In this document: in pieces, positions 1 through 64,000 of the stretch
Layout: the number at the start of each line of letters is the position of its first letter
How positions within the stretch are numbered: position 1 is the stretch's first letter
DNA from: an uncultured Clostridia bacterium
Lineage (GTDB): Bacteria > Bacillota > Clostridia > UBA1381
Assembly: GCA_947631085.1 (NCBI GenBank)
Contig: CANRJY010000001.1
Location: 124,001 to 188,000 of the forward strand
Length of the DNA: 64,000 nt
Direction: 5' to 3'
Program-made: the position numbers and the translations under genes
The notes under the pieces: generated by a model
The model's database searches: none
Told to the model about the DNA's origin: nothing
The model's input: only the letters and a program-made list of their open reading frames with translations

Positions 1-1
1 T

Positions 2-1240
2 TCCACGGGCATGATCGACATTTTCAAATCCGACGACTTGAAAACGTGGACTAAAACAGTGAACACGCTCCCCGAAGTGCCGCAGTGCGTATACGACGCG
101 TACAAGCACGACGATAAATCGCAGTACTCCAACATTTGGGCGCCCGATATGTACTATGACGAGAGCGATACAACTACTCCCTATCATCTAACCTGCTCGT
201 ACTCGGACGCGTTCGGGCAGAACAATTCGGCGATAATCCTGTTTAAATCTGCGTCGCCGGAGGGACCATGGGAAAACGGACAGATCATATTCCAGAGCAA
301 GAGCGGCGATCCGGAGCTCGGCAGAGTAAACGCGATCGACTCAAATATCTGCGTTGACCACGAGACAGGGCAAAAATACATGGTTTACGGCTCGTTTTGG
401 GAAGGCATACATATTAAGGAGCTAAACGACGATTACACGGTTAAAGACCCGAACACCGTCGGCACGCGTATTATGAGCCGTTTCTGCGGAATAGGCGGTC
501 CGGAAGGTCCGTATATTGTCTACAACGAGGACACCGGTTACTATTATCTTTTCACGTCTTACGACAGCCTGTCCGACACATATCAAATACGCGTGGCGCG
601 CTCGAAGAGCATAACAGGCCCGTATGTTGACGAGAACGGCAACAACGTTGACCGCTTTGACGATCCCGAAAGCGAGGCTAACAACACCTACGGCTACAAG
701 CTGATCGGCTCGTACCAGTTCCCTATGGGTACGACGTACTACGGACCGGGTCACAACAGCGTACTGCATGACGGAGATAAATGGTTTTTGGTACATCACA
801 TAAGAACAGTAAAGGGCGGCTATGCGACGCTCAATGTCCGCCCAATGTACTGGAACAAGGACGGCTGGCCCGTTGTAACGCCCGAGCGGTATCAGGACAG
901 TGCTAGCGGCGACGGCAATAACTTAAGCGCCGACAATATCGCCGGACAGTGGGATTATATCTCAATCGGCGACAACACAAACGCCATGCTCACATCAAAA
1001 AAACTTGTGCTTAACGCCGATAAAACACTGACACTCGGAGACATTTCGGGAACGTGGAGCTATACCGAGGGCGGCACGGACGTTATAACACTGACGCTCG
1101 GAGACGAGGTTATAACCGCGTTTGTAACTCTCGCCTGCGACAGTGAAACGAGCGCGCAGACGATACAGTTCACCGGCACAAATCAAAACAACGTAACAAA
1201 ATGGGGCAAGAAAGCGATAAGCTCCGTTGTATATAAATAA
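2..1240 (+). CDS. GH43 endo-arabinanase-like glycosidase, 5' partial
   Basis: The frame is open to the window edge (codons before the first ATG read STG), so the N-terminus, including the usual HDPS catalytic-base segment, lies outside. What remains is a five-bladed GH43 fold: a WAPD blade motif near the start, NAIDSN with the pKa-modulating Asp, YGSFWEGI, and GPEGPY carrying the acid Glu (about residue 165 of the ORF-track protein). The last 90 or so residues (from IAGQWDY) form the lipocalin-like beta domain usual at the C-terminus of clostridial GH43 arabinanases. It should hydrolyse alpha-1,5-arabinan; export cannot be judged without the N-terminus. It is a paralogue of the first GH43 unit in the next gene, 24 bases downstream, and probably shares its operon. 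The family is certain; exact substrate is inference. Confidence 0.88.
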   Translation, partial: STGMIDIFKSDDLKTWTKTVNTLPEVPQCVYDAYKHDDKSQYSNIWAPDMYYDESDTTTPYHLTCSYSDAFGQNNSAIILFKSASPEGPWENGQIIFQSKSGDPELGRVNAIDSNICVDHETGQKYMVYGSFWEGIHIKELNDDYTVKDPNTVGTRIMSRFCGIGGPEGPYIVYNEDTGYYYLFTSYDSLSDTYQIRVARSKSITGPYVDENGNNVDRFDDPESEANNTYGYKLIGSYQFPMGTTYYGPGHNSVLHDGDKWFLVHHIRTVKGGYATLNVRPMYWNKDGWPVVTPERYQDSASGDGNNLSADNIAGQWDYISIGDNTNAMLTSKKLVLNADKTLTLGDISGTWSYTEGGTDVITLTLGDEVITAFVTLACDSETSAQTIQFTGTNQNNVTKWGKKAISSVVYK

Positions 1241-1264
1241 ATTCAAAATAAAGGAGAGAAAAAC

Positions 1265-4200
1265 ATGAACAAACTGACAAGAAAACTGTTAAGCGGCTTG
1301 CTCTCGGTTTCGATGCTTCTCGCGGCTATTCCCGCCGTCGTATCGGCTGACGAGCCCGCGGACTCGCTGCTGTTTAACGCGACGTTCGACGAAGCCGAAA
1401 CGGGTACAGGCTCGTTTGCGGCGACAGCGGGCGGAACCGTCACCGAAAAGGGCGCTGTTTCGTATGTTGAGAGCTTCGAGGGAAACAAGGCTCTTAAAAT
1501 CGAAACAAACGCGGCGGGCAATTACCTTGAGCTGCCGAAGGGCATTTTAAACGGCAAGACCGCGGCGACATTCAGCTTTATGCTCAAGCCCGCGTCGGGC
1601 TGGCCTTTTATGACGACTCCGGTCGCTTCACAGACGTATCTCAGCGAAAAATACCTCGGTATGCTCGCGACCGACACGACTCTTACAGCCGAGCGCTACA
1701 ATAACAGCGGAACTCGTTTAAGCTCCGTTATCGCGAACGGCGACTATTCGACATGGCAGTACATAACCGTCGTATTCGAAGCGAACGGCACAAAGCTGTA
1801 TGTAAACGGCTCTCTCGCGAAGTCAGACACAGCGGCGGTCGATATCTCCGCTCTGTTCACTGCCGACGCGTCCACATGGATAGGACACGGCAACTGGGGC
1901 GACGGCGAAGGCTTCGCGGGAAGCGTTGACAATTTCAGTATCTACGGCAAGGCTCTGTCCGAAGCGGAAATAACAACTCTCGCGGCTGACGCGGAGGAAT
2001 ACAGACAGCAAGCCGTTGTAGCCGAATATAACAGCCTGAAGCTCGACACGCACTTCTATCAGGGCGACACGGAGATATATTCGTATCTCGACCCGAACGC
2101 GCCCGATCCGGTCGATTTCCCGTACCTTACGGAAGCGCCCGCATACGCGGACGGCAAGGCGCAGTTTACGCTGTATAATCTGACCGAAGGCAACTCGTCA
2201 GAACTTGACGCGTATGTAGCTGAATTTGACGCGAACGGGCTTGTTAAGGTCGTGAAAAAGTCTCTCGCCGAAGACGCGGCTGCATCGGGCGGTACGCTCG
2301 ACGTTTCAATTCCGTTTGAAAAGAAGAACGCGGACGACGATGTAAAGGTGCTCGTATGGGACGACATGGAGCCTGTTGTTATATACAATCCTCCCGCGCC
2401 CGAAGACCCGCAGAAGGTTCTTCCGCTCACGGTCAAGACAAATGTGACAAATTACACAGGAATTGACAGCAGCATTTCGATTATGCTAAGCTACGTTGAC
2501 GCCGACGGTCAGTCACATTCGGTTGACGTAAGTGACAGTGTTGATATTGCGTCTCTCGAAAGCAACGAAATCACGATGACAATAGACGATTCTTCCTCGC
2601 TTATTCCGTCAACGGCAAAGAAGCTGACGGTGGCGGCGGTTATCAACAATGACGAAGATATATATGACGATGCGGCTGTGCTTTATTGCGGCGTTAAATC
2701 GCCCGTAACCGCTCCCGCGGACAGCGGCACGACTACGGACGGCGCGCACGACCCGTCGATCGTGAGATTCCCGAACGACGACACCTATTATGTATACTCG
2801 TCGCACCATCTTATCTTCACGTCGAAGGATCTGATAAACTGGACAAAATACGATTTCACGAATATAAACGCGTCCGCGATCTCGCCGAAAACAAACGCGT
2901 TTATAAACGGCAACTACTCAAATACAACAATGAACGGCACATACTGGGCGCCCGATGTGATCTACCGCGAGGGCGACGACCACCCGTATTGGATGTATAT
3001 CTCACTCTCGTGCGGCTTGGGCTACAGAAACTCGGCTATCGCGCTTGAAAAGTCAAATTCGCCGCTGTTCTGGGCTGACAAGGACGCGGATATAATCGAC
3101 GCGGGCGTAGTATTCGCGACAAAGGAAAACAGCAATTACAAGACAAACGCAATCGACGCGAACATTTACACAGATTCGAACACAGGCAAACAGTATTTCG
3201 TATGGGGCTCGTTCTGGGGCGGCATACAGGCGGCTCCGCTGACGGCTGACGGTCTTGTTGAAGGCATTGACTACACGAGCGACGCGACAATACTTTCAAG
3301 CTGCCGGAATTTCGGAACGTCGATATTTACGCAGCGCGGCGGACGCGTTGGCCCCGAAGGCGGATGGATGATAGAGCATGACGGCAGCCGCTACGCGTTC
3401 GTATCATACGGCTGGCTCGGCTCAAACTACAACACGCGCGTTGCTAAGAGCGCTCTTACAACAGAGTTCAGAACATCTAACGGATGGAATTTAACCGACG
3501 CAAACGGCGTTACAATGCATAATCAGCAGTCGTCGGGCAGCTATTCAAACCCGACAGGCTATAAGATGATAGGCTCGTACCGTTTAGGCGACGGTTCAAG
3601 AACGATCACCAAGCGCAGCGACGACAACTTCGAGGTTTCAAGCGGCGCGGACGACGCTATGGTTTATTACGGACCCGGACACAACAGCGCGATCACCGCT
3701 CCGAACGGCGAGACATTCTATGTATCGCACACGAGAAAGAACGCGGTCGAGATCGCGGCTACGCTGCAAATAAGAAAAATGCTTTGGACTCCCGACGGCT
3801 GGCCTGTTGTCTCCCCCGTCACCTACGCGGGCGAGATCGAACAGCCTCTCCCGAAGGATATGATAGTCGGAATATATGATTTGGCTTCTGTAGGACAAAC
3901 AAAAATGAGCGGCTCGCAGGTTGACACGACGAACCGCAACTACGATTTGCCTGTGCTCTCGTCAAAAATAATTCTCGGAGACGACGGCACTATGACAGAT
4001 ATTGACGGCAATCGAATCGGCACATGGGAGTTTGACGGCAGCCACACCGTAACGCTCAAATTTACCGAGGACGGCGATACGTCGAACAATAAGGACGAAT
4101 TTTACAAAAACGGCGACGTTATGACGCTTTACGCTCTGTTCGGTTACGACAAGGACGAAAGAACTCCTGTAATCGGTCTTACGGGCGTTGACCAGAACCA

Positions 4201-6691
4201 CATTACGCAGCTTGCGAAAAAAGCGCTTTCGAATGAGCGCAGCATAACCCCCTCTCCGTCGGAAGATCCGTCATATGAACCCGCAGTAATTGAAAAAAGC
4301 GCGGGAGGCAATCCTATTCTCGGCTTTGACGGCGATGGCAATACGCTTTACGCGGGCGATCCTGCGGCATTCGTTGACGGCGATACGGTTTACATAATCG
4401 CGGGACACGACACGTCCTCAACCGAAGGCTATCAAATGCCGAACTGGGTCGCGTATTCGTCGAAGGACATGAAAACATGGAAATATGAGGGAATCGCCAT
4501 GGAGGAGTCGTCCATAAGCTGGGTAAACGACAAAGTTTCCGCTTGGGCGAGCCAGGCTATCAAGCACGGAGATAAATATTACTTATACTACTGCGCCGAG
4601 ACAAAGCACGGCTCGGGAGCAAATCAATATAGCGGAAAATCGATCGGCGTTGCGGTTGCGGACGCTCCGACAGGTCCGTACGTTGACAGCGGCAAGCCGC
4701 TCATTCTCGGCAGCTTCACGCCCGATTCGAGCGCATGGAACGATATTGACCCGACCGTATGGGTCGAAACAGTCAACGGCGTAGAGCACAGATACCTTTG
4801 CTGGGGTAACTCGAAGCTGTTTATATGCGAGCTTAACGAGGATATGATTTCCGTTAAGGATATCGACGGCGACGGAAATATCACATTCGGCAAGGACGTT
4901 ATAGAGCAGACTGTCGCAAACACTCCCGCTCAGTTTACCGAAGCTCCGTGGATATACAGACAGCAGGACGAAAACGGCAATTATACAGGCAAGTATTACC
5001 TGTTCTACGCTATGGGCTGGCGCGAGCAAATGGCGTACGCTGTAGCTGACACGCTCACAAACGCGGACGGCACGCTCAATCCCACATGGCAGTACGGAGG
5101 ACTGCTTATGCCTCCTACAGCTACCTCGAACACGAACCACCCCGCCGTTATAGACTTTAAGGGTCATACATACTTCATCTATCACAACGGTTCTCTCCCC
5201 TGGGGCAGCGGCTTCAGAAGAAGCGTGTGCGTTGAGGAGTTCTCAATTAACGAGGACGGCACGATAGATCCGATACAGGAAACATCTACAGGTCTTACGG
5301 GAACAAAGTCGTACATCTATAACGACGACGGATTTGTAAACTACGGCAGCTTCGTAAATTCGGGTTCTGACGACAGCTATCCGATTTCAACTCCCATGTA
5401 TGTAGGCGGCGGAATTACGGATATAACCGACGCACAGTGGGAAATCGTCCCCGGCAAGGCTGACGAGAGCAACGAGTATTACGTTTCAATTCAGGCGGTG
5501 AATAAGCCCGGTCTGTATATCTGCGCGGATCCCGCTAAAGACTCCGATCCGGTTACGCTCACGCAGGATTCAAAGCGGAATGATACACAGACAAAGGATA
5601 AAATGACATTCAAAACCATCGCGGGAGAAAACGGCTCCGTTAAATTTGAGAGTATCGTACAGCCCGGCAGTTATCTTGCGAGCAGCCCCAACGGAGCGCT
5701 CGTGCTAAGCAGCGTCGGAACGTCGTTCCAAATCAGCGATACCGCTCCCGAAATCGAATGTCTCGCTTCAATCGAAAACGCGTGGTACGCGGATGGCAAG
5801 GTCCACTTCGATTTGCTCAACGCCGCGGTTTACGGCAAGGTTGATATACAGATTTTCGAGCAGAGCGGAGAGGATAATGCCGAGAAGGAGATAACAGCCT
5901 CGGTTGAAGCTGATTCGTTGAACGTGCGCGCTGAAATACCGTATGAACGTAAAAACAACGACGCGCAGATGTTTATACTCGCATATTTCGGCGACACCGG
6001 CGTAGCGGCTCTGCCTGTTGAAATAACGCAGTTTGAAAATCCGTATAAGATGCCGGAGGGAGTTACCTCATACTTCGAGTTTGAGGATAATCTTAAGGAT
6101 ACAAAGGGCGCGGTCGCGGACGGTACGGTCGCTCCGACAAATATTGAAGGCTCAACGACCGCTTCCGCGTCATACGCGGAAGGCTATAAAGGCAAGGCCG
6201 TATCGTTCAGCGGCGCGGGCGGCACGGGTGTGAACTTAGGCAAGGTTATAACAAACAGCAAATACACCGTTGCGTTCCGCATGAAATCAAACGCGTTCAC
6301 GCAGCATACATCGGGAATATTTATAAATTCCGGTACAAAGTCATCGCAAAGCTGGGTAAGCGCTCCGTTTGGCACCATGACCGGCGGAAATACAATGATT
6401 TGGTCGTACGCGAGCGGTTATGTGACGCTTGACTCTAACGGAACTATGTCAACAGATACATGGCACCACATCACGATAGCGGCTGACGGCGACACCGCGT
6501 CGCTCTATATTGACGGAGTTAAGACCGGCAGCGGCAGCATCGCGAATATCGTCACATCGACAACCGATACATATCTCGGCGTAAACTTCTGGGACACTCC
6601 GTTTAACGGACTTATCGACGATTTATACATATACAACGGAACAACTCTCACGGACGAGCAGATTGCAAGCCTGTATGAGGTTACAAACTAA
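1265..6691 (+). CDS. Secreted multidomain enzyme with two GH43 domains and two LamG-like domains
   Basis: An AAGGAGAG ribosome site precedes the ATG. Residues 1-28 are a signal peptide (ends VVSADE). Next come a LamG/concanavalin-like domain (about 35-240), beta-sandwich modules (250-485), and GH43 unit 1 (493-865) with D496 (HDPS), D631 (NAID) and E698 (GPEGG), followed by its lipocalin-like domain (865-990). GH43 unit 2 (1015-1345) has D1032 (AGDPAA), D1162 (DIDPT) and E1226 (FTEAPW) and looks like an arabinofuranosidase/arabinoxylan branch. A trefoil-like region (1345-1495), another beta-sandwich (1496-1595) and a second LamG (1600-1808) follow. No LPXTG-type signal, dockerin or SLH domain is visible, so it is probably freely secreted. 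Both units keep all three catalytic acids, suggesting backbone cutting and debranching of arabinan in one polypeptide. Substrates are inferred. Confidence 0.9.
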   Translation: MNKLTRKLLSGLLSVSMLLAAIPAVVSADEPADSLLFNATFDEAETGTGSFAATAGGTVTEKGAVSYVESFEGNKALKIETNAAGNYLELPKGILNGKTAATFSFMLKPASGWPFMTTPVASQTYLSEKYLGMLATDTTLTAERYNNSGTRLSSVIANGDYSTWQYITVVFEANGTKLYVNGSLAKSDTAAVDISALFTADASTWIGHGNWGDGEGFAGSVDNFSIYGKALSEAEITTLAADAEEYRQQAVVAEYNSLKLDTHFYQGDTEIYSYLDPNAPDPVDFPYLTEAPAYADGKAQFTLYNLTEGNSSELDAYVAEFDANGLVKVVKKSLAEDAAASGGTLDVSIPFEKKNADDDVKVLVWDDMEPVVIYNPPAPEDPQKVLPLTVKTNVTNYTGIDSSISIMLSYVDADGQSHSVDVSDSVDIASLESNEITMTIDDSSSLIPSTAKKLTVAAVINNDEDIYDDAAVLYCGVKSPVTAPADSGTTTDGAHDPSIVRFPNDDTYYVYSSHHLIFTSKDLINWTKYDFTNINASAISPKTNAFINGNYSNTTMNGTYWAPDVIYREGDDHPYWMYISLSCGLGYRNSAIALEKSNSPLFWADKDADIIDAGVVFATKENSNYKTNAIDANIYTDSNTGKQYFVWGSFWGGIQAAPLTADGLVEGIDYTSDATILSSCRNFGTSIFTQRGGRVGPEGGWMIEHDGSRYAFVSYGWLGSNYNTRVAKSALTTEFRTSNGWNLTDANGVTMHNQQSSGSYSNPTGYKMIGSYRLGDGSRTITKRSDDNFEVSSGADDAMVYYGPGHNSAITAPNGETFYVSHTRKNAVEIAATLQIRKMLWTPDGWPVVSPVTYAGEIEQPLPKDMIVGIYDLASVGQTKMSGSQVDTTNRNYDLPVLSSKIILGDDGTMTDIDGNRIGTWEFDGSHTVTLKFTEDGDTSNNKDEFYKNGDVMTLYALFGYDKDERTPVIGLTGVDQNHITQLAKKALSNERSITPSPSEDPSYEPAVIEKSAGGNPILGFDGDGNTLYAGDPAAFVDGDTVYIIAGHDTSSTEGYQMPNWVAYSSKDMKTWKYEGIAMEESSISWVNDKVSAWASQAIKHGDKYYLYYCAETKHGSGANQYSGKSIGVAVADAPTGPYVDSGKPLILGSFTPDSSAWNDIDPTVWVETVNGVEHRYLCWGNSKLFICELNEDMISVKDIDGDGNITFGKDVIEQTVANTPAQFTEAPWIYRQQDENGNYTGKYYLFYAMGWREQMAYAVADTLTNADGTLNPTWQYGGLLMPPTATSNTNHPAVIDFKGHTYFIYHNGSLPWGSGFRRSVCVEEFSINEDGTIDPIQETSTGLTGTKSYIYNDDGFVNYGSFVNSGSDDSYPISTPMYVGGGITDITDAQWEIVPGKADESNEYYVSIQAVNKPGLYICADPAKDSDPVTLTQDSKRNDTQTKDKMTFKTIAGENGSVKFESIVQPGSYLASSPNGALVLSSVGTSFQISDTAPEIECLASIENAWYADGKVHFDLLNAAVYGKVDIQIFEQSGEDNAEKEITASVEADSLNVRAEIPYERKNNDAQMFILAYFGDTGVAALPVEITQFENPYKMPEGVTSYFEFEDNLKDTKGAVADGTVAPTNIEGSTTASASYAEGYKGKAVSFSGAGGTGVNLGKVITNSKYTVAFRMKSNAFTQHTSGIFINSGTKSSQSWVSAPFGTMTGGNTMIWSYASGYVTLDSNGTMSTDTWHHITIAADGDTASLYIDGVKTGSGSIANIVTSTTDTYLGVNFWDTPFNGLIDDLYIYNGTTLTDEQIASLYEVTN

Positions 6692-6705
6692 ACATATTAA
6701 TCAAG

Positions 6706-6740
6706 CTGACGCCGCTCACATCGGCGTCAGTTTTCTTTTT
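6706..6740 (+). terminator. Rho-independent terminator after the GH43 operon
   Basis: An 8-bp perfect stem, CTGACGCC/GGCGTCAG, with a 9-base loop is followed by TTTTCTTTTT. It lies 15 bases past the stop of the large GH43 protein. Confidence 0.9.
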
Positions 6741-6883
6741 ATGCCGATAAAATTATATAGGGAATTTATGTTAAATAATTGTTACAATTATGTTACTTGA
6801 TGCATTTTTTATTGTTTTATGAATAATTTTGTGATAATATAGAATATGAAATTGATAATATTATTACTATGAGGGATAAAGCT

Positions 6884-7405
6884 ATGAACGCTGCATATGT
6901 ATATTTACAGCTGTACCGTCTTTTTGATAAATCAACACCTATAGCCGCCGACTGCGGTCAATTATGCGAAAAAGCGTGCTGCAAGGGAGACGACTGCGGT
7001 ATGTTTCTGTTCCCCGCCGAAGAGCAGGTCTACAAGCTGCTCAATCCTGACTGGATAAAAATTGAAAAAACCGATTTTTCCTATTCATACGGCGGAAAGA
7101 CATTTTATACTCCGCTCGCATTATGCACATCGGAATGCGACAGATACCAGCGCCCGCTCGCATGCAGAATTTTCCCGCTCACCCCATATGTGAACAGTGA
7201 CGGCACTTTGGAAATTATAGTTGATCCCCGCGCCAAAAGCATATGTCCGCTGGCTAAAAGCTTGTATTTGGAAAATTTTGATAAAAAGTTTGTAAAAAAT
7301 ATCGAAAAAACCTTCCGTTTACTTATGAAAAACAAGCGTTTCGCAGCGTTTATGACAGAGTATTCGGCGTACTTAAACGATTTCAGACGTTTTTTTAATG
7401 ATTAA
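6884..7405 (+). CDS. YkgJ-like cysteine-cluster protein
   Basis: A 173-residue cytoplasmic protein with cysteine clusters near the N-terminus (CGQLCEKACCKGDDC) and in the middle (LCTSECDRYQRPLACRIFPL). This matches the zinc- or iron-chelating YkgJ family (PF03692), whose members are thought to bind a metal or Fe-S centre but have no settled function. The ORF track starts at 6869, but a GAGGG ribosome site at 6871-6875 sits 8 bases before the ATG at 6884, so the later start is chosen. It stands between the GH43 terminator and the VanW gene, 24 bases before the latter, so the two may be cotranscribed. Family call good; role unknown. Confidence 0.75.
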   Translation: MNAAYVYLQLYRLFDKSTPIAADCGQLCEKACCKGDDCGMFLFPAEEQVYKLLNPDWIKIEKTDFSYSYGGKTFYTPLALCTSECDRYQRPLACRIFPLTPYVNSDGTLEIIVDPRAKSICPLAKSLYLENFDKKFVKNIEKTFRLLMKNKRFAAFMTEYSAYLNDFRRFFND

Positions 7406-7429
7406 AATTACATGAAGGGAGGCGTTCAG

Positions 7430-9094
7430 ATGGAGGACACAAGCAAAAAAACACAGAATAATACGGACGAGCCGGAAGAATTTCCCGTCAATGACGACGA
7501 GGACGATTTCAGCTCTCCGAATGAAAATAAAGATACGCAGCCGGAAGAAAAACAGCAGGAAATAAAAGAGGAAATCCAAGAAGGCGGCGAAGCGCCTCAG
7601 AAAAGATTTTTTAACGACGAAATGCTCCGAAAGCTGAGCGCCGCGAAAAAACCGGCTATTATAGCCGCTTCCGCGATTGCGGGACTGCTCTTGGCGGCAT
7701 ATATATTCTGTATAGCGACCCTTCCGACCGACACGGTAGCGCGGAATGTTTATGTGGAAAATCTTAACCTAAGCGGACTCACATATGACGTCGCTTTGGA
7801 GTCTATAAAACAAACATATTTATTTGAAAACAAAACTATCACCCTGGTTAACGGCGATCAGACGTTCACCATGAGCGGCGCCGATATAGGTCTCAGTGCC
7901 GTACCCGAGGAAACAGCGCAAAAAGCGTTCAGCTACGGCAAGACCGGTAATACCCTGCGCGATGCATTCACTTCGTTCAGGCTCCTATTCGGCAAGCATG
8001 TGCTTGTCCCTGTGGCGCAGGCAGACAGCGCTATGCTCGACACGAAGCTTAACGAGTTCGGCATACAAATTCACGGCGAGCTGACACCTCACAGCATTGA
8101 GATAGCCCAGGACAAGGCGATTATTACCCCGGGGCACACCGGCTATAACGGCGATCCGTCAACCGCGCGCGCGCAGGTTATGGACTCAATGCTGGCGGAA
8201 CAGTTCAGCGATATACCCGTAACTCTCGAATCGGCTCCTCCCCCCGACCTTACAGTAGACCAAGTCGATGCGTTCGTATATAAGGATACAACAGACGCTT
8301 ATTTCGTGGTTGAAAATAACGAGGTGTCAGTTGTTCCTGAGCAAAACGGACAATATATAAACAGGGATGAAGCCGCGGCTATTTTGCCCAATGTTCACGA
8401 GGGCGGCGAGCCGGTTGAAATACCGGTATACACCTCATACGCGGCAAAAACTGCCGAAACCTTAAATGCTAATCTGTTCAACGGCACTATGGCTTCATAT
8501 TCGACCTCATACGGCGGTTCTACCGCAAACCGCGCCTCAAACGTGGCGCGCGCAGCGGAGCTGATAAACGGAACTGTCCTCGCGCCCGGTGAAGTGTTCT
8601 CGTTTAACGATACCGTAGGCGAGCGAACAGTCGAAAACGGCTTCTCAACCGCAAAGGAATACGTTGACGGCAAGAGCGTGGACGGAATCGGCGGCGGAAC
8701 GTGCCAGGTAAGCTCTACGCTTTACAGCGCGGTTCTCTATGCATCGCTTGAAATCGTGACGCGCACAAACCATATGTTTACCGTTTCATATATTCCGAAC
8801 GGTCAGGACGCGACAGTCAGTGATTCCGGAGTTGATTTCAAATTCCGCAACAATTCTGAATATCCCGTAAAAATCATCGCGAACGCGGGCGGCGGAACGA
8901 TTTCCGTTTCGCTCGTCGGAACAGGCTGGGATCCGCCCCGAAAGGTAAGCATTGTAAACAATTCAACAACATTACCGAACGGCGCCGTAAGCACAACCAC
9001 CGTTCGCTACACATATGATTTGGACGGTAACTTGGTAGACACTCACACATTACCGTCAAGCAGATACGATCCTTACCCGTCATCAAGCAATTAA
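7430..9094 (+). CDS. VanW family protein with peptidoglycan-binding domain
   Basis: 554 residues. The first 70 or so are acidic and Lys/Gln-rich (cytoplasmic), followed by one membrane segment (PAIIAASAIAGLLLAAYIF) and an extracellular part. The region after the membrane has two putative PG_binding_4 (PF12229)-type repeats, then the VanW domain (PF04294) with GEVFSFND and GGGTCQVSSTLY. It resembles B. subtilis YoaR-type proteins, thought to act at the cell wall; VanW is named after a vancomycin-resistance cluster but has no proven enzyme activity, and no van genes are nearby. The ORF-track start at 7412 is replaced by the ATG at 7430, because GGGAGG ends 7-8 bases before it. Confidence 0.85.
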   Translation: MEDTSKKTQNNTDEPEEFPVNDDEDDFSSPNENKDTQPEEKQQEIKEEIQEGGEAPQKRFFNDEMLRKLSAAKKPAIIAASAIAGLLLAAYIFCIATLPTDTVARNVYVENLNLSGLTYDVALESIKQTYLFENKTITLVNGDQTFTMSGADIGLSAVPEETAQKAFSYGKTGNTLRDAFTSFRLLFGKHVLVPVAQADSAMLDTKLNEFGIQIHGELTPHSIEIAQDKAIITPGHTGYNGDPSTARAQVMDSMLAEQFSDIPVTLESAPPPDLTVDQVDAFVYKDTTDAYFVVENNEVSVVPEQNGQYINRDEAAAILPNVHEGGEPVEIPVYTSYAAKTAETLNANLFNGTMASYSTSYGGSTANRASNVARAAELINGTVLAPGEVFSFNDTVGERTVENGFSTAKEYVDGKSVDGIGGGTCQVSSTLYSAVLYASLEIVTRTNHMFTVSYIPNGQDATVSDSGVDFKFRNNSEYPVKIIANAGGGTISVSLVGTGWDPPRKVSIVNNSTTLPNGAVSTTTVRYTYDLDGNLVDTHTLPSSRYDPYPSSSN

Positions 9095-9122
9095 AAAAAG
9101 CCGGATCAAATCCGGCTTTTTT
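9094..9122. terminator. Bidirectional terminator between VanW and subtilase genes
   Basis: AAAAAAGCCGGAT, loop CAA, ATCCGGCTTTTTT: a near-perfect stem with A and T tracts on the two sides, so it can serve both convergent genes. It abuts both stop codons. Confidence 0.92.
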
Positions 9123-11123
9123 CTATGTTTGAATTGTGAATATCTCCGCCAGCGGTTCCGTAAAATTCCCGTCGTCCGCCCGCCATACGAACACTTTTTC
9201 CGATTCGGATATTTGGATATCGTTGACTTCAGCCTCCGCTCCGCCGTCAAAGCTGACCGGATATATTTTTATTCCCGTCATCGTCCCGTCGGGACTGTAT
9301 TCCGCCTTCAGTACCGCCGCCTCCCCGATCTCAGGATCGCCGGAAAACAGCTTAAGCGTATTTGACACGCTGTCAAACGAAAGCGTAACCTTTGTATTTT
9401 TCGAAGGTAATGTCGGCGTGGGAGACGGAGCTATTGTAGCTTCCGCCTCAGCGGTCGGCTCCAAGGTTGGTTCCGGCGTCGGAGTCGGTTCATGCGTTGG
9501 CTCAGAGGTTGGTTCTGCCGTCGGGGTCGGCTCCAAGGTTGGTTCTGAGGTTGGTTCTGAGGTTGGTTCTACCGTCGGTTCTGCCGTCGGGGTCGGCTCC
9601 GAGGTTATCTCCGGTGTTGTAGTCGGCTCAAGCGTCGGCTCCAAGGTTGGTTCCGGCGTCGGAGTCGGTTCAGGCGTTGGAGTCGGTTCCGGTGTCGGAG
9701 TCGGTTCAGGTGTTGGTTCAGGTGTAGGTATTGGTTCCGGCGTTGGTGTTGGTTCAGGTGTAGGTATTTCCGTCGGCTCCGGTGTTGGAGTTAATGTCGG
9801 CTCCGGCGTCGGTACCAATGTCAATGCGGCATACGCGTTTAAGCGTCCTCCCGTCTGCGTTTTACCCTGAAGCGTTTCCAATGTGTCCGCGCTTTTTTTA
9901 AGTCTGTCGATAATTTCGGCAGGCGTTATATCGGGATAACGCGCTATCATAAGCGCGGCTGTGCTTGCTATAAACGGACATGCCATAGATGTACCGCTCT
10001 CGTATTTATATGACGCCGCGCCGCTTTTTTCCACATATGTACTCATTATCTTTTCGCCCGGGGCAGCCATATCCACTGTGTTTGCACCGTAATTGGAAAG
10101 AGTAGCAAGTGTGTCATTTTTACTCGTAAACGCAATAGAGATCACATTATCATAGTCATACCCGCCCGGGTATACCGGATATTTATCGTTATTCGATCCC
10201 TCATTTCCGGCGGCTCCGATAAAAAGCGTACCTGTACATTCTTTTATAATATCTTCAATGCTTTTCGATAATTCGGGACCGCCGTAGCTGTTGTTTGCTA
10301 TGGGAATATTCATTTTTTGGACATATTTTATCGCCTCATATATGTAGCTTACTTTTGTATTCCCTGCCGAGTTAAAAATTTTTAGCGGTAATATCTTAGC
10401 GCCGCGCGCCAGCGAGGCAACTCCTATCCCGTTATCCGTCACCGCGCTCACTATTCCGGCAACATGCGTTCCGTGTCCGAGATCATCGTTCGGGTTATTG
10501 TCGTCGTCACAAAAATTCCAGCCATGAACGTCATCCGTGAAGCCGTTATCATCGTCGTCTATCCCGTTATCGGGGATTTCATTGGGATTTGTCCATATAT
10601 TGTCCTTCAAATCGGGATGATCCAGAAGCACTCCCGAGTCAAGAGTAGCCACGATAACATCGGAACAGTCGATATTCAAATCCCACACCGCCGGAGCATT
10701 TATCTTTTCAAGCCCGTATTGATTTCCGGATACATATTCCGTGTCATCGGGCAAATCATCAAGAGTATATATGTAATCCGGTTCGGCATAATCCACATCC
10801 GGCATTTCATTAAGCCTTTCAACGGTACGGAGTACATTATCTCTCCCCGGTTCTTCAAGAGTAAGCCTTAGGACGCGTTTTTCCGAGGACATACTCATCA
10901 GTGAAATTCCGCCGGCATGATTATCGAGATTTTCAACCTTAGCAATCCCGAGCCCGTAAAAGCTCGGTTCTGCCGAAAACAGTCTTACATTTCCCGTCGG
11001 TCTCATCACCGCTATTACAGATGACGTGTCAAATTCCGCCCTGTTGCCGTCAGCGTCCGCATATACGGCAAAGCCGTTGCAAAAGGCGGCAGCGGCAAGC
11101 AGTAATGCAATATACTTCTTCAT
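9123..11123 (-). CDS. Secreted subtilisin-like serine protease (S8) with Pro/Thr linker
   Basis: 666 residues. A signal peptide (1-22) is followed by a prodomain (about 30-120, ending VDYAEPDYIY) and an S8 catalytic domain (130-425). The triad is D162 (TLDSG), H217 (GHGTHVAG) and S379 (GTSMACP), with N307 (AAGNEG) in the oxyanion hole. Residues 438 to about 573 are a degenerate (PTPEPT)n linker, then an 85-residue beta-rich C-terminal domain (LSFDSVSNTLKLF) of unknown role. There is no sorting signal, so the linker may hold the C-terminal domain away from the protease or wall. The protease is probably exported, self-processed and active on extracellular proteins. It is monocistronic, with its own promoter at 11184-11213. 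Its prodomain resembles the C-terminus of the partial protein at 62561. Confidence 0.93.
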   Translation of the reverse strand: MKKYIALLLAAAAFCNGFAVYADADGNRAEFDTSSVIAVMRPTGNVRLFSAEPSFYGLGIAKVENLDNHAGGISLMSMSSEKRVLRLTLEEPGRDNVLRTVERLNEMPDVDYAEPDYIYTLDDLPDDTEYVSGNQYGLEKINAPAVWDLNIDCSDVIVATLDSGVLLDHPDLKDNIWTNPNEIPDNGIDDDDNGFTDDVHGWNFCDDDNNPNDDLGHGTHVAGIVSAVTDNGIGVASLARGAKILPLKIFNSAGNTKVSYIYEAIKYVQKMNIPIANNSYGGPELSKSIEDIIKECTGTLFIGAAGNEGSNNDKYPVYPGGYDYDNVISIAFTSKNDTLATLSNYGANTVDMAAPGEKIMSTYVEKSGAASYKYESGTSMACPFIASTAALMIARYPDITPAEIIDRLKKSADTLETLQGKTQTGGRLNAYAALTLVPTPEPTLTPTPEPTEIPTPEPTPTPEPIPTPEPTPEPTPTPEPTPTPEPTPTPEPTLEPTLEPTTTPEITSEPTPTAEPTVEPTSEPTSEPTLEPTPTAEPTSEPTHEPTPTPEPTLEPTAEAEATIAPSPTPTLPSKNTKVTLSFDSVSNTLKLFSGDPEIGEAAVLKAEYSPDGTMTGIKIYPVSFDGGAEAEVNDIQISESEKVFVWRADDGNFTEPLAEIFTIQT
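9405..9812 (-). repeat. PTPEPT-type coding repeat (linker of the subtilase)
   Basis: About 400 bases of tandem 6- to 18-base units encode Pro-Thr-Pro-Glu-Pro-Thr and variants (SEPT, LEPT, AEPT). The repeat is in frame with the protease. Such a tract is prone to length change by slippage, and it creates the long GVGSGV shadow ORF on the other strand. Confidence 0.9.
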
Positions 11124-11183
11124 TGAACTCTTCCTTTTCTACAGAATATACAATGCTTAATAAACTATCCGCATAGTAAATCC

Positions 11184-11213
11184 ATTATACAACATCATAA
11201 AATATTTTGTCAA
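11184..11213 (-). promoter_or_regulatory. Sigma-A promoter of the subtilase gene
   Basis: On the minus strand: TTGACA, 18 bases, TATAAT, about 60 bases upstream of the ATG. Both hexamers are perfect consensus. Confidence 0.8.
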
Positions 11214-11267
11214 CAATATCGTTAAATAACGTCTGTTAATATATTTCCAATATTTCAAGACATTCAC

Positions 11268-11300
11268 AAAATGGACGGATATGATCCGTCCATTTATATG
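11268..11300 (-). terminator. Terminator of carB
   Basis: A 12-bp perfect inverted repeat (AAATGGACGGAT / ATCCGTCCATTT, 3-base loop) directly follows the carB stop. The T tract on the minus strand is short (ATTTTG), so strength is uncertain. Confidence 0.7.
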
Positions 11301-11302
11301 CT

Positions 11303-14300
11303 TTACTTTATTTCACTGTGAAATTCCTGTAACGGTTTAACGCCCGAGTCGCCTTTTTGTATCGCCTTAATTCCCGCAACCGACGCTTTCGCCGCCGCGA
11401 GCGTTGTCATGTACGGTATTCTGCCCTTGATAACGCCCTTTCTGATATAGCTGTCGTCCGCCGCGCCCTTTTTGTCGGTCGGGGTGTTAATTACCATTGT
11501 TACCTCGCCGTTTGTGATTATATCGAGCACATTCGGTCTGCCTTCGCCAAGCTTCGCGACCGATTTCGCGGGTATGCCGTGCGCGTTGATAAAGTCCGCG
11601 CTGCCCTTCGTCGCGACTATCTCGAAGCCCAAGTCGTGGAAACCCTTCGCAACCTCTATCATTTCCTCCTTGTCGCGGTCGTTTACGCTGATGAGCACTC
11701 TGCCCGAAACGGGAAGCCTTGTCTGCGTAGCCTCCTGCGACTTGCCGAACGCCTCGCCGAAGTCCGCCGCCATGCCGAGAACCTCGCCTGTCGAGCGCAT
11801 TTCGGGGCCTAAAATCGGATCGACCTCCTGGAACATATTGAACGGGAATACCGCTTCCTTAACGCCGTAGTGCGGGATTTTCTTCTCTTTCAGATCCGCC
11901 ACCGGCGACGGTCTGCCCGTTATCGGAGACGTGATTATATCGGTCGCAAGCGGCACCATTCTGATGTTACATACCTTCGATACGAGCGGCACCGTTCTTG
12001 ACGCGCGCGGATTTGCTTCGAGCACATAAACCTTGCCGTCCTCGATCGCGTACTGCATATTCATAAGCCCGCGCACATTCATTTCACGCGCTATTTTACG
12101 CGTATATTCCTTTATCGTCTCAACATTTTCAGCCGGAATGTGCATAGACGGCAAAATACAAGCCGAGTCGCCCGAGTGGATTCCGGCAAGCTCGATATGC
12201 TCCATAACAGCCGGAACGAACACATTCTCGCCATCCGAAATAGCGTCCGCTTCGCACTCGGTAGCGTGATTTAAGAAGCGGTCGATAAGGATAGGTCTGT
12301 CGGGCGTCACGCCTACGGCGGCGCTCATGTAAACTTTAAGGCTTTCCGCGTCGTGAACTACCTCCATGCCGCGTCCGCCGAGAACGTACGACGGGCGAAC
12401 CATTACGGGATAGCCTATCTTCTCCGCAATTTCGAGCGCTTCTTCAACGTCGACCGCCATTCCCGACTCCGGCATAGGAATACCGAGCTTGTCCATCATC
12501 GCGCGGAACAAATCTCTGTCCTCCGCCAAATCTATCGTTTCCGGCGTCGTTCCGAGTATATTTACGCCGTTTTTCTTTAATTCCGCCGCCAAATTAAGCG
12601 GGGTCTGACCGCCGAACTGCGCGATAACGCCGAGCGGCTTTTCCTTTTCATGTATACTTAAAACATCCTCCAATGTCAGCGGCTCGAAATAGAGCTTATC
12701 GGACGTGTCGTAGTCGGTCGAAACGGTTTCGGGGTTGCAGTTTACGATTATCGTTTCAAATCCGAGCTGTTTCAGCGCCTTCGCAGCGTGAACGCAGCAG
12801 TAGTCGAACTCGATACCCTGTCCTATTCTGTTCGGACCGCCGCCCAATATCATGATCTTCGGCTTATCCGAAGCCTTGCTTTCGTCCTTCATGTTGTACG
12901 AAGAATAATAGTAAGCCGCGTCCTTTGTGCCGCTTACATGAACGCCTTCCCACGCTTCGGTAATACCCGCCGCGATACGCGCGTTCCTGATTTCCTCCTC
13001 GGTAACGTCCAAAAGTCCGCTCAAATATCTGTCCGAGAAGCCGTCCTTCTTCGCCTGTTCGAGCACGTCCGTCGGCGGAACGCTGCCCTTATATGCTTTG
13101 AGCGCTTCCTCCTCCTCGACGAGCTCCTTCATCTGCTCGATAAAGTAGTGCTTTATCTTAGTTAAATCCCATAATTCCTCGACAGTCGCGCCTTTTCTCA
13201 AAGCCTCGTACATAATGAACTGTCTTTCGCTCGACGGATATACGAGCATTTTCAAAAGCTCGTCCTTCGATTTCTCCGCGAAATCCTTCGCTCCGCCCAA
13301 GCCGTAGCGTCCTATTTCAAGACTTCTTATAGCCTTCTGGAACGCCTCTTTATACGTTTTGCCTATGCTCATTACCTCGCCGACCGCGCGCATCTGCGTA
13401 CCGAGCTTGTCCTGCGCGCCCTTGAATTTCTCAAACGCCCAGCGCGCGAACTTGATAACAACGTAGTCGCCGTCGGGATAGTATTTATCGAGCGTGCCGT
13501 ACTTGCCGCATTCGATATCCGACAAATCAAGTCCCGCCGCGAGCATAGCCGAAACGAGCGCGATCGGGAAGCCCGTCGCCTTCGACGCGAGCGCCGACGA
13601 GCGCGAGGTACGCGGATTTATTTCTATTACGATAACGCGTCCGTCCTCGGGATTTCTCGCGAACTGCACGTTAGTTCCGCCGATAACCTCTATCGCTTCA
13701 ACGATTTTATACGCCTGTCTCTGTAATTCCTTCTGCACGTCCTCGGGAATGGTAAGCATCGGAGCGGAGCAGAACGAGTCGCCCGTATGAACGCCCAGGG
13801 GGTCAATGTTCTCGATAAAGCAGACCGTTATCATGTTATTTTTGGAGTCTCTTACAACCTCCAGCTCCAGCTCCTCCCAGCCGAGAACCGATTCCTCGAC
13901 GAGAACCTGTCCGACAAGGCTCGCCTGCAAGCCGCGCTCGCAAACAACCTTTAATTCCTCGGTGTTGTAAACGAGACCGCCGCCCGCGCCGCCCATTGTG
14001 TACGCGGGGCGAAGCACAACAGGGTAGCCGAGCTTATCCGCGATAGCAAGCGCCTCGTCAACCGAATACGCGACCTCGCTTCGAGCCATCTCTATTCCGA
14101 GGCTGTTCATAGTTTTCTTAAATTCAATTCTGTCCTCGCCGCGGTCGATAGCGTCAACCTGCACTCCTATAACCTGCACGCCGTACTTATCCAAAATACC
14201 CGCGTTTGCAAGCTCCGAGCAGAGGTTTAAGCCCGACTGTCCGCCTAAGTTCGGCAGAAGCGCGTCGGGGCGTTCCTTTTCGATGATCTGAGTAAGTCTT

Positions 14301-14515
14301 TCGAGGTTCAGCGGCTCAATATATGTAACGTCAGCCGTTTCGGGGTCGGTCATGATGGTCGCGGGGTTCGAGTTTACGAGAACGATCTCGTAACCGAGCT
14401 TGCGAAGCGCCTTACACGCCTGCGTACCCGAATAGTCAAACTCGCACGCCTGACCGATAATAATAGGCCCCGAGCCGATTATTAGAACCTTGTGTATATC
14501 GTCTCTCTTTTTCAT
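11303..14515 (-). CDS. carB: Carbamoyl-phosphate synthase large subunit
   Basis: 1070 residues, the normal length. It makes carbamoyl phosphate from bicarbonate, ammonia (delivered by CarA) and two ATP for pyrimidine and arginine synthesis. The N-terminus is typical (KVLIIGSGPIIIGQACEFDYSG). The two ATP-grasp halves are internal duplicates (the second starts near KIMILGGGPNRIGQGIEFDY, about residue 555), and the last 130 residues are the MGS-like allosteric domain. No carA is adjacent, which is unusual. The gene has its own promoter (14565-14593) with a leader of only about 40 bases, too short for a PyrR attenuator. GGAAAGG precedes the ATG. Confidence 0.97.
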   Translation of the reverse strand: MKKRDDIHKVLIIGSGPIIIGQACEFDYSGTQACKALRKLGYEIVLVNSNPATIMTDPETADVTYIEPLNLERLTQIIEKERPDALLPNLGGQSGLNLCSELANAGILDKYGVQVIGVQVDAIDRGEDRIEFKKTMNSLGIEMARSEVAYSVDEALAIADKLGYPVVLRPAYTMGGAGGGLVYNTEELKVVCERGLQASLVGQVLVEESVLGWEELELEVVRDSKNNMITVCFIENIDPLGVHTGDSFCSAPMLTIPEDVQKELQRQAYKIVEAIEVIGGTNVQFARNPEDGRVIVIEINPRTSRSSALASKATGFPIALVSAMLAAGLDLSDIECGKYGTLDKYYPDGDYVVIKFARWAFEKFKGAQDKLGTQMRAVGEVMSIGKTYKEAFQKAIRSLEIGRYGLGGAKDFAEKSKDELLKMLVYPSSERQFIMYEALRKGATVEELWDLTKIKHYFIEQMKELVEEEEALKAYKGSVPPTDVLEQAKKDGFSDRYLSGLLDVTEEEIRNARIAAGITEAWEGVHVSGTKDAAYYYSSYNMKDESKASDKPKIMILGGGPNRIGQGIEFDYCCVHAAKALKQLGFETIIVNCNPETVSTDYDTSDKLYFEPLTLEDVLSIHEKEKPLGVIAQFGGQTPLNLAAELKKNGVNILGTTPETIDLAEDRDLFRAMMDKLGIPMPESGMAVDVEEALEIAEKIGYPVMVRPSYVLGGRGMEVVHDAESLKVYMSAAVGVTPDRPILIDRFLNHATECEADAISDGENVFVPAVMEHIELAGIHSGDSACILPSMHIPAENVETIKEYTRKIAREMNVRGLMNMQYAIEDGKVYVLEANPRASRTVPLVSKVCNIRMVPLATDIITSPITGRPSPVADLKEKKIPHYGVKEAVFPFNMFQEVDPILGPEMRSTGEVLGMAADFGEAFGKSQEATQTRLPVSGRVLISVNDRDKEEMIEVAKGFHDLGFEIVATKGSADFINAHGIPAKSVAKLGEGRPNVLDIITNGEVTMVINTPTDKKGAADDSYIRKGVIKGRIPYMTTLAAAKASVAGIKAIQKGDSGVKPLQEFHSEIK

Positions 14516-14564
14516 AAAAAACCTTTCCTTTCAAAATGTTCCGTAATTTTATCTTATCCTTTAT

Positions 14565-14593
14565 ATTATCCCTTATATTGCGCAGTTTGTCAA
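14565..14593 (-). promoter_or_regulatory. Sigma-A promoter of carB
   Basis: Minus strand TTGACA, 17 bases, GATAAT, just downstream of the AraC-family stop codon. No terminator lies between, so the AraC gene could also read into carB. Confidence 0.7.
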
Positions 14594-14599
14594 GCAGTT

Positions 14600-15454
14600 T
14601 TACAAAAAATCTTTTCTGTACGCGGTCGGCTTGCGGTTTGTCTGACGTTTAAACTGCGCTATAAAACTGCTCGTGTCGGCAAAACCCGTTTTCAGAGCAA
14701 TTTCGGATATACTTAAATCCGTAGTCCTGAGCAATACTTTCGACTGGTTTATTCTGTGGTTTACCAAATAATTATATGGTGTGGCGCCCGTATACTGCTT
14801 GAAAATTCTTATAAAATAAAACTTAGATAAATGCACTCGTTCAACCATATCCTCTATACCTATGGGCTCGGCATAATTCTCGTGTATAAATCGGATCGTC
14901 TGCTCTATTTCAGGTATATGCAATTTTATATTCCTGTTGCTGTCATCGCTCAGCTCGCTTTGGAGTATAATATCAAACAGCTTATGTATCCCGAGCGATA
15001 TCCCCGACAGGGTTTTTAAATCCGGACGTTTCGCGTCATGCAAAAGCTGTTCAAGCTCTGCTTCAAACGCGGCCCTGTCCTGAATCCGCACCGCGCTCAC
15101 GCCTTTATAATTGACCGCTTCCGCTATGCCGCTTACGCCCGCTCCCTTTATATGCAGCCATATAAAATCCCATTTTTCCGACTTGGTTCGGTAAAGATGA
15201 TGCTTCATGCAATCGACCACAACGGCATATCCGCGCTGCAAAGTCAACCGGCTGCCGTCAGCCTCCATAACGCCCTCGCCGGAAAGCGTATACAAAAGCA
15301 TATGACTGTCATTTCCCTCCCGCTCCGTGGAATACTGGTTAAGCGCGTAAAAATGACCTATTTCTGTTATGTAAAACGGTAAAATATCAGCTGCCGCCGG
15401 AGTAGCCGTGACCCACTCCGACGACGGCTCTATGTCAAGATTGGCAATATGCAT
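14600..15454 (-). CDS. AraC family transcriptional regulator
   Basis: 284 residues. An N-terminal cupin-like sensor (about 15-140) precedes a C-terminal pair of helix-turn-helix motifs (from IRFIHENYAEPIGIEDMV; signature ISEIALKTGFADTSSFIAQFKR). This is the layout of sugar-responsive regulators. It is transcribed away from the DUF5107-GH2 operon with a 183-base spacer, so it probably activates that operon in response to an oligosaccharide; this is inference from position. The ORF track uses a GTG at 15463, but that GTG is part of the ribosome site (AGAGGTG), and the ATG at 15454 is 6 bases further on. Confidence 0.88.
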   Translation of the reverse strand: MHIANLDIEPSSEWVTATPAAADILPFYITEIGHFYALNQYSTEREGNDSHMLLYTLSGEGVMEADGSRLTLQRGYAVVVDCMKHHLYRTKSEKWDFIWLHIKGAGVSGIAEAVNYKGVSAVRIQDRAAFEAELEQLLHDAKRPDLKTLSGISLGIHKLFDIILQSELSDDSNRNIKLHIPEIEQTIRFIHENYAEPIGIEDMVERVHLSKFYFIRIFKQYTGATPYNYLVNHRINQSKVLLRTTDLSISEIALKTGFADTSSFIAQFKRQTNRKPTAYRKDFL

Positions 15455-15597
15455 TTTATACACCTCTTTTATTGCAATAATTCTGTATATTTCATCTTCT
15501 ATAATAATAACACATTATTTTTCCCGCCGCAACAAACAGAGCAATATTTTTTTATTTTTATGCAATTTTTACTAATGCTTTTTCCGAATTTCTACTG

Positions 15598-15603
15598 TAT
15601 AAT
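15598..15603 (+). promoter_or_regulatory. -10 box of the DUF5107-GH2 operon
   Basis: A perfect TATAAT lies 35 bases before the DUF5107 start, but no recognisable TTGACA is found at the right distance. A good -10 with a poor -35 fits a promoter that needs an activator, such as the divergent AraC protein. Confidence 0.5.
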
Positions 15604-15637
15604 GTAACCATAAAATATTTTATAAGGAGAATTAGTC

Positions 15638-18600
15638 ATGGATAAGGTAAAGGTATGGGCTGAAGCCGTTACAATTCCGACATACGAAACGGGCGAATAC
15701 TCGCCGCTTCCGATGTTCCTCGAAAAGCGCGTTTATCAGGGAAGCTCAGGCAGAGTTTATCCGCATCCCGTATGCGAGAGCGTAGCGGACGTTAAGACGG
15801 ACAAGGAATACAACGCGGTATTTCTCGAAAACGAGTATCTTCTCGTAATGCTTCTTCCGGAAATCGGCGGCAAGGTTCACAGGATTTTCGATAAAACAAA
15901 CAACTACGACGCGGTTTACCATAACGAGGTAATAAAGCCCGCTCTCGTGGGGCTCGCAGGCCCGTGGGTATCGGGCGGAATTGAGTTCAACTGGCCGCAG
16001 CACCACAGACCGTCAACATTCGATCCCGTTTCGTACACGATAACCGAAAACGAGGACGGCTCGGCTACGGTATGGATGGGCGAAACGGAAAAAATGTACC
16101 ACATGAAGGGCATGGCGGGCTTCACGCTCTACCCGGGCAAGGCGTATCTCGAAATAAAGGGACAGCTCTATAACTCCACCGAGCGCACGCAGACGTTTCT
16201 TTGGTGGGCAAACCCCGCCGTGCCGGTAAACGAGAACACACGCTCGATCTTCCCGCCGGACGTTACTGCCGTAATGGATCACGGCAAACGCGATGTTTCA
16301 TCGTTCCCTATCGCGACGGGTACATACTACAAAATGGACTACAGCGAGGGCGTGGACATTTCGCGCTACAAGAATATCCCCGTCCCGACCTCGTACATGG
16401 CGGCTCATTCCGATTATGATTTCATCGGCAACTACGACTACGGCAAGGACGCAGGACTTCTCCACATCGCCGACCATCACATATCGCCGGGCAAAAAGCA
16501 GTGGACATGGGGCTGCGGCGATTTCGGCAAGGCATGGGACAGAAACCTCACCGACGAAAACGGACCGTATATCGAGCTTATGACGGGTATGTTCACCGAC
16601 AATCAGCCCGATTTCACATTTATCGCTCCGTATGAGGAAAAGACGTTTACGCAGTATTTCCTCCCGTACAAGGAGGTCGGCGCGGTAAAGAACGCGACGC
16701 TCGAAGCGGCGATAAATCTCGAAACCGACGACGGCGAAGCGTTTGTAAGCGTATATTCGCCCATGAAGCTGACCGCGCAGATAAAGCTCACGGGGCTTAC
16801 GGAAACGTATATTTCGGAAACGGTTGAATTATCGCCCGAAAAGCCGTTCACAACGGCTGTAAAATTCCACGAGGAGACGGACACGGATTTAACTCTTTCG
16901 GTCAAGGACGCAAACGGAAAAACAATTGTCGAGTATTCGCCGCTCCCCGAAAAAATCGAGCCTATCCCCTCGCCCGCCGAGGCTGCGAAAAAGCCCGAGG
17001 AAATAGCTTCATTGGAGGAGCTTTACTTGACGGCAGTCCACCTCGAGCAGTACCGCCACGCGACATACTCGCCCGAGCCGTACTATCTCGAAGGCTTAAA
17101 GCGCGACAAAACCGACATACGCCTCAACAACGGCTATGGAAAATACCTGTATAAAAACGGCTTATTCAAGGAAAGCGAAAAGCATTTCCGCGCGGCGATA
17201 AAGAAATCGACATGGAAAAACCCGAACCCGTACGACTGCGAGCCGTACTACAACTTAGGTCTGACGCTCAAAAAGCAGCGCAGGCTCGACGAAGCGTTCG
17301 ACGCGTTCTACAAGTCGATTTGGTCAAGCGCGATGCAGGACAAGGGCTTCTATCAGCTCGCGTGCATAGCCGCCGAAAAGGGACGCACCGAGCAGGCTCT
17401 CGAATTTGCGGAGCAGTCGCTCAATAAGGGTATACGCAATCTGAAATCTCGCAATCTGAAAACGACGCTTCTGCGCCTTCTCGGACGAAACGAGGAAGCG
17501 AAAGCGTTTGCGCTCGAAACGATGAAAATAGACCCGCTCAATTTCGGCTGCCGTTACGAGCTGTATAAAATTACGGGCGATTTCGCGATACTCAACGAAA
17601 TGACGATACTCATGCGTAACGACGTGCAGAATTACATAGAATTATCTCTGAGCTACAACGAGTTCGGGCTTCTCGACGAAGCCGCGAAGGTTCTCGCGCT
17701 GATATCCGAAGCCGACCGTCCGATGCTCCACTACTACATGGCGTATTATTCGGACAGCGACGTCGAGCTGGAGGTCGCGCACAAATCAGACTGCATGAAC
17801 TGCTTCCCGAACAGGCTCACCGATATGCTTGTGCTTGAATACGCGATAGAGAAAAACCCGTCGGACGAAAACGCGTACTACCTCTTGGGCAACCTGCTCT
17901 ACGACAAGGGACAGTGGGAGCGCGCTATGGAGTGCTGGAAGAAGTCGATCGAGATAAACGACGTAAACCCCGTAAATCACCGCAATCTGTCGCTCGCGTA
18001 CTTCAATAAGCTCCGCGACAGCGAAAGCGCTCTCTACGAAATGAGCCGCGCCTCGCGTCTCGCACCCGACGACGCGCGTATTTACTACGAGTACGACCAG
18101 CTCATAAAGCAGACAAACGATATGCCCGTCAAGAAGCGTCTTAAAAGCATGGCTGACAATATCCCGATGATGGAGTCGCGCGACGATTTATTCACGGAAT
18201 TTCTGACGCTGATGAACTGCGAAAAATATTACGAGCGCGCGTTACAGTTTATGACGCCGCACAAATTCCACCCGTGGGAAGGCGGAGAGGGCAAGATCAC
18301 CGCTCAGTATAAGAAAGCTCACATGGGCATAGCGGCGGAGCTTTACGCGAACAAGGACGTCGAGGGCGCGATCGAGCACCTCGAAGCCGCGCTCGTTTAT
18401 CCCGAAAACTTAGGCGAAGGCAAGCTGTTCGGCACACTCGACAACGACGTTTATTATATGATGGGCTGTATGTACGAGGGCGTTGACTATATCAAGGCGC
18501 AGGAGTGCTTCAAATTAGCCGCACGAGGCGACGAAAACCTCTCCGCGGCGGCGTACTACAACGACCAGCCGCCCGAAATGCTCTACTACCGCGCGCTCGC

Positions 18601-18895
18601 GGCAAGAAAGCTCGGCGACGAAAAGGCGGCAAAAGGCAAGCTCAACAAGCTCGTGACCTACGGCGAACAGCATTTGCACGACCACGTAGAAATAGACTAT
18701 TTCGCGGTATCCCTGCCCGACTTTCTGATTTACGAAGCAGATATGGATAAAAAGAATTATGTAAACTGCTGTTACTTGGCGGCGCTCGGCTATCACGGAC
18801 TGGGCAACAACGAAAAAGCGTCAAAATATGTAAACGCCGGACTTGAAGCCGACATATCGCACCAGGGATTGATTGAATTGAAGGAGAAAATATGA
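15638..18895 (+). CDS. DUF5107 domain protein with tetratricopeptide repeats
   Basis: 1085 residues, no signal peptide, so cytoplasmic. The N-terminal half (about 25-340) matches DUF5107, a beta-sandwich domain often encoded beside glycosidases and related in fold to aldose-epimerase/galactose-mutarotase-type sugar-binding proteins (SGGIEFNWPQHHRPS is conserved-looking). From about residue 470 the protein is a long array of TPR helices (for example YYNLGLTLKKQRRLDEAFDAF and AYYLLGNLLYDKGQWERAME). An AAGGAGA site lies 9 bases before the ATG. Its stop overlaps the next GH2 start by four bases (ATGA), so the two are translated together and probably form a complex or act on the same sugar. Reaction unknown; it may be an uncharacterised glycosidase or sugar-binding scaffold. 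Confidence 0.85.
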   Translation: MDKVKVWAEAVTIPTYETGEYSPLPMFLEKRVYQGSSGRVYPHPVCESVADVKTDKEYNAVFLENEYLLVMLLPEIGGKVHRIFDKTNNYDAVYHNEVIKPALVGLAGPWVSGGIEFNWPQHHRPSTFDPVSYTITENEDGSATVWMGETEKMYHMKGMAGFTLYPGKAYLEIKGQLYNSTERTQTFLWWANPAVPVNENTRSIFPPDVTAVMDHGKRDVSSFPIATGTYYKMDYSEGVDISRYKNIPVPTSYMAAHSDYDFIGNYDYGKDAGLLHIADHHISPGKKQWTWGCGDFGKAWDRNLTDENGPYIELMTGMFTDNQPDFTFIAPYEEKTFTQYFLPYKEVGAVKNATLEAAINLETDDGEAFVSVYSPMKLTAQIKLTGLTETYISETVELSPEKPFTTAVKFHEETDTDLTLSVKDANGKTIVEYSPLPEKIEPIPSPAEAAKKPEEIASLEELYLTAVHLEQYRHATYSPEPYYLEGLKRDKTDIRLNNGYGKYLYKNGLFKESEKHFRAAIKKSTWKNPNPYDCEPYYNLGLTLKKQRRLDEAFDAFYKSIWSSAMQDKGFYQLACIAAEKGRTEQALEFAEQSLNKGIRNLKSRNLKTTLLRLLGRNEEAKAFALETMKIDPLNFGCRYELYKITGDFAILNEMTILMRNDVQNYIELSLSYNEFGLLDEAAKVLALISEADRPMLHYYMAYYSDSDVELEVAHKSDCMNCFPNRLTDMLVLEYAIEKNPSDENAYYLLGNLLYDKGQWERAMECWKKSIEINDVNPVNHRNLSLAYFNKLRDSESALYEMSRASRLAPDDARIYYEYDQLIKQTNDMPVKKRLKSMADNIPMMESRDDLFTEFLTLMNCEKYYERALQFMTPHKFHPWEGGEGKITAQYKKAHMGIAAELYANKDVEGAIEHLEAALVYPENLGEGKLFGTLDNDVYYMMGCMYEGVDYIKAQECFKLAARGDENLSAAAYYNDQPPEMLYYRALAARKLGDEKAAKGKLNKLVTYGEQHLHDHVEIDYFAVSLPDFLIYEADMDKKNYVNCCYLAALGYHGLGNNEKASKYVNAGLEADISHQGLIELKEKI

Positions 18896-21534
18896 CTACA
18901 ATAGACATATCGGGAAAATGGCTCTATGAAGCCGATCCCGAAAATATCGGAAAACAAAATAAATGGTATGACCGTCGTCTTGCAAACGACGGTTTTGCCC
19001 TGCCCGGGAGCGCCTGCGAGAACGGCGTGGGGACGCCCTGCGCACATCCGGACGAAAATACGCAAATGAACTACGAAGCCGTACGCACGCTGCGCCCGCG
19101 CTTTGACTATGTCGGGGCGCTTTGGCTGCAAAGGGAAATAGAAATCGGCAAAGACTTCGAAAACAAGCACGTCACGCTGTTTCTCGAGCGCGTAAATATC
19201 GCGTCGGAGCTGTGGCTTGACGGGGTGAAGATCGCGCGGCAAATCGTGGAGCTTTCCGCGCCGCATATTTACGATTTAACAGGCAAAATCACGGCGGGAA
19301 AGCACACTCTGACGCTTCGTATCGACAACTCCAACCTTTTAAATCTCGACATAATGGCAAGCGGCTACTCGGTCGATACGCAGTCGGTATGGCTCGGTAT
19401 CATCGGCAAAATCGAGCTTCGCGCGGAGGAAATTTTCCATATGGAAAACATTCAGGTTTTCCCCGAGGAAAATACCGCGAAGGTGCAGATCACAGCCTGC
19501 TCGGACTGCACCGCACCGCATGACAAAAAAACCGTTTCGGTGACGCTTCAAGCTGTTTCCCCGAGTGGCGAAGCGCTGTCGGAGGTTACATATACGTCTG
19601 ACGTGTACAACAAAAAGCAAATTCTTCACCTCGAATACCCGCTCGGCGAAAACATCATGCGGTGGGACGAGTTCCACCCGAATTTGTACACTCTCCGCGC
19701 CGTTATGGAGTACGAAAATCAGCGTGACGAAAAAACGGTTTCGTTCGGCGTACGCAAAATCGAAGCCGACGGAAAGCAGTTCAAAATAAACGGACGACCG
19801 CTCTCGCTCCGCGGCACGCTCGACTGCGCGATTTATCCTATGACGGGCTACCCGCCGACGGACATTGACGAATGGCTCAAAATATTCGCGGTCGTAAAGG
19901 AATACGGACTTAATCATGTGCGCTTCCACGCGTGGTGTCCGCCCGAGGCGGCGTTCGCGGCGGCTGATATTGCGGGAATTTACGTGCTCGCCGAAATGCC
20001 GCTGTGGCTCAATACAGACGTGTGCGCTCTCGCGACAGGCGACGATCCTATCCATGAGGTATATTTCAGCCGCGAAGCGCTGACTATATCGAAAACATAC
20101 GGCAACCACCCGTCGTTTATAATGTTCTCGAACGGCAACGAGCTTCTTGGCGATTTTGAGATGCTCGAATACATCACCGCGCAGGTCAAGGCGGTCGATA
20201 ACAGACGCTTATACACGCTCACCTCGAACTTCGACAGAGCCGTATCTCCCGCTGACGACTACTTCAACGCCTTCCAGGCGGCGGGTCACCGCATACGCAT
20301 TCAGGTGTTCCACGATGTAGTTTCCGAGCACACGCGCCTTTGCTATGACGACGCGGTAAACGCGCTCGATATACCGATTGTTTCGTTCGAGGTAGGTCAA
20401 TACTGCGTCTATCCCGACGTTGACAGCGTAAAGGATTTCACGGGAAACCTTCTGCCCGTCAATTTTGAATTGATCGGTATGAAGCTCAAACAGAGCGGAC
20501 TGTATCCCAAACTGCGCGATTATATCGCCGCGTCGGGACGTCTCGCGGCGCTTTTGTACAAGGAGGATATCGAATGTGCTCTGCGTACCCATAAAATGGG
20601 CGGCTTCCAGCTTTTGGGGATACACGACTATACAGGACAAGGTACGGCGACGATCGGCATACTCGACGTGTTCCGCAGGAGCAAGGGCATAATCCCGCCC
20701 GAGGAATGGCGCGGCTTCTGCTCCGACGTTGTCCCGCTTCTCAAAACGGAAAGAATTTTTTACAGTGACGAAACACTCACAGCCGACCTCGATTTATACG
20801 ACTACGGCGAGGAAAAAATTGAAAATCCCGTATATAAATTGGAATTGTTTGACGGAAATACGCTTGTAAAATCGGTCGAAACGAGCGAAAATCATATTTC
20901 GTTCGCTCTCGATTTTATCAAAAAACCGTCGATGCTCAAAGCCGAGCTCAGTGTGAACGACCATAAAAATCATTGGAATATCTTCGTATATCCTCGTGAA
21001 ACCGTTGACGCGGACGTGAAAATCATATCGGGCTTCACTCCCGAGCTTGAAAGCATGATAGAAAACGGCGGCAAAGCGGTCGTTCTCGCGAACGCCGACG
21101 ATCTCGCCGAGCCTATCGAGGGCTTGTTCAAGCCCGTGTTCTGGTCGCCCGCGCATTTCCCCCAAAAGCGCGCCTGCGGTCTTATCATCGACAGCTCTCA
21201 CCCGATTTTCGAAGGCTTCCCGACAGGCGATTACGCGGACTTCCAATGGAAACACCCGACAGACCACTCCACAAACGCCGATTTAACCGCTCTGCCGCGT
21301 GATTTTAAGCTCCTTATCGAGCCCGTCCCGAATTTCGCGGACAACACTCCCCGCTCGCCGCTGTTCGAGGCGGTAGTGGGCAAGGCTCAAATCCTGTTCT
21401 GCGGCTTCGATCTCGCTCAGGCGGACAAGGCTTCGAACGCTCTCAAAAACAGCATCCTGACCTATGCCGCGTCGGATAAATTCGCCCCAAAGCAGGCGCT
21501 CGATATTGATCTATTCAAAAAGCTTTTTAAATAA
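18892..21534 (+). CDS. Glycoside hydrolase family 2 enzyme
   Basis: 880 residues, no signal peptide. An N-terminal jelly-roll sugar-binding domain (about 1-165) is followed by an immunoglobulin-like domain (170-290) and a TIM barrel (295-590). The general acid/base is in SNGNELLG (about E418) and the nucleophile probably in SFEVGQYC (about E499). The C-terminal 290 residues include a beta domain and a region resembling a glutamine-amidotransferase-like/trimerisation fold. The sequence is divergent from classical LacZ; beta-galactosidase, beta-glucuronidase or related exo-activity on plant oligosaccharides is possible. It is coupled to the DUF5107-TPR gene by a four-base overlap and ends at a strong terminator. 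Confidence 0.87.
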   Translation: MTTIDISGKWLYEADPENIGKQNKWYDRRLANDGFALPGSACENGVGTPCAHPDENTQMNYEAVRTLRPRFDYVGALWLQREIEIGKDFENKHVTLFLERVNIASELWLDGVKIARQIVELSAPHIYDLTGKITAGKHTLTLRIDNSNLLNLDIMASGYSVDTQSVWLGIIGKIELRAEEIFHMENIQVFPEENTAKVQITACSDCTAPHDKKTVSVTLQAVSPSGEALSEVTYTSDVYNKKQILHLEYPLGENIMRWDEFHPNLYTLRAVMEYENQRDEKTVSFGVRKIEADGKQFKINGRPLSLRGTLDCAIYPMTGYPPTDIDEWLKIFAVVKEYGLNHVRFHAWCPPEAAFAAADIAGIYVLAEMPLWLNTDVCALATGDDPIHEVYFSREALTISKTYGNHPSFIMFSNGNELLGDFEMLEYITAQVKAVDNRRLYTLTSNFDRAVSPADDYFNAFQAAGHRIRIQVFHDVVSEHTRLCYDDAVNALDIPIVSFEVGQYCVYPDVDSVKDFTGNLLPVNFELIGMKLKQSGLYPKLRDYIAASGRLAALLYKEDIECALRTHKMGGFQLLGIHDYTGQGTATIGILDVFRRSKGIIPPEEWRGFCSDVVPLLKTERIFYSDETLTADLDLYDYGEEKIENPVYKLELFDGNTLVKSVETSENHISFALDFIKKPSMLKAELSVNDHKNHWNIFVYPRETVDADVKIISGFTPELESMIENGGKAVVLANADDLAEPIEGLFKPVFWSPAHFPQKRACGLIIDSSHPIFEGFPTGDYADFQWKHPTDHSTNADLTALPRDFKLLIEPVPNFADNTPRSPLFEAVVGKAQILFCGFDLAQADKASNALKNSILTYAASDKFAPKQALDIDLFKKLFK

Positions 21535-21570
21535 AAAAGAGCTGAAGCAAAATGCTTCAGCTCCTTTTTA
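21535..21570. terminator. Bidirectional terminator
   Basis: GAGCTGAAGC, loop AAAAT, GCTTCAGCTC, flanked by A and T runs. It lies between the convergent GH2 and lipoprotein genes. Confidence 0.92.
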
Positions 21571-22116
21571 TTCCGTCTGTTCGGGCATCAGACTTTCAAA
21601 TTTCTGAACCGCAACGCTTGCAAGATTTAACAGCAAATTACGCTGATTTTCATCCGCACCCGATCCTGCCGTTATTTGTATATGGCATCCTCTGTCAAAG
21701 ATATGAATGGACGGGAAGGCTATAAACGCATCTTGTCCCAATCCGGTAATCATTTCGGCGGAGGGTCTTTTCACTCTGATGTAGTCATATTCATACCATA
21801 CCGTTTCCTGTGCGACGCTTTCATTAAACTGGGTGACGGTCACAATAACCGGATCGCCCTGTCCTATCGGCTCGCTCCGATAAATTGCCGTTGCGGAATT
21901 ACCGTTTCTGACCGGCGCATTTCCTTCCAAAACCGGCGCATACGCATAATTTATTCCGGCGTACACATCCTCTATAGTAAGTATTTCCACGGGGTTTATT
22001 TCGGGAATAGGCGTCGGCGTCGGTTTTGTGAACAGCCCGCCGCCGTCCTTTCCGCCGCATGCGCACAGGCATATCGTGGCAATAAGAGATACCGCTAATA
22101 ATAAAAACTTTTTCAT
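21568..22116 (-). CDS. Putative lipoprotein of unknown function
   Basis: 182 residues. A signal peptide ends in the lipobox LCAC, so the mature protein should be lipid-anchored at Cys19. A short TKPTPTPIPEINP linker leads to a compact alpha/beta domain (about 40-180) that I do not recognise (VEILTIEDVYAGINYAYAPVL, later FESLMPEQTE). GGGGAGGG precedes the ATG. It is 21 bases downstream of the transketolase C-terminal subunit with no terminator between, so it is probably in that operon, though the two roles are not obviously linked. Confidence 0.75.
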   Translation of the reverse strand: MKKFLLLAVSLIATICLCACGGKDGGGLFTKPTPTPIPEINPVEILTIEDVYAGINYAYAPVLEGNAPVRNGNSATAIYRSEPIGQGDPVIVTVTQFNESVAQETVWYEYDYIRVKRPSAEMITGLGQDAFIAFPSIHIFDRGCHIQITAGSGADENQRNLLLNLASVAVQKFESLMPEQTE

Positions 22117-22137
22117 TGTGAACCCTCCCCAAAAAAC

Positions 22138-23070
22138 TTACTTCACAGAAATAACCGCTTTAGCTTGTTTTATTATATTTTCAGCCGTCAGTCCGTACGC
22201 CTCGAAAAGCTCCGCCGGCTTACCGGACTGACCGAAATCCTCCGTGCCGATGACCTTTACCGGACACGGCGCGTTTTGGCAAACGACCTCGCTTACCGCA
22301 CTGCCTAAGCCGCCCATCACATAATGCTCCTCGGCTGTGACGATCGCTCCCGTTTCCTTCGCCGCTTTTATTATAATTTCCTCGTCGATAGGCTTAATCG
22401 TGTGAATGTTTATAACTCTCGCGCTTATTCCCTCGCTTGCAAGCGTTTCAGCCGCTTTAAGAGACTCCTGAACCAATAAGCCCGTCGCGATGATCGTAAC
22501 GTCCGATCCGTCCTTTAATTGAACGCCCTTTCCTATCTCGAACTTGTAATCCTCGCCGTTCACATCCTCAACGGCAAGTCTGCCGAAGCGCATATATACC
22601 GGTCCGTTATGCTCCATAGCCGCTTTAACAGCCATCTGCGCTTCTATATCGTCTGCCGGATTTATAATGACCATACCCGGAATTGTCCGCATAAGCGCTA
22701 TATCCTCAAGACACTGATGCGAAGCGCCGTCCTCGCCTACCGAAATACCCGCGTGAGTAGCGCCTATCTTTACGTTAAGATGCGGATAGCCGATGGAATT
22801 GCGTATCTGCTCGAACGCTCTTCCCGCCGCGAACATCGCGAATGTTGACGCAAACGCGATTTTGCCGCACGTCGCAAGACCCGCCGCGACGCACATCATA
22901 TCCGCCTCGGCTATGCCCATATTGATAAATCTTTCGGGACACGCTTCCTTGAATTTTGTAGTCATTGTGGACTTCGAAAGGTCGGCGTCGAGAACAACAA
23001 CATTCTCGTTCGGTATGCCGTATTTGACAAGCGCCTGACCGTATGACGCTCTTGTTGCCTGTTTTGCCAT
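22138..23070 (-). CDS. Transketolase, C-terminal subunit
   Basis: 310 residues: the pyrimidine-binding domain (about 5-170, with GIAEADMMCVAAGLA and GATHAGISVGEDG) plus the C-terminal Rossmann-like domain (185-305). With the neighbouring subunit it forms a complete thiamine-diphosphate transketolase that moves two-carbon units in the non-oxidative pentose phosphate pathway. Its start overlaps the N-terminal subunit's stop by one base (TAATG), giving translational coupling. The two-gene form is common in Clostridia and archaea. A DXS-like identity is less likely because the two halves are separate. Confidence 0.95.
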   Translation of the reverse strand: MAKQATRASYGQALVKYGIPNENVVVLDADLSKSTMTTKFKEACPERFINMGIAEADMMCVAAGLATCGKIAFASTFAMFAAGRAFEQIRNSIGYPHLNVKIGATHAGISVGEDGASHQCLEDIALMRTIPGMVIINPADDIEAQMAVKAAMEHNGPVYMRFGRLAVEDVNGEDYKFEIGKGVQLKDGSDVTIIATGLLVQESLKAAETLASEGISARVINIHTIKPIDEEIIIKAAKETGAIVTAEEHYVMGGLGSAVSEVVCQNAPCPVKVIGTEDFGQSGKPAELFEAYGLTAENIIKQAKAVISVK

Positions 23071-23918
23071 TATAAGCTCGCCTCCAATCTCTTTATCTGC
23101 TCGTCAAGCTCCGCGATTGCCTTATTGTAATCGTCCTCCTTCGGAGCCGCGCCGTGCCATGCGGGATTGTTCTCCATAAACGACACGTTCTTGCCCTTTA
23201 CCGACTTCATTATAACGGCGGTCGGCTTACCCTTTGTAGCCTTCGCTTCGTTTACCGCCGCTTCAAGCTCGTTAAAATCATGCGCGCCGCACTTTATAAC
23301 GTGCCAGCCGAACGCTTCGAACTTCTTATCAATCGGAGTCGGGTTCATAACCTTCGTTATGTCGCCGTCGATCTGCAAGCCGTTGTTGTCAATGAAGATA
23401 GTGAAGTTGTCGAGCTTGTAATGCGGAGCGAACATAGCCTGCTCCCAAACCTGTCCTTCCTCCAGCTCGCCGTCGCCGAGAATAGAATAAACGCGGTAAT
23501 CCTTGTTATCAAGCTTCGCCGCGAGAGCCATTCCGCCCGCGACGCACACACCCTGACCGAGCGAGCCCGTAGACATCTCAACACCCGGAACCTTATCGAG
23601 AACCGGATGTCCCTGTAAGAAGCTTCCGAATTTTCTCAGATTTTTCATTTCGGCAGGGTCGAAAAATCCCCTTTCCGCGAGCGTTCCGTAAAGCGCCGGC
23701 GCGGTGTGACCCTTCGACAGCACAAATCTGTCGCGTCCCTCCATTTTCGGATTTTTGGGATCAATGTTCATAACCTCGAAATAGAGGTATGTAAGCACGT
23801 CCGCTATCGAAAGCGAGCCGCCCGGGTGACCCGAAGCCGCGTTATACACGCCCGTGAGCGCGTGCTTGCGCACCTTATTGGCGATTATGGACAGCTCTGT
23901 TATTCTTTTTGCATCCAT
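23070..23918 (-). CDS. Transketolase, N-terminal subunit
   Basis: 282 residues, the thiamine-diphosphate-binding half. Visible signatures are GHPGGSLSIADVLTYLYF, the GHTAPALYG stretch, and the GDGELEEGQVWE motif that binds magnesium diphosphate, followed by the IDNNGLQIDG segment. It works only with the C-terminal subunit just downstream. AGGAGG sits upstream of the ATG. The pair would handle pentoses released by the arabinan-degrading enzymes elsewhere in the window. Confidence 0.95.
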   Translation of the reverse strand: MDAKRITELSIIANKVRKHALTGVYNAASGHPGGSLSIADVLTYLYFEVMNIDPKNPKMEGRDRFVLSKGHTAPALYGTLAERGFFDPAEMKNLRKFGSFLQGHPVLDKVPGVEMSTGSLGQGVCVAGGMALAAKLDNKDYRVYSILGDGELEEGQVWEQAMFAPHYKLDNFTIFIDNNGLQIDGDITKVMNPTPIDKKFEAFGWHVIKCGAHDFNELEAAVNEAKATKGKPTAVIMKSVKGKNVSFMENNPAWHGAAPKEDDYNKAIAELDEQIKRLEASL

Positions 23919-23978
23919 TATATCGTTTCCTCCTGTGATTTTATTTTTATTTATAAATCGGTTTTTATACCGTTTTGT

Positions 23979-24386
23979 TTACTGTTTATCCAGCTCGTCC
24001 GACGCGTGCTCGTACGCGAACGCCATAAGCTCGTTAAGTCTGTCCGTTTCGCCCGCGAGGTGCAGGAAGCCGAAAAGAGCCTCAAGCCCCGTGGCATGGC
24101 GGTAATCGGTCAAGTCCGCGTGTTTGGGGACGGTAGGCGATTTGGCGTTGCGTCCGCGCTTATACACGGCTGTTTCGTCGTCCGTCAGATACCCAAGCAT
24201 GGCGTGTATGCTGTTGGACTGCGCGTGAGCCTTGACGTATTTTATGGATTGAATATGCAGCTTATGTGCGGGCATATCTGGATGCTCCGCGATAATGCGC
24301 GTACGCACATACACCTCATACACCGCGTCGCCGACATATGCGAGCGGAAGAGGTCCGTATTGATTGGGTGATTTTGTTTGCGTCAT
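23979..24386 (-). CDS. mrnC: Mini-ribonuclease III
   Basis: 135 residues, a single RNase III catalytic domain without the double-stranded-RNA-binding domain. The family signature [14 protein letters not shown] is near the N-terminus and the second acidic motif is in [13 protein letters not shown]. Mini-III trims 23S rRNA ends in Firmicutes. The start is moved from 24401 to the ATG at 24386, which overlaps the cysS stop by four bases (ATGA). cysS-mrnC is the conserved order in Bacillota. Confidence 0.93.
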
Positions 24387-25780
24387 TCTGCATAACTCCA
24401 TTGAACGCCTGTCGGGGTGTCTTTCAGGACTATATTCATGGCTTTGAGCTTGTCGCGGATCGCGTCCGCCTCAGACCAGTTTTTCTCGGCGCGCGCTTTG
24501 TTTCTGCACTCGATAAGCTCCTCTATCTCCGCGTCTATGGACTTTTTCTGTTTTTGGAATAAGCCCAAAACGCCGCCGAGCTCGCGGATAAGTCCAAGCG
24601 TTTTTTCGATTATCGCCTTCGAGCTTTCTCCCGTCAGCTCGGTGTTCGCCGCGTATACTATGTCGAATATCGCGGCTGTCGCTCCGGCGGTGTTTAAATC
24701 GTCGTCCATCGCTTCAATGAATTTTTCCTTGAAGCTATCGAGCTTCGCAGAAAGAGATTTTTCCGCGTCCGTAAACTCCCTCTCGGGCGCGCCTTTTAAC
24801 AGAAACTCCAAATTGTCAATGCATGTATATACGCGTTCCACAGCCGATTTCGCCTGCTCCATGAGCGCGTCGGAAAAGTTTATCGGGCTTCTGTAGTGTG
24901 CCGATAAAATGAAAAACCTGATTATTTCGCCGTCGTAGCTTTTTCTTATATCACGCACGGTGAAGAAATTGCCGAGCGATTTGCTCATTTTTTTGCCGTC
25001 GAGATTTATATAGCCGTTGTGCATCCAGTAATTCGAGAATTGGCAGCCGTTCGCGCATTCGCTTTGAGCAATCTCGTTTTCGTGGTGCGGGAAAATCAAG
25101 TCGCCGCCGCCCGCGTGAAGGTCTATCGTTTTTCCGAGATACTTGTTCGCCATCGCCGAGCATTCTATATGCCAGCCGGGTCTGCCCATTCCCCACGGGC
25201 TTTCCCACGCGGGCTCGCCTTCCTTCTGCTTTTTCCATACGGCAAAATCCATAGGGTCGCGCTTTTTCTCGCCGACCTCTATTCTCGCTCCCGCTTCGAG
25301 CTCCTCCAGCGGCTGCTTTGACAGCTTGCCGTAGTCCTTGAAGCGCTTCGTCGAGAAATACACGTCGCCGTCAACGTCGTACGCATAGCCGTTGTCAACA
25401 AGATGCTTTATTATGTCGATTATAGCGTCGATATTTTCGGTCGCCTTCGGGTGGATCGTCGCTTTTTCTATTCCTAGCGCCTCAGCGTCATCAAAATATT
25501 CACCTATAAAACGGTCGGCAAGCTCCTTTACGGTGATGCCCTCGTCGTTGGCGCGTTTAATCATCTTGTCGTCAATATCGGTAAAATTCTGCACGAACTT
25601 TACCTTTGTTCCCCTATATTCGAGATAACGGCGCATTATGTCGAACACTATCGCGGGACGCGCGTTGCCGATATGGATATAGTCGTAAACGGTCGGTCCG
25701 CAGGCATACATTTTTACCTCGTTTTTGTCTATCGGGACAAACTCCTCTTTCGTTCTTGTCAATGTGTTATATATCTTCAT
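24383..25780 (-). CDS. cysS: Cysteinyl-tRNA synthetase
   Basis: 465 residues, normal length. It has the class I signatures HIGN ([12 protein letters not shown]) and KMSKSLGN, with zinc ligands C27 (ACGPTVYDY), the Cys of WHIECSAM, and the [10 protein letters not shown] segment. It charges tRNA-Cys. It has its own promoter (25813-25841). The upstream region is only 77 bases and contains no T-box. Confidence 0.97.
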
Positions 25781-25812
25781 TCCATGAAATTCCTTTTTTA
25801 TATTTTTTATTA

Positions 25813-25841
25813 ATTATACCGCAGTTATTTATAAATTACAA
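25813..25841 (-). promoter_or_regulatory. Promoter of the cysS operon
   Basis: Minus strand TTGTAA, 17 bases, TATAAT, about 35 bases before the cysS ATG. It probably drives cysS-mrnC and perhaps the transketolase genes. Confidence 0.6.
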
Positions 25842-25857
25842 TATAAAAATTAAATAT

Positions 25858-26604
25858 TTATTCCGCTTGATCCTGCTTATATTTTCTGCCTTTTGCCATT
25901 ACCGTCGCCGCAAACTTCGGTAACTCCAGCATTCTGCCCGCGCGCCACGGCTCCTTGCATAATCTGTAGAACCATTCGAGCCCCGTTTTGCAGAAAAACT
26001 CCGGCGCGCGCTCGGTGCGTCCCGCGAATATATCGAGACTGCCGCCTATTCCCATCGCCGCGCGGACGTTCAGCTCGTCCTTATGGCGGTCGATCCACTG
26101 CTCCTGCTTCGGAGCACCGAGACACACGAACAGCAGATCCGCGCCCGACGCGTTGATCTCCGCTACTATATCGGCTTCCTCCTCGGGCTTAAAATAGCCG
26201 TTGCGCGTTCCGACGATATTGAGGTACGGATATTTTTTTAGCAAATTTGTTTCCGCTTCCTCCGCGACGCCCGGCTTTCCGCCGAAAAGGAACAGCTTGT
26301 GCTCGGTATTGTTTATTTTTTCAATTAATTTACACGCTATGTCGTATCCCGCCGCGCGCTCGGTTATCGGCTTTTTGAGTATTTTAGACGCGTAAACCAC
26401 GCCTATTCCGTCGGCGGTGAGAAGCGACGCGCGGTTTAAAAGAGAGCAAAATTCGCTGTCCTTGTACGCCGCCATTATTATTTCGGAATTTGGCGTGAAT
26501 ACCGAATGGAATTTGTCCTCATCGAGAAAGCCCAAAATCGCGTTTACGGCTTCGTCTATCGTGACGGTGTCCACCTTTACGCCGAGTATGTTTACTTTAT
26601 CCAT
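25858..26604 (-). CDS. WecG/TagA/CpsF family glycosyltransferase (GT26)
   Basis: 248 residues, typical of the family. It shows FTPNSEIIMAAYKD near the N-terminus, TADGIGVVYASKIL, LFLFGGKPGVAEEA, and the C-terminal GAPKQEQWIDRH plus GVGG-type stretch (AMGIGGSLDIFAGR). Members transfer ManNAc or a similar sugar to a lipid-linked GlcNAc in teichoic-acid or capsule synthesis at the inner membrane face. GGGAG precedes the ATG. It is 29 bases after citrate synthase. No other teichoic-acid gene is nearby. Confidence 0.92.
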   Translation of the reverse strand: MDKVNILGVKVDTVTIDEAVNAILGFLDEDKFHSVFTPNSEIIMAAYKDSEFCSLLNRASLLTADGIGVVYASKILKKPITERAAGYDIACKLIEKINNTEHKLFLFGGKPGVAEEAETNLLKKYPYLNIVGTRNGYFKPEEEADIVAEINASGADLLFVCLGAPKQEQWIDRHKDELNVRAAMGIGGSLDIFAGRTERAPEFFCKTGLEWFYRLCKEPWRAGRMLELPKFAATVMAKGRKYKQDQAE

Positions 26605-26633
26605 AGTTTTTCTCCCATTATTTTATTTCAGTT

Positions 26634-28007
26634 TTATCTGTCCTCTAATTTTATGTACTCTTTGCTTTTTGAGATAGACTTGTACGCGGGACGGATAATT
26701 CTCGCGCCGCCCTGTACCTCCTCGAGTATATGCGCGCTCCAGCCCGCTATTCTCGAAATCGCGAACAGCGGCGTGTACATATCGCTCGGGATGCCGAGCA
26801 TTTTGTAAACAAAGCCCGAATACATATCGACGTTCGCGCACATCACCTTCGAATTATGCCTTACCTCCGCGAAAAGCGCGGGAGTGAGCCTTTCTATCAG
26901 GCAGTACAAATTATACTCGTCCTCAAACTCGGGCTTTAATTCCACAAGCTGCGACGCTTTTTCCTTTAAAAGCACGCATCTGGGATCGCTGTAGGTGTAT
27001 ATCGCGTGACCCATTCCGTAGATAAGACCCGATCGGTCGAACGCGTCCTTTTTGAGGATTTTTACGAGATAATCAGAAACCTCGCCCTCGTCCTTCCAGT
27101 TTTTTACGTTAGCCTTTATTTCCTCCATCATGCCCATTACCTTAGCGTTCGCGCCGCCGTGCTTGGGGCCTTTAAGCGAGCCTATAGCCGCCGCGACAGC
27201 CGAGTATGTGTCCGTACCCGACGACGATACCACTCTCGCGGTGAACGCAGAGTTGTTTCCGCCGCCGTGCTCCGCGTGGACCATCAGCATCAAGTCAAGC
27301 ATTTCGGCTTCCTCGCGCGTGTACTTATTGTCGGGGCGGAGCATGAACAGCAGGTTTTCCGCCGTCGATAAATTGGGCTGCGGCGTGTGAAGATACAGGC
27401 TGCCGCCCTCGTAGTAGTGGTTCTTCGCCTGATAGCCGTACGCCGCCGTGACGGGCAGACGCGCTATCAACTCAACCGACTGACGGAGAATGTTTCCGAG
27501 GCTCAGATCGTCGGGGTTTCCGTCGTACGAGTAAAACGCGAGTACCGAGCGCGCCATTTTGTTCATTATATTCGTGCTCGGCGCTTTCAAAATCATATCC
27601 TCCGCGAATCCGTGCGGGAGCGTACGCATTTTACCTATGAGCTTTGAAAAGTTTTCAAGCTCGCCCTTTTCGGGCAAATCTCCGAACAGCAGGAGATACA
27701 CTACCTCCTCGAAGCCGAAGCGGTTCTCCTTTTCGCAGTTTCGTACCAAATCTAAAATATCGTAGCCTCTGTAGCGGAGATGTCCCTCCATAGGGATCTT
27801 CTCGCCGTCCTCTATATAGTAGCCGTTGACCGAGCCGACCGCGGTAAGCCCCGCGACAACGCCCGTGCCGTCGTCGTTTCGAAGCCCGCGTTTTACGTCG
27901 TATTTTTTGAAGATCTCGCGCGGGAACGGGGTGTATATATTCGCCGCCTTCGCGCCGAAATGCTCGCCCAGCATTTGCCTTGCTTCCGTTATTGTTTTAC
28001 TGTTCAT
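26634..28007 (-). CDS. Citrate synthase
   Basis: 457 residues, condensing acetyl-CoA and oxaloacetate (or propionyl-CoA, as the 2-methylcitrate variant cannot be excluded). The active-site segments are MLMVHAEHGGGNNSAFTAR (first His), GMGHAIYTYSDPR (second His) and the EVRHNSKVMCANVD region. The N-terminal 40 residues before RGLRNDDGTGV are an extension common in clostridial citrate synthases. It lies 32 bases after the topoisomerase A subunit with no other citric-acid-cycle gene nearby; it probably feeds glutamate synthesis. Confidence 0.93.
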   Translation of the reverse strand: MNSKTITEARQMLGEHFGAKAANIYTPFPREIFKKYDVKRGLRNDDGTGVVAGLTAVGSVNGYYIEDGEKIPMEGHLRYRGYDILDLVRNCEKENRFGFEEVVYLLLFGDLPEKGELENFSKLIGKMRTLPHGFAEDMILKAPSTNIMNKMARSVLAFYSYDGNPDDLSLGNILRQSVELIARLPVTAAYGYQAKNHYYEGGSLYLHTPQPNLSTAENLLFMLRPDNKYTREEAEMLDLMLMVHAEHGGGNNSAFTARVVSSSGTDTYSAVAAAIGSLKGPKHGGANAKVMGMMEEIKANVKNWKDEGEVSDYLVKILKKDAFDRSGLIYGMGHAIYTYSDPRCVLLKEKASQLVELKPEFEDEYNLYCLIERLTPALFAEVRHNSKVMCANVDMYSGFVYKMLGIPSDMYTPLFAISRIAGWSAHILEEVQGGARIIRPAYKSISKSKEYIKLEDR

Positions 28008-28039
28008 ATCGTCACTGTCCTTTCCGCGTTTTCACCGCT

Positions 28040-30256
28040 CTATAATAAACTCATCTGCAAATCCTCTTTTTTCAGGAAACAGCCGACCGCGGGAATGTTT
28101 TTCGTGGTGTAGTATTTCAGGTTTTCCAGTCCGCTTTCCTCCGCTCTCATCACTCTCGCTATCTTCGCGCCCTTCTTTTTGAGCGTCATAGCCTGTACGC
28201 CCTGGGTGCTCTTTGTGGCTTTGAGCGGGATTTTTTCGGTGTTGAGGCATAATACCTTGTTGTTGTCGGACATCACCACGATATCCTCGTCCTGCCCGAT
28301 AAATCGTATGTCGCATACGGGTGACTTGTCGCTGTACGCGCCGACCAGCTTTTTCCTGTTCGTTTTCGTTTCGTAATTTTTAAGCTCTACCTTCGCCATT
28401 TTGCCGTTTTCGAATGTGAAAAGCATCATGCCCGAGTAATCCGCCGTAACTACAGTATACAATATTTTCTCGTCATCTTCAAGCCCCAATATTACGGGGA
28501 GATATTCGCCCATTGTGCTGACCTTCGCGTCGGCGAGGTCGTATGTTTTCATTTTGTACGCGGCGCACTTGTTTGAGAAGAATATAAGCTCGGATTTGTT
28601 CGTCGTTTCGATCGTCTGTATAACCTCGTCGTCCTCCTTTAGCTTATGCTCGGTCGTAGTCGAGCGAAGCGATACCGCCGAGACCTTCTTTATATAGTTC
28701 CCGCGCGTGAAGAAGATCGTCAGAGCATAGTCCTCTATGTGGTGCTCCTCCTTGTATACGTCCAGATCCTCGCCGCTTATAAGCTCGGTTTTTCTGTCCT
28801 TGCCGTATTTTTTCGCGATCTCCTTAAGCTGCTTCGCGATGAGCTTTTTTATCTCTTTATCGCTCGCGAGTATGCGGTTAAGCTGCTCCAATTCCTCCAT
28901 CAGCTTTTCTATTTCGGCTGTCTTGTTTAAAATGTATTCGCGGTTCAAATTCCTCAGCTTTATTTCCGCGATATATTCCGCCTGTATCTCGTCTATGCCG
29001 AAGCCGTCCATGAGGTTGGGGACAACGTCCTGCTCGCGCTCGGTGCGGCGGATTATCGACACGGCTTTGTCTATGTCGAGCAGTATTTTTTTAAGACCTG
29101 TCAGCAGATGCAGCCTGTCGCTTTTTTTCTTTATGTCGTATTTCAGACTGTTTTTAACGCAGCCCATGCGGAAATCTATCCAGTGCAGCAGGATGTCCTT
29201 TATTCCGAGCACCATCGGGACGCTTTTTATCAGTATGTTGAAATTGCAGCTGAAGCTGTCCTCTAAAGGCGTCAGCTTGTACAGCTTTGTCATGAGCGCA
29301 TCGGGATCTGTGCCGCGCTTTAAATCGAGCGTTACCTTAAAGCCCGAAAGCCCCGTTTCGTCACGTGCGTCGGACACCTCGCGGAGCTTTCCCGCTTTGA
29401 TAAGCTCCATGATTTTGCCGATTATCGCCTCGGACGTGGTCGTGTACGGGATCTCGGTCACCTCTATGCAGTTGTTTGATCTATCGTAATTGTATCTCGC
29501 GCGGAGCTTGAAGCTGCCGCGTCCCGTTTCGTATATCGCGCGCATTTCGTCCTTGTTGTAAATGAGCTTCGCGCCGAGCGAGAAGTCGGGCGCTGGCATG
29601 ATCTCAAGCAGCTCGTCAGCCGTGACCTTGTCGCTTTTAAGGCACGCTATAGCCGCCTCGCAGACCTCGCGCAGATTGAACGAGCAGATATTGCTCGCCA
29701 TTCCGACCGCTATTCCCTGATTGGGGTTTACGAGCACGTTCGGGAACGTCACGGGGAGCAGCGTGGGCTCTTTCATTTCGCCGTCGTAGCTGTCCACGAA
29801 CGGCACCGTGTCTTTGTTTATGTCGCCGAAAAGCTCGCGGCAGATAGGCTCCAGCTTTACCTCGGTATACCTCGAAGCCGCGTACGCCATATCGCGCGAA
29901 TACTGCTTGCCGAAGTTGCCCTTCGACTCCACGAGCGGGTGCAGAAGCGACTCGTTTCCGCGCGTCAGGCGCACCATAGTTTCGTAAATCGCCGCGTCGC
30001 CGTGGGGGTTCAGCTTCATTGTCTGACCGACCACGTTCGCCGATTTCGTGAGCTTGCCGTCGAGAAGCCCCATTTTGTACATTGTGTATAGCAGTTTCCT
30101 GTGCGCGGGCTTTAAGCCGTCAATTTCGGGTATCGCGCGTGACATTATAACGCTCATCGCGTAGGGCATGAAGTTTTTTTCAAGCGTCTGCGTGACGGGC
30201 TGTTCCTCTATCGGCGCGGGGGGTGTTATGATTGGTTCTTGTTTTTTTCTTGGCAT
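28040..30256 (-). CDS. Type IIA DNA topoisomerase subunit A (ParC/GyrA-like)
   Basis: 738 residues. The breakage-reunion domain carries FMPYAMSVIMSRAIPEIDGLKPAHRK and the catalytic Tyr in AYAASRYTEVKL (about residue 128). A coiled-coil tower (about 350-490) and a beta-pinwheel C-terminal domain follow. I see no GyrA box (QRRGGKG), so a decatenating, topoisomerase IV-like activity is more likely than gyrase. AGGAG lies 10 bases before the ATG. Its partner subunit is upstream, separated by a palindromic repeat instead of being tightly coupled. Confidence 0.92.
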   Translation of the reverse strand: MPRKKQEPIITPPAPIEEQPVTQTLEKNFMPYAMSVIMSRAIPEIDGLKPAHRKLLYTMYKMGLLDGKLTKSANVVGQTMKLNPHGDAAIYETMVRLTRGNESLLHPLVESKGNFGKQYSRDMAYAASRYTEVKLEPICRELFGDINKDTVPFVDSYDGEMKEPTLLPVTFPNVLVNPNQGIAVGMASNICSFNLREVCEAAIACLKSDKVTADELLEIMPAPDFSLGAKLIYNKDEMRAIYETGRGSFKLRARYNYDRSNNCIEVTEIPYTTTSEAIIGKIMELIKAGKLREVSDARDETGLSGFKVTLDLKRGTDPDALMTKLYKLTPLEDSFSCNFNILIKSVPMVLGIKDILLHWIDFRMGCVKNSLKYDIKKKSDRLHLLTGLKKILLDIDKAVSIIRRTEREQDVVPNLMDGFGIDEIQAEYIAEIKLRNLNREYILNKTAEIEKLMEELEQLNRILASDKEIKKLIAKQLKEIAKKYGKDRKTELISGEDLDVYKEEHHIEDYALTIFFTRGNYIKKVSAVSLRSTTTEHKLKEDDEVIQTIETTNKSELIFFSNKCAAYKMKTYDLADAKVSTMGEYLPVILGLEDDEKILYTVVTADYSGMMLFTFENGKMAKVELKNYETKTNRKKLVGAYSDKSPVCDIRFIGQDEDIVVMSDNNKVLCLNTEKIPLKATKSTQGVQAMTLKKKGAKIARVMRAEESGLENLKYYTTKNIPAVGCFLKKEDLQMSLL

Positions 30257-30299
30257 GTGTGTTTTCTCCTGTTTTATTGATAGTGTCTATCATACACAT

Positions 30300-30434
30300 T
30301 TGGCTCCCCTACTAGGGGAGCTGTCAGCATAGCTGACTGAGGGGTTTATATCAATAATTTAAGCTTGTATGCTGTATTAGAAAATAACCCCTCCGACGCC
30401 TGCGGCGCCACCTCCCCTAGTAGGGGAGGCTAAA
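30300..30434. repeat. MITE-like palindromic intergenic repeat
   Basis: Two imperfect inverted arms face each other across a short AT-rich centre. Left arm: TGGCTCCCCTACTAGGGGAG with a GTCAGC-ATA-GCTGAC hairpin and TGAGGGGTT. Right arm (inverted): CTCCCCTAGTAGGGGAGG with a GACGCC/GGCGCC hairpin and AACCCCTC. Each arm is itself palindromic. It encodes no protein, starts at the stop of the B-subunit gene and fills most of the 182-base gap before the A-subunit gene. The layout is that of non-autonomous palindromic elements repeated in many clostridial genomes; only one copy is in this window. Confidence 0.75.
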
Positions 30435-30438
30435 TCAT

Positions 30439-32466
30439 CTATGATAGGTCTAACATTTCCGTGTATAACGCGCCTTTTTCGGCTATATAGTCTTTGCGTT
30501 TTTGTAAATCGTCGCCTAAGAGCATATCGAACATCATGGCGGTGCGTTCCATGCTTTCGGGGGTTACGCGGATAAGCCGGCGTGTGGCGGGGTTCATTGT
30601 CGTGAGGCTCATCATGTCGGGCTCGTTTTCGCCTAAGCCCTTAGAGCGCTTTATGTCGAAATCGTCCTTATCCTTCGACAAGCCCTCCTTCGCCAATCTT
30701 TCCACGATCGCGTCCTTTTCCGCGTCGGTGTACGCGAAAAGCTGCTCGCCCTTGCGCTTTGTTTTCGTGATAGCTATTTCGTAGAGCGGCGATTCGGCGA
30801 TATACACCTTCCCCGCTTCGATAAGCGTCGGCATAAGGCGGTAAATCATTGTGAGCACCTGAGTGCGGATATGGTAGCCGTCAACGTCCGCGTCGGTGCA
30901 GACGATAACCTTATCCCAGCGCAGACTGTTCAAATCAAAGCCGCCGAAATCCTTGTTGTGCTTTGTTTTTATCTCAACTCCGCAGCCAAGCACGCGTATC
31001 AGGTCAACTATTACGTCGCTTTTGAAAATCTTCGGATAGTCGGCTTTAAGGCAGTTTAAAATCTTTCCGCGAAGCGGCATTACAGCCTGGAACGACGCGT
31101 CTCTCGCAAGCTTTACCGAGCCGAGCGCCGAGTCGCCCTCCACTATATAGACCTCGCATTTCGACGGATCCTTTAATCTGCACGGTACGAATTTTTCCAC
31201 CTTGTTCGTAACGTCCATTGAGCCCGAGAGCTTCTTTTTTATGTCTATTCTCGCGCTCTCCGCCTTTTCTCGGCTGCGCTTGTTGACGAGCACCTGATTT
31301 GCGATTTTTTCCGCGTCGTTTTTGTTCTCGATGAAATATACCTCGAGCTGCGCGCGGAGAAATTCCGTCATAGCGTCCTGGATAAACTTGTTGTTTATCG
31401 CCTTTTTGGTCTGATTTTCGTAGCTTGTCTGCGTCGAAAACGAGTTTATCACAAGCGCGAGACTGTCGGCGACGTCGTTGAAGTTTATTTTCGATTCGTT
31501 CTTATTATATTTGTTGTTTTGCTTTAAATACCTGTCGATCGCGTACACGAACGCGTTTTTTACAGCCTTATCGGGCGAGCCGCCGTGCTCTAAGTAGCTT
31601 GAGTTGTGGTAGTATTCGAGCATATTTACGTCGTTTGAGAAACAGAACGCTATCTGCATTTTCATTTTATAGTCGTCCTTGTCCTCCCTGTCGCGTCCGC
31701 TGCGCTCGGTTTCCCACGTCACAACGTCGGTGAGACGCTTTTCGCCCACCGCGCCGCTCACATAATCGACTATGCCGTTTTCGTAGTAATACTCGTACAT
31801 TTCCATACCGGTTTCCGTTTCGTTGTACAGAATGAACTTAATTCCGGCATTGACCATAGCCTGCTTATTTAATACGTCTTGATAAAATTCGAGCGGTATT
31901 TTAATATCGGTGAAAACCTCGGTATCGGGGCGCCATTTCTGAATTGAACCCGTCTGAACGCTTCTTGTCGGCTCTTTTTGAAGCCCGCCTATGTTTTCGC
32001 CCTTCTCGAAATGCAGCGTATACTTCGTTTTGTCGCGCACGACGGTTACGTCCATGTACTCGCTCGAATACTGCGTCGCGCACGCGCCCAAACCGTTTAA
32101 GCCTAAGCTGTACTCGTATGTGCCGCCGTCGTTGTTGTTGTACTTGCCGCCCGCGTACAGCTCGCAGTAGACAAGCTCCCAGTTGAATTTATTTTCCTTT
32201 TCGTTAAAATCGAGCGGTATGCCGCGTCCGTGGTCGCGCACCTCTATTGAGCGGTCCATAAAACGCGTTATCTCTATAAGACTGCCGAAGCCCTCTCTCG
32301 CTTCGTCGATCGAATTTGAAAGTATCTCAAAAAACGAGTGCTCGCAGCCCTCCAGCCCGTCCGAGCCGAATATGACCGCCGGACGCTTTCTAACTCTGTC
32401 CGCGCCCTTTAGCATTGATATACTGTCGTTTCCGTATTCCTGTTTCTTTTGCTTTCCTTTAGGCAT
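30439..32466 (-). CDS. Type IIA DNA topoisomerase subunit B (ParE/GyrB-like)
   Basis: 675 residues. GHKL ATPase motifs are present (EILSNSIDEAREG, RDHGRGIP, YEYSLGLNGLGACATQY), followed by the transducer and the TOPRIM domain, where EGDSALGSVK replaces the canonical EGDSAGGSAK, with DADVDGYHI for magnesium. With subunit A it forms an ATP-dependent topoisomerase. The start is moved from 32493 to the ATG at 32466, which has GGGAGG at 6-7 bases. Its own promoter lies at 32526-32555. The Gly-to-Leu change suggests a divergent paralogue, not the main GyrB. Confidence 0.92.
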   Translation of the reverse strand: MPKGKQKKQEYGNDSISMLKGADRVRKRPAVIFGSDGLEGCEHSFFEILSNSIDEAREGFGSLIEITRFMDRSIEVRDHGRGIPLDFNEKENKFNWELVYCELYAGGKYNNNDGGTYEYSLGLNGLGACATQYSSEYMDVTVVRDKTKYTLHFEKGENIGGLQKEPTRSVQTGSIQKWRPDTEVFTDIKIPLEFYQDVLNKQAMVNAGIKFILYNETETGMEMYEYYYENGIVDYVSGAVGEKRLTDVVTWETERSGRDREDKDDYKMKMQIAFCFSNDVNMLEYYHNSSYLEHGGSPDKAVKNAFVYAIDRYLKQNNKYNKNESKINFNDVADSLALVINSFSTQTSYENQTKKAINNKFIQDAMTEFLRAQLEVYFIENKNDAEKIANQVLVNKRSREKAESARIDIKKKLSGSMDVTNKVEKFVPCRLKDPSKCEVYIVEGDSALGSVKLARDASFQAVMPLRGKILNCLKADYPKIFKSDVIVDLIRVLGCGVEIKTKHNKDFGGFDLNSLRWDKVIVCTDADVDGYHIRTQVLTMIYRLMPTLIEAGKVYIAESPLYEIAITKTKRKGEQLFAYTDAEKDAIVERLAKEGLSKDKDDFDIKRSKGLGENEPDMMSLTTMNPATRRLIRVTPESMERTAMMFDMLLGDDLQKRKDYIAEKGALYTEMLDLS

Positions 32467-32525
32467 ATTATCCTCCCTGCCAATTCTTACCATCTATATG
32501 TTGTGGCAATATTTCAACATTATAT

Positions 32526-32555
32526 ATTATACCACCATAGATATTGTTTTGTCAA
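32526..32555 (-). promoter_or_regulatory. Promoter of the topoisomerase operon
   Basis: Minus strand TTGACA, 18 bases, TATAAT; both boxes perfect. It probably heads the long minus-strand run toward citrate synthase. Confidence 0.8.
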
Positions 32556-32620
32556 AGCCTAATTGGTGTTTTATATTAAATGAACATTACAATTATGTTA
32601 CGTTCGAAAGCAATCTATAT

Positions 32621-32657
32621 TAAAACAGCACGAAAATCAATTTTCCGCGCTGTTTTC
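32621..32657 (-). terminator. Terminator of the GH2 gene
   Basis: AAAACAGC...GCTGTTTT with an inner GAAAAT/ATTTTC stem, immediately after the GH2 stop on the minus strand and followed by TTTT. Confidence 0.75.
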
Positions 32658-32662
32658 CTTAT

Positions 32663-35065
32663 TCAATTCTTTTGTATGTCTATGATACACATATCTCCCT
32701 CTGCCGCGTCCGTTTGCGCCTCTATTTTTATTTCTCCGTCGTCCGCCGCCTTTATAAGCACTTGACATAACCCGTTAAACGCGCGTCTTATCGGTACTTT
32801 TTCCGATTCATGGCTTCCCGGATCACCGTTTCCCGTGCCGAGGAGAGTTCCGCCGCTGATTTTAAACCTGATTTCATTATCCGCCGTCGGAACCGTTCTT
32901 CCGTTTCTGTCAGCAACGCGCACATTTATTATCGCCGTTTCGCCGACGCGCACGGATTTTTTGTACGGCGTAAGTATGATTCGACTCGGCGCGAGCGTGG
33001 TGGAAACCAATTCGTCCATAACCGCCTCGCCGTTTTTATAGCCTATAGCTCTGAGTCCCCCGGGCTCGTAGATTACGTTTTCCCAGCACAAATACCAATT
33101 TCTTTCAACCGCTTTTTTACCATAGCTTCTGCCGTTTACAAAAATTTCGACCTCGTCAAGATTGCTGTAACAATAAACATTTATAGGCTTTCCTTCTTTT
33201 CCGATATGATTCCAGTGCGGAAAAACATGCATGACAGGCTCATCTGTCCACCAGCTCTTATAGTAGTAAAAATTATCCTTTGGGAAACCGCAGTAATCAA
33301 GTATGCCAAACTGCGAATATACCGCCGGATAAGCAAGCGGCGTCGGCTCGCCTCGGTAATCCAGTCCTGTCCACAGAAAAATACCCGCGAGATACGGTCT
33401 TTCGGCGAAATATTTCCAGTCGGTTTCGCCGATGTCCTTTTTAACTGCCTTCATCCCGCTTTTTACCTTCGTCTCATTGTCGGGATCGTACACGCAGTAT
33501 TGTCCGCGCGTTTCGTCCGTTTCACAGCAGCCGCGCGTACCGCTGTTGGATGTGGCTTCGGTTATAATTATCGGCTGCTCCGGCATCCGCTCGTGATAGT
33601 CGTCCCACGCCTTTCGGCAATAGTTAAATCCCATTATATCAAGATTTTTCGTGACCGGAATATATGACGCGGCGTTATCGAAGCGCTGCTCGCCGTTCCA
33701 GCATACGACCGCCGAGGTGATCGGACGCGTGCCGTCGAGCTTGTATATCTCCGCCTTCATTGTAAGCGTAGTCCGAGCGGTTTCGGGTCTGTCCTGAGAG
33801 AAAATTTCCTCGTTGCCGATGCCAAGCAGGAACACAGACGGATGATTTCTCACAGTTCTTACCATAGTTCTGAGCGCCTCCAAATCCTCCGGCGCGCTTG
33901 ACATTCTTCTTGTTTCGCTGAATACAAGCATTCCCAGTCTGTCACAAATATCCAGCACCGCCGGCGACGGCTGATGATGCGCCGAACGGTACGCGTTCGC
34001 GCCCATTGACTTCATCTGCGCTATCCTGTATTCCCATACGCTGTCGGGTATGCCTATTCCGACTCCCGCGTGGTCATGATGGCAGCACAATCCCTGAACG
34101 CGCACATGCTTGCCGTTCAAGTAAAAGCCATTGTCCGCGGTGAATTTTATATCGCGTATGCCGAAGCTTGTGATCTCCTCGTCGGCAAGCTCGCCGTCAG
34201 CATAAATTTCCGTTTTCAGACTGTACAAATACGGATTTTCCAATCCCCACAAATTCACGTTCTTAACGCTCACACTCCGGCTGCAGACTGTCCTTCCCCA
34301 CGCTTCCGCAGTTATTTCCGATCGAGCGCACGCTGTTTTGTTTCCGTCCGCATCGATGACATATGAGCATACGCTCACATTGACATCCTCGCGGCGCTTA
34401 TTTTCGATTTCGGTTTTTATGTTAACCTCGGCGGTCAGCTCGTCCAAATTCGGTTTCGCCGTGACAAATACGCCGAGCGGAGCGATATGGACGCTGTCTT
34501 TTACTTCAAGCCACACATGGCGGTATATTCCGCCGCCTTCGTACCACCATCCCTCGCGTCCGCGCGAATCAACGCGCACCGCGATAAGGTTGCTGCCTCC
34601 GAAATTCACAAAATCAGTGATATCAAAATAAAAGCCCGTATATCCCGTTTTGTGCGAGCCTACATAATATTCGTTCACATAAACCGCGCTGTCGCGGAAC
34701 ACTCCGTCAAAATGGATATATACCTGCCTGTCTGCCGAATCCTCGGGAATATCAAAATGCTTTCTGTACCATCCCACGCCGCCCTCAAGCGATCCGCCGG
34801 CAAGATGACGGCTGTCTATGCTCTCCATTTCTGGTATCCTTTGCATATCGGTATTCCCCGCTCTTTTTTGCGTGTAATCGCCCTCCGACACAAAATCGTG
34901 AGGCAGATCCACCGAGCGCCATTTTAAATCGTCAAACGAAATTGACGCGCCGCCGAAGCTGTACGCACGCGCCTTTGCGCCTCCCCAGCCGTCCTCGCTC
35001 GTCTTGGGATGAAGATCTCCCAAATAGAATTTCCAGTTATCGTCAAAATTTATTTTCGCGCACAT
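32663..35065 (-). CDS. Glycoside hydrolase family 2, beta-galactosidase-like
   Basis: 800 residues from the chosen start, no signal peptide. The sugar-binding domain (about 1-185) contains WRSVDLPHDFVSEG; an immunoglobulin-like domain and the TIM barrel follow, with the acid/base in GIGNEEIFSQ (about E419) and nucleophile in IITEATSNSG (about E503). The C-terminal half has a DUF4982-type beta domain (CYSNLDEVEIFVNGRSYG) and a further immunoglobulin-like domain. This is the GalB-like GH2 layout. The ORF track begins at 35119, but that lies inside the promoter; MCAKINF at 35065 has GGAGAAGAG upstream. It is divergent from the DUF6062-GH88 operon, suggesting shared use in uronic-acid- or galactose-containing glycan breakdown. 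Confidence 0.92.
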   Translation of the reverse strand: MCAKINFDDNWKFYLGDLHPKTSEDGWGGAKARAYSFGGASISFDDLKWRSVDLPHDFVSEGDYTQKRAGNTDMQRIPEMESIDSRHLAGGSLEGGVGWYRKHFDIPEDSADRQVYIHFDGVFRDSAVYVNEYYVGSHKTGYTGFYFDITDFVNFGGSNLIAVRVDSRGREGWWYEGGGIYRHVWLEVKDSVHIAPLGVFVTAKPNLDELTAEVNIKTEIENKRREDVNVSVCSYVIDADGNKTACARSEITAEAWGRTVCSRSVSVKNVNLWGLENPYLYSLKTEIYADGELADEEITSFGIRDIKFTADNGFYLNGKHVRVQGLCCHHDHAGVGIGIPDSVWEYRIAQMKSMGANAYRSAHHQPSPAVLDICDRLGMLVFSETRRMSSAPEDLEALRTMVRTVRNHPSVFLLGIGNEEIFSQDRPETARTTLTMKAEIYKLDGTRPITSAVVCWNGEQRFDNAASYIPVTKNLDIMGFNYCRKAWDDYHERMPEQPIIITEATSNSGTRGCCETDETRGQYCVYDPDNETKVKSGMKAVKKDIGETDWKYFAERPYLAGIFLWTGLDYRGEPTPLAYPAVYSQFGILDYCGFPKDNFYYYKSWWTDEPVMHVFPHWNHIGKEGKPINVYCYSNLDEVEIFVNGRSYGKKAVERNWYLCWENVIYEPGGLRAIGYKNGEAVMDELVSTTLAPSRIILTPYKKSVRVGETAIINVRVADRNGRTVPTADNEIRFKISGGTLLGTGNGDPGSHESEKVPIRRAFNGLCQVLIKAADDGEIKIEAQTDAAEGDMCIIDIQKN

Positions 35066-35100
35066 GGTTCTCTTCTCCGTTTTCATGTTTTTACAGCGCA

Positions 35101-35129
35101 AGTATACCATAGTTTTCATGTTAAGTCAA
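35101..35129 (-). promoter_or_regulatory. Promoter of the GH2 gene
   Basis: Minus strand TTGACT, 17 bases, TATACT with an extended TG. It overlaps the first codons of the ORF-track version of GH2, showing that the true start lies downstream. Confidence 0.8.
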
Positions 35130-35154
35130 TACGCGCCCATGAATAAATTAGCGA

Positions 35155-35183
35155 TTGACAGCCCCAAAAAAGTGATATATAAT
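35155..35183 (+). promoter_or_regulatory. Consensus promoter of the DUF6062-GH88 operon
   Basis: TTGACA, 17 bases, TATAAT: a perfect sigma-A promoter, 36 bases before the GTG start. It stands back to back with the GH2 promoter, 25 bases apart. Confidence 0.88.
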
Positions 35184-35218
35184 AAAAACATACAATATCT
35201 GCGTTTGGAGGGAAAAAC

Positions 35219-35971
35219 GTGAAAGAAAAAATATATACAATCCCCGTAAATGAGGTGTACGACACAGACTGCGAATGTCCGCTTTGTCTTTTGGAGGGAA
35301 GGCTCGAAACCGAAGCGGTAGACTACGCGCTCGGAGCGGCTATGATGGAGCCGGATTATCGTATCGAATCAAACGATAAGGGCTACTGCAACAAACATTA
35401 CAAGGAAATGTTTGCCCGTCAAAACAAGCTGAGTCTCGCGCTTGTGCTTGACACTCATTTGGAGGAGATACGCAAAAAGCTTGCCAAATTCGAAAAACAG
35501 GCTATGGCTCTCGACGGTGCCAAGGGAGGTCTTTTCAAAAAGAGCGGCGCGGCAGAGGTCGCGGCGAAGCTCGCCGAGGAGCACAGGAAAATCGAGGACG
35601 GATGCATGGTCTGCCAAAAGGTCAATAAAACTATGGCGCGCTACATTGACGTGCTTCTGTATATGTGGGCAAACGACGACGCATTCAGAGTAAAGTTTGA
35701 AAAATCAAAGGGCGTATGTCTGAAGCATTCGCGCATGCTTTTGGAAAACTGCGAAAAATCGCTCAAGGACGCTCAGGCTGCCGCCTTTGTCGCGGCGCTT
35801 TACAAAAAACAGTCGGCGGAGCTTAAACGTATTCAGGATGATATACATAAATTCACGCTTAAATTCGATTACCGCCATAAGGATATGGAATGGGGTACGG
35901 CTCAGGACGCGCCTATACGCACCATTGAAAAAATTTCTGGCTATATTCACACGCCCGATGAAAATAAATAA
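35219..35971 (+). CDS. DUF6062 family protein
   Basis: 250 residues, cytoplasmic. It begins at a GTG with GGAGGG 6 bases upstream. Four cysteine/histidine clusters can be seen: CECPLCL (about 18-24), GYCNKHYKEM, GCMVCQKV, and GVCLKHSRMLLENC. These two CxxC...CxxH-like sets suggest two metal-binding sites. The rest is helical with a charged, possibly coiled-coil middle. The family has no known function. It is 12 bases upstream of the GH88 gene under a consensus promoter, so it is expressed strongly together with it. Confidence 0.72.
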   Translation: MKEKIYTIPVNEVYDTDCECPLCLLEGRLETEAVDYALGAAMMEPDYRIESNDKGYCNKHYKEMFARQNKLSLALVLDTHLEEIRKKLAKFEKQAMALDGAKGGLFKKSGAAEVAAKLAEEHRKIEDGCMVCQKVNKTMARYIDVLLYMWANDDAFRVKFEKSKGVCLKHSRMLLENCEKSLKDAQAAAFVAALYKKQSAELKRIQDDIHKFTLKFDYRHKDMEWGTAQDAPIRTIEKISGYIHTPDENK

Positions 35972-35983
35972 CGGAGGCTTTAT

Positions 35984-37093
35984 ATGACTGATAATTGGAT
36001 AAACGAAACATGGGACAAAATCAAATTAAAAATGCGCAAAACGGCGGAGAGAAATCAGAATACTCTTCCCTACACCGCCGTCAACGGACATTACGACAAC
36101 CGGTACGAAACGGATGTGAGCTGGTGGACAAACGGCTTTTGGCCCGGGCTGATGTGGCTTATGTACAGCGCTGAAGCAGGCGAAGTATACAAAACCGCCG
36201 CCGAAAGCAGCGAGAAGCTTCTCGACAAGGCTATGGAAAATTTCAACGACCTTATGCATGATGTGGGATTTATGTGGCACATCTCGGCAGGCGCTGACTA
36301 CCGCCTTACGGGCAATAAGGATTCTCTCAGACGCGTTATGCACGCGGCAAATCTGCTTGCCGGCAGATATAACATAAACGGACGCTTCATCCGCGCCTGG
36401 AACGGCGATATGTACGGCTGGGCGATTATCGATTGCATGATGAATTTGCCGCTTCTCTATTTCGCCAGCCGCGAAACAGGCGATAACCGTTTTTACGACA
36501 TCGCCGTAAGTCACGCTGACACAACCATGAAAAATCATATCCGCCCCGACGGCAGCGCACGGCATATAATAAATTACGATACGCACACAGGCGAAGTCCT
36601 CGAGGTTATGGGCGGACAAGGCTACGACGAGCATTCGTCCTGGTCGCGCGGTCAGGCATGGGCGCTTTACGGCTTCGCGCTTTCCTATAAGCATACCGGA
36701 GATAAAAAGTATCTCGATACGGCAAAACGCGTCGCGCACTATTTCATTTCCTGCATATGCGGCGACTGGCTTCCGCGCTGCGATTTCCGCGCGCCGGAGG
36801 AACCCGTCATATACGATTCCACCGCCGGAGCGTGCGCCGCATGCGGACTGCTGGAAATAGCGGACAATGTGCTGGAAAATGAAAAGCGCGTATACTACAG
36901 CGCCGCTGTAAATATTTTAAAGTCCATGGACGCAAAATTCTGCGATTGGGATCCCGAAAGAGATTCCATACTCCAATACGGTACCGAGCGTTACCACGGC
37001 GAGAGCGGAAGACACATTCCCATTATCTACGGAGATTATTTCTTTGTGGAGGCAATCTACAGATTAAAAGGATTTAAACCGATATTTTGGTAA
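35984..37093 (+). CDS. GH88 unsaturated glucuronyl/galacturonyl hydrolase
   Basis: 369 residues, an (alpha/alpha)6 barrel with no signal peptide. Signatures are DVSWWTNGFWPGLMW, LMHDVGFMW (the Asp that hydrates the unsaturated ring), WNGDMYGWAIIDCMMNLPLL, and SWSRGQAWALYGFAL. It removes the 4,5-unsaturated uronic acid left by polysaccharide lyases from pectin-type oligosaccharides. ACGGAGG precedes the ATG. With the divergent GH2 it points to cytoplasmic processing of uronic-acid oligomers. Confidence 0.94.
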   Translation: MTDNWINETWDKIKLKMRKTAERNQNTLPYTAVNGHYDNRYETDVSWWTNGFWPGLMWLMYSAEAGEVYKTAAESSEKLLDKAMENFNDLMHDVGFMWHISAGADYRLTGNKDSLRRVMHAANLLAGRYNINGRFIRAWNGDMYGWAIIDCMMNLPLLYFASRETGDNRFYDIAVSHADTTMKNHIRPDGSARHIINYDTHTGEVLEVMGGQGYDEHSSWSRGQAWALYGFALSYKHTGDKKYLDTAKRVAHYFISCICGDWLPRCDFRAPEEPVIYDSTAGACAACGLLEIADNVLENEKRVYYSAAVNILKSMDAKFCDWDPERDSILQYGTERYHGESGRHIPIIYGDYFFVEAIYRLKGFKPIFW

Positions 37094-37096
37094 AAT

Positions 37097-37125
37097 TCAG
37101 GGCGGTCGTTATGACCGCCCTTTCT
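37097..37125. terminator. Terminator between GH88 and sortase genes
   Basis: AGGGCGGTC, 4-base loop, GACCGCCCT followed by TTTCTATTCCGTTTTT on the plus strand. The sortase stop lies just beyond, so it may serve both convergent genes. Confidence 0.85.
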
Positions 37126-37903
37126 ATTCCGTTTTTCTTTTTGTGACTATAACAAATCTCTCATTCGATGTTCCGTATGAGCAGGTCGACAGCGTCAGGA
37201 GTTGGTCGCCGAATATCGCGCTTATACCCGTGTCGTAATATGACAGCTCCTTTACCTTATTAACATATCCGTAAAACTCGTCGGGCGAGTCGGCGTTTAT
37301 GAACTTATGATATTCAAATTCATTCGCCGAGCCGATCGTTGTGCTGAACACTCCGATTATTTCATATATGCCTTCTTCATAAGCCGTGTCAAATTTGATT
37401 ATATTGTGAGCCGAATAATAGCTTTTGTCCTCATACTTTGTGAGCGGCGCAAACATTGTCCCGTCCTTCATGTTATGCGCGTATATAATAAGGTTCGCGC
37501 TCGGTTTGAACGCATCGCACTGATTATCGAGGAATGGCAGTCCGCTGTACTGATACTCTTTTTCAAAATTTCTGTGCAGATAATACTCGTTGTCATCCTG
37601 TCTGCACATTACCGGATAATCGATCGGGGTGTCCGCTATAGTCACCCAGCCGATAAAATCCTCATTCTGCTTGTACAATCTGTAATATTTTTGAAGCATA
37701 CCGTTTTCGGCACGGGCTGCTGTCGGCTCCGAGCCGACGCTTTCGGGCGGCGTTTCATCGGACGCCTCGTTTACCTCCTGTTGGAGCTCTTCTATATCTT
37801 CCTGCGCCGTATGACTGTCATAGAAATATTTTGCCAAATATCCGGCACATGCAAGAAATACCGCAAGAAAAAGGAGCTGAGCAATAACTAATGGCTTTTT
37901 CAT
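37124..37903 (-). CDS. srtB: Class B sortase
   Basis: 259 residues with an N-terminal signal-anchor (PLVIAQLLFLAVFLACAGYL). The catalytic Cys is in TLSTCSYG, the His in LIIYAHNMKDG and the Arg in NERFVIV, the class B pattern. It cuts a sorting signal and links the protein to peptidoglycan. The AAAGGAG site is 7 bases before the ATG. The gene follows a protein with an NPKTG signal after 27 bases, which is the likely substrate. Confidence 0.93.
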   Translation of the reverse strand: MKKPLVIAQLLFLAVFLACAGYLAKYFYDSHTAQEDIEELQQEVNEASDETPPESVGSEPTAARAENGMLQKYYRLYKQNEDFIGWVTIADTPIDYPVMCRQDDNEYYLHRNFEKEYQYSGLPFLDNQCDAFKPSANLIIYAHNMKDGTMFAPLTKYEDKSYYSAHNIIKFDTAYEEGIYEIIGVFSTTIGSANEFEYHKFINADSPDEFYGYVNKVKELSYYDTGISAIFGDQLLTLSTCSYGTSNERFVIVTKRKTE

Positions 37904-37930
37904 TGTCCAACTCCTTTCTCAATATTCACT

Positions 37931-39217
37931 TTATTTCATCTTTCTTTTCTTCACTTCTATAACCGCTATTGCCGCAAGCGCCGAGCAAGCGCATATCGCC
38001 AACGGTATTATCGGAGTTCCGTCTCCCGTCTTCGGATTGTTTTTATTGTTGGGAGCCGTGGTAGCCCTAGGTGTCGCTGTCGGCCTCGGCGTCGCCGTAG
38101 GTGTCGGTGTTGTCGTCGGTTTCGGCGTGGTTGTCGGTTTCGGAGTAGCCGTAGGTTTCGGAGACGACGTTGCCGCCGTGTACGGCGTAAATGTAACCAA
38201 ATCGGTAAGCGTTATTGTATCGCCGCTTTTCAAATCAACATCGTAGCTGCTGATACCTGTACCGTCATTTGTCAATGCTATACGAGTTTTCAAAACTCCC
38301 CCCGACGAACGGACTTCAATAATTCCGTTTCCGCGCATCGTATATTTACCGATAGGTATATCCTGTCCTGCAGTATATGTTCCGACGGCAAGCGTCATAG
38401 ATTCAGTTGCTCCCGGCGCCAATGTTATTGCCGGATAAACGGATGCCGGCGTCGCAGTCGGAACGACTGTAACATACGGAGTTATCGGCGGAGCTGTTAC
38501 TGAAGCCGTAGCCATAGGAGCTGTTACAGGCGCGGCTGTTGACTTTTCGGGAACTGCAGGTATTGTCGCCGACGGGTGCATCGAAGGCGAAGGCGTGCGA
38601 TTCGGAGCGGCTGTGCTCAATTCATTTTTATTAACGCTCCCGCTGTCCGACGCAACATTTACTATGCTCCAATTTGCCTTGCGCGCGGCGTTTCTGTACT
38701 CCGAGGTGTTCGCCTCGGGATCCGCCTGTATGGTTATTTTATATGTTCTCACATCATGTCCGTTGGTACTGTTGAAAATACCGAGAGGAATGTCTCTTTC
38801 CATTGAAGGCTTGTAATCGCCGTGGCTGTCGGTATAAATCAAATCTCCGTCCTCATCGGTCACGGTTATATCATAATAGTTCAAAACGTCTTCCTCGCCG
38901 ATGCTGTAATCTTCCTTCGCGGAAAACTTTTCAACGCTTAATCTGACAGCTATATCAACAACCTTGCCGCCCGCGCTTTCACTGCACACGCTGATAGTCT
39001 GCGTGACCTTTCCCGAGGACATAAGCTTACTCAAATCTATAAGCTCCTTTATGGATTTTACGCATTCTTGCGATTTTTCCGAGTCGTAAAAATATTTCAC
39101 CGAAGCATTTGCTTCATTTTTGACCTCTATATTGGAATTGCCCGCAGCAAATACGTTTTGTGACACACACACCGCCAGCATCGCTGCCGCGCAGATTGCT
39201 GATAATATCTTCTTCAT
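37931..39217 (-). CDS. Sortase-anchored surface protein with NPKTG signal
   Basis: 428 residues. A signal peptide (MKKILSAICAAAMLAVCV) is followed by an N-terminal beta-rich domain (about 25-190), a Pro/Thr/Ala-rich stretch, a second beta domain (about 275-345, MTLAVGTYTAGQDIPIGKYTM), a (PTATPKPTT)n linker and the C-terminal anchor NPKTGD, a hydrophobic segment and KKRK. NPKTG is a clostridial variant of the class B sortase signal. The start is moved from 39241 to 39217, which has AAGGAGAG upstream. Ligand unknown; the second beta domain resembles those that act as wall-linked modules in clostridial surface proteins. Confidence 0.85.
   Translation of the reverse strand: MKKILSAICAAAMLAVCVSQNVFAAGNSNIEVKNEANASVKYFYDSEKSQECVKSIKELIDLSKLMSSGKVTQTISVCSESAGGKVVDIAVRLSVEKFSAKEDYSIGEEDVLNYYDITVTDEDGDLIYTDSHGDYKPSMERDIPLGIFNSTNGHDVRTYKITIQADPEANTSEYRNAARKANWSIVNVASDSGSVNKNELSTAAPNRTPSPSMHPSATIPAVPEKSTAAPVTAPMATASVTAPPITPYVTVVPTATPASVYPAITLAPGATESMTLAVGTYTAGQDIPIGKYTMRGNGIIEVRSSGGVLKTRIALTNDGTGISSYDVDLKSGDTITLTDLVTFTPYTAATSSPKPTATPKPTTTPKPTTTPTPTATPRPTATPRATTAPNNKNNPKTGDGTPIIPLAICACSALAAIAVIEVKKRKMK
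38050..38180 (-). repeat. Pro/Thr/Lys linker repeat of the surface protein
   Basis: Tandem 12- to 18-base units encode PTATPKPTTTPKP and similar, just before the NPKTGD sorting signal. This is the usual wall-spanning spacer. Confidence 0.85.
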
Positions 39218-39284
39218 CGCTTTCCTCTCCTTAAAATCCACAATTATTTACATCAGAATATATTACACCTCATTATCCTTTAGT

Positions 39285-39313
39285 ATTCTATCACAATTTT
39301 ATTTCATTGTCAC
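39285..39313 (-). promoter_or_regulatory. Promoter of the surface protein-sortase operon
   Basis: Minus strand GTGACA, 17 bases, TAGAAT, about 70 bases before the start codon. Two boxes with one or two mismatches each. Confidence 0.5.
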
Positions 39314-39481
39314 TACTTGTAATATGATTGTTAAAATTGATTTTTATTTTTGTGTGTTATGCATATATATTTTTTAATAAATTGAATTTTATTGTGTATA
39401 TTGTATAGAAATTATACCTGTTAAAAATAACAAAAATATGATAAAATATATAAAACAGTATAATTAAAGGCGGTGAATATT

Positions 39482-40687
39482 TTGAGTAAAATTCTTACAT
39501 ATCAAAGGCTTTCAAAGGAAATTCAAGAAAAAATCACAGAGGATATGGGACCGGCCGTGTCGGCGGAAATCCCAAAAGCTGTACGGCGCGACCCATCACA
39601 TGACCGCGCCAATTTATGGCGTCCGGCATATATCAGGGACGTGGAAAAGATTATGCATTGTAGCTATTATAACCGCTATGCCGACAAAACTCAGGTATTC
39701 TCTTTCTATAAAAACGACGATATATCTCACCGCGCCTTTCATGTGCAGCTTGTATCGAGAATAGCGCGCAACATAGGCAGACTTCTCGGTCTTAATATCG
39801 ACTTGATCGAGGCGATAGCGCTCGGACACGACATAGGTCATACTCCCTTCGGGCATGCCGGAGAGCGTTTTTTAAATGAGCTGTACAATAAAAATACGGG
39901 AAGATTTTTTAATCATAATGTTCACAGCGTGCGGGTGCTCGATAAAATACTTAATCTCAATTTATCGCTTCAGACCCTTGACGGAATTTTATGCCACAAC
40001 GGCGAATTTGAATGCCGAGAATACCGTCCCGCGCCTCTCAGCGGTTTTGATGAGTTCGATTTAAAGATGGAATCATGCTATACCGATCCCTCAGCCATAG
40101 AAAGGCTTGTTCCGTCAACGCTTGAGGGCTGCGTTGTCCGCATATGCGACATGATAGCGTACATCGGCAAGGATCGTCAGGACGCGCTTCGCACCCATAC
40201 GATCAACAGCGAGGAAATATTCGATGACAGCGCAATAGGACGCGTAAACGCTCAGATTATAAACAATCTCATAGTAAATATTGTCGAAAACAGCTACGGC
40301 AAAGACTATATCATGCTCGACGACGAGCATTACGCATCTCTGAAAAAAAGCAAAGCCGACAATTACAGATATATTTACCACAATGACGCGCTTTCGCAAA
40401 AATATGATGAAATAATCAGACCTATGTTTAAAAAAATATACGCACGGCTTCTTGACGATATCATTTCGGGCAACAGAAAATCACCGATTTTCGCGCATCA
40501 TATCGAGCATATCAAGCACGAGAACCGTTTCCGGGGCGGCTCCGACTATTCGCTTACCGAACCGAATCAGATAGTCGTTGATTACATCGCCAGCATGACC
40601 GACGACTATTTCATAGACCTGTACGAATACCTGTTTGACGAGCCCTCGGGCGTTGAATATATATCCTATTTTAACGATTTGACATAA
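39482..40687 (+). CDS. dgt: Deoxyguanosinetriphosphate triphosphohydrolase-like protein
   Basis: 401 residues. HD-domain residues are in HALGHDIGHTPFGHAGE-type sequence (AIALGHDIGHTPFGHAG), with the preceding RAFHVQLVSRIARNIGR segment and the later CDMIAYIGKD. It hydrolyses dNTPs to deoxynucleosides and triphosphate. The ORF track uses GTG at 39473; the TTG at 39482 is 6 bases after AAAGGCGGTG and is preferred, though either start is possible. It stands alone, with a strong terminator downstream. Confidence 0.9.
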   Translation: MSKILTYQRLSKEIQEKITEDMGPAVSAEIPKAVRRDPSHDRANLWRPAYIRDVEKIMHCSYYNRYADKTQVFSFYKNDDISHRAFHVQLVSRIARNIGRLLGLNIDLIEAIALGHDIGHTPFGHAGERFLNELYNKNTGRFFNHNVHSVRVLDKILNLNLSLQTLDGILCHNGEFECREYRPAPLSGFDEFDLKMESCYTDPSAIERLVPSTLEGCVVRICDMIAYIGKDRQDALRTHTINSEEIFDDSAIGRVNAQIINNLIVNIVENSYGKDYIMLDDEHYASLKKSKADNYRYIYHNDALSQKYDEIIRPMFKKIYARLLDDIISGNRKSPIFAHHIEHIKHENRFRGGSDYSLTEPNQIVVDYIASMTDDYFIDLYEYLFDEPSGVEYISYFNDLT

Positions 40688-40727
40688 AAAAGCACAGAAA
40701 TCCGTTACGGATTTCTGTGCTTTTTTC
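40685..40727. terminator. Strong bidirectional terminator overlapping prmC
   Basis: AAAAAAGCACAGAAATCCG, 4-base loop, CGGATTTCTGTGCTTTTTT: about 18 bp perfect. It serves dgt on the plus strand. On the minus strand the prmC stop is inside the hairpin loop, so part of prmC is coded by the stem. Confidence 0.93.
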
Positions 40728-41544
40728 CGGCGACGACCCTGTCGTTGCCGCATAAATCCTTTATAATTTTGACGTCTTCAAATCCGGCGTTTTTCATCAG
40801 TTCGCTCACCGCCTCGCCCTGATCGAATCCCGTTTCAAAAGCGAGCATACCTCCGCCGCGGAGCAGCCCCATAGCTTGCCCAACAATGCGGCGATAAAAT
40901 TTCAATCCATCGCTGCCGCCGTCAAGTGCGGATAACGGCTCGTAATCCTTAACCTCGGTTTGAAGCGAATCGATCACATCTGTTTCTATATAAGGCGGAT
41001 TTGAAACCACAATATCATATATTCCCGAAGGCGTCTCGTCAAGTATATTCATCTCGGCAAAGCTCACCCTGTCGGCAACGCCGTTTAACCGCGCGTTTTC
41101 CAGAGCCGTCCTGAGCGCTTCGCCGCTTATATCCAACCCCGTCGCCGAGACATTTTTATTATAGCGCGCGAGACTTATCGCTATGCAGCCCGTTCCCGTG
41201 CCTATATCGAGTATATTTGCAGGTTTTCCGTCCATAAATTCAAGAAGATATTCTACGAGCGTTTCGGTATCACAGCGCGGTATCAGCGTCGAACGGTTAA
41301 CCTTGAACCTGAGCGACATAAATTCCGTCTCGCCGAGAATATATTGAAGCGGTTCACCGCTTATTCTGCGCTCCGCCATCTTAATTGCCCGCTCCGCGCC
41401 TTCCTTCGGGGCTTCTTCTTTGTTTTTTATAATAAGCTCCGTCCGCGGTATGTCCAGCGCTTTCATCACAATCCGATTAGCCTCAAATTCAGCGTTTTCA
41501 TCAAGCATACCGCGAATTTTCCGCACGAGCGCGCCTATTACCAT
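40705..41544 (-). CDS. prmC: Release factor N5-glutamine methyltransferase
   Basis: 279 residues. It methylates the GGQ glutamine of release factors with SAM. The SAM-binding motif is DIGTGTGCIAISLA and the substrate motif is SNPPYIE. The N-terminal helical domain ends near EPLQYILGE. Its last codons (GKKHRNP) fall in the terminator stem. It overlaps the DUF1385 gene by 7 bases. In many Firmicutes prmC sits beside prfA; here prfA is absent and the neighbour is yqhQ, also a known arrangement in Clostridia. Confidence 0.96.
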   Translation of the reverse strand: MVIGALVRKIRGMLDENAEFEANRIVMKALDIPRTELIIKNKEEAPKEGAERAIKMAERRISGEPLQYILGETEFMSLRFKVNRSTLIPRCDTETLVEYLLEFMDGKPANILDIGTGTGCIAISLARYNKNVSATGLDISGEALRTALENARLNGVADRVSFAEMNILDETPSGIYDIVVSNPPYIETDVIDSLQTEVKDYEPLSALDGGSDGLKFYRRIVGQAMGLLRGGGMLAFETGFDQGEAVSELMKNAGFEDVKIIKDLCGNDRVVAGKKHRNP

Positions 41545-42530
41545 TTGTCATCCTCCGAATTTTCGGGAATACACGGTTTCATGGACTCGATAGCCACCTC
41601 TATTTGACTTTCGTCCGGCTCCCTTGTCGTCAGCCTTTGCAGCCACAGTCCGGGCTTTGACAGCCAGCCCACGCATTTATTTTTGCTGCGTCCGGCAAGC
41701 TTTATAATCTCATATGATATTCCCGCCACAACCGGCAGAAGCAGCAGACGGGTACTCATTCTCAAAAGCGTGCTGGCGATCGCCCCATAGCCGTCAAATC
41801 TCGGAAGAAGCGCAAACAACAGAATACTTATTATCATAACAAACAGCAGAAAGCTCGTGCCGCATCTCGGATGGAAACGCGTGTACCTTTTCACATTCTC
41901 CGGAGTCAGCTCCTCGCCCGCCTCGTAACACGCAATCGTTTTATGTTCCGCGCCGTGGTATTCAAAAACGCGTTTTATATCCTTCATCTGCGATACAAGG
42001 GCAAGATATGAAATGAAAATAACCATTCTGATTATTCCCTCGAATATGCTTGTAAACGCGCTTGTGGACGTTATGCGGTCAATCGCCGGAACAAGCGTGC
42101 CAAGCGCCTCCACACCCTTTGTAAGCAGCGCCGGCAGCAGCATAAATATCGCCACGCTGAACACGAGCGAAATCGCTATTGCTACATATATTACTATATC
42201 CTTTACCTTATCTCCGAACTTATCGTCAAGCCATTTATCAAATTTGCTCTCGGGTTCCTCGTCCTCTTCCTCAACGTCTATAAATTCCGCGCTGAACATC
42301 AGCGCCTTCATTCCGATTACGAGACTGTCCACAAAATTCACGCAGCCGCGTATAATCGGCAGACGAAAAAACCTTGAGCGCGTTTTTACACCGTTTTCGT
42401 CTATTTTTTTCTCTATATCTCCGTCAGGCTTTCTTACGGCGACAACCGTTTTATACGGGCCGCGCATCATAACGCCCTCCATTACAGCCTGACCGCCTAT
42501 CGACGTTATATGAAGCTCTTTATTGTCCAT
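41538..42530 (-). CDS. DUF1385 membrane protein, YqhQ-like
   Basis: 330 residues. GGQAVMEGVMMRG at the N-terminus and the central HGAEHKTIACYEAGEELTPENVKRYTRFHPRCGTSF block are the family hallmarks. Four or five membrane segments follow from about residue 110 onward. The conserved His/Cys/Glu pattern suggests a metal site in the membrane. Function is unknown. It is commonly upstream of prmC-prfA in Firmicutes, and here it overlaps prmC. Confidence 0.92.
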   Translation of the reverse strand: MDNKELHITSIGGQAVMEGVMMRGPYKTVVAVRKPDGDIEKKIDENGVKTRSRFFRLPIIRGCVNFVDSLVIGMKALMFSAEFIDVEEEDEEPESKFDKWLDDKFGDKVKDIVIYVAIAISLVFSVAIFMLLPALLTKGVEALGTLVPAIDRITSTSAFTSIFEGIIRMVIFISYLALVSQMKDIKRVFEYHGAEHKTIACYEAGEELTPENVKRYTRFHPRCGTSFLLFVMIISILLFALLPRFDGYGAIASTLLRMSTRLLLLPVVAGISYEIIKLAGRSKNKCVGWLSKPGLWLQRLTTREPDESQIEVAIESMKPCIPENSEDDKW

Positions 42531-42554
42531 ATCATATTATCCTTTCATAAAAAA

Positions 42555-43145
42555 TCAGCACGGATCGCACCACGGAGTTAGGCATTGTGCGCAAAGACAC
42601 ATTGTACACGGGTCGCACGGCAAGCACATTCCTCCGCCCTGCGTCGATGTGGAATACCCTCTTCGGCGGGCCTGCAAATTCTGCAGCGCATCCAAATATT
42701 CAACGTTATTCGGTTCCATGTTGACCGCAGTCTGAAAAAAGCTCAGCGCTTGGTCATACCAGCCCATCTGCATACGGACGCGCCCCGAAAGATAATACCA
42801 TTCCGCCGTTCTCGGCAAAGAATTGAGCATCGACAGCGCTTCATTCATGCGTCCCTGCGATATAAACGCTCGCACCGCCGCAAACGAAGCCGCGCCGCCG
42901 GAATAATTTCCCGACGATGATTGTCCCGAATACCCGCTCGAGGACGATCCGCCCGACGTCTGATTGTTATTCATAATCATGTCATACGCCTTGTTGATTT
43001 CCTTAATTTTTTCCGCCGCAAGATCGGCGAGAGGATTATTAACGTACTTGTCCGGATGATACTTTTTTACAAGCTCACGGTACGCTTTTTTTATTGTTTC
43101 CTCATCCGCGTCCCTTCCGACGCCCAAAACCTCATACGGATCCAT
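42555..43145 (-). CDS. J-domain protein with cysteine-rich C-terminal tail
   Basis: 196 residues. Residues 1-62 are a J-domain with the HPD tripeptide ([10 protein letters not shown]), so it should stimulate an Hsp70 ATPase. A Ser/Gly-rich spacer (about 65-90) leads to a helical TPR-like region ([24 protein letters not shown] and [21 protein letters not shown]). The tail has seven cysteines in about 25 residues ([12 protein letters not shown], then CLTPWCDPC), a possible metal or Fe-S ligand set or a membrane-associated segment. It is 3 bases from the DUF5685 gene, so the two are coexpressed. Confidence 0.85.
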
Positions 43146-43148
43146 AGA

Positions 43149-43994
43149 TTATTCTCCCAATACAGATTTTTGTTTTCCCTTTAGTCCCTGATAAACTATA
43201 TTTTCAATAAGCCGCCGGTTCCTGTGAAGCTTCAAAAGCTCCAATGCCGACGCCATATTTTCAAGAGTAAGCGTAAGCGTAAAATCCACGCGCTCGCGGA
43301 TTTTTTCCTTTTCCTCCAAGACGTCCGAGCCGGCGTTTACAAGGAACGTATTGTATGACCCCGATTTAAAATCCTTTTCCATATCGTTGTACGCGTCTAT
43401 TATATACAGCCATCTGCCCAAATTGTACCCGAACCACGCCAATACCCGAACAGTGTCGGGATCTTTAACAAGCTCCGGCGTAAATATAAACTCAAGTATC
43501 TTCGCAAACCTGTCGGCAACCTCATCTATTTCGGCGCAGCCCTGTTTCTCAAGCTCGGAAAGCTCACAGAGTTTTTCCGATATAAAATTGTACGCTCCGC
43601 CGTGTTTTTTCAGCGCTTTTTCCTTGCCCGATTTCAGAGCCGTCATACCCAACCGCGCTTTCATGCTGCCGTCGTCGTCACGGTCATCCTTAAGCTTTAA
43701 ATACATCAAAAGCTCGCCCACTCCGGCAGCGTAATTTACCGCGTCGTCATTTATTACATGCACGCGCTTTTTCAACGGATGTATAACGCATCTTTTTTCC
43801 GCTGTTTCCGCGTTTTCAAACAGTACCGATGAGAGAACCAGAGCAAGAAATGTAATGTCGTAGCTCAATCCGAGCCTTGATATCTGCGAGCATTCGCTTC
43901 CTATCGCTTCGCATAAGCCGCAGTAATACGCGCTGAAGGTACCGAAATCCTCAGCGCTGAGGCCTCCGCGCGCGGCAGTCACATACCCAAACAT
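43149..43994 (-). CDS. DUF5685 family protein
   Basis: 281 residues, all helical, no signal peptide. The N-terminus MFGYVTAARGGLSAEDF with YYCGLCEAIG is the family hallmark; the two cysteines in CGLC could bind a metal. The later part (YNLGRWLYIIDAYNDMEKDFK) is a conserved Asp-rich helix, similar in pattern to prenyl-synthase helices though no reaction is known. It precedes the J-domain gene by 3 bases, a pairing often seen in clostridia. Confidence 0.85.
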   Translation of the reverse strand: MFGYVTAARGGLSAEDFGTFSAYYCGLCEAIGSECSQISRLGLSYDITFLALVLSSVLFENAETAEKRCVIHPLKKRVHVINDDAVNYAAGVGELLMYLKLKDDRDDDGSMKARLGMTALKSGKEKALKKHGGAYNFISEKLCELSELEKQGCAEIDEVADRFAKILEFIFTPELVKDPDTVRVLAWFGYNLGRWLYIIDAYNDMEKDFKSGSYNTFLVNAGSDVLEEKEKIRERVDFTLTLTLENMASALELLKLHRNRRLIENIVYQGLKGKQKSVLGE

Positions 43995-44093
43995 GGCAAA
44001 ACCCGCCTTCCGATAACTCTGACATATAGTATAACTCTAATTCCGATAAATTTCAACCGTCTTTTGTAAAATTTTCTTTTTGTTAATATTTAT

Positions 44094-44122
44094 GAATAAT
44101 TCGCCTTCCGCAGCAAATACTA
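44094..44122 (+). promoter_or_regulatory. Possible sigma-G promoter of spoVAC
   Basis: GAATA, 17 bases, AATACTA. This is close to the forespore consensus (GYATA-CATNNTA) and lies 21 bases before the spoVAC ATG. Sequence resemblance only. Confidence 0.4.
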
Positions 44123-44143
44123 ACCGAAAGGAGTGGTATTTCG

Positions 44144-44587
44144 ATGAAAAACATGACAAGCGATCAATATAATGAATATGTAAAGCGGAAAACGCCCGAC
44201 TCGAAAACATTTTTATGCTGCGTTAAGGCATTTTTGATAGGCGGGCTTATCTGCGCAATCGGTCAGTGTATACGCGTAATTTTCGAAAAGCTCGGGCTTA
44301 GCGAGGACGCGGCGTCCACGGCCACAGCGATCACTCTCGTATTTTTCGGCGCGCTGCTTACCGGTCTTGACATATATCCCAAAATAGCCAAGCACGCGGG
44401 CGCGGGTACGATCGTTCCGATTACCGGCTTTGCAAATTCCGTAGTCGCTCCGGCGCTGGAAGCCAAAACCGAGGGTATGGTTCTCGGAGTCGGCGCGAAA
44501 ATATTTACAATCGCGGGTCCGGTAATACTTTACGGCACCATCGCTTCCTCTGTCGCAGGACTTATATATTACTTTTTCGTGATTTAA
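44144..44587 (+). CDS. spoVAC: Stage V sporulation protein AC
   Basis: 147 residues with about five hydrophobic segments. FLIGGLICAIGQ, the central GAGTIVPITGFANSVVAPALE, and a C-terminal IAGPVILYGTIASSVAGLIYYF are the family pattern. SpoVAC forms the mechanosensitive channel part of the system that moves dipicolinic acid across the spore inner membrane. AAAGGAG precedes the ATG. It is separated from spoVAD-spoVAE and reads toward aroK, with a 26-base overlap of 3' ends. Confidence 0.95.
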   Translation: MKNMTSDQYNEYVKRKTPDSKTFLCCVKAFLIGGLICAIGQCIRVIFEKLGLSEDAASTATAITLVFFGALLTGLDIYPKIAKHAGAGTIVPITGFANSVVAPALEAKTEGMVLGVGAKIFTIAGPVILYGTIASSVAGLIYYFFVI

Positions 44588-45080
44588 TCAAATCAAGTAT
44601 TTCCATAGCGCATGAGCGCGCGCTGCGTTCGGGAACTATTTTGATTTTGTAATCGCAGTCATCATAAAACGGACGGCGCGCCTCAAAGCGCCGTCTGACG
44701 TCGGCTATATCTTGATTTTTAAGCAGCGGACGCGTAGCCGCGGCTTTTTCGAGACGTTCTTTTATAACCTCAAAATCCGGCGAGAGATTAAATATAATCC
44801 CGTTTCGGCGAAGCTCCGTCATATTTGATTTGTTTAGAACGACTCCGCCGCCGGTGGAAATTACCATATTGTCCATAGCCGATACTTTTTTTATAATTTC
44901 ATGCTCTTTTGCCCGAAAATACTCCTCGCCGTATTTTGCAAAAATTTCGTTTATTGTGATTCCCTCATTTTGTTCAAGATATTCGTCCGTGTCTATAAAT
45001 TCGAATTTTGACATTCCCGCGATTTCTTTTGATATCGTGGTCTTTCCCGAAGCCATAAAACCCGTTATAACTATATTCAT
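44562..45080 (-). CDS. aroK: Shikimate kinase
   Basis: 172 residues. The Walker A motif is GFMASGKTTI and the shikimate-binding D-E pattern is DTDEYLEQNEGITINEIF, with STGGGVVL for substrate. It phosphorylates shikimate in aromatic amino-acid synthesis. The ATG overlaps the aroE stop by four bases. Its 3' end overlaps spoVAC on the other strand. Confidence 0.95.
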   Translation of the reverse strand: MNIVITGFMASGKTTISKEIAGMSKFEFIDTDEYLEQNEGITINEIFAKYGEEYFRAKEHEIIKKVSAMDNMVISTGGGVVLNKSNMTELRRNGIIFNLSPDFEVIKERLEKAAATRPLLKNQDIADVRRRFEARRPFYDDCDYKIKIVPERSARSCAMEILDLIKSRKSNI

Positions 45081-45934
45081 CTTCCGAATACCTCCCGCTT
45101 TATCCTGTCCGCCATGCCGTCGGGTACTGCGGTATCGGTAAACAGCTCATAAGCTATTATTCCCTGATATATAAGCATACCCAAGCCGTTCATGGTTTTC
45201 GCGCCGCGCTTTTTCGCCTCTTGCAAAAACAGCGTTTCGTCAGGATTATATATCATATCAACCACAGCCGTTTTATCGTTAATAAACGACAAATCCTTAA
45301 GCGGTTCTATCGCGTCCGTCGGCAGCTTTTCCGTCTGAGGCTCCATGCCGGCGGAGGTCATATTGATTACTATGTCAAAATCGAGCTCGTCAAGCTCCGT
45401 TTTTATTTTATAGCCGCTCTGCTCCGCTATCCTCTCAGCCAAATCGTAAACCTTGCTCACAGTGCGGTTTACAACCGTGACCGATTCCGGTTTTCCCTGA
45501 ATTAGCCTTATAAGCACCGGCTTTACGACGCCGCCCGCGCCTATAATCAATATTTTGCTTTTATTTACCTCTATGCCTGCCTTTTCAAGCGACATATAAA
45601 ATCCGTCAGCGTCGGTGTTATATCCGCACAGCCTACCGTCTCTGTTCACTATGGTGTTAACTGAACCCAAAAGCTTCGCCTGCTCCGAGACCTCGTCTAT
45701 GTACTCCATTACGGCTACCTTGTGCGGCGCGGTAACATTCAGTCCGCGTATGCCGAGTGCTCTCACTCCGTCCATGGCTTTTCCCAAGCTCTCCAGCTTT
45801 ACATGCCAAGCGCTGTATATGTAATTATTTCCCGTTTCGCCCGATATAAAATTGTGCATAATCGGCGAAAAGCTGTGATCAACAGGATCTCCGATTATGC
45901 CGAGCTGCTTTGTGTGACCGTCTACTTTCAGCAT
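45077..45934 (-). CDS. aroE: Shikimate dehydrogenase
   Basis: 285 residues. The substrate loop GDPVDHSFSPIMHN, the NVTAPHKVAVMEYID catalytic Lys/Asp stretch and the Rossmann motif IIGAGGVVKPVLI are present. It reduces 3-dehydroshikimate with NADPH. The ORF-track ATG at 45940 touches the ribosome site (AAGGAGA); the ATG at 45934 has 6 bases of spacing and is preferred. It is coupled to aroK and inserted between spoVA genes. Confidence 0.95.
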   Translation of the reverse strand: MLKVDGHTKQLGIIGDPVDHSFSPIMHNFISGETGNNYIYSAWHVKLESLGKAMDGVRALGIRGLNVTAPHKVAVMEYIDEVSEQAKLLGSVNTIVNRDGRLCGYNTDADGFYMSLEKAGIEVNKSKILIIGAGGVVKPVLIRLIQGKPESVTVVNRTVSKVYDLAERIAEQSGYKIKTELDELDFDIVINMTSAGMEPQTEKLPTDAIEPLKDLSFINDKTAVVDMIYNPDETLFLQEAKKRGAKTMNGLGMLIYQGIIAYELFTDTAVPDGMADRIKREVFGR

Positions 45935-45998
45935 CGTCATTCTCCTTTTAATCGTTTTCCTTATTATACCACAGCTTTTCCGATTTGAAAAGGCTTTT

Positions 45999-46355
45999 TT
46001 ATTTCTTTGCCTTTGATTTAAAAATTACGGCTGCTAAAAATCCGAATATCAGCGCCGCGGCTATGCCTCCGGCTCCGGCGGTAAGCCCGCCCGTAAATAT
46101 TCCCAAAAATCCCTGCTCAGAAACCGCCTTATACGCGCCCTTGCAGAGATTGTACCCAAACCCCGTCAGCGGCACCGTGGCTCCGGCGCCGGCAAATCTT
46201 ACAAGCGGCTCATACACGCCTATAAGCTGCAAAAATACCCCGAGAACCACAAATGTAACAAGTATTCTCGCGGGAGTCATTTTGGTTTTATCTATCAATA
46301 CCTGACCGACCGCGCATATCAGGCCGCCGACCACAAACGCTTTTACAAAATCCAT
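45999..46355 (-). CDS. spoVAE: Stage V sporulation protein AE
   Basis: 118 residues, four membrane segments. FVVGGLICAVGQ and AGAGATVPLTGFGYNLCKGA mirror the SpoVAC motifs, since the two families are related. It belongs to the dipicolinic-acid channel of the spore membrane. The spacing to spoVAD is 6 bases, so they are one operon. Confidence 0.93.
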   Translation of the reverse strand: MDFVKAFVVGGLICAVGQVLIDKTKMTPARILVTFVVLGVFLQLIGVYEPLVRFAGAGATVPLTGFGYNLCKGAYKAVSEQGFLGIFTGGLTAGAGGIAAALIFGFLAAVIFKSKAKK

Positions 46356-46361
46356 ATAATC

Positions 46362-47369
46362 CTACCTTTCTATCGCGACCGCGTGCGCTATACACGGGAT
46401 CGTTTCTCCCTGTTCCACAGTCATCGGGTTCATCAGCGCTCCCGTCGCCATAAGAAGCACCTTTTCATATGTTCCCTTTTTGATTTCGTCGTAAATACAT
46501 CCGCAGAACACGCTGCCGCAGCAGCCGCAGCCGCTTCCGCCGGAATGAACATCCTGCTTTTCAATATCAAATATCATTTTGCCGCAGTCGTTATGCAGCT
46601 CGCGAATATCATATCCGTCCTCGAGCATCAGCTCCTGAAATATATCCGAGCCCACAACTCCCAAATCACCCGTCAAAATCAAATCATAGTAATCCGGTCT
46701 GCGGCCGGTGTCCCTGAAATGGGCGGTAAGGGTATCAATAGCGGCAGGCGCCATAGCCGCGCCCATGTTGCTCAGATCGCTTATTCCCATATCAACGATT
46801 TTGCCGGTTGTGACATGCGTTACCCTCGGTCCGCCGCCGTTCGATGAAAGTATCGCCGCGCCGGAGCCCGTAACCGTCCACTGTGCTGCAGGCGTGCGCT
46901 GACCGCCGTATTCAAGCGGATATCTGAATTGTTTTTCAGCCGTACAGAAATGGCTCGATGTGACGCACAGCACCCGCTCCGCACAGCCGCCCGATATCAG
47001 CATACTGCCGATTGAAAGGCTTTCGGTCATAGTCGAGCATGCTCCGTAAAGTCCCAAAAAAGGCACGCCTAAATCGCGCATTCCGTAATGAGCGCCGACG
47101 CACTGATTTATCAGATCCCCCGCAAGCGCATAATGTATGTCGTCGGGTTTTAATCCGGCTTTTGAAAGGACTTTTAGCGCTGTTTCTTTTTGCAGCTTGC
47201 TTTCCGCTCTTTCCCAGCTTTTCTCGCCCCATTTATCATCATTTAAAATTTCATCAAAATATTGAGCGAGAGGACCTTCGCCTTCCTTTACACCCACTAT
47301 GGACGCCGTCTGTGAAATAACCGGCGGCCTGTCCAGCTCCACCGTTTGTCTGCCAATTCTTCTGCTCAT
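46362..47369 (-). CDS. spoVAD: Stage V sporulation protein AD
   Basis: 335 residues, a thiolase-fold protein without the catalytic cysteine activity of ketoacyl synthases. The C-terminal half contains SGGSGCGCCGSVFC and the N-terminal part GACSTMTESLSIGSMLISGG. SpoVAD binds dipicolinic acid. GGAG precedes the ATG. Confidence 0.95.
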   Translation of the reverse strand: MSRRIGRQTVELDRPPVISQTASIVGVKEGEGPLAQYFDEILNDDKWGEKSWERAESKLQKETALKVLSKAGLKPDDIHYALAGDLINQCVGAHYGMRDLGVPFLGLYGACSTMTESLSIGSMLISGGCAERVLCVTSSHFCTAEKQFRYPLEYGGQRTPAAQWTVTGSGAAILSSNGGGPRVTHVTTGKIVDMGISDLSNMGAAMAPAAIDTLTAHFRDTGRRPDYYDLILTGDLGVVGSDIFQELMLEDGYDIRELHNDCGKMIFDIEKQDVHSGGSGCGCCGSVFCGCIYDEIKKGTYEKVLLMATGALMNPMTVEQGETIPCIAHAVAIER

Positions 47370-47393
47370 ATAATCTTCTCCTCGCGTTTTTCT

Positions 47394-47422
47394 TATTTTT
47401 TGCCGTTCGGAAAATATTATGC
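47394..47422 (-). promoter_or_regulatory. Possible sigma-G promoter of spoVAD-spoVAE
   Basis: Minus strand GCATA, 17 bases, AAAAATA, about 25 bases before spoVAD. The -10 is a weak match. If real, both spoVA units have forespore promoters. Confidence 0.3.
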
Positions 47423-47436
47423 TTATTTTTTAAGAA

Positions 47437-47475
47437 AATATTAAAACCGCCCTGTTTAAATCCAGGACGGTTTAA
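47437..47475 (-). terminator. Terminator of the NfnAB-like operon
   Basis: TTAAACCGTCCTG, 7-base loop, CAGGGCGGTTTTAA on the minus strand, followed by TATTTTCTT. One or two mismatches in a 14-bp stem. Confidence 0.8.
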
Positions 47476-47480
47476 ATCTA

Positions 47481-48872
47481 TTATTCGCTTAATTCCTTAT
47501 CTATCGCCTCAGCCGCGGCTTTGCCCGCGCCCATAGCGAGTATTACCGTAGCCGCGCCGGTTACAACGTCGCCGCCCGCGTATACATGCTCGCGCGAGGT
47601 TTTGCCCGTAGCTTCGTCCGCGACTATACAGCCGTGTCTGTTCGTTTCAAGTCCCTTCGTTGTCTTGCGGATAAGCGGGTTCGGGGTCTGACCGATCGAT
47701 ACGACGACTGTGTCGATATCGAGAATTTCCTCGCTTCCCTCAACCGGAACAGGTCTGCGTCTGCCGCTCGCGTCAGGCTCGCCGAGCTCCATATGGATTA
47801 CCTCCATCTGCTTTACCCAGCCGTTCTCGTCGCCGATAAAGCGCGTCGGGTTCTGTAACAGCTTGAACACTATGCCCTCCTGCTCGGCGTGCTCTACCTC
47901 CTCGGCTCTCGCCGGAAGCTCCTGCTTACCGCGGCGGTATACGATATACACGTTCTCCGCGCCGAGCCTTTTCGCGCTTCTCGCCGCGTCCATAGCAACG
48001 TTTCCTCCGCCGAGTACCGCTACGTTTTTGCCGACGTAAACGGGCGTGTCGTATTCGGGGAACTTGTAGCCCTTCATAAGATTTATTCTCGTTAAAAACT
48101 CGTTCGCAGAGTAAACGCCGTTAAGACTTTCGCCCTCTATTCCCATAAACGAGGGAAGTCCCGCGCCCGAGCCGATATATACGGCGTCGTAGCCCATATC
48201 TTCAAGAAGCTCGTCAACCATGATCGTCTTGCCGATTATAACGTTTGTCTGAATGTCAACGCCCATAGCTTTAAGATTTGCTATTTCCTTCTGAACTATG
48301 TCCTTCGGCAGTCTGAACTCGGGTATGCCGTACATAAGCACGCCGCCTGCGGTGTGGAACGCCTCGTAAACCGTTACCGAATAGCCGCGCTTTGCCAAAT
48401 CTCCCGCGGCGGTAAGTCCCGAAGGACCCGAGCCTACCACGGCTACCTTTTTGCCGTTGGGCTTCGGCTTCTCAATCTTTTCCTCAACGTTCGCCATATG
48501 CCAGTCGGCGACAAATCTTTCAAGTCTGCCTATTCCGACCGGATCGTTCTTTATTCCTCTCACGCACTTCGACTCGCACTGTGTTTCCTGCGGGCAAACT
48601 CTGCCGCATACAGCCGGAAGCGCGTTTGTTTCCTTTATCTTCTGATACGCTCCCTCAAAATCGCCTGTCTTTATAAGCGATATAAATTCGGGTATTTTGA
48701 CCGATACCGGACAGCCGTTCATACAGGGCTTGTTTTTGCAGTTTAAGCATCTGTCAGCCTCGTCGCGCGCCATTTCCTCGGTGTAGCCTGTCGTTACCTC
48801 CAAGAAATTTTTGTTTCTTACGTCGGGCGCTTGTTCGGGCATCGGATTTTTATCGGCTCTCATATTAGGCAT
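47481..48872 (-). CDS. NADPH-dependent glutamate synthase small-chain-like / NfnB-type subunit
   Basis: 463 residues. The N-terminal Fe-S cysteines are in CLNCKNKPCMNGCPV, the FAD motif is GSGPSGLTAAGDLAKRG and the NAD(P) motif GGGNVAMDAARSAKRLG. The protein overlaps the partner gene by 8 bases. In Clostridia this pair is the NADH-dependent ferredoxin:NADP+ oxidoreductase (Nfn), which bifurcates electrons between NADPH, NADH and ferredoxin; annotation as glutamate synthase small subunit is also common, but no large subunit is visible here. GGGAGG precedes the ATG. Confidence 0.88.
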   Translation of the reverse strand: MPNMRADKNPMPEQAPDVRNKNFLEVTTGYTEEMARDEADRCLNCKNKPCMNGCPVSVKIPEFISLIKTGDFEGAYQKIKETNALPAVCGRVCPQETQCESKCVRGIKNDPVGIGRLERFVADWHMANVEEKIEKPKPNGKKVAVVGSGPSGLTAAGDLAKRGYSVTVYEAFHTAGGVLMYGIPEFRLPKDIVQKEIANLKAMGVDIQTNVIIGKTIMVDELLEDMGYDAVYIGSGAGLPSFMGIEGESLNGVYSANEFLTRINLMKGYKFPEYDTPVYVGKNVAVLGGGNVAMDAARSAKRLGAENVYIVYRRGKQELPARAEEVEHAEQEGIVFKLLQNPTRFIGDENGWVKQMEVIHMELGEPDASGRRRPVPVEGSEEILDIDTVVVSIGQTPNPLIRKTTKGLETNRHGCIVADEATGKTSREHVYAGGDVVTGAATVILAMGAGKAAAEAIDKELSE

Positions 48873-49716
48873 TGCTATTCGACCTCCCTATTCTGCAGTG
48901 TCCTTCGTCGCATGAACGCTGCTCGTATTCTCTGAACATTCTGCCGCGCTTCATCGCGCTGTCCCAGTCTATTTTATGACCGTCAAAGTCAGGTCCGTCA
49001 ACGCACGCGAACTTTGTTTCGCCGCCGACGATTATACGGCAGCCGCCGCACATTCCCGTGCCGTCGATCATAACGGGGTTCATGCTGACCGTGGTTTTTA
49101 TTCCGTAAGGCTCAGTAACCTTGCAGACGTTCTTCATCATAATAAGCGGGCCTATCGCGATAACCTCGTCAAACTTCTCGCCCGCGTCGATAAGCTCCTG
49201 CAAGCGCTCGGTAACAAATCCCTTTACGCCGTTCGAGCCGTCGTCGGTGGTTATGATGAGCTTATCCGAAACGGCTTTAAGCTCATCCTCGAGTATGATC
49301 AGGCTCTTGTCGCGAAATCCCGTAATAACGGTTACGTCCGCGCCTAAGCTGTGGAGCTTCTTCGCCTGCGGATACGCGATAGCCGTACCCAAGCCGCCGC
49401 CTATGACCGCGACCTTCTTTATTCCCTCGAGCGGAGTGGGCATTCCGAGCGGCCCTGCGAAATCGAGCAGATATTCGCCCTCCTCGACCTGCGCCAAATC
49501 GCGCGTGGTCTTGCCGACTATCTGAACAATGATCGTAACCGTACCCTTTTCCCTGTCAAAGTCCGCGACCGTAAACGGAACGCGCTCGCCGTACTCGTCG
49601 ATACGGAGAATGATAAACTGACCCGGCTCAGCCTTGCGCGCGACAAGCGGCGCTTCGACCTCCATCAGGAAAATCTGAGGGTTCAGCACCTCTTTCCTCA
49701 CAATTTTATATGCCAT
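48865..49716 (-). CDS. Ferredoxin-NADP reductase / NfnA-type subunit
   Basis: 283 residues. An FAD-binding beta-barrel domain (about 1-100, GERVPFTVADF) is followed by a NAD-binding Rossmann domain (VAVIGGGLGTAIAYP) and a C-terminal 2Fe-2S cluster site (GMCGGCRIIVGGETKFAC). The dihydroorotate-dehydrogenase electron-transfer (PyrK) and sulfide dehydrogenase families share the fold; the adjacent NfnB-like gene decides the assignment. GAGGTGAGG is the ribosome site. Confidence 0.88.
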   Translation of the reverse strand: MAYKIVRKEVLNPQIFLMEVEAPLVARKAEPGQFIILRIDEYGERVPFTVADFDREKGTVTIIVQIVGKTTRDLAQVEEGEYLLDFAGPLGMPTPLEGIKKVAVIGGGLGTAIAYPQAKKLHSLGADVTVITGFRDKSLIILEDELKAVSDKLIITTDDGSNGVKGFVTERLQELIDAGEKFDEVIAIGPLIMMKNVCKVTEPYGIKTTVSMNPVMIDGTGMCGGCRIIVGGETKFACVDGPDFDGHKIDWDSAMKRGRMFREYEQRSCDEGHCRIGRSNSNA

Positions 49717-49765
49717 TTTTACCTCACCTCATATATAATTTTAATAAAAATTTCGCATTTAGAAT

Positions 49766-49794
49766 ATTGTATCATATTTTTTATACTTTTTCAA
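49766..49794 (-). promoter_or_regulatory. Promoter of the NfnAB-like operon
   Basis: Minus strand TTGAAA, 17 bases, TACAAT, about 45 bases before the first start codon. Confidence 0.6.
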
Positions 49795-49799
49795 TATGT

Positions 49800-50702
49800 T
49801 TATCGAAGTTTCTGCCTGCTAACAATAAATTTCCGCATATCCTCGGGAAGCGGCGCGGTGAATTTAAGCGTTTCGCCCGTCAGCGGATGCGTCATTTCGA
49901 GGAAACACGAATGAAGCGCGGGGCGGTCGAACAGCGCGTGGTTTTCCTCGCCGTAGAGCCAATCGCCCAAAAGCGGATGACCGATATACGCCATGTGTAC
50001 GCGTATCTGATGCGTGCGCCCCGTTTCGAGCTCCAGCTCCAAAACGGTGTACCCGTCAAGCCTTTCGAGGATTTTATAACGCGTCACGGCTCTCTGCCCG
50101 TACTCGGCAACCTCACGCTCTATAGCGCTCCCCTCGCGGCGCTTTATCGGCGCGTCTATAACTCCGTCCTCGTCGATTTCGCCGCATACTATCGCCGTGT
50201 ATTTTCTGCGGAGCTTCTTCTCCTTCAAATCCTCCGCGAGCCGCGCATGCGCGTAACTGTTCTTAGCAACAGCCATCAGTCCCGACGTGTCCTTGTCGAG
50301 CCGATTTACCGCGCGGAACACGCGTTCCTCTCCCTTTTCGAGAAAATAGTACATAAGCGCGTTCGCAAGCGTGTTGTCGTAATTATCGGGCGACGGATGC
50401 GTCGGCATCGCGGGCGGCTTATTTATAACCATCACGTCCTCGTCTTCGTAGACTATATCAAGCGGAAGCCTGACCGGCGCGATATTTTCCGACGCGCCTT
50501 CAACAAGCGTAACGCTGACCTCGTCGCCGGTTTTGAGAACATACGAAACGCGCTCACGCGCGCCGTTCACGCGTATGCCCTCGTCGTATTTTTTAAGAGT
50601 TTTCACCAAATTAGACGACATTTTAAAATGCCGTTTCAAAAGCGTTTTCAAATTTTCCCCGTCATAATCGGGCATGACCGTGTAAGTAAATGTTCGTTTC
50701 AT
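49800..50702 (-). CDS. RluA-family pseudouridine synthase
   Basis: 300 residues. An S4 RNA-binding domain (about 12-75) is followed by the catalytic domain with RLDKDTSGLMAVAKN (catalytic Asp) and GRTHQIRVHMAYIGHPLLGD. The target is 23S rRNA or tRNA uridines. The ORF-track start at 50750 lies in a terminator hairpin, so the ATG at 50702 (MKRTFTYTVMPDY) is taken although its ribosome site is poor. Which RluA subfamily (RluB/C/D) cannot be told. Confidence 0.92.
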   Translation of the reverse strand: MKRTFTYTVMPDYDGENLKTLLKRHFKMSSNLVKTLKKYDEGIRVNGARERVSYVLKTGDEVSVTLVEGASENIAPVRLPLDIVYEDEDVMVINKPPAMPTHPSPDNYDNTLANALMYYFLEKGEERVFRAVNRLDKDTSGLMAVAKNSYAHARLAEDLKEKKLRRKYTAIVCGEIDEDGVIDAPIKRREGSAIEREVAEYGQRAVTRYKILERLDGYTVLELELETGRTHQIRVHMAYIGHPLLGDWLYGEENHALFDRPALHSCFLEMTHPLTGETLKFTAPLPEDMRKFIVSRQKLR

Positions 50703-50714
50703 TGTTTTACATAA

Positions 50715-50742
50715 AAATCGGGGGCGGATAATATCCGCCCTC
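50715..50742 (-). terminator. Terminator after the DUF1858 gene
   Basis: GGGCGGATA, single-base loop, TATCCGCCC then CGATTTTTATG on the minus strand. It separates ftsH-DUF1858 from the rluA-family gene. Confidence 0.75.
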
Positions 50743-50762
50743 CAATCCAAAAATTTACAGTT

Positions 50763-50963
50763 TTAGTTCTGCGCTATATAGTCGTTTATTTCCTTTACGA
50801 GCGCGTCCGGGTCAACGCCGTGAACCATGCACGCGTCCTCTATAGACTCCATCTGCGCCGACGGGCAGCCCAGACAGTGCATCCCTATGTTCATCAGTAT
50901 GGGCGCGATACCCATGTTCTGCTGCAATGCCTCGCCTATAAGCGTTTCCTTAGTTATTGCCAT
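50763..50963 (-). CDS. DUF1858 domain protein
   Basis: 66 residues. [14 protein letters not shown] and [15 protein letters not shown] are the family hallmark; the CxxC set hints at a metal or redox role. The ORF-track start at 51005 is inside ftsH; the ATG at 50963 has AGGAGGGG at 7 bases. It overlaps the end of ftsH by 14 bases in another frame, so its ribosome site is inside ftsH. Function unknown. Confidence 0.85.
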
Positions 50964-52791
50964 TATCGTCCCCTCCTTCCGTATTTTCGGTGAAGAATTT
51001 TTCAAATTCGTCGCCGTCTATCGTTTCCTTCTCCAAAAGCGCCGCGGCGATCGCTTCGAGCTTCGGCATATTCTGCTTCAACAGCTTTTCCGTTTCCGCG
51101 TACTGCTTTGTGAGAATGTTTTTGACCTCGGTGTCAATATCCGAAGCCGTTTTTTCTGAATAATTCTTCGCGTGACCGAAATCTCGTCCTATGAACACCT
51201 CGCCGCCCTCATCGTACGAAACCGGTCCTATGGCGTCGGACATACCGTATTTCGCTACCATCTTGCGCGCGGTAGCCGTGGCTCTTTCTATGTCGTTCGA
51301 CGCGCCCGTGCTGATGTCGTCCATCGTAAGCTGCTCCGCGACGCGTCCGCCGAGCATTACCATGATGCGGCTGAGCATCTCTCCGCGCGACATATACATT
51401 TTGTCCTCCTCGGGAAGATACATCGTAAAGCCGCCCGCTCTGCCTCTCGGTACTATCGACACCTTATGGATAGACGAGTCCTTGTCCACGAGCCGCGCCA
51501 CGATCGCGTGACCTGCTTCGTGATACGCGGTGAGCTTTCTTTCCTTTTCAGTCACCTTCTTCGAGCGCTTCTCCGAGCCCATCATGACCTTGAGGTTCGC
51601 GTCCTCAATGTCCTGATTTGTAATTTTTTCGTGGTCTCTGCGCGCCGCGAAAATTGCCGCCTCGTTCATTAGATTTTCCAAATCCGCGCCCGAATAACCC
51701 GACGTTGACTTGGCAATCTTTTCAAGATCAACCTCGTCGGAAAGCGGCTTTTTGCGCGAATGAACCTTTAAAATTTCCTCTCTGCCCTTTACGTCCGGCA
51801 AATCGACCACGACCTGACGGTCGAAGCGTCCGGGTCTGAGTAACGCGGGGTCGAGAATATCGGGTCTGTTCGTCGCGGCGATTATGATAACTCCGTCGTT
51901 TTCGCCGAAGCCGTCCATCTCGACGAGAAGCTGATTGAGCGTCTGCTCTCTCTCGTCATGACCGCCGCCCATGCCCGCGCCGCGCTGTCTGCCGACAGCG
52001 TCGATCTCGTCTATGAAAATAATACACGGTCTGTTTTTCTTTGCCTGCTCGAACAGGTCGCGTACTCTTGACGCGCCTACTCCGACGTAAAGCTCGACAA
52101 AATCCGAGCCGCTTATCGAGAAAAACGGCACTCCCGCTTCTCCCGCGACAGCCTTCGCGAGGAGCGTTTTACCCGTTCCCGGCGAGCCCACGAGCAATAC
52201 GCCCTTCGGTATTCTCGCGCCCAGCTTTATAAATTTCTGCGGACTTTTCAAAAAGTCAACTATTTCCGCGAGCTCCGCCTTTTCCTCTTCCTCGCCCGCC
52301 ACGTCGTTAAAGCGCACCTTTTGAACCGTGTTCACCTTCGCGTTGCTTCTTGTGAAATTCGGCGCGCCCGCGCCGCCGCGTCTTGTGAACAGATAAATAA
52401 ACAGCGCCAGCATAGCCACCGACAGCAGTATATTTATTATCGGTATCCACGACATTGACTCGTCCGCCTCCTGCGAAAGCGTTCCCGCCGCCATCTGAGC
52501 GCGCATTTCGTCGCCTACGTCAGCCTGGAATATGTCGAGAGACGGAATTTGTACCTTTACCTTGTCGCTTCTCAAGCCCTGCTCCTTGAGCACCGGTATT
52601 GTCGCGGTCACGTCGTTGCCGTCAATTATTATCTCGCTTACCTCTTTCGCTTTTATCGCGCTGACGAGGTCGGAATATACCATTTTATTTTGTGGCATCA
52701 GTATGCCCGTGATAAACGAAAAGCCTATGTACAAAGCAATCAGCGTCACTATCCACATACCGATACCGCGTGTTTTTCTGTGCAATGCCAT
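50950..52791 (-). CDS. ftsH: ATP-dependent zinc metalloprotease FtsH
   Basis: About 613 residues. Two membrane segments (about 12-32 and 105-130) precede the AAA domain, with Walker A GSPGTGKT, Walker [12 protein letters not shown] and [16 protein letters not shown], then the zinc protease motif HEAGH ([11 protein letters not shown]). It degrades membrane and unstable proteins. The ORF-track start at 52812 lies at the predicted transcription start. An AAGGAGGT box abuts the ATG at 52791, with only one base of spacing, whereas the TTG at 52785 in the same frame has 7, so translation may begin there. Confidence 0.96.
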
Positions 52792-52815
52792 ACCTCCTTG
52801 CAGTTTTATCAATTC

Positions 52816-52844
52816 ATTCTATCATATATTATATTTTTTTTCAA
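52816..52844 (-). promoter_or_regulatory. Promoter of ftsH
   Basis: Minus strand TTGAAA, 17 bases, TAGAAT, placing the transcription start about 15-20 bases before the ribosome site. Confidence 0.6.
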
Positions 52845-52855
52845 TATCAAAATTT

Positions 52856-54190
52856 TTATTTTACGGTAAATTTTAGCCCGCTGCCGTTGAAGCCGAAGCG
52901 CCTGTCGCGCCGTCTGCCTATTATATAGGCGATTTCGCCGTTAAACGTGAGTAAACCCGCCGCCGAACGTTCGGCGCGCGGAATTTTTTCATTTATAAAA
53001 TACTCTTTGAGTTTTTTTCGTCCCGTCATGCCCACGGGATAAAAGAAATCTCCGTCACGCCTGTTCCTTACCGTTATTTTCGCCCCCTCGGGCGCTGTAA
53101 AGCATATCCCGTCCGACTTGTCGGTATACTCGATCATAACCGTTATATCCAACTCGGGAACATATGTTTCCCTTCCCATTTCAAGCTCGTATTCAAAATC
53201 CTTGGTTTCGGATCCGACTCGTTCCGTTATCAACCGACCATATTCGACCCTTGCAATTACGCCATCCGGAAGATTTATGGAGCTGCCGGTTATGTTTTTT
53301 TCCGCCAGCGCCAAAACATCGGCTATATAATCCGACGACAAATCACGTCCGCTTCGGATCTCGCTTATCAATTTTCGGATTACCCGCCTTTTTACGGAAA
53401 TATCGAGATTTTCAAGCGCGTCAATATTTATAGAGCCGCCGCTTACATTTTCCGCGTATTCCTTTTCCGCGGTGCGCGCGATAAACGCGTCATCGTCCGC
53501 GATTAATCCGGCATTTTTCGTTATAGTTTCAATAAAATTCGGATTGAATTTTTCCATTTCGGGCAGAAGTATATGACGAACTTTATTTCTCGTATAGTTG
53601 TCCGCCAAATTAGTGCTGTCGGTGACATATTCAAGCTTTTCCTCGCGGCAGTATTCTTCTATTTCCGCGCGCGTGACATCTATGAGAGGTCTTATGATAT
53701 TACCGCGTCTTTTCGGTATTCCGCACAGTCCCGACATTGACGCGCCGCGCATGAAATTCATCACAATCGTTTCGGCGTTGTCGTTTTTATTATGGGCCGT
53801 GGCTATTTTATCAATATTCATTTCGTCAGCCAGCCTGTCGAAAAAAGCATATCTCAGCTCTCTGCCGGCGGTTTCCTCGGAAATCCCTTTTTCCCTCGCC
53901 AAGCCTCTTGTATCCGCGGTCTCCGTCACGCATTTTATACCGAGCGTTTCGGAAAATTTTTTTGCCTCGTCAGCGTCGCGCTCCGCCTCCGCTCCGCGCA
54001 GCCCGTGATTGAGATGCGCGGCAAAAAGCTGTATCCCAAGCTCTTGACGCATGGAATACAGCGCGTGAGTAAGGCATACCGAGTCCGCTCCGCCCGATAA
54101 GCCCACGAGCACCCTGTCGCCCTCGTCTATGAGAGCGGAGGATTTAATCGTATTATAAATTTTCTTCCTTATTTTTTCCACAATCGTCAT
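52856..54190 (-). CDS. tilS: tRNA(Ile)-lysidine synthase
   Basis: 444 residues. The PP-loop SGGADSVCL is near residue 31, followed by the TilS substrate-binding domain and a C-terminal domain (ITVRNRRDGDFFYPVGMTGRKKLKEYF). It converts C34 of the AUA-reading tRNA-Ile to lysidine and is normally essential. The ATG overlaps the dnaB stop by one base (TGATG). In many Bacillota tilS is beside hpt and ftsH; here ftsH follows after its own promoter and there is no hpt. Confidence 0.95.
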   Translation of the reverse strand: MTIVEKIRKKIYNTIKSSALIDEGDRVLVGLSGGADSVCLTHALYSMRQELGIQLFAAHLNHGLRGAEAERDADEAKKFSETLGIKCVTETADTRGLAREKGISEETAGRELRYAFFDRLADEMNIDKIATAHNKNDNAETIVMNFMRGASMSGLCGIPKRRGNIIRPLIDVTRAEIEEYCREEKLEYVTDSTNLADNYTRNKVRHILLPEMEKFNPNFIETITKNAGLIADDDAFIARTAEKEYAENVSGGSINIDALENLDISVKRRVIRKLISEIRSGRDLSSDYIADVLALAEKNITGSSINLPDGVIARVEYGRLITERVGSETKDFEYELEMGRETYVPELDITVMIEYTDKSDGICFTAPEGAKITVRNRRDGDFFYPVGMTGRKKLKEYFINEKIPRAERSAAGLLTFNGEIAYIIGRRRDRRFGFNGSGLKFTVK

Positions 54191-55548
54191 CAGTTTTCCT
54201 TTATGACATATTCTATATTCTGGAATTTCGCATACTCGCCTTTAAATCCAAGCTTAAACGTTCCCGTTTCTCCGTTTCTGTGCTTTGCTATAATACATTC
54301 CGCTATGCCCTTTTCGTTGCTGTCCTTGTTATAGTAGTCATCGCGGTAAATAAACATTACAAGATCCGCGTCCTGCTCTATCGCGCCCGATTCACGCAAA
54401 TCCGAAAGCTGCGGATGCTTGTCGCTTCGTCCTTCGGTGGCACGCGAAAGCTGCGACAGCGCTATTACCGGCACGTCAAGCTCCTTTGCAAGTATTTTCA
54501 AGGAACGTGATATCTCCGAAATTTCCTGCTGTCTGTTGTCGTTTCTTCCGCTCGACTGCATTAACTGTAAATAATCAATAACAATCAACGCAAGCTGCTT
54601 TGTCTGCTTCAGCCTTCTGCATTTCGCGCGTACCTGCGATACCGTTACCGACGCGGTATCGTCAATATACATCGGAGCGATGGTAACCTTGTCCACGATG
54701 CCGCCGATTTTTTCCCAGTCATCTATGTTTATCTCGCCGTTGCGTATCTTTCCCACATTCACAAACGCCTGCGAGCAGATTATTCTGTTTACGATCTGCT
54801 CCTTCGGCATCTCGAGATTGAATATCGCGACCGTTTTCTTGTCGTTTATGCTTGCGTGCTCCGCTATATTTACCGCCAGCGTGGATTTGCCCATACCCGG
54901 ACGTCCCGCGATAAGTATAAGCTCGCCGCCGTGCAGACCGCCCGTGCGTCTGTCAAGCTCGTCAAAGCCCGTCGAAAGACCCGTAAGCGAACCCTGGCTC
55001 ATCGAGTTTTCAACAAGAGTCCTGTAGCTTCCCACGAGGATATCGTTTACCGGAACAATATCATTTTGCTCCCTTGCGGACGCGACATCGAAAATAGTCT
55101 GCTCCGCCTGCTCCAAAATGCGCTCCGTCTTATCCGCGCCCTCATAAGCCATGTCGGAAATTGAGTTTGCCCCTTCAATCAATCGCCGCAGAATAGCCTT
55201 TTCCTTAACGATTTTCGAATAATATGTCACATGGCGAGTGGTGGGAACGGACGACGCTATTGTCCTGAGGTAATCCATGCCCCCCGCCGCTTCGAGCATA
55301 TCCGCCTGAGCGAGTTTATTTGAAACGGTTATGAAATCAATAGGCACATTCTCGTTAAATAAATCCACAACCGCGCCGAATATCATTTTATGCTGAGCAA
55401 AATAGAAATCGTCCGGTCTGACGATCTCCACCGCTTCGTTTACGCTTTTCGCGTTTGTCAAAGCGCTTCCGACCACAGCCTGTTCCGCTTCGCGGCTGTA
55501 TGGCAGCTCTCTGCCCATAACGTCGGCCGAAATAGATGCGTCTGCCAT
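54190..55548 (-). CDS. dnaB: Replicative DNA helicase
   Basis: 452 residues. The N-terminal domain (about 14-115) ends before a linker, and the RecA-like domain has Walker A GRPGMGKST, LIVIDYLQLM and the arginine-finger region. It forms the hexameric replication helicase. GGGGGTG is 7 bases before the ATG. It is 30 bases downstream of rplI, the order seen in most Firmicutes. Confidence 0.97.
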   Translation of the reverse strand: MADASISADVMGRELPYSREAEQAVVGSALTNAKSVNEAVEIVRPDDFYFAQHKMIFGAVVDLFNENVPIDFITVSNKLAQADMLEAAGGMDYLRTIASSVPTTRHVTYYSKIVKEKAILRRLIEGANSISDMAYEGADKTERILEQAEQTIFDVASAREQNDIVPVNDILVGSYRTLVENSMSQGSLTGLSTGFDELDRRTGGLHGGELILIAGRPGMGKSTLAVNIAEHASINDKKTVAIFNLEMPKEQIVNRIICSQAFVNVGKIRNGEINIDDWEKIGGIVDKVTIAPMYIDDTASVTVSQVRAKCRRLKQTKQLALIVIDYLQLMQSSGRNDNRQQEISEISRSLKILAKELDVPVIALSQLSRATEGRSDKHPQLSDLRESGAIEQDADLVMFIYRDDYYNKDSNEKGIAECIIAKHRNGETGTFKLGFKGEYAKFQNIEYVIKEN

Positions 55549-55578
55549 AATTTCACCCCCAAAAACGGATTTTCTGCT

Positions 55579-56025
55579 TTACGCCTCTTTTACTACTACT
55601 TTTAATTTGCCGGTAATTCCGGTGTACAATTTGACGTCCACCTCGGTCACTCCGAGATTTTTTATGCCCTCCGGCATTACAAACTTTTTCTTGTCAAGCT
55701 TTATGTGGTGCTGCTTTGTAAGCTCCTCCGCCACGTCCTTCGACGTTACCGAGCCGAACAGCTTGCCGTTTCCGCCTGCCTTTGCCGTTATTACGACCTC
55801 AATTTCCTTCATTTTTTCCGCAATCGAAGCCGCTTCGTTTTTCTCGGTCTGTATTCTGTATTCAAGAGATTCGGCTTTGCCCTTAAGCTCGTTTATGTTT
55901 GCCTTTGTCGCTTCCTTTGCGAGTCCTCGGGGAAGCAGATAGTTTCTCGCGTAACCGTCGGAAACATTTACCATTTGTCCCTTTTTGCCTTGTCCCTTTA
56001 CATCCTGATTAAGTATAACCTGCAT
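55579..56025 (-). CDS. rplI: 50S ribosomal protein L9
   Basis: 148 residues, normal length. The N-terminal rRNA-binding motif is [30 protein letters not shown]-like (conserved GYARNYLLP), then a long helix and the C-terminal domain. GGAGGG precedes the ATG. It lies between gdpP and dnaB. Confidence 0.97.
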
Positions 56026-56055
56026 TTTTATCCCTCCGTTTATATTATGTCATGA

Positions 56056-58071
56056 TTATTTTTCCTTAAGATAATCCGCTACAGCCTTTTCTACCATTTC
56101 GGCAACCGCGTCGACCGTCGTGTCCTTTATCTGGGCGCCCGCCACAGTCATATGTCCGCCGCCGCCGAGCGCTTCCATGATAAGCTGAACGTTGATGTTT
56201 CCGAGCGATCTGCTGCTTATTCCCACAATGCCGTTATCCATTGGATAAACCACGAACGACGCGTGTATGTTATTGATATTTAACATCTCGTCAGCCGCCT
56301 GCGACGCGATGACCTTTATGTTGTCAAATTTCTCATAGCACTTTGCAACGGCTATATCCGGAGCGATCTCCGCGGCTGTTTTCACTATGTCGACCTTGTG
56401 ATCGTAATCAGCCTTATCAACATTAAATATCTTCTTTACATCAACAGTGCTCAGTCCCAATCGGCGCAGATAGGACGCCGCCTCAAATGTTCGGACGCCC
56501 GTTTTCAATATGAAATTCTTTGTGTCCATAAGTATTCCCGTATACAGACATTCCGCCTCAGTCGTGGTGAGAGCTCCTCCCAAATTCATATATTCCAAAA
56601 GCTCCGTCGCCATTTCACAAGCCGACGACGCGTATGGCTCGTGGTAAATAAGCGAGCAATTCGGAATAAACTCCGTCGAGCGTCTGTGATGGTCTATGAG
56701 AACGATTTTCGACAGGCGGCTCAAAAGCAGTCTGCTCGGCAGCATTGACGGTCTGTGCGTGTCAAGGATAACGAGCAGCGTATCGGGAGTGGCAAGTCCG
56801 AGCGCCCGCTCCTCGTCAACAAACATTCCGTCATACTCGGGGATCTTGCGAAGCTCCTCATACATACCCGCTATTGCCGGAGAATTTCTGTCATCAAGTA
56901 TGTACGGCTGCTTTCCGAGCGTGCGTACCGCTCTTTGCAGTCCCATCGCCGCACCGAAGCAGTCATAGTCAGCTCCGGAATGTCCCATAAAAATTACCTT
57001 ATCCGAATTTTTTATAAAATCCTTCAGCGCAAGCGCGACAGAGCGTGTTTTTACCCTCGTGCTCTTCTCATAATCGCGCGATTTGCCGCCGTAGAAATTA
57101 TACTGCGTATCGTCCTTCACGCTTACCTGGTCGCCGCCTCTGCCCAAAGCCATTTCAAGCGCGTTCCTCGCGCTTGCCTCGTTTTCGAGTATGCCGCCGG
57201 ACGTGCCTATTCCTATGCTTACGCTGAGCGGCATTTTTATTTGATCGCCCACCGCGCGCACTTTATCGAGAATATCAAATTTATTCTCAACGTATTTTTT
57301 CAAATACTGGTGTTCAAACACAAGGAAATATCTGTCGCGGTCGGTCTTTTTAACCATCGCGTGTCCTTCCGTACCCCATGCATTTATTATAGAGCGCAGC
57401 TGAGTGTTTACGGACTGTTCCTCGATATCGGTAACGCGCTGCATTACCTCGTCGTAATTATCAATGCTGATAACAGCGATATCGGCGCGCTCATTTTCGT
57501 ATAGGTGCCGAATTTCGGTTTCCTCCGTCTTATCGAGCAGATACATGTACACCGAATACTTGTCGTCCGCGTTTCCCGACGGCGGCGTTTTTTCCCTGAC
57601 CAGTCTGCCCATGACCGTATAAATTTTTCCCGCCGCGCGCACGCTCCTTTCAAAGCTTTCGCCCGCTTTTAAAACCTCGCTCCATTTAAGGTCGGGAAAT
57701 ATGCTTTCCACTGTGCTGTTAAAAAGATTTCTGTTTGAGAACATTTCGGAAAGCCTGTCGTTATACCATCCGACAGTCCCGTCAATATGCGCCATAAGTA
57801 TAGGTATGGGAAAGCTCGCCATAATATTAGCCGTAGCCGCGCCGGAATCGGTTCTTACAAGCTGAAGGTAATCCGACACGCGGTCTCTGTGTTTTTTCCC
57901 TATGACCGCCGCCGTAAACAGCAAAGCAAGTCCCGCCAGGGACTCAATTACGCCTATATACCGGTTTTCGGTAAAAAAAACGGTCAAAACGCCGCACGCC
58001 AAAAGCAGCACAGCCGAGCATACGGCTATAATCCCGTATGAGCGTACAATATGTCCATATCGCTTCTTCAT
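56056..58071 (-). CDS. gdpP: Cyclic-di-AMP phosphodiesterase GdpP
   Basis: 671 residues. Two membrane segments (about 10-55) precede a PAS-like domain (about 75-160), a degenerate GGDEF domain (about 170-300), and DHH (GHSGADYDCFGAAMGL, LIDHHRR) and DHHA1 (GGGGHMTVAGAQ) domains. It hydrolyses c-di-AMP, controlling cell-wall and potassium balance. The ORF-track start at 58200 is replaced by the ATG at 58071, with GGAGGAG upstream, giving a membrane-first protein of normal length. The gdpP-rplI-dnaB order is conserved in Bacillota. Confidence 0.95.
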   Translation of the reverse strand: MKKRYGHIVRSYGIIAVCSAVLLLACGVLTVFFTENRYIGVIESLAGLALLFTAAVIGKKHRDRVSDYLQLVRTDSGAATANIMASFPIPILMAHIDGTVGWYNDRLSEMFSNRNLFNSTVESIFPDLKWSEVLKAGESFERSVRAAGKIYTVMGRLVREKTPPSGNADDKYSVYMYLLDKTEETEIRHLYENERADIAVISIDNYDEVMQRVTDIEEQSVNTQLRSIINAWGTEGHAMVKKTDRDRYFLVFEHQYLKKYVENKFDILDKVRAVGDQIKMPLSVSIGIGTSGGILENEASARNALEMALGRGGDQVSVKDDTQYNFYGGKSRDYEKSTRVKTRSVALALKDFIKNSDKVIFMGHSGADYDCFGAAMGLQRAVRTLGKQPYILDDRNSPAIAGMYEELRKIPEYDGMFVDEERALGLATPDTLLVILDTHRPSMLPSRLLLSRLSKIVLIDHHRRSTEFIPNCSLIYHEPYASSACEMATELLEYMNLGGALTTTEAECLYTGILMDTKNFILKTGVRTFEAASYLRRLGLSTVDVKKIFNVDKADYDHKVDIVKTAAEIAPDIAVAKCYEKFDNIKVIASQAADEMLNINNIHASFVVYPMDNGIVGISSRSLGNINVQLIMEALGGGGHMTVAGAQIKDTTVDAVAEMVEKAVADYLKEK

Positions 58072-58114
58072 ATAAAGCTCCTCCAATTTTGCCGCATCGG
58101 CGCGGCAAGCCGCC

Positions 58115-58417
58115 TCAGCGGCTTTTAATGTACTTCCTGAGCTCGGACATGTCGGAAAAGGCCGTTTCAAGCTCGTGACCGTTTTCGACCGCCATTTCAA
58201 GAAGCTCCGTTATTTTGTAATCGATACTTCCGAAACCCAGTCCCAGCCGGCGCGCGAGTATATAGTCCATAGCAATAATCGTGGCTATGCTGCTCGTTAC
58301 CGCGTCGCCGCCGCTCATCTCGTCGTACTCCGACAAAGCGCGGTACAGATTCGCCACCTCCGACAGAATTTCGCTTTTTATAGTATCAATCGCTTTCAGA
58401 TTAGCAGAAATATTCAT
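58115..58417 (-). CDS. MazG-like family protein
   Basis: 100 residues, all helical, related in fold to MazG nucleotide pyrophosphohydrolases (four-helix bundle). AKxIKAIDxIK-type N-terminus (LKAIDTIKSEILSEVANLYRAL) and LARRLGLGFGSID fit a small clostridial MazG-like family that often lies upstream of gdpP. The acidic EExxE metal motif of true MazG is not obvious, so enzymatic activity is doubtful. The ORF-track start at 58549 lies upstream of the promoter; the ATG at 58417 has GGAGGG at 8 bases. Confidence 0.7.
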   Translation of the reverse strand: MNISANLKAIDTIKSEILSEVANLYRALSEYDEMSGGDAVTSSIATIIAMDYILARRLGLGFGSIDYKITELLEMAVENGHELETAFSDMSELRKYIKSR

Positions 58418-58472
58418 AATGATGTCCCTCCGTGATGTCAATTCCAAATTATGTATTCTCTTACAATTATAT

Positions 58473-58501
58473 ATTTTAGCACAAACTTGTCCGTTAGTCA
58501 A
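58473..58501 (-). promoter_or_regulatory. Promoter of the MazG-like-gdpP-rplI-dnaB-tilS operon
   Basis: Minus strand TTGACT, 17 bases, TAAAAT with TG one base upstream (extended -10). It is about 55 bases before the MazG-like start. No terminator is seen between these five genes. Confidence 0.7.
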
Positions 58502-58667
58502 CAAATATTCATTGACAAACGTATTCCAATATAAACAAAAATCTGACATAATACTGTTTTTCCCGATTTACGGCTATGTTTTAGCGCCGGATTATACCTC
58601 CGCGAACAGGTATATATCGGCGCGATGTAAAATATATAATATATTTTCATATTTTTTCATTTTCCTA
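58502..58667. other. Divergent intergenic region with an imperfect hairpin
   Basis: No gene here. The notable structure is an imperfect inverted repeat at 58584-58623 (GCGCCG...TATACCT / AGGTATA...CGGCGC, 13 paired bases with a 3-base mismatch), without a T tract. It lies between the gdpP-operon promoter and the P-ATPase promoter and could be a regulator site or a weak terminator. Confidence 0.4.
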
Positions 58668-58696
58668 TTGACAAAACATATATCATGGCATATAAT
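58668..58696 (+). promoter_or_regulatory. Consensus promoter of the P-ATPase gene
   Basis: TTGACA, 17 bases, TATAAT, both perfect. The operator at 58703-58718 overlaps the expected transcription start, which suits repression. Confidence 0.85.
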
Positions 58697-58702
58697 GAAT
58701 AC

Positions 58703-58718
58703 ATGAGCAAATGTTCAT
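58703..58718 (+). promoter_or_regulatory. ArsR/SmtB-type operator
   Basis: ATGAGCAAATGTTCAT is an imperfect palindrome (one mismatch) matching the ATGAACA..TGTTCAT form bound by CzrA/SmtB metal sensors. It sits 6 bases after the -10 box. No ArsR gene is in this window, so the repressor would be encoded elsewhere. Confidence 0.6.
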
Positions 58719-58743
58719 ATGTTCAATAATGGGGGGTCATATT

Positions 58744-60705
58744 ATGGAAAAGGGTATGGAATTGCATAAAGGATGTGCGCATCATGACTGCGCGCATGAG
58801 CACGAGCACCACGATCATAACAGCTGTCATTCGCACGGGGACTCCTGCCATGATCACGGCTGCGGCTGTGACCACGGCGAGGAAAACGGCAAGGTCATGC
58901 TTGCGCGTATCATAGCGGGGGCGGTGATTTTTGCCGCGGCGATAATTCTCAAAAAAGAGCCTCTGTCAACAATTCTTTTCGTTGCCGCGTATATCGTTCT
59001 CGGGTATGATATTGTTCTGAGAGCAGTGAAAAATCTGTTTAAAGGTCATGTGTTCGACGAAAATTTCCTTATGGCTGTCGCGAGCATCGGCGCTTTTATC
59101 GTGGGCGAACACCCCGAAGCGGTAGCCGTAATGCTGTTTTATCAGGTCGGCGAGAGCTTACAGGATATGGCGGTGGACAAAAGCCGCAAATCCATTACCG
59201 AGCTGATGGATATACGCCCCGATTACGCGAATATCGAAAAGGACGGTAAAATAGAGCGTATTTCGCCCGAAAACGTGTCAATTAACGACATTATTGTAGT
59301 TAAAAACGGCGAAAAAGTACCTCTTGACGGCATTGTTACAGACGGAAAATCATATCTCGACACAAGCGCGCTGACGGGCGAAAGCGTGCCGCGCACGATC
59401 CGCGAGGGCGGAGAGGTATTAAGCGGCAGCATAAACACGGGCTCGCCGCTCAAAATCCGCGTCACAAAGGCGTATCACGACAGCACGGTTTCAAAAATAC
59501 TCGAAATGGTCGAGCACGCGCAGGGCAAAAAGGCGAAATCGGAAAAATTCATCACGTCGTTTGCGCGCGTGTATACGCCTGTCGTAGTCGGGCTGGCGGT
59601 GCTTTTGGCGCTCCTCCCTCCCCTGCTGCTTCACGAGGAATTTTCAAAATGGATCTATCGCGGGCTGATATTCCTCGTAGTATCGTGTCCGTGCGCGCTG
59701 GTGGTTTCCATTCCGCTCGGATTTTTCGCGGGAATAGGCTGCGCTTCGCGTAGCGGTATACTCGTAAAGGGCGGCAATTATCTTGAGGCTTTATCTAAAT
59801 TGGAAAGCGTCGTTTTCGATAAAACGGGAACGCTTACAAAGGGAGTGTTCCGCGTAAGCAAAATCTGCGGTGCGGACGAAAACGAGCTTTTAAAGCTCGC
59901 CGCGTACGCCGAATATTACTCAAACCACCCTATCGCGGCTTCGATAAAAAGCGCGTACGGCGATATTGACAAGGATAAAATTTTCGATTATACCGAGCAT
60001 TCCGGCATGGGAATTTCCGCGAATATAGACGGACACAAGGTTCTCGCGGGAAACGCGAAGCTGATGAACGGTATTGCCGTGCCTGACGTGAGCGAGAGCG
60101 GCAGCGTGGTTTATATCGCGCGCGACGGCGAATATATGGGCTATATCGTAATATCGGACGAAATCAAGCCCGACAGCCGCGGCGCGGTCGAAGGGCTCAA
60201 CGCGGAGGGTATCAATACCGTAATGCTTACCGGCGACGCCGAAAAATCCGCCGCCGACACCGCCGAAATGCTCGGAATACGCGATTATCACGCGCAGCTT
60301 TTACCGCAGGATAAGACCGCGAAAATGGAGGAAATCATATCAAAAAAAAGTGAAAACCGCGTCTGCGCGTTCGTGGGCGACGGAATAAACGACGCTCCGG
60401 TGCTGTCGCTTGCCGACATAGGAATTGCAATGGGCGGGCTCGGCTCCGACAGCGCTATCGAAGCGGCTGACGTGGTGCTGATGACCGACGAGCCTTCGAA
60501 GCTCCTGAAAGGAATAAAAATCGCGAAAAAAACTATGAGAATCATAAAGCAGAACATAGCGTTCGCGCTCGGAATAAAGGTAATCGTAATGGCGTTGAGC
60601 GCGCTGGGACTGAGCAATATGTGGATGGCGATTTTCGCCGACGTGGGAGTGGCTCTGCTTGCGGTATTAAACGCGCTGCGGGCGCTCAGAATAAGCAAAA
60701 AATAA
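58744..60705 (+). CDS. Heavy-metal P1B-type ATPase (zinc/cadmium type)
   Basis: 653 residues. Instead of an HMA domain, the first 45 residues are Cys/His-rich (HHDCAHEHEHHDHNSCHSHGDSCHDHGCGCDHG), likely a zinc-binding tail. Eight membrane segments are expected, with CPC (SCPCALVVS, about 314-316), the phosphorylated Asp at about 359 (DKTGT), HP (SNHPIAASI) and GDGINDAPVL. It exports Zn2+, Cd2+ or Pb2+ (CadA/ZntA family). The ORF-track start at 58711 lies inside the operator; GGGGGG is 7 bases before the ATG at 58744. Metal choice is inferred from motifs and the operator. Confidence 0.92.
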   Translation: MEKGMELHKGCAHHDCAHEHEHHDHNSCHSHGDSCHDHGCGCDHGEENGKVMLARIIAGAVIFAAAIILKKEPLSTILFVAAYIVLGYDIVLRAVKNLFKGHVFDENFLMAVASIGAFIVGEHPEAVAVMLFYQVGESLQDMAVDKSRKSITELMDIRPDYANIEKDGKIERISPENVSINDIIVVKNGEKVPLDGIVTDGKSYLDTSALTGESVPRTIREGGEVLSGSINTGSPLKIRVTKAYHDSTVSKILEMVEHAQGKKAKSEKFITSFARVYTPVVVGLAVLLALLPPLLLHEEFSKWIYRGLIFLVVSCPCALVVSIPLGFFAGIGCASRSGILVKGGNYLEALSKLESVVFDKTGTLTKGVFRVSKICGADENELLKLAAYAEYYSNHPIAASIKSAYGDIDKDKIFDYTEHSGMGISANIDGHKVLAGNAKLMNGIAVPDVSESGSVVYIARDGEYMGYIVISDEIKPDSRGAVEGLNAEGINTVMLTGDAEKSAADTAEMLGIRDYHAQLLPQDKTAKMEEIISKKSENRVCAFVGDGINDAPVLSLADIGIAMGGLGSDSAIEAADVVLMTDEPSKLLKGIKIAKKTMRIIKQNIAFALGIKVIVMALSALGLSNMWMAIFADVGVALLAVLNALRALRISKK

Positions 60706-60724
60706 TTAAATTGCTTCGAATTTC

Positions 60725-60753
60725 TTGACATTTGAAAAGGAATGTAGTATAAT
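60725..60753 (+). promoter_or_regulatory. Consensus promoter into the 60.8-61.1 kb element
   Basis: TTGACA, 17 bases, TATAAT; both perfect. It lies 19 bases past the P-ATPase stop and fires into a region without a plus-strand gene until the tRNA, so it probably makes a noncoding RNA. Confidence 0.8.
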
Positions 60754-60827
60754 AATAAAAAAGTAAGGCAAGACCTCAAACGGTTATGCCCTTAATATGG
60801 TTATTTTATAAGAATAACCGTCCAGGG

Positions 60828-60953
60828 TCAGTGGGCGGTTATTCTGCTTCTATAGCGCAAGTTATCAAAATTCTGATAACCGTTAAAATTATTTTGAGGA
60901 TCACTCGCCATAATTTCTTTTTTGCCATGTGCAAAAATGTGCCTACTTTTCAT
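60828..60953 (-). CDS. Small ORF, 41 residues, with strong ribosome site
   Basis: Not in the ORF track. ATG at 60953, 8 bases after AAAGGAGGGC (60961-60970), ends TGA. Sequence starts MKSRHIFAHGKKEIM; polar and basic, no recognised family. It overlaps the 29-residue hydrophobic ORF in another frame and could serve as a leader whose translation opens it, as mok does for hok. Real translation is uncertain. Confidence 0.3.
   Translation of the reverse strand: MKSRHIFAHGKKEIMASDPQNNFNGYQNFDNLRYRSRITAH
60839..60928 (-). CDS. Candidate small hydrophobic peptide, 29 residues
   Basis: Not in the ORF track. MAKKKLWRVILKII...ITCAIEAE: a basic N-terminus, one hydrophobic helix and an acidic end, the form of a type I toxin or other small membrane peptide. 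It resembles in pattern the short 'smalltalk' peptides of Bacteroidales, from memory only. No good ribosome site of its own; the strong one belongs to the overlapping 41-residue ORF 25 bases upstream. Confidence 0.35.
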   Translation of the reverse strand: MAKKKLWRVILKIILTVIRILITCAIEAE

Positions 60954-61079
60954 AAGCACCGCCCTCCTTTCTCAATTACTCGGCTCGTACGAGCCTGTAT
61001 TAAGCAGGACGGGCATAACCGCCGGTGAATACACCGTTAAGAAAATCTTGCCGTTACCCGCGGATCTCTCCGCGCTGTT

Positions 61080-61108
61080 ATTATAGCATATATGACGGAT
61101 TTTGTCGA
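61080..61108 (-). promoter_or_regulatory. Promoter of the minus-strand small-ORF transcript
   Basis: Minus strand TCGACA, 17 bases, TATAAT: one mismatch in the -35. It would start an RNA near 61073 reading toward the small ORFs, opposite to the 60725 promoter. Confidence 0.7.
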
Positions 61109-61178
61109 GATGTGTTATTATAATGAAAAAATAATGTAAAAAACGCATTAAAAAACTTTAAAAAATCAAAAAAATTTC

Positions 61179-61207
61179 TTGACAACAACTGATTTGTATG
61201 TTATTAT
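61179..61207 (+). promoter_or_regulatory. Promoter of tRNA-Glu
   Basis: TTGACA, 17 bases, TATTAT, ending 13 bases before the tRNA. Confidence 0.75.
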
Positions 61208-61220
61208 ATAAAAGCTGTAT

Positions 61221-61295
61221 GGCTCGTTGGTCAAGCGGTTAAGACTCCGGCCTCTCACGCCGGCAACGCGGGTTCGATTCCCGCACGAGTCACCA
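61221..61295 (+). tRNA. tRNA-Glu (anticodon CUC)
   Basis: 75 bases with encoded CCA. Acceptor GGCTCGT pairs with ACGAGTC (one G-U). The anticodon arm is CCGGC-CTCTCAC-GCCGG, giving anticodon CUC, which reads GAG. The T arm is GCGGG-TTCGATT-CCCGC. It overlaps no other gene and stands alone. Confidence 0.96.
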
Positions 61296-61299
61296 TATG

Positions 61300-61338
61300 C
61301 CGTATAAATGCTGCAATATCAGTGTTTATGCGGTTTTT
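61300..61338 (+). terminator. Terminator of tRNA-Glu
   Basis: CCGTATAAATGCTG, 6-base loop, CAGTGTTTATGCGG (with G-U pairs) followed by TTTTTTC. Confidence 0.88.
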
Positions 61339-61366
61339 TCTTAGTTTGTCGAAAAGGGGGATTTAT

Positions 61367-61780
61367 ATGCGCATTCTCGGAATTGACTACGGCGACGCGC
61401 GTGTTGGCGTGGCGGTAAGCGATATTATGGGGCTTACGGCTCAGGGCGTGGGTACTGTTCAAAATACCGGCAAAAAGCGGCTGCTCGGCGAGCTTAAAAA
61501 AATAATCGACGAGTACAAACCCGAAACAATAGTTATAGGTCTGCCGAAAAATATGGACGGGACAGTCGGCTTTCGCGGCGAAGCGACATATGAGTTCGCC
61601 GACGCTTTGAAGGAAATTTATTCCGGCGAAATAGTTTTCCGCGACGAGCGGCTCTCCACCGTCGGGGCGGCGCGGTTCTTAAACGAAACGAACACGCGCG
61701 GCAAAAAGCGCAAAAACGTGATCGACACAGTGGCGGCGTGTATAATTCTCGAGGGTTATCTCAATTCACAAAAGAAATAG
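61367..61780 (+). CDS. ruvX: Holliday-junction resolvase-like protein RuvX/YqgF
   Basis: 137 residues, RNase H-like fold. ILGIDYGDARVGVAVSD is the family N-terminus, with VIGLPKNMDGTVGFRG, the DERLSTVGAARFL motif and VIDTVAACIILEGYL at the end. YqgF matures 16S rRNA and may act on Holliday junctions. The start is moved from 61322 (inside the tRNA terminator) to 61367, with AAAAGGGGG before it. DUF1292 follows closely, the conserved Firmicutes order ruvX-yrzB. Confidence 0.95.
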   Translation: MRILGIDYGDARVGVAVSDIMGLTAQGVGTVQNTGKKRLLGELKKIIDEYKPETIVIGLPKNMDGTVGFRGEATYEFADALKEIYSGEIVFRDERLSTVGAARFLNETNTRGKKRKNVIDTVAACIILEGYLNSQKK

Positions 61781-61781
61781 A

Positions 61782-61810
61782 TTGACATTTGCGCCGATCT
61801 ATAATACAAT
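61782..61810 (+). promoter_or_regulatory. Promoter of the DUF1292 gene
   Basis: TTGACA, 17 bases, TACAAT, beginning one base after the ruvX stop. The downstream gene can be made independently of ruvX. Confidence 0.75.
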
Positions 61811-61845
61811 ATAATCATCAAATAAACTTAAAAGGAGAAAAAAAT

Positions 61846-62118
61846 ATGGAGGACAATATCATTATTTTAGAGGACGAGCACGGCTGCGAAATAGAGTTTG
61901 AGACAATAGACGTATTCGAGCTTGACGGCGTTACTTATTTTGCGCTTTTGGAGGTTCTTCCCGAGGAGGAGGAAAACGACGAGGTTCTTATCATGCAGGT
62001 TGAGGGCGATATCGACAGCGAGGAAGCCGAGCTTGTAATGGTTGAGGACGAGGACCGGCTCCAGGCGGCGTTCAACGAGTTTCTCCGCCGTGACGAGGAA
62101 GCGTTAAATCAGGAATAA
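61846..62118 (+). CDS. DUF1292 family protein (YrzB-like)
   Basis: 90 residues, very acidic (many Asp/Glu pairs). DNIIILEDEHGCEIEFE and VDGVTYF-like LDGVTYFALLEVLPEEEE are the family pattern. Function unknown, though it is near ruvX in most Firmicutes. The start is moved from 61789 to 61846, where AAAAGGAG lies upstream; the earlier start is inside the promoter. Confidence 0.9.
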   Translation: MEDNIIILEDEHGCEIEFETIDVFELDGVTYFALLEVLPEEEENDEVLIMQVEGDIDSEEAELVMVEDEDRLQAAFNEFLRRDEEALNQE

Positions 62119-62205
62119 TTAAAATATTGCGGTAATATGCCTGTAAAGATATTTTAATGAAAAAACATAAAATTTCCTATTGTAATTTTGCCGCGTTTGT
62201 GGTAT

Positions 62206-62211
62206 TATAAT
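62206..62211 (+). promoter_or_regulatory. -10 box of the 6S RNA candidate
   Basis: Perfect TATAAT with a weak -35 (TTGTAA at 20 bases, or none at 17). It places a transcription start near 62220. Confidence 0.55.
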
Positions 62212-62221
62212 TACAGAAACA

Positions 62222-62430
62222 AAACTTAATAAAAATCCCTGAGATTTCGCGTATTTAGGTCTTTTTTTTACCAACACATCTTATAAGGGATGCCGGCTCC
62301 GGCTGCGGCGTATACGCCTCCGTTTCTTCGGAAATGCCAGTGGACATATAATGCACTCGGGCGGCGACCCACCTGCAATAGCAGGTAGAAACTCGACCTG
62401 TTATAACGGTTATCTTGGGGTTTTGTTTTG
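62222..62430 (+). ncRNA. ssrS: 6S RNA candidate
   Basis: A 200-base gene-free stretch whose ends pair: AAAATCCCTGAGAT (62232-62245) with ATCTTGGGGTTTT (62412-62424), about 13 bp with G-U pairs and one bulge. CCTGAGATTTCGCG resembles the 5' end of 6S RNAs, and GGCGACCCACCTGC-AATA-GCAGGT (62363-62386) resembles the 3'-side hairpin. 6S RNA mimics an open promoter and binds sigma-70/A RNA polymerase. No ORF of interest lies inside. Made from memory of the family; a covariance-model search would settle it. Confidence 0.65.
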
Positions 62431-62481
62431 CAAAAAGCGGTCAAGCCCGTACATAACCGTTATTTTATGATATTCCACTTA

Positions 62482-62518
62482 CAAAAGAGCGTATCAGTGA
62501 AAATGATACGCTCTTTTG
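62482..62518. terminator. Bidirectional terminator
   Basis: CAAAAGAGCGTATCA, 7-base loop, TGATACGCTCTTTTG: 15 bp perfect, with T runs on both sides. It ends the 6S candidate (+) and the partial gene (-). Confidence 0.92.
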
Positions 62519-62560
62519 TTGTTTGTTTACTTTTTATATTCCAAGCTTTAACGAATTTAA

Positions 62561-64000
62561 TCAATCCGGATAATATATATAATTGGGCTGCGCATAGATT
62601 ATAACATCCAATTCGCTTAATTTCCTTATCGCGTCAATTACCCTTTTGCGGCTGCCGTTATTAAGCGTCAGAAGACATGTCCTGTATTTTCGCCCATTGT
62701 CATACTGCGGGTTTCCGCTGCTGAACAAGAAACGGCATTCGCGCAAATTAAGCTCCGGCAGCGTTTTATTGAAATAATCGAGGTAATAGCCGCAAAAATC
62801 CTCCGTAACAGAATCGTCGTCATATATACCGACAATTATTTCGTCCGTTTCAAATTCGTCTCCCTCGTATGGGTCATCGTATGTAAATATCCGATTTTCG
62901 GCGAGCGGTGTCATTGTGCCGAGAGCGTCCCATACGAACGCTTTTATACTTGCTATCGGCGTATCGGACTTTTGAATATTCACGCCGCAGGAAAAACTCG
63001 TGCCTGTCGGTAAATCGGCTTTTATGTAATTCATGCTCGCAAGCGCGTTGTTTTCGTCATATGCCGCGACGATAAAATGATCCTGCCCGCTGCGTTCTGC
63101 AATTTTTGTAACGTCCATATCCACTATAAAGCTCGTACTGATCGGGATTTCGTCGTATTCCTCACCGCTTGCTGAAACGAGCCTTAATGAATTTATCGTG
63201 TACGGATATGTTTTTGGATTTACCTCCGTAAGCTGTACGACATTGTTTTCGCCGTTCACAATTATGTAATTGTAGTTGTCGCTGTGGAAATACTCACTGT
63301 AATCTTCGCCGTTTGCGCCCGTCACGCTTATCGGGTTGCCTATTGTCGGCACAGCCTCGGTGCTTACGCAGATATACGAGCCTTCCCAAATCGGCTCGGC
63401 TATCGTAACGGTTCGCCCTTCCCTCAGTTCGAGATTGCAGCTTTTTCCGTCCGCATTCATATTAGCGCCTATAGTCATTCTGCCGCCGATTTTAAATTCG
63501 CTTGACACGCGTACGGCGCTGTCACATCTGTTTGCGGATATAATGCAGTTGCGCAGCTCCACCGGAGATATGGCGTTAAGCGCGTGTGAGCCGTTATTGC
63601 CGGCAAGCATACAGTTTTCCAAAAGGACGTTTCCTCTGCTGTACAGAAAGATCCCGTTGCCGTCGTCGCCGACCGCGTTTATGTTATACATTTCAAACAT
63701 ATTGTCCGACGCGATAAGCATACTGCCTATTATCGTTCCGCCCTCAATCGGTATGTCGCCGTTTTCCTCGTCGAGCGTCCATAACCCGTCCTCGCGGGCG
63801 CTGAAGTTGTGGACGGTATCGGTACAATCGGTAAGTCCGCAGTTGTCACAGGCGGGCGTCGCGGTCAACGCTACGGTGCCTGTGCCGATGTTTTGTATAA
63901 TATGACCGTTCAGACAAATATACACTCCGTCAATAATATTCAGACTGGTTGACGTTACAATGTCATTCGTGAGATAATAATATCCCGCCTCTTCCGGCAG
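62561..64000 (-). CDS. Secreted beta-helix-like protein with subtilase-prodomain-like C-terminus, 5' partial
   Basis: The ORF-track GTG start at 63925 is not real: the frame continues open to the window edge (LPEEAGYYYLTNDIV...), so this is the 3' part of a longer gene. Residues 1-240 of the visible part look like a right-handed beta-helix (GIFLYSRGNVLLENCML, LRNCIISANRCDSAV), typical of secreted surface proteins. A beta-sandwich (about 245-360, ending IKAFVWDALGTMTPL) resembles modules of the GH43 protein. The last 90 residues (IIVGIYDDDSV ... VIDAIRKLSELDVIIYAQPNYIY) align by eye with the prodomain of the subtilase at 9123. No protease domain follows. Role unknown. Confidence 0.75.
   Translation of the reverse strand: MPEEAGYYYLTNDIVTSTSLNIIDGVYICLNGHIIQNIGTGTVALTATPACDNCGLTDCTDTVHNFSAREDGLWTLDEENGDIPIEGGTIIGSMLIASDNMFEMYNINAVGDDGNGIFLYSRGNVLLENCMLAGNNGSHALNAISPVELRNCIISANRCDSAVRVSSEFKIGGRMTIGANMNADGKSCNLELREGRTVTIAEPIWEGSYICVSTEAVPTIGNPISVTGANGEDYSEYFHSDNYNYIIVNGENNVVQLTEVNPKTYPYTINSLRLVSASGEEYDEIPISTSFIVDMDVTKIAERSGQDHFIVAAYDENNALASMNYIKADLPTGTSFSCGVNIQKSDTPIASIKAFVWDALGTMTPLAENRIFTYDDPYEGDEFETDEIIVGIYDDDSVTEDFCGYYLDYFNKTLPELNLRECRFLFSSGNPQYDNGRKYRTCLLTLNNGSRKRVIDAIRKLSELDVIIYAQPNYIYYPD

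Follow-up and report, generated by a model that had tools for sequence, protein, structure and literature searches.

In subtilase propeptides, Glu-69 and Asp-71 (subtilisin numbering) cap two surface helices, and the last residues lie in the S4-S1 pockets (PMC6993865). Helices are capped by this pair in both subtilisin BPN' and SUB1, and the stand-alone inhibitor SUB1-ProM carries it too (PMC6993865). Propeptide-like subtilase inhibitors that stand alone are known in fungi, yeast, plants and apicomplexans; the I9 inhibitors and their mimics comprise POIA1 from Pleurotus, the yeast proteinase B inhibitor 2, Arabidopsis SPI-1, TgMIC5 and Plasmodium SUB1-ProM (PMC6993865). Residues of the tail have been reported to affect potency (PMC10580911).

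Here we describe a module of this type at the end of a bacterial protein without a protease domain. Like the MEROPS I9 stand-alone inhibitors and mimics, it is a propeptide-type fold encoded apart from the protease, with a helix-cap pair and a C-terminal tail directed towards the non-prime pockets. Those proteins, however, are eukaryotic and mostly small and single-domain, while the present module is bacterial and terminates a large secreted scaffold; unlike them, it is a cassette exchanged between genes, and its inhibitory role is one that we infer. Our literature search of open-licence papers found no propeptide-like subtilase inhibitor apart from its protease in bacteria, scaffold-borne or other, and relative to the known stand-alone inhibitors the bacterial, scaffold-borne, swappable C-terminal version is new.

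Organization of the scaffold gene

The stretch of DNA analysed here (the window; 64,000 nucleotides, G000:C1:124001-188000) contains a reading frame, 62561-64000 on the minus strand, that is open at the window edge, and the 268-kb contig continues beyond. Completed from this contig, the gene encodes a product of 805 residues (P0001), which starts with MKKRLVSLITAAVMLICAVYIAPMSAGA, a typical hydrophobic, signal-like N-terminus (signal peptide judged by eye). Its features in the window are as follows.

62561-64000, minus strand: in-window part of the P0001 gene, which extends to L002:4978, corresponding to 64978 in window numbering
63209-64000, minus strand: beta-helix-like scaffold region, residues 328-590 in the window (Pfam Beta_helix, sub-threshold)
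62891-63208, minus strand: "FVWD" domain, residues 591-696 (hhalign probability 93.8, E=1.8e-7)
62564-62866, minus strand: C-terminal module resembling I9 and fervidolysin prodomains, residues 705-805 (hhalign against S8 prodomains, E=1.1e-13)
62564-62599, minus strand: propeptide-like tail, IYAQPNYIYYPD followed by the stop codon, with predicted cap pair Gln-797/Asn-799 and P4 Tyr-802 to P1 Asp-805, the C-terminus
62487-62513, unstranded: terminator-like hairpin GAGCGTATCA...TGATACGCTC, 3' of the P0001 stop codon

The beta-helix-like region scores 17.6 bits against the Pfam Beta_helix cut-off of 25.9, and it is kept in sister genomes whether the module is present or absent. Because the AF2 model of the 478-residue in-window part is poor (pLDDT 57, with low confidence over this region), we use the term without structural confirmation. 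For the FVWD domain, the hhalign comparison identified as a remote relative the C-terminus of prodomain-bearing S8 proteases, including the one encoded at 9123-11123. The domain has no Pfam name and is common to prodomain-bearing subtilases and beta-helix scaffolds.

The original prediction was that a protein other than a protease carries a subtilase-prodomain module as its C-terminus. It had proposed extending the contig to obtain the full gene, and an S8 domain upstream would have counted against it. The extension gave the full gene, which holds no S8 domain; neither do its flanks, and Pfam found only the sub-threshold beta-helix in P0001. The C-terminal position is thereby borne out, and a split or truncated protease gene is rejected. 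Of the four S8 genes in the genome, none lies near the scaffold gene, and no operon or neighbourhood tie of this gene to any subtilase was seen.

A hairpin similar to that behind the stop codon is also found 3' of the sister genes in genomes G054 and G048. Just downstream of the scaffold gene, and convergent with it, lies a 6S RNA (Rfam RF00013, 65 bits; window 62233-62425, plus strand), and there is a tRNA at 61221-61292. In the leader of the gene, upstream and just outside the window, an inverted repeat CTTCATATAGG...CCTATATGAAG occupies L002:5100-5170.

Homology to S8 prodomains

The window also encodes a subtilase with a related prodomain, which is a complete S8 enzyme with triad motifs (read by eye).

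9123-11123, minus strand: secreted S8 subtilase (666 residues) with a related N-terminal prodomain, a candidate partner
10761-11045, minus strand: prodomain of this subtilase, with tail YAEPDYIYTLD

The likeness that had been noted between the end of P0001 and this prodomain is real. BLASTP aligns the last 37 residues with the subtilase at 14/37 identities (E=3e-5), and, itself excluded, the module has no better match in the genome than this prodomain (E=0.0076). When a profile of five lone modules was compared with one of 13 S8 prodomains from the same bacterial family, hhalign returned a probability of 98.1 and an E-value of 1.1e-13 over 95 columns. The alignment takes in the whole domain of ~100 residues, beyond the final strand to which the original prediction had pointed. 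Judged by profile comparison, the module is thus homologous to S8 prodomains over its entire length. Apparent further matches in G000:C13, G000:C30 and G103 were rejected as chance; the one in G000:C13 is, by eye, a RecN-like DNA-repair ATPase.

With the fervidolysin-type prodomain (PF22148) the module shares whole-domain profile homology and the same YAEPxY strand; that prodomain, however, is N-terminal on an S8 protease, whereas the module is C-terminal and without one. As a single sequence it scores 13.5 bits against PF22148 (Fervidolysin_NPro-like), below the cut-off of 21, and for this reason we do not assign it to that family. Nor does P0001 classify as an S8 peptidase precursor, the S8 catalytic domain being absent from the same gene. 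Searches of solved structures by single sequences and by profiles gave nothing relevant, and hhalign against the subtilisin BPN' propeptide (1spb chain P) covered 22 columns only, in the last strand (probability 33).

Predicted fold

An AF2 model of the module, built from a six-row alignment, reached a pLDDT of 88 and a pTM of 0.81. Its elements (E7-17, H26-37, E43-48, E61-70, H75-85 and E91-98) follow the order strand-helix-strand-(short strand)-strand-helix-strand that is expected for an I9 prodomain. An unrelated fold, which would have spoken against the proposal, did not emerge. The profile comparison, this confidently predicted fold and the full-length gene together support a subtilase-prodomain module that ends a non-protease. 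A Foldseek search of solved structures with this model returned only ferredoxin-like folds, many of them and with modest scores. The second-ranked match is a 91-residue alkaline-protease entry from Aspergillus fumigatus, which we take to be its I9 propeptide. On the Foldseek result alone, I9 does not stand out from other ferredoxin-like folds; given this ambiguity, we regard the predicted fold as compatible with an I9 prodomain and base the claim of homology on the profile comparison.

The tail and the helix-cap pair

The tail of P0001, YAQPNYIYYPD followed by the stop codon, places the predicted cap pair at Gln-797/Asn-799, equivalent in strand register to Glu-69/Asp-71 of the subtilisin BPN' propeptide, which is otherwise without full-length sequence similarity to the module. 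In the alignment the chain ends six residues past the second cap residue, as do the subtilisin and SUB1 propeptides, and hence exactly at the predicted P1 residue, Asp-805. By the same register the chains of the G054, G375 and G443 proteins stop at P1 as well, and that of the G048 protein one residue later.

Across 38 collected S8 prodomains, the first cap residue is Glu or Gln and the second Asn or Asp. As the motif search itself demanded these letters, they mark Gln/Asn as normal variants and carry no independent frequency. The lone modules have the same choice, Glu/Gln and Asp/Asn, as the motif-found S8 prodomains, in which P4 is mostly aromatic or aliphatic. A match of P4 and P1 residues between lone modules and S8 proteases of the same genome was looked at and was too weak for use. 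A tail ending at P1 together with the cap pair is what an inhibitor acting in trans would need.

Carriers without a protease

A combined profile run on 70 genomes of the bacterial family found 33 modules, and in 27/33 an S8 domain follows. The other six belong to the window protein, to its relatives in G029, G022, G054 and G048, and to a protein of the CotH-kinase family in G033 (E=2e-30 for CotH), where the prodomain-like module is N-terminal. The latter gene, at L053:5821-7650 (G033:C81), encodes the module, an FVWD-like segment and then the CotH kinase domain. At the class level there are two small secreted proteins that consist of little beyond the module.

L089:6359-6829: stand-alone module protein of 156 residues (G375), tail YIAHIN
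L090:6892-7269: stand-alone module protein of 125 residues (G443), tail FICHIC

Neither of them has a subtilase beside its gene. The G443 protein scores 28.4 bits against PF22148, above the cut-off of 21. In a phylum-wide sample, nearly all prodomain copies are linked to S8. Four module loci in the genome contigs come from "Lapin" metagenome bins (rabbit, going by the name). Separately, a subtilase gene at G426:C1:3706739 (L068/L094) has an in-frame stop soon after the first catalytic Asp motif, and S8 continues behind it.

Exchange of the module between scaffolds

The scaffold genes of G054 and G048 are syntenic: both lie among the same genes, AspRS through RpoD (named by eye). Identity is ~90-97% in the flanks and in the N-terminal, beta-helix and FVWD parts but ~51% in the module; it falls at the domain junction and recovers right after the stop codon. 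In G038, which is also syntenic, the scaffold stops just past the FVWD domain and has no module, and the downstream DNA is shared. Three syntenic orthologues thus end in module A (G054), module B (G048) or none (G038). Module-less scaffolds ending at the same point occur in G058, G032, G056 and G045 and as a second copy in G029, and because several orthologous scaffolds do without it, the module is dispensable.

The converse arrangement is found in G022, in which an unrelated N-terminal part bears a module whose DNA is 96% identical to the module of the window. The shared block runs from the FVWD-module junction to the stop codon. At synonymous sites G000 and G022 are 0.95 apart in the FVWD domain and 0.05 apart in the module, which suggests that ~340 bp passed recently from one genus to another. 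The shared upstream FVWD domain, and in some cases the similar downstream hairpin, could serve as substrate for homologous recombination. As read from these aligned loci, the module behaves as a discrete, exchangeable C-terminal cassette.

Evolution and co-occurrence with subtilases

The lone modules group in a single clade (98/97) that is separate from the S8 prodomains of the family, that of the 9123-11123 protease among them. They are therefore not recent copies of the prodomain of a resident protease, and this protease is a candidate target rather than an established one. For most module comparisons dN is well below dS (G000 versus G029: dN 0.025, dS 0.11), a pattern that indicates purifying selection on the lone modules.

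An S8 protease with a related prodomain is present in 5/5 genomes with a scaffold-borne module, compared with 21/70 overall (hypergeometric 0.0017, ignoring relatedness), a co-occurrence that is confounded by relatedness. Between G054 and G048, the S8 gene has an identity of 0.77 in the prodomain, 0.84 in the catalytic part and 0.94 in the C-terminus, with flanks at 0.95. In G056 and G038, both without a module at the scaffold gene, the corresponding values are 0.90, 0.87 and 0.90, with flanks at 0.88-0.91; S8 is rather variable between other genome pairs as well. The match between module swap and S8 divergence in G054/G048 is suggestive, as one pair picked out post hoc. A further reading, that secreted scaffolds carry interchangeable C-terminal inhibitor modules matched to the allele of a resident or rival subtilase, the displayed inhibitor changing in step with both the prodomain and the catalytic face of the protease as in a protease-immunity pair, is one we consider doubtful.

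Possible function of the module

What could a prodomain do at the end of a protein that has no protease? Action in trans, as inhibitor or chaperone, is plausible from the sequence data, and we favour it because the tail ends at the cleavage register, the cap pair is kept, the module is under purifying selection and exchanged as a cassette, and a subtilase with the related prodomain is found in all five genomes that have the scaffold-borne module. On balance we think it somewhat probable that the module is a subtilase-binding, most likely inhibitory, unit displayed on a secreted scaffold. The last ~100 residues of the secreted protein are an I9-type propeptide-like domain uncoupled from a protease. 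Outside the cell, its beta-sheet would pack onto two helices on the surface of a mature subtilase, which the Gln/Asn pair would cap, while the free C-terminal tail (Y-Y-P-D) would lie product-like in the S4-S1 pockets, so that the scaffold would tightly bind and inhibit the subtilase in trans. As target we infer, along with inhibition itself, the prodomain-bearing subtilase of the cell itself (9123-11123) or that of a neighbour; a cassette swap would alter the target. Against this reading speak the missing neighbourhood tie between the scaffold gene and any subtilase, the separation of the lone modules from the S8 prodomains of the family, and the orthologous scaffolds that do without the module.

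The main rival is a docking adaptor, in which the module binds a mature subtilase tightly and holds it at whatever target the beta-helix scaffold may have, so that the enzyme is recruited and not shut off; with time the tail would be displaced or cleaved and active enzyme freed locally. The anatomy would be identical to that of an inhibitor, scaffold and proteases have related FVWD domains, and mere inhibition is less obvious for the CotH-kinase protein. The strict end of the tail at the predicted P1 nevertheless suggests occupation of the active site, and we judge recruitment unlikely. Next comes structural reuse, in which the prodomain fold would serve generally for beta-alpha interaction or capping and would not bind proteases. 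It would fit the occurrence of the module at either end of unrelated proteins (C-terminal on beta-helix scaffolds and on the unrelated N-terminal part in G022, N-terminal in CotH) and the separate clade of lone modules, but the cap pair and the exact tail length, both of which matter for subtilase binding, are kept in several carriers, and we give such reuse slightly less credence still.

A role as folding helper in trans for a secreted subtilase would draw on the fact that propeptides are intramolecular chaperones (PMC6993865), of which the module is a homologue. Each prodomain-bearing subtilase of the family has its own prodomain, however, and none evidently needs a second, while inhibition is the role described for the stand-alone I9 proteins that are known (PMC6993865); this role is improbable. 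Although the genomes are metagenome assemblies and the carrier in G022 runs off the end of its contig, a degenerate protease-gene remnant or assembly artefact is strongly contradicted and hardly credible, given five assemblies, three with the module mid-contig on long contigs (137-574 kb), the low dN/dS noted above, a gene without S8 remnant whose domains run in the opposite order to those of a protease, and breakpoints that in two independent cases coincide with the domain junction and the stop codon.

If the module is indeed an inhibitor displayed on a secreted scaffold, its exchange would offer a simple natural means of redirecting the control of proteases in the gut. The natural module-enzyme pairs, with modules A and B, a module-less scaffold and variant S8 alleles, could then show how propeptide specificity evolves.
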